Source: Prasinococcaceae sp. CCMP 1430 (lineage: Eukaryota; Prasinodermophyta; Palmophyllophyceae; Prasinococcales; Prasinococcaceae). Taken from it: a DNA stretch of 23,494 nt. Of the stretch, positions 1 to 23,494 are shown piece by piece; positions within the stretch are counted from its first letter, which is position 1, and each line of letters begins with the position of its first letter. The notes beneath the pieces were generated by a model. That model was not told where the DNA came from, searched no databases, and saw nothing but the letters and a program-made list of their open reading frames with translations. The position numbers were made by a program, and so were the translations under genes. Where the stretch lies: assembly GCA_013416795.1 (NCBI GenBank), contig RQSC01000189.1:1-23494 (forward strand), given 5' to 3'.

Positions 1-86
1 CCGCAGCGCGCGGCGCGGGCCGCGCGGCGCGGCAGGTGGCGCGCGGTTTCCGCGCGTTGTGGTGCAGGCGCAGGCGCAGGCGCACG

Positions 87-236
87 CACACACACAAACA
101 CACGCACACACACACACACACACTCTTACACGTGTACACACACGCACACACACACACACACCAGTCACACACACGCACACACACGCGCACGCGCACACGC
201 ACATGCACACACACGCGCGCGCACACGCGCGCGCGC
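87..236. repeat. CA-rich microsatellite
   Basis: Mostly (CA)n interrupted by cgcaca, gtgtaca and cagtca variants, ending in a (CG)n-rich stretch. It can be read as open in several frames (His/Thr runs), but these are artefacts of the dinucleotide repeat. Alternating purine-pyrimidine DNA of this kind is prone to Z-DNA formation and to length change. Confidence 0.95.
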
Positions 237-709
237 GGTCCGCCCTCGGCCTCGGTGTCCGCGCGCGCGCCGCGCAAACCTGCGCGGCCGCGGAGGCGAA
301 GGCGAAAGCGCGCGGCCGAACGCAAATGCCTGTCAAAACGCACGCACGCACGCGCACATCGATCCGACGCAGCCGCGGCAGCAGCAATTGATCTGAATCT
401 GAATCTCTTTCGGCGCACGAAAATGATGGGCCCGAATGCATTGGATCGATCGATGCATGGATTCGTCTCATGCGGTCGTGCATTGGATGCGTCGGGGGAT
501 GGAAGGGAGACCATCCGATGGGCGCCTCGACCTCGATCTATCGACGGTGGAATGCCTCCTGCGGCGCGATCGGCCGCGCGCGCGGACGCGCGGAAGGGGG
601 ATCCGATCCGGGGCGCAGCGCGCGCCGGCCGGCGTCGCGATTCCGGTACGCAAATGCGATCCGGCCGACCATCGGGCAACGCGCTGCTCCCGCCGCGTGC
701 CGCGCGCGC

Positions 710-710
<1 letters not shown>
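237..710. other. Gene-free GC-rich stretch
   Basis: No convincing coding sequence on either strand. It contains short low-complexity pieces (repeated GAATCT near 393-405, a GATCGATCGATGCATG patch near 444-460) and a (CG)-rich region. I see no RNA gene or promoter motif that I can defend. Confidence 0.6.
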
Positions 711-775
<65 letters not shown>

Positions 776-840
776 CTGTGTGTGTGTGTGTGTGTGTCTG
801 TGTGTGTGTGTGTGTGTGTGCGTGTGCGTGTGCTGTGCAC
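711..840. repeat. (GT)n microsatellite
   Basis: About 31 uninterrupted TG units from 711, then a GGC interruption and further (TG)n to about 840. It is the opposite orientation to the CA tract at 87-236. It lies just beyond the likely stop codon of the kinase gene on the minus strand. Confidence 0.95.
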
Positions 841-870
841 GCGTGCTCGCAGGCGTGTGTTACGCTGCAC

Positions 871-2135
871 CTAGCGCGTCGGCGGCGGCACGTGCGTGCC
901 CACCCACCCCTCCGGCAGCCTCCCCGTCGCCTCGTACGCCGCGTGCACCTCGCCGCGCACCGCCGCGCCGAAGTGCGGCGTGCCCACGCGGCACACGAGC
1001 ACGTGCGCGCCGGCGCGCGCGGCCTCAGGCGGTGCAGCGCGGCGCCCGCGGGCCCCCGCGCCGCCCGGACGGCGTCTTTGCCCTCCTCGCGACGAGGCGC
1101 GCCGTTGCTGCCGGTCCTCTGCAGCCGCGCGAGCGCCCCCGCTGTGTGTGTGGGCGCGCCCTCCGGCGACCAGCTCGCGCGCTCCCGCCCGCCGAAGAGT
1201 GCGCCCGCGTCGCTGCCTGATGACGAGCCCAGGCTGCTCGAGACGCTGCCGCTGCCCCCATGAGTAGCGGCTGCATGGTTCTCGCCCTCCCCGGCGCCCC
1301 TGTCGATGACGGCGCTGGCAGCGATCTGCTCCCATGCGAGGTCCCACCCCCTCGCCTCACCCTCCGCGCAACCGCGCTCGGCGCCGCGCCCCCACTGGCA
1401 CCCGGTGGCCGCGCGGCCGCCGTCGTGGCGAGGCGACGTCGGGGAGAGCAGCAGGTCGCTCGGGAGCGCGCGCGAGAGCTCGTCGACGTCGGCGTCGACG
1501 TCGACGTCGACGCCCGCTCCGTCGCTGTCGGCGACGCACCCCGGGCCGTCGCTGGGCGGTGGGCCGCTCATCACCGGTGCTGTGGAGGCGTCGAGAAAAT
1601 AGTGGAGCGCTCCCATTAAAGTCCCACCCCGCCCGCCCCGACCGCCGCCTCCGATGTGACCGCGTCGGCGGCCTCGCCCTCCTCGCGCGGCTGGCTGGCG
1701 CGCCTGGGGGGGAGGAGGGGGGGCCACGTAGTCGGAGGGTACCTGGGTGGTGACAAAGGCGTGCGTGAGGAGCTCCTCGGCGGTGGGCCGTTCGCGCGGC
1801 TCGCGCCGCATGCACTGCCGCAGGAAGTCGCGCCCCTCGGGGCTCAGGCTGTCCGGCACGGGCGGCGGCGCCTTCGAGGACGCAATGTGGAAGAGCGCCG
1901 AAACCTGCGAGGTGTATTCGCAGAAGGGCGGCTTCCCTGTGGCCATCTCTATGATCGTGCACCCAACCGACCAGATGTCTGCGCTGGAGTTGTGGCCCGT
2001 CTGTTTGATCACCTCGGGCGCCATCCAGTAGGGCGTGCCCTTGATGCTGCGTGCCCCCTCTGCGAGCGTGGTGAGCGTCGCCAGCGACTTGGACGCACCG
2101 AAGTCTGCCAGCTTGACGAAGCCGCTGTTGTCCAC
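871..2135 (-). CDS. MAP3K/STE11-like protein kinase, 5'-truncated
   Basis: Serine/threonine kinase, C-lobe only. Reading from 2135 downward the protein shows, in order: the DFG motif in KLADFGASK, the activation segment [10 protein letters not shown] (APE motif), [20 protein letters not shown] (subdomain IX) and [13 protein letters not shown] (subdomain XI) near 1750. This pattern is typical of MEKK/NPK1-type MAP kinase kinase kinases, which phosphorylate MAP2Ks. The ATP-binding lobe and HRD catalytic loop, which should precede VDNSG, are absent: the sequence hits an N at 2136 and then repeats. After the kinase domain comes a low-complexity Ser/Gly/Asp-rich tail including a (GTCGAC)-based [10 protein letters not shown] run near 1490-1515. 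The last coding part is uncertain. The kinase frame stays open into the GT repeat, but from about 1045 to a TAG at 871 a different frame reads much more like protein ([20 protein letters not shown]), so a terminal exon in that frame is likely. A possible short intron begins near 1745 (CAG|GTACCC, pyrimidine-rich, CCCAG). Confidence 0.8.
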
Positions 2136-2195
2136 NCCGATCCGCCGGATCGGCGCCGAGCCGCTTCTCCGCAGGGCTGGATCGGCGCCGAGCCG
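2136..2195. other. Ambiguous base and adjacent duplicated 17-mer
   Basis: Position 2136 is N. Immediately after it CCGATCC-GCC-GGATCGG forms a 7-bp inverted repeat, and GGATCGGCGCCGAGCCG occurs twice (2147-2163 and 2179-2195). The kinase reading frame is lost exactly here, so this is best read as an assembly join or collapsed gap. Confidence 0.75.
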
Positions 2196-2235
2196 TGTGC
2201 AGCCGCAGCCGCGCGCGAGGGCGGCGTGCTGCGCG

Positions 2236-2304
2236 CGTGCGTGTGTGTGTGCGTGCGTGTGGGAGCCAGTGTGCGCGCGTGCACACACACGCACACGCAC
2301 ACGC

Positions 2305-2372
<68 letters not shown>

Positions 2373-2380
2373 GTGTGTGT

Positions 2381-2452
<72 letters not shown>

Positions 2453-2472
2453 CTGTGTGTGGCTGTGTGTGT
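2236..2472. repeat. Alternating GT / CA / GT microsatellite block
   Basis: (GT)n with CG variants, then CA-rich 2280-2310, (GT)n 2310-2381, (CA)n about 2382-2420 and (GT)n 2422-2472. The strand switches mean that adjacent tracts are reverse complements and could fold into a long hairpin, which would also be a trap for sequencing and assembly. Confidence 0.95.
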
Positions 2473-2904
2473 CATGCCCGGTGGGGCCGCTGGTGAGGCG
2501 CGGGAGGGGGGGCGTAGAGCAGCGAGCACTGCCGCGTGGTGGTGGTGTGGGGGACTTGGAAGCCGCCGCGGGCCGACACGGCAGCTGCGCGAGTTGACGC
2601 GACTGCGCGCGATCGGGTGCTGCCTGTCGGAGGAGGGAAAGAGGGGAGACAGCAACGTTGAGAAGTATCATTTCACAGAGAGTGCTTCGCTTCCGGCGCG
2701 TGAATTGCTACACTGTACCATGATACGGCAGCGTCGTCGGAGCCCATCATCGCTGCTGCCGTGTGTGCTCCAAGTCGGTGCTGCTAATGTGCCCATGGGT
2801 GCGCCAATGTGCGCTTGCTGAAGTGCGTGTGCCCGCTCGTTGGTCCGTCGCCGCGCGCTCGCGTGCGCGTGTGCACGCGCCGCGCGCGCGCTACCGCCCG
2901 ACTG
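2473..2904. other. Gene-free stretch between TPR gene and kinase gap
   Basis: No kinase N-lobe, glycine loop or VAIK/HRD-like sequence is found in any frame, although on the minus strand this is where the kinase 5' exons should lie. It holds the 3' flank of the TPR gene. No clear terminator or polyadenylation element is seen. Confidence 0.6.
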
Positions 2905-4242
2905 CTACTCCGACGAGGAGGTGTGAGCCGCGCGCACGCGCGCGATGGTCTTCAGTGCGTCGGCGACGTACGGATGGTCGTCGCTCAGGCCTGCGGCGCG
3001 GTACGCGCGCATCGCGTCATCGCACGCCTCGAGCGCCTCCTCGTGGCGACCGAGCCTGCCGAGCATGTCGCCCATGTTGGCCCGCGCCACCGACGTGTCC
3101 GGATGGGAGTCGCCTAGCGTGGCGCGCCATATGCGCAGAGCGTCTCTGAAGGCCTCGAGGCCCTTGCTGTAGCTTCCCTGCCTGTCAAACACGACGCCCA
3201 TCCCGTTGCGCGTCTGCGCAATGTCCTGGTGGTCGGCACCAAGCGCGGCGCGCTGGGTGCGCAGCGTCTCTTCGTACACCTTGAGCGCTTGGTCGTACCG
3301 CCTTTGGATGCGGTACGCGATGCCCATGGATATACGCGTCTGCGCGACGCTCGGGTGCTCGTCGCCCAGTGCTGCGCGCTGAATGCGGAGCGCCTCCTCG
3401 TACGCCGCGAGAGCCTCGTCGCACCGCCCCAGTCTCTTGCACGCGCCACCGACGTTGCAGAGCGCCTGCGCCACGTCCGGATGGTCGAGGCCAAGCGCGG
3501 CGCGCTGCGCACGCAGCGCATCTTCGGCGCGCGCGAGGTCGTCGCCGGCTCCTTCGGCGTCGGCGGCCTTCTTGGTCGGCAGGTTGGTGACGACGCCCGC
3601 CTCGAGAAGGCGGTTTGCGTCCACGGCGCCCCCCGCGCCGGCGGGCACCGTCGCCTGGAGGAGGAGCTTGCGGCTCGAGTCGAACAATCCCATGCTGGCG
3701 TCGAACTTGTGCAGGTACTTCTTGGCGAGCGACCGGAGGAAGTAGGCCTTGTGGTTGAGGCCCAACCTGCGCCAGCCCTTGTGCTGCCACGCCCCGGCGT
3801 CGCGCTCCAGGTGCAGCGCGGCAAGCAGCATGTCCCTGCACGCCTCCCCCACCGCGACCTCGCTCTCCGTGGCGACGTCGCGGCTGCACACGTCTTCCAC
3901 CACGCCTGTCCACTTCGACACGCGCTTCGCCGCCGCCACGGCCACCGTGTTGGCCGCGCCGTTCAGCCCAGTGGCCCCCGCCACCGCGCGCAGGTGCTCG
4001 AGCGCCTGCTCGACCGCTGGCCTGATGGCGCCGCAGAAGGACACGACCTCGCCCGCGGCACTCGTCTCGGCGTCCGAGGCCGCCAGCACCGCCTCAAGGC
4101 GCTCCACTACGTCGATGCCGCGGCCCTCCGCCACACCGGCGGCGGCGGCGTACTCCAGCCTGCTCAGCTCCAGGTACAGGTCGCCGACGCTGACGCCGCC
4201 ACCTCTGCCCTCGAGCGCCGCGGGCCGCGCGCGGGCGGCCAT
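2905..4242 (-). CDS. TPR-repeat protein, kinesin-light-chain type repeats
   Basis: Probable 445-residue protein. The ATG at 4242 (MAARARPAALEG) is the first ATG of the frame; the frame is open slightly further upstream only through non-ATG codons. The N-terminal half (to about residue 230) is helical and matches no domain I know. From about residue 236 there are four consecutive 42-residue TPR pairs with the signature R-A-A-L-G-x-[DE]-H-x-[DS]-[VI]-A-Q, the TPR_12/kinesin light chain pattern, for example IQRAALGDEHPSVAQTR and TQRAALGADHQDIAQTR, plus a final partial repeat before the TCCTCGTCGGAG-TAG end. Such repeats form a right-handed superhelix that binds peptides or partner proteins. No motor-binding coiled coil is visible, so this is a generic scaffold rather than a true kinesin light chain. 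No intron is needed. The partner cannot be inferred from context. Confidence 0.85.
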   Translation of the reverse strand: MAARARPAALEGRGGGVSVGDLYLELSRLEYAAAAGVAEGRGIDVVERLEAVLAASDAETSAAGEVVSFCGAIRPAVEQALEHLRAVAGATGLNGAANTVAVAAAKRVSKWTGVVEDVCSRDVATESEVAVGEACRDMLLAALHLERDAGAWQHKGWRRLGLNHKAYFLRSLAKKYLHKFDASMGLFDSSRKLLLQATVPAGAGGAVDANRLLEAGVVTNLPTKKAADAEGAGDDLARAEDALRAQRAALGLDHPDVAQALCNVGGACKRLGRCDEALAAYEEALRIQRAALGDEHPSVAQTRISMGIAYRIQRRYDQALKVYEETLRTQRAALGADHQDIAQTRNGMGVVFDRQGSYSKGLEAFRDALRIWRATLGDSHPDTSVARANMGDMLGRLGRHEEALEACDDAMRAYRAAGLSDDHPYVADALKTIARVRAAHTSSSE

Positions 4243-5068
4243 GGCGCCCGGCGGCGCCCAATTTGCGACAGTGTCTGTCGTCAGCACCGGTCAGATGCCC
4301 ATGCGTCCTCGCTTCGCGGGAACGGCGGAATCCGTGGGACCGCGCACGCGCGCGCAGCGCTGCCAGTCAATTCCCGCGTCCAACGCCCCCTTTCGAAACT
4401 CGCTCGGCCATGTGCGTGTGCCGCGAAACAAACCAAAGTTACAGTAGACCACCTGGTACCAAAGGCCCAGCCATGCAAGACCAATGGCCACCGCCAATGC
4501 CCGCGAACACTGGCATGCATTCCCACGCATCAACACGCGCGTGCATGGCACTGCGCGCGTGCACGTATGACAACGCCAGGTCATCCCAGCGCGAGCATGC
4601 GCACTCGGCCCAGCGTGGCGCCCACCGCGCTGCCGGTGCGCACGGGGGCCACGCACGCGTTCGGGTTGGGGTACGGGGACATGTTCTTGTCAACGGATCG
4701 CCCTCTGCTGCTGCGCGGCGGTGCATGCCTGCTCCACCGTCGCCGCCGGCGCGGAGAGGTGAATGCCGTGCGCGCCGGCGCCAGGAAGAGTGGGGCGCGG
4801 GGGCGGCGGGAGGGGGGGGCGGAGCCTACTGTGAGGAATTCGAAGGAGGAGGCCCTGGGCCCGGGGCGGGGGCAGGCGCCGGCGACGGGGCGCTTGGGCT
4901 GGTGCCGTTGCTCACGCCGAGGCATGTGAATACAGTGTTGCCCGGCAGCTGCGCGCGTTGCAAATGCATGTTGTCGTGTGAGCATGTAGTGAGCGAGGTG
5001 CGGCATGTCAGTCGCGTCAAGCGTCGGCGAAGCAAGCCCATCGCGTGCCAGTGCGCAGTCTCCACTCT
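4243..5068. other. Intergenic region, possible unassigned minus-strand exon
   Basis: Upstream of the TPR gene and downstream of the secreted Cys-rich gene. Most of it shows no coding character. One piece on the minus strand, about 4581-4690 and ending at a TGA, reads KNMSPYPNPNACVAPVRTGS and on to a stop. It looks less random than its surroundings, but I cannot attach it to a start codon or splice sites. A poly-G stretch lies around 4811-4819. Confidence 0.45.
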
Positions 5069-5740
5069 CTAGAGGCACAAGCTCGCGTCGCGACGACGCA
5101 CACCCATGCACTGCGAGTTGGCTGCATCGCAGGCCTGATTGCACACTCCATTGATGAGATCGTTTGGTCCTCCGAGGAAAAGATGGATGGTGGCGGTCTG
5201 GACATCGCCGAACGGCGCCCCGTCCTGACCAAGGGCCGCCGGATCCACGCCATCGCAGGTCGCGGCGCACAGCGGGCCCTGCACCGAGGCGGCTGACACG
5301 CAGGTAGTGGTTGGCACCTCTCCCCATATGCACAGGCCCGACGCGATGTCCTCGTTGCCTGGAAGCCGTCGGTGGGCGGGGAGGAATGCCGTGCGTATGC
5401 ACGCCCTGGCGAGTCAGCCGTTGCGCGTGCAGCGTACTGAGCCTAGGATTTCGTATTGCAGGCAGGCGCGTGCGTGTGTTGTGTTTGCGCGCGGAGGCTC
5501 GCTCGCTCGCTCACCCTGGCAGACGGCCTGGGCGATGTCCGTGCTACAGCCGGCGTCGTCGCCGGGCACGTTGATGTTGACTGGCGAGCCCGCGCTGACG
5601 TATCCGTATAGCGATCCGGGCGGCACGGAACACGTCGCCTTGCACACGGTGCCCACCTCTGCGGGGATAAGGGACGCCCCTGCGCCTGCGGGTAGACGCA
5701 GCGCCGCGGCGCAGGACGCCAGCAGCAGCACCGCACGCAT
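5069..5740 (-). CDS. Small secreted cysteine-rich protein (two exons)
   Basis: Exon 1 is 5740-5515 and exon 2 is 5358-5069. The intron (156 nt) begins GTGAGCGAGC and ends CTTCCAG, phase 1, and joins AVCQ to GNEDIASGLC. The product is 171 residues. It starts with a classic signal peptide (MRAVLLLASCAAALRLPAGAG), so the protein enters the secretory pathway. The mature chain carries many cysteines arranged as two similar halves: VCKATC ... AVC in the first and LCAATC ... GVC in the second, suggesting an internal duplication with disulphide bonds. There is no membrane anchor at the C-terminus (RRRDASLCL). I do not recognise the family. The ATG at 5740 is preferred because the signal peptide begins there; the frame is open further upstream (an ATG at 6012 is in frame), but that extension is Arg/Ser-rich and would bury the signal. 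It lies downstream of the shared leader element at 5985-6240. Confidence 0.7.
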
Positions 5741-6114
5741 GGCCAGCGGTGGCTGCCCGCTGTCGATCGATCTGTGCTTGTAGTACCTCTTCCCGCCGCG
5801 CCGACTCGTCGCGCGAGGAGCGCGCGAAGGAGGATTGATGCGCGAGCGGGACGGCCGTGTGGCACTGGCAGAGGTGCCCTGACACGGCGCCACAGGTTCG
5901 TCAGGGCAAGCGTCGGTGGGTTTGCGCTGTGGCCGGCTGCGCCCCCACCACTGGCAGGCCACACACGCAGCGGACCGAGCGCCCGTCACGGGGCGCGTGG
6001 CCAGGCGCTCCATGATTGCACGCGAGACGCGCGCCGTCCAGCCCGCCGCGGAGGTGCCGTGTGAGTGGTCGGATGAGTGCGCCCGCCGGCCGCCAGTCCA
6101 CACAGGTCCCGACG

Positions 6115-6171
6115 TTACGCCAGTCGCCAGCCAGTGCCACTCAGCGCCCACTCATTGATTGCGATACGCAT
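6115..6171 (-). CDS. Upstream ORF in shared leader, copy 1
   Basis: ATG at 6171 to TAA at 6115 encodes MRIAINEWALSGTGWRLA. The same uORF in the other copy (8070-8014) differs by one conservative residue (Ile to Leu at position 5). A short overlapping uORF, MSGR, is also present. If transcription starts about 30 nt below the TATA box, this uORF lies in the 5' leader and could dampen translation of the main ORF. Whether it is translated is inference. Confidence 0.35.
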   Translation of the reverse strand: MRIAINEWALSGTGWRLA

Positions 6172-6183
6172 CGGTGATTTCCA

Positions 6184-6205
6184 GTACAGTACCTAGGTAC
6201 TGTAC
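6184..6205. repeat. 22-bp perfect palindrome
   Basis: GTACAGTACCT followed by its exact reverse complement. It is present only in copy 1 of the shared element and looks like an insertion of about 20 bp relative to copy 2. It sits near the predicted transcription start of the Cys-rich gene. It could be a dimeric protein-binding site or the footprint of an excised element. Confidence 0.85.
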
Positions 6206-6224
6206 GTTCGCACGGGTAAAGGGG

Positions 6225-6231
6225 TTATATA
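6225..6231 (-). promoter_or_regulatory. TATA-like box (TATATAA)
   Basis: Reads TATATAA on the minus strand, about 490 bp above the secreted Cys-rich start codon and aligned with the TATAAAA of the second copy. Both are followed upstream by the same CACAAAACC motif. Functional assignment is inference from position and conservation. Confidence 0.5.
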
Positions 6232-6240
6232 GGTTTTGTG

Positions 6241-6573
6241 TATTTGCGCGTCGAACGCGGCTGCGCGTCCGGGAGCGGGAGATGGGGAAGACTCGCTCGT
6301 CAGTCGACGCCCATGCTGCGCCGTAGGTTGGGCGGTTGGAGCGCATCTCGAGTTCTCGACCAACAGCGTGGCTCATGAGTCCCAAGAGCGTCGCAAAGGC
6401 CGCCCGTGGACACCCTCCCGCGTGAGCTCGAGGGACAGCTGGAGAACAGACAGGGTGTATATAGCCGGCTAGCTGATGCACGCCGACGCGCGACGCCAGG
6501 GCGCTCTTCGTTGATGAGAGATAGAGAGAGAGACGGGTCGGTAACAAAGCGCGTGGATCATACAGAGCGCGTG
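6241..6573. other. Intergenic region below the LRR gene
   Basis: 3' flank of the LRR gene running into the upstream side of copy 1. It holds a short GA microsatellite (GATAGAGAGAGAGAC near 6522-6535) and a TATATAGCCGGCTAGCT patch near 6460-6475. No coding sequence was identified. Confidence 0.55.
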
Positions 6574-7623
6574 TCAAATCTCTTGGGGCGCAGGGCGCGG
6601 GGCCTGTCCACACACGTAGTTGCCGGCGTCAGTGTCGGTGACCGTGTCCGGGATGCTTTCGGCGTACACGCAGAAGCCCGGGCCTTGGTCTGCCACGTAC
6701 ACATCGTCCAGGGCTGTGAGCGGAGAGAAGAGCTGTGGTGACTGTGGGCCGACGAGGCTATTGTTCGTAAAATCCAGCGACGCTAGCTCGTCGAGCCCTA
6801 CAAAGGCGTCGTCGTCGATCGAGCTGATGACATTGTCTGACAGGTCAAGTATATACAGTCCGCTAATGCCTGCAAACGCTCCGGGGCCAATGCTCGACAG
6901 GCGGTTATAGTCGAGCCGCAGGAAGAAGTCGATACCCGGCCCTCCCAGGTCCCGGAAGGGTGTCGGATCGAACGTGCCACTGAGCTCGTTGCCAGAGAGG
7001 AACAGGATCCGGAGGCTGGGGAGGCCGACGAACGCGTCTGGGTCAATGTCGGCGATGCTATTGTCCTCGAGTTCAAGTTCATCCAGGTTCGTCGCCCCGG
7101 CGAACGCGCCATAAGGAATGGACGTGATGTTGTTCCCGCGTAGAGAGAAGCTTTGGAGAGCGGTCATGCCCCAGAGAAGGTTGTTGGGAATTGACGCGAT
7201 GTGATTCTCGTTTATCTCGATGACCTCACACTTGTCGAGGCCATTGAAGACGCCCGGCTGAAAGCCGGTGAGCGAGCCGCCCTCCATGGCGAAGCCGCTG
7301 CACTTGTTGCCAAAGTCGCCGTCGTCGCCCTCAAAGCAGTTGCAGTCGCCCTCCCAAGGCGGCGGCTTGCGCGAGAGCAGGCCACCCTCGTTGTAAAACA
7401 TGCAGGACCCGCACTGAAATGAGAACCCCTCGCCATCATCGTAGTCGCTGGGGCCAGAGCCGACTTCGTCGTCGCCGATGACTACTTTTTTAACACTCTT
7501 ACCAGAGTCGCTTTCGCCAGGAGGGGGCTGGGAGGGCTCCTGCGCGACAGCAGGAGCAACAGCTGCCGCCACCGCTCCGATGGCGACGAGGCCGGCAGCG
7601 AGGGCGCGGGCGATGGGCGGCAT
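6574..7623 (-). CDS. Secreted leucine-rich-repeat protein
   Basis: 349 residues, no intron needed. Residues 1-27 are a signal peptide with an AVA-QE cleavage site. Next comes an acidic linker (about 35-65) and a Cys-rich cap (about 70-130) with QCGSC, CNC and NKC motifs. From about 125 to 310 there are LRRs of exactly 24 residues of the typical extracellular type, for example ITSIPYGAFAGATNLDELEL, IADIDPDAFVGLPSLRILFL, LSSIGPGAFAGISGLYILDL and ISSIDDDAFVGLDELASLDF. A Cys-containing C-terminal segment (FCVYAESIPD ... NYVCGQ) closes the solenoid. There is no transmembrane helix, kinase or GPI-like tail, so it is probably secreted or wall-associated and binds protein or glycan ligands; the ligand is unknown. 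The ATG at 7623 is chosen because the signal peptide starts there. Its upstream region contains the second copy of the shared leader. Confidence 0.88.
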   Translation of the reverse strand: MPPIARALAAGLVAIGAVAAAVAPAVAQEPSQPPPGESDSGKSVKKVVIGDDEVGSGPSDYDDGEGFSFQCGSCMFYNEGGLLSRKPPPWEGDCNCFEGDDGDFGNKCSGFAMEGGSLTGFQPGVFNGLDKCEVIEINENHIASIPNNLLWGMTALQSFSLRGNNITSIPYGAFAGATNLDELELEDNSIADIDPDAFVGLPSLRILFLSGNELSGTFDPTPFRDLGGPGIDFFLRLDYNRLSSIGPGAFAGISGLYILDLSDNVISSIDDDAFVGLDELASLDFTNNSLVGPQSPQLFSPLTALDDVYVADQGPGFCVYAESIPDTVTDTDAGNYVCGQAPRPAPQEI

Positions 7624-7883
7624 GCTCGCTCCGTCGTCCTAGCTAGCAGGATTGCAGGAGGTGCAACTCGGACCGTATGATCTGAAAGGGCGCCGCGTTC
7701 ACCGCGCCACGCTGCACGTAGTAATAAGCGCTGGGGAAGGGGGGGGGGGGGGGCAGTGTGGTGCAGTGCGCTGCGCACTCGCTCCCACACCGCGCGACAG
7801 GAGCAAGCAAGGGAGGGCGCCATCGCAGCAGCCACGCGCACGCACACGCTGATACGTGCTATATACGCGTAGATAGACGCACG
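7624..7883. other. Gene-specific part of LRR leader, with poly-G run
   Basis: Between the LRR start codon and the shared element. It contains an uninterrupted G15 run at 7739-7753 (C15 on the transcribed sense strand). It is not similar to the corresponding 5741-5984 stretch of the other gene, which shows where the duplication ends. Confidence 0.6.
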
Positions 7884-8013
7884 GTCACGGGGCGCGTGGC
7901 CAGGCGCTCCATGATTGCACGCGCGACGCGCGCCGTCCAGCCCGCCGCGGAGGTGCCGTGTGAGTGGTCGGATGAGTGCGCCCGCCGGCCGCCAGTCCAC
8001 ACAGGTCCCGACG

Positions 8014-8070
8014 TTACGCCAGTCGCCAGCCAGTGCCACTCAGCGCCCACTCATTGAGTGCGATACGCAT
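8014..8070 (-). CDS. Upstream ORF in shared leader, copy 2
   Basis: ATG at 8070 to TAA at 8014 encodes MRIALNEWALSGTGWRLA, one residue different from the copy-1 uORF. Conservation may simply reflect recent duplication, because the whole 201-bp block has only three changes. Confidence 0.35.
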   Translation of the reverse strand: MRIALNEWALSGTGWRLA

Positions 8071-8097
8071 CGGTGACTTCCAGTGCGCTCGCACGGG

Positions 8098-8122
8098 TTA
8101 GGGTTTCGTTTCGGGTTTTATA
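8098..8122 (-). promoter_or_regulatory. TATA box plus telo-box of the LRR promoter
   Basis: On the minus strand TATAAAA (8116-8122) is followed about 10 nt downstream by AAACCCTAA (8098-8106). AAACCCTAA is the plant telo-box motif, known near transcription starts of highly expressed genes in plants; its role here is inference. Copy 1 keeps the TATA-like box but not the telo-box. Confidence 0.5.
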
Positions 8123-8225
8123 GAGGTTTTGTGGTCGCCCGTGGGTGTACGCGATGTTTCAATTATCGTGCTGAACGATTCAGTAGTTTACGGTGTATCA
8201 TCGATCGAACATTTCCCCAAAAAGA

Positions 8226-9391
8226 ATGCAAATTCATATCACAAACGCGCGGAGAGCACTACGAAATGCGGGCCACACGCGCCGCGCCCCCTGCTGCCGC
8301 TGCTGCGGCCGCTGCTGCCGGGGCGGCCCGCCGCGCGATTCTTTTGGCGCGGAACCGCGGCCGCGCGGCAAGAAGTTCCGCAAGTTCAAGCAGGAGCTCG
8401 TGCCCGACGAGGCGCCGGCCGCGCCTGCCGCGCCCGCCGAGCGGCCGACGCAGGTGCTGGGGCAGAAGGTGGAGGAGGTGGTGCGTGGCGCGCCGCGATC
8501 CTTCGTGCGCGCCGCCCAGCGCTCGTGGCCCGCGTAGGCGGGCTGCACCGCGCCGCCGCTGTTCCGTCCCTCGCGGGCGCGCTGAGGGGCGCTCGCGCTC
8601 AGCACTTACACACTCGCGCGCACACAAACACACACACACACCGCCCGCGAACACACTCGGCGGCCCCGCGGTGCGCTGCGCGCCTGCCGCCGCCCCCGAA
8701 AACCCGCGCCAAACCGCAACACACTCCGCGATTTGGGTGCAATTTGGATATCACGCCGGTGTTTTACGGGCCCGAAATGAAGAACCGCAAACCCTTTCCG
8801 CGTCGCGTGGATAAGGAAGGGCGTCTGCAGGTGGCGGCCCCGCGCGAGTGCGCCGCGCCTGCGCGCGCGCCGTTCGACCCGGCCCTCCCCTCCGCGCGCC
8901 CTCGCGCCTGGTGCTGACCCGGGACCGCTCCTGCTGCGCCGCGCGATCGCGCCGCGCGCGCCGCTGCCCGCCGCCGGCGCCGCCGCTGCGCATGGTCATC
9001 CCGCAGTTCACGGCGGTGCCGGGCGTGAAGTCCATCTACCAGTACAGCGCGGACGAGCCCAACCCGTTCGAGTTCGTCAAGCCCGACGATGAGTGGATCG
9101 ACGAGAAGTGCGTTCGCCGCGCGCCTGCCGTGCCCCCAGCCCGCCGCCGCGGCGCGCGTTCGGGAGCCGCACGCTGACCGCCGTGCCATTCGCGCCGTCG
9201 CGCTCCCTCTTCCGCAAAGGTTCAACGCGCTGGGCTGGTTTCTCGACAAGTACATCTACTTCGCGGCGGTGCTCGTTCTCATCACCGGCGGTGTAGCCGC
9301 CACCGCGTACAATGACGGCGCTGAGCAGTACGTGCCTCCCGGCGGTGACACGGGCGCCGGCGAGGAGATCGCGTCCAAGATGCTCTTCTGA
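8226..9391 (+). CDS. Small single-span membrane protein, four probable exons
   Basis: Proposed exons are 8226-8480, 8783-8830, 9007-9107 and 9220-9391. Introns are GTGCGT...ATGAAG, GTGGCG...CCGCAG and GTGCGT...AAAG. All phases agree and give 191 residues. The last junction (DDEWIDEK joined to FNALGWFLDKY) is the most secure. The C-terminal exon holds one transmembrane helix (YIYFAAVLVLITGGVAATAY) followed by a short tail (EEIASKMLF). The middle exons give FTAVPGVKSIYQYSADEPNP. The first exon contains GKKFRKFKQELVPDEAP and an Ala/Pro-rich segment after an Arg-rich N-terminus that could be an organelle presequence. I do not recognise the family; a thylakoid or mitochondrial inner membrane location is a guess. 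Alternatives are a start at the ATG at 8777 (MKNRKPFPRRVDKEGRLQ as first exon) or at 8992. The intron holds a CA-rich patch (8620-8641). Confidence 0.55.
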
Positions 9392-9563
9392 GCGTAATGT
9401 GTGTTTCTCCCCACGGGCGGCAAGGCGCGCGGCGCAGCGCGGCGCGGCGCATGCAGCCACCGGGGCGCCGGTCGTTGGCGCGCGCGCGCACACACACACA
9501 TGCGAGCGCTGCTTTGGGAATTCCTCTTGGACCAGCCTTAGTAGGCAGATGAGCGCCGAATCG

Positions 9564-12383
9564 CTAGCGGTCGGACGGGAGGGCGGCCGCGGCGCACGCC
9601 TCATCGAGGAGCTCCTCAGCCGCGGCGACGGCGCGCACCGTCTGGCTCCCTGGGCTTCGCTCTGACGGATGGGCAGCATCCGCGCACGCCTCGTCGATGG
9701 GCTCGTTGGCGACTGCGACGGCGTGTGCCGTCGCGCTGACAACGGGGCACTCCTGCTCGGCGCCTGCGCTGTCCCCAGACCTCGGATCCTTCTCGCCGGC
9801 ACCTCCAGCAACGCCCTTGTCTCCCTCGCCGTCATCCATCTCAGCGTAGCGCCGCGCGAGGAGTGCGCTCGCCGCTCGCGCGAGCGCGGCAGGTAGCGCG
9901 GCGATGGCAGCCTCGCGCGCCATGTCCTCTTTCCGTGTAGGGTCGTCGTCAGGTGCCTCGTAGTCGAGCTCCGGGGCGGTGAAGGAAGGGTCGAGCGCGC
10001 CGGAGCCGGTCGCGGCCCGCGGCTCGGCCTCGCCAGTGCCGTCGTCAGTGTCACCTCCGCCACTCAAGTGAGCAATTCCCGCAGGATGCGTAGGTACGTG
10101 CACATGCAGCGCGCTTTCGCGCGCCGCATGGAGCGGCGCAGCTGCTGCAAGCTCCTCGAGCATGCGGGCAACCTCAGCGGCACTCGATTCTTCCCTCGGG
10201 CTCTCCCCTTCCGCATCCATCATGGTGCTCGCCCTGAGCACATCGTCTGCAGCGCAGACGTCGCCATGCTCCTCGATGCCATCATCCGGCGGCAATGGGT
10301 ACCTCGTTCCCCCGCTGAAATCGCCGTCCCCGTACTCGTCGTCGCTCTCATCGTGGGCATCGTCGCCCGGAGCGCCGGGTTCGGGCGCGAAAACCTCACT
10401 AGCAAGCCCCTCAAGCCCACCCAGCCCACTGGCGGCGTTGCCTCCGCTGCCGCTCGGGCCTCGCTCCGGCGCCTGATGAAATGGCTCACCGAAAGCGCCC
10501 TCGCGGCCACTCTCACGCGGCGAGAGCCGCGGCGTGCGCGTGGCCGTGCGCGCGTCGCCGCGCTTCCCGCCCGCGGCTGTACCGTCGTTGCGATCGCGGG
10601 CCGAACCCGCATTTGCGGCACTCGCGCTGTCGATCGACCGGCGGCGGCGCACTTTGGCTATTTCCAGCGAAGGCACCGCGGAGTTCTTCACGGGCTGCCG
10701 CAGCCTTGCGCTAAGCACCTGTGTCAGCTCGACGTCGCCCCAGTTCACCTCTTCGGCGGCCAGTGCGGCGGCCTCTCGGCTTCGCTCGGTGAGTTGCAGG
10801 GGAGGCGGCGTAGGAATCCCAGCTCGCGGGTCGAGCTCTTCGCCAAGCTGGAGCTCTTCGGGCTTGACGAGCCCCCGCTGCACGGCTACAAGAATTTGTG
10901 TGAGGTGGTCAACATCCTCGTGCAGGAGCGACACGTCGTTGGTGGCTTGAGCAAGCTCCTCGCGGAGAGTCTCCACCTTCCCAGCGGAAATTGCCTCGCG
11001 CCCCTCGGCCTCCAGTGCGCGCTCATTTGCCTGCCGGGCGCGTTCGTCCGCCTGGCGGGCAATCTCCTCGCACTCACGCTCGCGCTCCTCTCCGAGCGCT
11101 TCTCGCGACTCCGCAGCTGCGAGCAGGCCCTCAGCCTGTGCCAAGCGCGCCTCGTACGCAGCCGTCTGTTCGTCAAGCGCGAGTCGCAGACTTGCGCAGC
11201 GTGCCTCGAGGCGCGCCACGGTCGCAGCAGCGGTCACATCCTGGAACGCGTGCGCGTGCGCATCCGCGGTGGCCTTAGCCGCTGCCGCGGCCACGCGAGC
11301 GCGCGCCTGCGATTGCATCGGTGACCCTTTGGTCACCTGTCCAGCAGCAGAGGCAGCGCGCGCTCCAGCAATGGCCACAGACGCGCGCGCAGCCGCTGCC
11401 GAACCGTCAGCGCCAGCGACCGCGCCCGAGACCTCGCAGGAGACGCCCTTGTCGAACCTCTCACTCTCCTCGCGGTGAAAGCCGCCGGAAAACCCGGCGA
11501 AGTGCGCGGACGTCGTGCTATTCCCCCCTCCAAGGCCTTGCAAATCGACGACGGCGGCGTGACACGCGGCGCCCTGGGTGCTATCCACAGAGCCATGCCC
11601 GTGCGCCAACATCGCGAGGTCGGGACGCGCGCCCTCGACCGAGCCGGGCTTTGCCCACTCGTGCCCCCCCACGCTCGCGAAGCTAGCGCTGGGAGCAGTG
11701 CTACTCCCTGCGGCCGCGGCGGCCCCCTCGCTCTCATCCCCCTTCCACGCCGGACGCGGTGGCAGCATGCGCTCAACCTGCGCTTCCGTGAGCATTTGAC
11801 CACTCCTGGAGCTCGTGTAAAGTGAGTAAGCAGCCGCCGTCCGCCGGTCGATGTGCGCGGCGTACGCACGCTGCGCGCGCGTGGTCGGCTGCGCGGACTG
11901 CACACGCCGCCGCCCCTTGGACGGGTGCACGCCCATGACAGGTAGCGAGTTTTCCACCCACAGGTCGGGGGCTGCCAACGGTTGAGTGCGGCGCCCGTCG
12001 GCGGTGCTCGCGTGCCCCTTGCTCACGTGCCCCTTCCCCGGCGCGCCCACGTTAGGTGCCGACCGCACCTCCTCGAGCGGGCGCGCATGCGTGCGCGCCT
12101 CGCGTGCCCTGCGCCGTCGCGTGCCGCCGCAACCGTCGCTGCCTCCCGCACCGCTCGTCCCGCCGAGCCCCTTCCCGACGACGAGCGCTTCGAGCCCCCC
12201 CACCGGTTGCGCCGCTCCAGCGTCCGCGCCGTTCCCCGAGGCCTCAGGCGCGCCATGCGGCGGACGCACCGCCGGCATGGCGCCGCGCCGTGCCTCTCCC
12301 GAGGCGCTCGGCCCCGCGCTGCAACCCACCCTCAACCCCTCCCCTCCCGGCCGCGCATCATCCACAACATCACCTCCACCCAT
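9564..12383 (-). CDS. Large coiled-coil protein of unknown function
   Basis: 939 residues from an ATG at 12383 (MGGGDVVDDARPGG) to TAG at 9564, with no intron. Residues 1-375 are low-complexity Gly/Ala/Ser-rich with a conserved-looking island (RRRVQSAQPTTRAQRAYAAH, then AYSLYTSSRSGQMLTEAQVE). About 380-515 is a coiled coil: VARLEARCASLRLALDEQ, then Glu/Arg-rich heptads (REALGEERERECEEIARQ), ending near VQRGLVKPEELQLGEELD. After this comes a long acidic, Ser/Gly/Ala-rich tail with patches such as DDAHDESDDEYGDGDF. The last ~60 residues contain two tandem copies of a ~23-residue unit (see finding). There is no signal peptide or membrane span. It is probably a cytoskeletal, centrosomal or scaffold-type protein by composition only; no family is recognised. 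It is convergent with the membrane-protein gene to its left and divergent from the gene at 13118. Confidence 0.75.
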   Translation of the reverse strand: MGGGDVVDDARPGGEGLRVGCSAGPSASGEARRGAMPAVRPPHGAPEASGNGADAGAAQPVGGLEALVVGKGLGGTSGAGGSDGCGGTRRRRAREARTHARPLEEVRSAPNVGAPGKGHVSKGHASTADGRRTQPLAAPDLWVENSLPVMGVHPSKGRRRVQSAQPTTRAQRAYAAHIDRRTAAAYSLYTSSRSGQMLTEAQVERMLPPRPAWKGDESEGAAAAAGSSTAPSASFASVGGHEWAKPGSVEGARPDLAMLAHGHGSVDSTQGAACHAAVVDLQGLGGGNSTTSAHFAGFSGGFHREESERFDKGVSCEVSGAVAGADGSAAAARASVAIAGARAASAAGQVTKGSPMQSQARARVAAAAAKATADAHAHAFQDVTAAATVARLEARCASLRLALDEQTAAYEARLAQAEGLLAAAESREALGEERERECEEIARQADERARQANERALEAEGREAISAGKVETLREELAQATNDVSLLHEDVDHLTQILVAVQRGLVKPEELQLGEELDPRAGIPTPPPLQLTERSREAAALAAEEVNWGDVELTQVLSARLRQPVKNSAVPSLEIAKVRRRRSIDSASAANAGSARDRNDGTAAGGKRGDARTATRTPRLSPRESGREGAFGEPFHQAPERGPSGSGGNAASGLGGLEGLASEVFAPEPGAPGDDAHDESDDEYGDGDFSGGTRYPLPPDDGIEEHGDVCAADDVLRASTMMDAEGESPREESSAAEVARMLEELAAAAPLHAARESALHVHVPTHPAGIAHLSGGGDTDDGTGEAEPRAATGSGALDPSFTAPELDYEAPDDDPTRKEDMAREAAIAALPAALARAASALLARRYAEMDDGEGDKGVAGGAGEKDPRSGDSAGAEQECPVVSATAHAVAVANEPIDEACADAAHPSERSPGSQTVRAVAAAEELLDEACAAAALPSDR

Positions 12384-13117
12384 ACGCCTCCCTCGCCGCC
12401 CTGTGCGTCGATCTCCGGCCCCGCCCGCCTGCGCCGCTCGGCCAGCTGGCGCGCGAGCGCGCGGGGGAACTCCCGGCGGCGCGCGCCCACATCTACCACA
12501 TCCACATCCGCGCGGCGCCCCGAACTGGATCCGCGGCAGCTATTCGCCCTCGCTTCGCGCGCCTCGCTCGGTGGGACGCGGCGACGCCATCTCGGATCAG
12601 ATTCCCGGCAAGGCCCACCACCGACCGACCGACCCACCAACCAGCCAGCCGGGTCTGAAGAAGTTTTTTTTTGTTTCCCGTCGAACCATGGGCGAATCAA
12701 AAAGTTTGGCAAAAACAGACAAACGAGACGAGGGCAAACAGACCGACCCAACCTTCGGAAAAGTGCCTCGGTCGGTCGGAGGAACACCATTTTTTGTCGT
12801 TGCGCAACAGCCCATAAAACACACTGCAAAGGGACCTCAAAAAAAAAAAAGGCGAGGAGAAAAGTGAAGGGGGAGAATTGTAGCCGTTGTGCGGGGTGTC
12901 ACCCCACTGCGATTGGGCCACATCAAATCGCATTGGTTTCGCGCGGCCGTCGCCCGGAGGGGGGCGGCGTCGACGCCCGCGCGCGAATCGCGCCCATCGG
13001 AACGCATTCGGTGTGGGGAGCGCGCGCGCGCGCCGGCCGCCGAAGGTCAGTGGCAGCAACGCCAAACGCAGATGCGTATTGAGAGCGGGGGACTCGGCGA
13101 GCTCAGTGTGCGGCGCC
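12384..13117. other. Divergent intergenic region
   Basis: Separates the starts of two divergent genes. 12660-12860 is noticeably richer in A/T than the rest, with a T9 run (about 12666-12674) and an A12 run (about 12839-12850). A small inverted repeat GGGGTG-T-CACCCC lies near 12893-12906. On the plus strand about 12390-12500 reads somewhat protein-like (LAALCVDLRPRPPAPLGQLA), but has no supportable start or splice sites. It is taken as the shared promoter region. Confidence 0.5.
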
Positions 13118-15116
13118 ATGGCGACCGAGGCGGCGGCCACGCCGCGCGAGCGCACGCCGGTGCGTTTAGGAAGGGGCAGGATAGGGGCGCGGGCGGGCGC
13201 CCAGGGCAGGGAGCGCTTTCGGCCGTGCGTGTGAAGGGTGGAAAGTGGGAGGAACTCGGAGCGTTGCCCTTACGCGAGGTGTGGGGTTGGGGTCGGCGAC
13301 CACGCGGCTGACGCACGCGCCGCTGGCCGCATGTTCTGCTGACGCTCGCGCGCGCGTAGATGGGCGTGCGCGACGGCAACGCGAGCTCGCCGACCGAGTG
13401 GGGCTCGTACCAAAAGGCCCCGACGTCGAACGCCGCGCGCGCCGGCCTGCGCTCCGGCGCCACGCCGGTGTCGTGGGAGGACGTCGCGACGCCCTCTGCC
13501 GGCGAAGCCAAGGTGAGCGCGCGAGCAGCTCGGCGCTTCGCCGCCTGCACCCCGTGTTGGGATCACCCCCCCGACGACGCGCGTGCTCGGACCCATGTGC
13601 TGACACACAGCGAGCTTGTCCGCGCCCGCGGCACGCACAGACTCCTTCCTCCGCAAAGAGCCAAGCCTTCGCCACGCCGTCCAGCGCCCGCCGCCTCTCG
13701 CGGACCACCGGTGCAGGAGCGTGCTCGCCAGCTGCGTGGGCCCGCGCGGTGGCCATTCTCGCCGACGCGGAGGAGGAGGAGGAGGTGAAGGCTGAAAGAG
13801 CAGACGAAAATGAGGACGTCGCCGCAGACAGCGATGTCGAGGCCGATGGTGCCCAGCCCGACTCGCCCGACTCGCCCGCGGACTCCCTTTCCTCGGATGG
13901 TTCTCCGGTGATCGAGGTGCGCCTCTCACCAGCGGCCATCTCGCCGCCGAACATCGAGCACGCAACAACGCCCGTGGTTGCTGCGATCACGCCCGAAGCT
14001 GTGGCCACGCCTGCGGCAGTGACGCCGCCCGGCGACAACGCGTTGGCCGCCGCGCTCCTGGCCACCGCCCTGACTACCCCTATGAGCTGCATGAGCAAGG
14101 TGGAGGAGCTCGCCGAGGCCGATCAGGAGCAGGGCATCGAGCTCCTGGGTATGGCTGCGGCCGCGACGTGGGCATTCGCGTGCCTCAAGGCCACCCTTGA
14201 GACGCGCGCCGCGGCGGCTGCGGCCGCGGAGAGTGCTGCGAACGCCGCGCTGCCGACTGTGACGCTCGCGGCAGACAGGGTGCTCGCCGCTGCAGGCGCC
14301 GCGATGCCGACTGTGACGCTCGCGGCAGACAAGATGATCGCCGCCGCGAGCGCCGCGCTGCCGGCTGTGACGTTCGCGGCAGAAAAGGTCGCCGTATACA
14401 CCGAGACGGCCAAGGCCGCCGCCGCCGCTGCCATGCCGACGGTGACACTCGCGGCAGACAAGATGGTCACCGCGTACGCAGAAACAGCCAAGGCCGCCGT
14501 TACTGCCGCCGCCGCGGCGGCGCCCGTCGCGAGCACGGCTGCGGCCTCGGCTGCGAAGCCTCTCGGCGCTGCTGCCGCCGCGATGGTCACCGCACCTGCC
14601 GCGCCCATGGCGTTGGCCCTGGCCGCTTCGGCGCCGGCGCTCGGTTGCGCGCTCACCACTTGGGGGGTCGTTGTGGCACTCACCGCGCACGTCGCCAGTG
14701 CGGGCATGGGAGCGCTCGCCAACCTCGCAACGAGGCAGCTCAGCGCATCCGCGTCCGCCTGGGCCGCGGTGGTCGCTCCAGTGCTGGCAAGCCCCGTCAC
14801 ACCAACTGTGAAACCTGCTGCCGTGCCAGCGCCGCGCGTGACATTCGCCTCGCCGACCTTCGCATCGCCCGAAGTTGCCGGGACCCCGTCGGGCTTCATT
14901 GCCGCCGACACGCCCGCGCCGAGCACGCTGCGCCGCTCCGTGAGAAAGCGCCGCGTGTCGGTGCGCCTCGCGAGCCCCAAAGGGATGGGCGCCAGCACGC
15001 CTGGCCTGCCCCCCCTTCAATTCTTGGACTCGTCTTCGCCAACTGCGGCGATGACCTCTGCAACTCCGAGGCGCTCTGGGCGCATTGCCAGGCGCAAGTC
15101 CTCCAGCGGGCTCTGA
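13118..15116 (+). CDS. Ala-rich repeat protein with basic nuclear-type C-terminus (three exons)
   Basis: Exons are 13118-13159, 13360-13512 and 13641-15116. Introns are GTGCGT...GCGTAG (200 nt) and GTGAGC...CGCACAG (128 nt), all phase 0, giving 556 residues. The N-terminus (MATEAAATPRERTP, then MGVRDGNASSPTEWGSYQKA) and the next exon are rich in Thr-Pro/Ser-Pro sites (ATPSAGEAK|TPSSAK...FATPSSARRL). An acidic stretch (DAEEEEEVKAERADENEDVA) follows. The centre has four copies of [LM]P[TA]VT[LF]AA[DE][RK] with Ala-rich spacers, then a hydrophobic Ala/Val segment (LGCALTTWGVVVALTAHVAS). The C-terminus has LRRSVRKRR and PRRSGRIARR with more S-P sites (FASPTFASPEVAGTP). RRSxR-type basic motifs with proline-directed sites suggest a nuclear or chromatin-associated, possibly cell-cycle phosphorylated protein, while the Ala-rich repeats resemble amphipathic helices. 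No family is recognised. Confidence 0.8.
14240..14500 (+). repeat. Internal repeat units in the Ala-rich protein gene
   Basis: The core TGCCGACTGTGACGCTCGCG and close variants start at 14251, 14305, 14359 and 14434. Spacings are 54, 54 and 75 nt (18, 18 and 25 codons), so all keep frame. The third unit is the most diverged (PAVTFAAEK). Confidence 0.9.
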
Positions 15117-15517
15117 GCATTGCGAGGCCTCGCACCCTCGGAAGAGCACCAGGCCAAGGCGCAAGGTACCTCGGTGTTGCATGCACACGCGGTGCCGCGC
15201 GCGTAGCATTGACCCCTCGCACATGGCCCCACGGTGCTCGCGCTCGACGAAGCGCTCGCAGACCCGGGCACGCCAGCGCGCACACGAGGGCACCACGCCC
15301 ACGAACAAAGGCTAGATTGCGACCCCTGTAACATACGTCCCACGAAACTCACGATCAGGGGAGCATGCTCCGAAGCTACTAGTGGAGAATAGGAGCCCTG
15401 ACTTACAGCCCGCACGGAGGAGAGCGCATACGCTCCGGTGGTACACTAGGGCGTGCGAGCGCACGGTTGCAGTTCCTGTAGGATCCTAGCAGCTCGCCGC
15501 CGGCAGCGCGCGCGAAT
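15117..15517. other. Convergent intergenic region
   Basis: Lies between the 3' ends of two convergent genes. No coding potential or recognisable RNA gene is seen. No canonical AATAAA signal is visible for either gene. Confidence 0.55.
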
Positions 15518-17610
15518 TTACTTGGAGCTGTCCTCCGCCGGCTTGGAGGCTGAACCTTCGCCCACGGCTGGTGTGCCATTCTTGAGTGGCTGTTTCGTAG
15601 TGGATGCTTCCGCTTTCGCGGCGTCCTCTGCATCGCGCTTCTCCTGCACGTACTTGGGGATCTCCCAGCGGCCTTCGCCAAGCAGGAAGACGGCGCCCGC
15701 CTGCTGCAGTGCGATGACGTCGTCACAGTACTCGTCATTGCACTCGTTCAACACCTCCTCCGGGTCGTGCTTCTCGAGCATCATGTCCCACACCTCGGGG
15801 AGCGCAGTGCCTGTCACAGTCAGCTTGTTGCTTTCCTGGAAAGTCTTGAGCGCGTTCTCGGTCGAGTCGCCGAATTGCCACCACTCCATGTCCTCGTCGC
15901 CGCAGAAGAAACCCTCCCTCGCGAGAACCAGCTGCAGGTAGCGAACACTCACGCCGCCATCGCCGTACATGAGCATTTGGCGCTTGACGGTTTCGCTGGC
16001 ACTCGTCGTGCTCGTGCTTTTCGAGGCACTGGCATCATCCTTGGATTCCTTCGTCGACACGGTCGCGGTCTTCTCCTTCGTGGTGGCGGTGGTGGTGGTT
16101 GTCACGCTCGCGCTGGCGACGGGGCGGGGTGGCGTCACCGGCGTGGTGCTGTCCTTCTCAGACGCCTTGTCGTCGTCTCGTTTGCTCGCCCCATCCGCGT
16201 CTTTCGGCTTGTCCGCCTCCCCCTTCGCTGCCTCGACGGGTCCCAGCAGTGCCTCCCACGTGGGCGCGTCGGCAATGCCCGTCTCCTCGAGCCCGTTACA
16301 CGCTTGGTAGAAGAAGAGCGCTTCCTGCGTACCGCCCTGGAAGAGCCACTCCTCCATGTCCTCGTCACCGGGATGGAATCCCGCGTCGTCGAGTGCCTTG
16401 TGCAGAGTGGCCATCCACTTGATGTCATCGGCGCCCATGCTCAGCACGGGCCTCTCGCCGGGCGGGATATCACCCACCGGGTTGAACTCGACGGGCAGGT
16501 CGCTCTTTGGTGCCGATGCGGGCGCCTCGCCAGCGCCCGCGAGAGCGCCTAGCGGGTCCTTGGCGGCGGCCTTGGCGGGCGTCGCGGGCTCGCCGGCAGG
16601 AGCCTCGTCGAAGAGCGGATCGTAGGGCACTTCTTCTTCGTCCTTCCGCTCCTTCTGCTCCGCCTTCTCCTGCTCTTCCTCCACGGTGTCCGCAGCCTGA
16701 GGCTGAAAGCTCGCCTTCACCTGCTTGTCCTCGCCATCGGAGTCGTATGCGGAGACATCGACGGCTGGCGGCTCGATTTGCGGCGGCGGGCCCTGCCGTG
16801 GCTCTGGCATGGCCACGAGCTTCGACTGCGTCAGCCTTAGCGCCGACACGAGCTCGCGGCGCATCTCGCTGAGCTCGTGCCTCAGAGAGCGCGCCTCGTC
16901 GAGGTGCTGCCGGCGCTCTTTGTTCCATTCGGCGCGCTCGCGCTCCCAGCTCTCCTCGCGCTTACGCCAGCTCGCCTCGATCTCCGCGACGCGCTCCTCC
17001 ATGCGCGCGTCCTTGATTTCCATCATGCTCTCCTGCACCTCGACCACCTGCGCGAGCTCGCCCACGGCGTCGAGCGCCTGCTTGCGCTCGGCCTTCTTCT
17101 CGGCCTTCTTCTCGGCCTTCTTGTCCGCCTTCTTCTTGCGCACCGCCCGCGCGCGGGGCGCGCGTCGCTCGTACCCGGCCGGATCGGCCTTGGGGATGGC
17201 CATCGGCATGCCTCCCTGCGCCGACTGCGCCGACAGCGCCTTCATCGCCGCCACCGCCGCCGCCCGCTCTTGGCTCTTCGCTCGGCGCGCTCGGCGCGGC
17301 GCGTACGCACCTCGGTGGTGAGCGCGCGCAGGATGGCGGCCCGCCGCGAGCCGTGCACGGTGGCCATCACCTGCACGCGCGACGCCTGCACCTGCTGCGG
17401 CATCGCGTGCGCCGCGTAGTACGCCTGCTGCTGCGCGTGCGCGAACTGCAGCTGCTGCATGGCGAGCTGCTGCTGCTGCTGCTGCTGCTGCTGCGCCTGC
17501 TGCTGCTGCTGCTGCGCCTGCGCGGCCACCGCCTGCTGCGTCTGCGCGGCGGCGGCGCCCGCCACGGCGGCTTGCGACGCCGCGAACCCGGCCTGCGGCA
17601 CCGCGGCCAA
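15518..17610 (-). CDS. Gln-rich/coiled-coil protein with two peptidoglycan-binding-like domains
   Basis: From the TAA at 15518 the frame is continuous back to about 17275 (586 codons). It has a Lys-rich charged region (KKKADKKAEKKAEKKAERK), a coiled coil (VAEIEASWRKREESWERERA), an acidic linker, and two related helical domains: one near 16240-16410 (GFHPGDEDMEEWLF...QEALFFYQ) and one near 15775-15950 (GFFCGDEDMEWWQF...NALKTFQ). They are separated by a Ser/Thr/Lys linker. The domains fit the PG_binding_1 fold; plant plastid proteins of the PTAC5 type carry similar domains, so a plastid role is possible (recalled, not searched). Upstream, a second frame (about 17610-17312) encodes poly-Gln and QQAYYAAHAMPQQVQASRVQ. 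It can be joined in phase 0 by an intron starting GTGCGT at 17310 and ending at AAG (17276) or GAG (17267), only 35-44 nt long; a sequence indel is the alternative. The 5' end is not fixed. The first ATG in the Gln frame is at 17460. Confidence 0.75.
17467..17514 (-). repeat. (CAG)n trinucleotide repeat encoding poly-Gln
   Basis: CTG x9 at 17467-17493, a CGC interruption, then CTG x6 at 17497-17514 on the plus strand. On the minus strand this reads as Gln6-Ala-Gln9. Tracts of this kind vary in length between alleles. Confidence 0.95.
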
Positions 17611-17952
17611 TCATGTGGTCCGCCCTCGTGGGCATGACGGCCCTCCCCTGGCCCGCACGAGGGTGCGCATCGCGCGCACACCACCAACGCCGCCGCGGCG
17701 TTTTCCGCATGCGTTTTGACCTGCGGGGCGCAGAGATATCGTTTATCTCGGCGCGCGGGAAAATATCGCGAGTTGATGGCCCTATGAACGAATGGTGAAT
17801 GATGAATGAATGCGGTTGATCTGTTGGTGATGACTGACTGCTGCGGTTGGGACGTGTTGGGAGTGAGCTGGAGCTGCTGTGATGTGCTTTGCTTTGGGGT
17901 GAAGGCGGGTGCGCGCGCTCGCCACAGGGCGCGCGGGAGGGGTGCGGCCTCG

Positions 17953-17983
<31 letters not shown>

Positions 17984-18015
17984 CACCCCGACCTGGTGCC
18001 GCGGCGGCGGAGGGG
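17611..18015. promoter_or_regulatory. Probable bidirectional promoter between PGB-like gene and IF-2
   Basis: Divergent spacer of about 400 bp. It holds GCGGGAAA (17755-17762), the reverse complement of the E2F-type consensus TTTCCCGC. It also has a 6-bp inverted repeat GAGATA-TCGTT-TATCTC (17733-17749), an ATGAATGAATG stretch (17801-17811), and a (CCCCA)n run at 17957-17989 whose minus strand (GGGGT)n could form a G-quadruplex. The IF-2 frame is open from an ATG at 17806 through this region, so part of it could be coding. Confidence 0.45.
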
Positions 18016-20052
18016 ATGGCGGGCGTCCAGGCGGCGGCCGCACGGGGCGGAGGGCGCGGGCGCGGGCGCGGGCGCGAGGGTCGGCCGCCACCCATGAAAC
18101 GCTTCACAGCGAGCGCGGAAGAGCAGCTCAAGGCGCAGCGCGCGCGCGCGGCGGAGAGGCGCGCAGCCAAGGCGGCCGCGGCGGGCGTCAAGGCCGAGAT
18201 TCTCGAGATTCCCGCCGAGGGCATGTCGCCCGCCGCCCTCGCGTCAGAGCTCGCGCTGAGCGACGCGGAGGTGGTCAAAACGCTCTTCATGAAGGGCATC
18301 ATGTGCACGGTGAACCAGGTGCTGGACGCCGACACCATCAAGATGGTGTGTGACGAGTTCGAGGTGGAGTATGTCGACGAGGACGCCGTGAGCGTGTCGG
18401 ACGGTGCCAAGAAAACCTCCGAATTCCTCGACGAGGCCGACATGGACAACCTCGCGCCGCGCCCGCCCATCGTGACCATCATGGGCCACGTCGACCACGG
18501 CAAGACCAGCCTGCTCGACTACATCCGCAAGGAGGCGGTCGCCGAGGGCGAGGCCGGTGGTATCACGCAGGGCATCGGAGCGTACCGCGCGGAGGTGCCC
18601 ATGGGTGAGGACGGCGAGGATTCGCCGGTCGTGTTCCTCGACACGCCCGGACACGAGGCCTTCAGCGCCATGCGTGCGCGCGGCGCGCGCCTCACCGACA
18701 TTGCGGTGATCGTGTGCGCGGCCGACGACGGCGCGCAGCCGCAGACCGCCGAGGCCGTCGCGCACGCGCAGGCGGCGGGCGTGCCCATCGTGGTGGCCAT
18801 CACCAAGATCGACAAGGAGGGCTCCGACATCGAGGCGGCCAAGAACTCGATCGCGGCACTGGGGCTTGCGCCCGAGGAGTGGGGCGGTGAGGTGCCGTTC
18901 ATCTGTCTGAGCTCCAAGACTGGCGACGGCGTGGACGACCTCCTGGAGACGCTTGCGCTCACCGCCGAGGTCGCCGAGCTGCGCGCCAACCCGGACGCGC
19001 TCGCCAAGGGCACCGTGGTGGAGGCATCCCTCGATCGCCAGGCGGGCGCCACGGCCACGGTCGTGGTGCAGAACGGCACGCTGCGCGTGGGCGACAGCGT
19101 GAGCGTCGGCGCGGTGAGCGGGCGCGTGCGCTCGCTCACCGACTGCTACGGCGAACGCATGGACGCGGTGGGCCCCTCGGAGTCGGCCCTCGTGGCGGGG
19201 CTCGGTGGCGTCCCCGAGGCGGGCGACGTGTTCACCGTGCACGCCAGCGAGAAGGAGGCGCGCGCGGCGGCCAAGGCCAAGGAGACGGAGGCGCGCGAGA
19301 AGCGCCTCGCAGCGCAGGCAGGGCAGGACATGGTCACCATCTCGCGATCGGTGGTCAAGACCGAGGAGGGCGACCAGGAGCTGCAGCGCGTCAACGTGAT
19401 CCTCAAGGTCGACAGCGCGGGCGTGGTGGAGGCCATCAAGGCGGCGCTCAACGAGCTCCCGCAGGACCGCGTGTCGCTGCGCTTCCTGCTGGCAGCGCCC
19501 GGCGAGGTGTCGCGCTCGGACGTCGACCTCGCGGCCGCGTCGGAGGGCATGATCCTGACCTTCAGCGCGGGCGTGCCGGCGGCCGTCGAGAAGGCGTGCC
19601 AAGAGCAAGGGGTGGAGCTCCGCCAGTACAAGGTCATTTACGACATGGTCGACGACATGCGCGACATGATGGAAGGCAAGATGGGCACCGTCAAGGAGGA
19701 GGAGCCCATTGGCAGCTTTGTGGTGAAGGCGGTGTTCGGCGGACGCGACGGCAAGGTGGCAGGCGGGCTGGTCGAGGAGGGCAGGGTCGAGGTCGGGTGC
19801 TTCTTGCGCGGAAAGCGCGGCAAGAAGACGCTGGTGGAAGCCGGCGAGCTCACGCAGCTGCGCCGGTTCCAGGACAACGTCACGGTCGTCGAGGAGGGCA
19901 CGGAGTGCGGCCTGTTCACGCCCGCCTTCGACGCGTGGGAGGAGGGCGACGAGATTGAGGCGTTCGTCTACGTGCGCAAGAAGAACACGCTCGAGGAGGC
20001 CTCCAAGTCGTTCACCGACGCGCTCAAGGAGAAGAAACTCGTCGCCTCGTAA
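18016..20052 (+). CDS. infB: Plastid-type translation initiation factor IF-2
   Basis: GTPase that places initiator fMet-tRNA on the small ribosomal subunit. 678 residues from the ATG at 18016 ([17 protein letters not shown]). Order: Gly/Arg-rich N-terminus; IF-2 N-domain with [19 protein letters not shown], the form seen in cyanobacteria and plastids; G1 GHVDHGKT; G2 around [11 protein letters not shown]3 DTPGHEAF; G4 as TKID; G5 [13 protein letters not shown]; then domain II and the C-terminal IF-2 domains to the end ([20 protein letters not shown]). The G4 motif is usually NKxD, so Thr replaces Asn here. No intron is needed for the conserved part. No convincing signal or transit peptide is visible at the ATG at 18016. 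The frame is open to an ATG at 17806 (748 residues), but that extension looks more like untranslated DNA, so the targeting sequence may lie there or in an upstream exon. Plastid rather than mitochondrial assignment rests on the N-domain similarity. Confidence 0.93.
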
Positions 20053-20137
20053 ACGCGAGTTCGCGCTCTCTCGCTCACGGCACGTCGAGGTAGGCCCACG
20101 AGACTTTTGATTAAAAGCCCCATTTTCTCCTGTGGTC

Positions 20138-20836
20138 ATGTGCGCGCCGCGTGAGAGCATACGCCGATTCCCCCGGCGCACATTCGGAGAGGACTCCGCG
20201 CTCACGTTAGCACTCAGGCACGGCGGTAGCGCTGCCTGCGTGCCACAGCGCGCGCTACCGCAAGGCGGCGTGCGCTGGCGCTGGCGCGCCGCCGCCGCGG
20301 TGCGCGGGAGGGCGCGCCGCCGCCGCGCAACCCGAACTGCAACAAGGACACGCAGCGGCCGGTGGCGCTCGGAACGGGCCTGCCGCCCGAGACAGAGCAG
20401 CGCTGCCTCGAGCTGACCGAGATGGCGCCCGTGGTGCTCTTCATGAAGGTGCGCGACGCGGCGGCGGGCGCCGCCAGCGCCGCTGCCCCCCGCGGCCGCT
20501 CCGGGGCGGCAGGCGGGGCCAGGCGACGTGGCTCGAGACTGACCGCTGCGCATCTGCATCCCCGGCCTGCGCGCATCCCAGGGCAACCGCGAGCAGCCGC
20601 GCTGCGGCTTCTCGGCGACGTCGGTGCAGGTGCTCAACGCCTGCCGCGCGAACTTCGAGACGGTGGACGTGCTCGACGACCCGAGCATGCGCGACGCCAT
20701 GAAGATCTTTAGCTCGTGGCCCACGTTCCCTCAGCTCTACGTCGAGGGTGAGTTCTACGGCGGGTGCGACATCCTCATGGAAATGTACCAGGACGGCGAG
20801 TTGCAGGAGCTAATCGAAAGGGTCAACATGTCGTGA
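20138..20836 (+). CDS. CGFS-type monothiol glutaredoxin
   Basis: Iron-sulfur cluster carrier/redox family. Proposed exons are 20138-20150, 20249-20448 and 20582-20836, giving 155 residues. The last intron is secure: ATGAAG|GTGCGC...CCCAG|GGCAAC restores the family signature K-G-x(n)-P-x-CGFS as VVLFMK joined to GNREQPRCGFS, phase 0. Downstream features match the fold: WPTFPQLYV (cis-Pro TFP), GGCDILMEM (GG-[CS]-D motif binding glutathione) and the terminal helix GELQELIERV. The 5' part is tentative. ATG TGC GCG CCG C spliced at GTGAGA to an acceptor CCACAG gives a phase-1 join and an Arg/Ala-rich N-terminus that would suit organelle import; the segment NPNCNKDTQRPVALGTGLPP onward is firmly coding. 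It lies 85 nt downstream of IF-2 on the same strand but is a separate gene. Confidence 0.85.
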
Positions 20837-20974
20837 TGCGCGCGCCAGCTGGCGCGGGGCTCGGTGCGCTCAAGGCCGTTCCCGGCACCGCGCGAGCGCA
20901 GCATCAATAATTACAGTCGCGAGCGTTTGTACACTGCTGGCCTTGCTCTAGCTAGACTGAGCTCTCTACGACAG

Positions 20975-22681
20975 TTATAAGACGTGGACGCGCTCCTTGT
21001 CTACGATGGTCTCGCGGCACATCGGACAGCGCGTCATGCGCGGGTCGCCGGCGCATTCCTGGCACAGGACCACGTGCTTGCAGGGCCGTAGCAGCACCTC
21101 CAGCGGCGCCGCCATGCACACCTTGCACTTGCTGGCGAGTTCGTCGTCCGCTGTGGCTGCGACGGGTGTTCGCACGGGCGTGGGCTGCTGCGCCTGCGCA
21201 GCGGCGAATCTCGCAGCAGCCGCCGCTCCGGCAGCCGCGGCCGCGGACTGGGAAGTCCTCGGTGCAGTCCTCTCTGCGGACGCTGCACTGGCCGGCGGGT
21301 AGACCTCGTCGAGGCGGAACACAGGCGCCGCTGCTCGCCATATGCGCACCCACTCTTGCTGCAGGTCCCGCACCGCCAGCGAGAGCTCTCGCTCAGAGCG
21401 GGCATACGCCTCCTTCATCAGCTGCTTGCGCTCCTCGTCTTCGACGTCCCTTTGCGCAGAGGAGGGCGCCCGCGCCGACCTCTCGGCCTCCCGCTCCTGC
21501 CGACGACTCGCAGTGCGATCAGCCCCATCGCCGAGCGCCTCTCTGGCCCTGCGATCGCTTTCCCTGCGTGTTTTGCGCGCCTGCCTCCATCGGCGCTGGT
21601 GCTCCACGAGCGCGGCCACGAGCGCAGGCTCGCTAAAGCCGCCATTGGCATCGGCAAAATCCAGCGCGTCCGAACGCAGCAGCTCCTCGTAGGCGTCAGT
21701 GCCGCGCGCTGCACGCCGCATGTCGATGAGTAAAAGCGCACGCAGCGCTTCGCGGCCACCTGCCGCAGCTGCCTGCGTCAGTAGGCCGGCACCTACGGCC
21801 TCATGGACGGCCACAAGGCCGCGGCCGCGATCGCCGCTGCTCCTGGCGTCGACGCACAGCGCGGCCACCACGTCACCGGCGTCAACGAGCCGCGCTCGCA
21901 CGAGGCGCGTCGTTGGGCCCGGGCCGCCCGCGGCAGAGGTGCATGCGACGAGACCGCTCCCTGCTGTGAACAGGGCACGCGCGGCGTCGCGTGCGGCGGC
22001 GTACGGATTGCCACGGTCGACGGGCGCCGACCCCGCGGCCGCTGCCAGCTCCTTCAGCGTTGCGCGCCTCGCAGCCTCGACGGCCGCGTCCTCCAGCAGG
22101 GCGCACAAAGGCTCCCCGCCCGCCTCCTCCACGGCACGCCAGCCGTCACAGCGAGGCGAAGCAGCAGCGACGATCGCGGGGAGCGACGCGCGGTGCTCTG
22201 CGCCCCGCGCGAGTGCGGCAGCCGCCGCGTCCGCTAGAGCCGACGCCACCTCTGGTGACTGCACTTGCACCACGGCGAACAGGCCGCCACCGCGTGCGCG
22301 TCGGCACGCCGCCAGCAGCGCGAGCCCTCCAACTCCGTCGGCGGCGAGGCGCAGCTCTGCCGCAGCAGCGCCTGGGTCGCGCCGATACAGGTCGCGCGGG
22401 CGATGCTTGGGCAGCACAGCAGCCGGGCTGCGCACCAGCCTCTGCCGGAGCGCCGCCACCTCGCTGGGCGAGTCGTAGTCGGTCGAGGCCAGCTGCGAGC
22501 CCGCATAGCCCAGCAGGGCGACCGCAGGGACCCCCACCGCGGCCGCGGGCGCCAGTGCGACGGCTCCGATAGCGGCCGCCGAGCCCGCGAGCGCGGCGAC
22601 GACGGCGCCGGCCGACGCCGACGCCAATTGGTACCACCGCCGCCTGCGCGCCGCCGCCTCGAGCTCGCCGTCGCTCACCCA
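20975..22681 (-). CDS. C-terminal RING-finger protein with N-terminal hydrophobic segment
   Basis: Probable E3 ubiquitin ligase. The final ~50 residues are a C3HC4 RING: CKVC, eleven residues, CKHVVLCQEC, then CPMC, ending ETIVDKERVHVL. This is similar in layout to the C-terminal RINGs of MUL1/IAP-like ligases. Near the N-terminus a ~45-residue stretch of Ala/Val/Leu/Gly (AGAVVAALAGSAAAIGAVAL and on to LLGYAGSQLAS) could make one or two membrane spans. The middle is Ala-rich helical with possible degenerate repeats, then a charged segment (RQARKTRRESDRRAREAL) and an Ala-rich linker. The start is unresolved: no ATG precedes the hydrophobic region in frame, and I place the left exon edge at 22681 after a GCGCGGCAG acceptor-like site. 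The frame itself stays open further upstream past 22828, so an upstream ATG exon is needed. Confidence 0.75.
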   Translation of the reverse strand, partial: WVSDGELEAAARRRRWYQLASASAGAVVAALAGSAAAIGAVALAPAAAVGVPAVALLGYAGSQLASTDYDSPSEVAALRQRLVRSPAAVLPKHRPRDLYRRDPGAAAAELRLAADGVGGLALLAACRRARGGGLFAVVQVQSPEVASALADAAAAALARGAEHRASLPAIVAAASPRCDGWRAVEEAGGEPLCALLEDAAVEAARRATLKELAAAAGSAPVDRGNPYAAARDAARALFTAGSGLVACTSAAGGPGPTTRLVRARLVDAGDVVAALCVDARSSGDRGRGLVAVHEAVGAGLLTQAAAAGGREALRALLLIDMRRAARGTDAYEELLRSDALDFADANGGFSEPALVAALVEHQRRWRQARKTRRESDRRAREALGDGADRTASRRQEREAERSARAPSSAQRDVEDEERKQLMKEAYARSERELSLAVRDLQQEWVRIWRAAAPVFRLDEVYPPASAASAERTAPRTSQSAAAAAGAAAAARFAAAQAQQPTPVRTPVAATADDELASKCKVCMAAPLEVLLRPCKHVVLCQECAGDPRMTRCPMCRETIVDKERVHVL

Positions 22682-22959
22682 CTGCCGCGCATGGTCCCCG
22701 CTCCGAATCGGTGTGCCTCCCGGCCGGACACTCGCGGCGCCCGCACACCGGCCCGCGCGCGCGCTTCGGTAACCGCTCGGCAGCTTCCCGGGAATGACGC
22801 GGTCACTCGATAATCGAACCCTAAACAATTTTGTGACCTTAATACAAGATACCGGGGCGCCCGGCTGCGGCCGGGCGGGTGGAGCCCGGAGGTGTGTGCC
22901 GGGTGGCCGGGCCGAGCGCGCGGCAACCCTAGCTCGCTCGCTCGCGAGAGCGCGACTGA

Positions 22960-23494
22960 ACCCGCTGCCTCAGCGAACGGCAGCTGCTCCATCATGGCGC
23001 GCGCTCGGCGGGCCACCAGCGACTTGGTCGCGTGGTTGGCCTGAGGGCCGACGAGGGCGCGGCTCAAGCACGTGCGGAGGAGGTAGGGGGGAATCTCCTG
23101 CAGCTGCTTGACGGTCGGCTTCTTCGGGTCGATGCGAATGCTCGAGCCCTCGAACGGGAGGAAGACGTAGAACAGCACGATATCGCGCACCTCCATGTTG
23201 ACTCGCACAGCCTTCCGGCAGTTGTTCGTGCGCGTATGATAGTTCTGCGCCCACAGCAGAAACCTGTAGTCGGCCTGGTAGATGCCCGACACGTGTAGAA
23301 GCAGGTGCCTGACCCACTCGCCCCCCATCCGTCCCGGGGTCACCACGGGCGAGTCAGCACCGGGCCGAGACGGCGAGCCGAGTACAAACCCTCTCGATAA
23401 CCCTGTTAGGCCGCGCGGCGCGTTCGGGTTGGGACGGCCCGCCCCAGCCGCCGGCCCGCGGCCGCCCCGGGCCGGCGGTTTGGGGCGGAGGGGG
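22960..23494 (-). CDS. Unrecognised protein, partial at right edge
   Basis: Open on the minus strand from the window edge with no stop. The convincing part is about 23330-22970: MGGEWVRHLLLHVSGIYQ, then DYRFLLWAQNYHTRTNNCRK, VRVNMEVRDIVLFYVFLPFE, DPKKPTVKQLQEIPPYLLRT and a helical end RRARAMMEQLPFAEAAG. Amino-acid usage (Tyr, Asn, Trp, Phe) is unlike the random Ala/Arg/Pro frames of this GC-rich DNA, which supports real coding. I do not recognise the family. The frame continues without stop to a TGA at 22675, but after about 22960 it becomes low-complexity and overlaps the RING gene. Either an intron starts there or this gene supplies the missing 5' exon(s) of the RING gene on the same strand. 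Confidence 0.5.
23448..23478. repeat. GC-only inverted repeat
   Basis: CCGCCGGCCCG, a 9-nt spacer, then CGGGCCGGCGG: a perfect 11-bp stem close to the right end. It could be a hairpin that stopped the assembly. Confidence 0.85.

Follow-up and report, generated by a model that had tools for sequence, protein, structure and literature searches.

Two adjacent, unrelated genes on the minus strand of the stretch analysed here (the window: 23,494 nucleotides, the whole of contig C61 in a 24.5-Mb assembly of 145 contigs) are preceded by near-identical 201-bp blocks and by promoter-side homology that reaches a TATA box. The best explanation, to which we give a probability of roughly 55%, is a local duplication of promoter and leader, with the leader later homogenised by short-range gene conversion. 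Under this explanation an old local duplication of ~250 bp would have copied a TATA core promoter together with the first ~200 nt of the 5′ leader, leaving the duplicate before two genes of the same strand, gene B and then gene A. Later, the 201-bp leader would have been overwritten from one copy to the other. That the duplication is old is what we infer. The genes and the two blocks are as follows.

5985..6185, minus strand: block A, leader copy upstream of gene A, identical to block B at 198/201 positions
7884..8084, minus strand: block B, leader copy upstream of the LRR gene, identical to block A at 198/201 positions
5515..5740, minus strand: gene A coding exon from MRAV, Cys-rich with a hydrophobic N-terminus; the spliced product equals P0016 exactly
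5359..5514, minus strand: gene A intron, 156 nt, GT-AG, as required by the spliced product P0016
5069..5358, minus strand: last coding exon of gene A, stop included, also part of the spliced product P0016
6574..7623, minus strand: gene B, LRR protein of 349 aa in a single ORF (LRR_8, 134 bits; relatives P0001 and P0002)

The LRR protein has metagenome relatives, P0001 and P0002, at 77-80% identity, and its matches elsewhere in the assembly are at most 40% identical. No paralogue of gene A was found in the assembly. The two proteins gave no BLASTP match to each other at E<=10, and the gene-proximal leaders of A and B are unrelated, since 1534 of 5000 random genome stretches scored equally well. 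The earlier note had described both the coding regions and these leaders as unrelated, which is borne out here. Both proteins carry a hydrophobic N-terminus, the sole feature by which we class them as probably secreted. Elsewhere in the window, a 730-aa ORF (15521-17710, minus strand) contains two PG_binding_1 (peptidoglycan-binding) domains, which are unusual in a eukaryote.

Blocks A and B align with zero gaps, and the three mismatches are 6025 A/C, 6159 T/G and 6178 T/C. At the local base composition, the probability of at least 198/201 matching positions is ~1e-103 per comparison, and chance is therefore excluded. The window has 15 listed direct-repeat families, in which the two blocks form the sole pair of more than 100 nt; most of the remaining families consist of CA/TG or GCN repeats or of short pairs that match by chance, with one short in-gene repeat. 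The start codons on the minus strand, at 5740 (gene A) and 7623 (gene B), are separated from the block edges by 245 and 261 bp. A 201-bp repeat with three mismatches and near-equal distances to the start codons had both been claimed in the earlier note, and both claims hold. Other local direct repeats with a length of 100 bp or more and an identity of 90% or more gave 8 rows in 38 overlapping loci, representing ~4 distinct places elsewhere, so that local duplication is unremarkable in this genome. A search for DNA of relatives by exact 30-mers returned 0 matches in both viral_contigs and genome_contigs.

On the promoter side of the blocks the similarity continues with insertions and deletions, as the following features show.

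6205..6240, minus strand: promoter-side homology of A, with TATATA at 6231-6226; aligned to 8086-8133 with a score of 32
8086..8133, minus strand: promoter-side homology of B, with TATAAA at 8122-8117 and insertions of 10 and 2 bp relative to A; alignment score 32
6186..6203, no strand: 18-bp insert in A, missing from B; core of a perfect 22-bp palindrome that includes its flanks (6184-6205)

The alignment of 6205-6240 with 8086-8133 contains 4 substitutions and gaps of 10 and 2; an extra mismatch (6204 against 8085) lies just beyond the local alignment and was left out of the count. The score of 32 was reached by 2 of 5000 random genome stretches, drawn from 26 loci (89,427 bases) with a third copy of the block, copy C (see below), excluded. 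With copy C in the pool this became 11/3000, and 17/3000 when the palindrome was included. The indel-bearing similarity up to a TATA box in both copies, which had been proposed from the sequence, is thereby confirmed. A search of the 24.5-Mb assembly for the motif CAAAACCT-N0-4-TATA returned 4 places, A, B and C among them. The similarity between the A and B promoters is therefore homology, and a common core-promoter motif was ruled out as its source. The fourth place, on C51, gave local scores of 26-31 across its 3-kb locus; these scores are uncalibrated and, as far as seen, carry no sign of a diverged copy. The palindrome, GTACAGTACCTAGGTACTGTAC, lies near the putative transcription start of gene A and is without counterpart in B. 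In the assembly, exact matches to its 16-bp core are confined to A and C, with a one-mismatch match at C76:373572-373587, and a recurrent element was ruled out on this count.

The leader is far less diverged than the adjoining promoter. The promoter shows 4 substitutions and 3 indels in 39 columns, compared to 3 changes in 201 columns of the leader, and it is from this difference that we infer conversion. The heterogeneity (7 events/39 against 3/201) gave a Fisher p of 1.5e-4, and p=0.011 from substitutions alone, counts that rest on a single gapped alignment picked post hoc. Of the three block mismatches, two fall in the 27 bp next to the promoter-side edge, as at the edge of a tract. The arrangement is thus that of a near-identical tract inside more diverged homology, with the homology on the promoter side only and none on the gene side. 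The main rival, which we regard as rather unlikely, is one recent duplication (or templated repair) of promoter and leader, after which indels, the 18-bp palindrome of A among them, would have altered the promoter rapidly; with a fast-changing promoter the picture would look similar. The collinearity of the homology over ~250 bp fits such a single event, as does the palindrome, because template switching can produce palindromic insertions. The uneven divergence of promoter and leader argues against it.

Transcription probably starts near the promoter-side edge of the block. Both mRNAs would then open with the same leader, including its three upstream ATGs, and continue into a gene-specific leader. 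The effect, if any, would be that the two genes share a core promoter and perhaps also control by upstream ORFs.

For gene A, two protein records were compared with the window. P0016 (source jgi, 262 aa, contig of 1437 bp, 2 member sequences) matches, residue for residue, the product of 6013-5069 minus the 156-nt GT-AG intron, and its first codon is the ATG at 6013, within block A. P0017 (source ena, 108 aa) begins at MRAV and represents the unspliced form. As a predicted protein, P0016 may come from a contig of genomic DNA on which a spliced gene was modelled, but the splicing suggests cDNA. If the contig is cDNA, the gene A transcript covers the final 29 nt of the block or more and runs unspliced through to the coding region. 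Because P0016 starts inside block A, the gene A transcript would include the gene-proximal end of the block, provided that P0016 represents a transcript. By the earlier note's own standard, its reading would fail if both genes were transcribed from starts downstream of the block; as far as P0016 represents a transcript, its start at 6013 contradicts this for gene A.

The extension from 6013 to 5741 has a GC1/2/3 of 0.64/0.74/0.77. This composition is unlike that of local coding DNA (GC2 of 0.46-0.61 in four measured coding stretches) and like that of the B leader (GC1/2/3 of 0.59/0.74/0.66), and therefore 6013-5741 is probably an untranslated leader and not coding. A shared coding exon was rejected as an explanation of the repeat: on the minus strand, block plus promoter is interrupted by a stop in each of the three frames, and the in-frame extension of gene A does not have the composition of coding DNA. 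Each block copy contains three upstream ATGs, at matching places in A and B. The second opens an ORF of 4 codons in both blocks, and the other two are listed here.

6118..6171, minus strand: upstream ORF of 18 codons plus stop in block A; the B counterpart starts at 8070 and differs in one residue, I to L
6011..6013, minus strand: third upstream ATG of block A, in frame with gene A and coding for the first residue of P0016; the B counterpart at 7912 opens a 17-codon ORF

On this anatomy, shared control of A and B is plausible, and translational control based on upstream ORFs and common to both genes is possible. It is improbable, in our view, that the leader is so similar because it stands under strong sequence constraint (a shared upstream-ORF or RNA control) while its surroundings diverged. 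The co-located upstream ATGs and the one conservative residue change in the 18-codon ORF would agree with such constraint, but 98.5% identity across an entire 201-nt non-coding stretch is more than upstream ORFs need. Constraint on RNA structure finds no support either, as the blocks fold no better than shuffled sequences (z of +1.16 and +1.22; for each block, 179 of 200 shuffles fold at least as well) and Rfam gave no match up to E=1 in window 5000-8700. With no tRNA found in addition, a structured RNA was rejected as a reading of the block.

The genome-wide search for the block proposed in the earlier note returned 3 places in the 24.5-Mb assembly, a lower bound and too few to show a relation to gene starts. 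Queries of 1 kb around each block added one further match, 38 bp on C11 and outside the block; these counts are lower bounds as well. The third place is copy C.

6050..6603, no strand: stretch repeated as copy C at C75:896658-897211, 554/554 identical, adjoining a single N

Copy C starts directly after the single N (C75:896657) and lies between two divergent ORFs on C75. It ends 22 bp before the ATG of a MUS81-like ORF (ERCC4 domain); for the ORF that flanks it on the opposite side, Pfam gave no match. The last nine codons and the stop of the LRR gene are present in copy C. The protein end CGQAPRPAPQ is common to P0001 and P0002, which indicates that this end sequence is native to the LRR gene and hence that copy C derives from locus A.

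Single Ns were found at 6 distinct positions in 56 records (220,392 bases, overlaps counted twice). Five were tested, including that of copy C, and all five adjoin an exact or near-exact copy from elsewhere; the sixth lies on C15 (L042 position 1795). The other four tested are the following.

Window 2136: 436-bp copy with 1 mismatch, a kinase fragment with a longer copy on C75
C75:894752: 233-bp copy, from C54
C75:902860: copy of at least 467 bp, on C96 and C24
C51:151875: 52-bp copy, from C73

Stray copies adjoin all five tested Ns, and copy C, which is exact, terminates at a join of the assembly; it is therefore probably a copy of locus A that arose at an assembly edge. Real repeats can likewise cause an assembler to break, so that stray copies at joins are not proof of an artefact. 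Against a pure artefact also stands C75:894058-894612, a near-exact copy of C1 sequence (555 bp, 1 mismatch) with no adjoining N. This copy (L004 1359-1913) is inverted relative to C1:152051-152605, and segments of it fall into a repeat family that has 47 matches in the assembly, query included; these are short repeat elements, possibly intron-like or transposable. Another repeat family, at C75:902180-902860, C96:210097-210917 and C24:3067-3829, consists of exact copies on three contigs with internal tandem-like copies; on C75 it stops at a single N.

In this assembly, single Ns indicate joins that have stray copies beside them, and other apparently duplicated segments beside a single N therefore deserve distrust, including the kinase fragment at 1700-2135. 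This 436-bp fragment of a kinase gene (window 1700-2136) ends exactly at the N at 2136 and differs by 1 mismatch from C75:226438-226873, where the kinase frame continues. It has a Pkinase match in Pfam, and we take it to be of the MAPKKK type; together with the introns, it marks the DNA as eukaryotic. Against PDB chains, the IF-2 and small membrane-protein sequences gave no species-level match. The left part of this contig may be mis-joined.

Copy C would have another meaning if repeat, LRR gene, repeat and gene A together formed a recombination cassette. A crossover between the repeats would excise the LRR gene as a circle and place gene A behind the other promoter, and two unrelated secreted proteins would thus alternate behind one leader bearing upstream ORFs. 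Copy C contains both the LRR end and the A promoter, and on this reading it would be a fragment of the product that had reinserted, and not an assembly error. We hold this to be slightly less probable still than constraint on the leader.

The earlier note had also considered a mobile cassette beside promoter exchange by gene conversion. What stands of that reading is a promoter and leader common to two unrelated neighbours, for which gene conversion fits best; the mobile cassette is not supported. That the block is a mobile or captured regulatory element inserting upstream of genes would agree with a third place on another contig between divergent ORFs. However, such elements would show many dispersed copies with the same ends, and the block has 3 places in 24.5 Mb (a lower bound) whose extents differ. 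No terminal inverted repeat was found in the 40-bp ends of either block (the longest exact inverted match between the ends is 4 bp in A, with none of at least 4 bp in B), and the third copy carries the LRR coding end, adjoins an N and is probably an assembly-edge copy. We consider this reading very improbable. Equally improbable is that copy B itself is an assembly error. Stray copies at single Ns do exist, one of them within the window at 2136, but an N is present at none of the edges of A and B, 3 positions of B differ from A, and, as assembled, B runs on into a diverged homologous promoter, which would not be expected of a pasted copy.

If promoter and leader are indeed shared through conversion, the two genes would offer a clean natural case of co-regulation evolving between unrelated proteins, with conversion confined to a non-coding tract.

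Copy C resembles the false duplications in genome assemblies treated in PMC9516828, being exact and at a single-N join like the 4 other tested Ns. Such false duplication would account for copy C, but not for A versus B. A leader placed before different proteins also recalls the UCS of the Pneumocystis MSG expression site, where one upstream leader starts the mRNAs of different surface proteins. According to PMC2743713, the UCS is single-copy and serves one family of ~80-90 related donor genes through a 24-bp junction element, whereas A and B are two fixed copies before two unrelated genes, of which gene A is without paralogue in the assembly. A shared leader for interchangeable related genes is thus not what we found here: the A and B proteins are unrelated, gene A has no paralogue in the assembly, and matches of the LRR protein elsewhere are at most 40% identical.

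The closest likeness is to interlocus (ectopic) gene conversion, which reportedly occurs between neighbouring duplicates, upstream regions included, for instance in primate globin genes, the subject of PMC4390247. As there, a short near-identical tract lies within older, more diverged homology of neighbouring loci. In contrast to conversion of the globin type, the genes downstream of the A and B copies are unrelated, so that only promoter and leader would be open to conversion.
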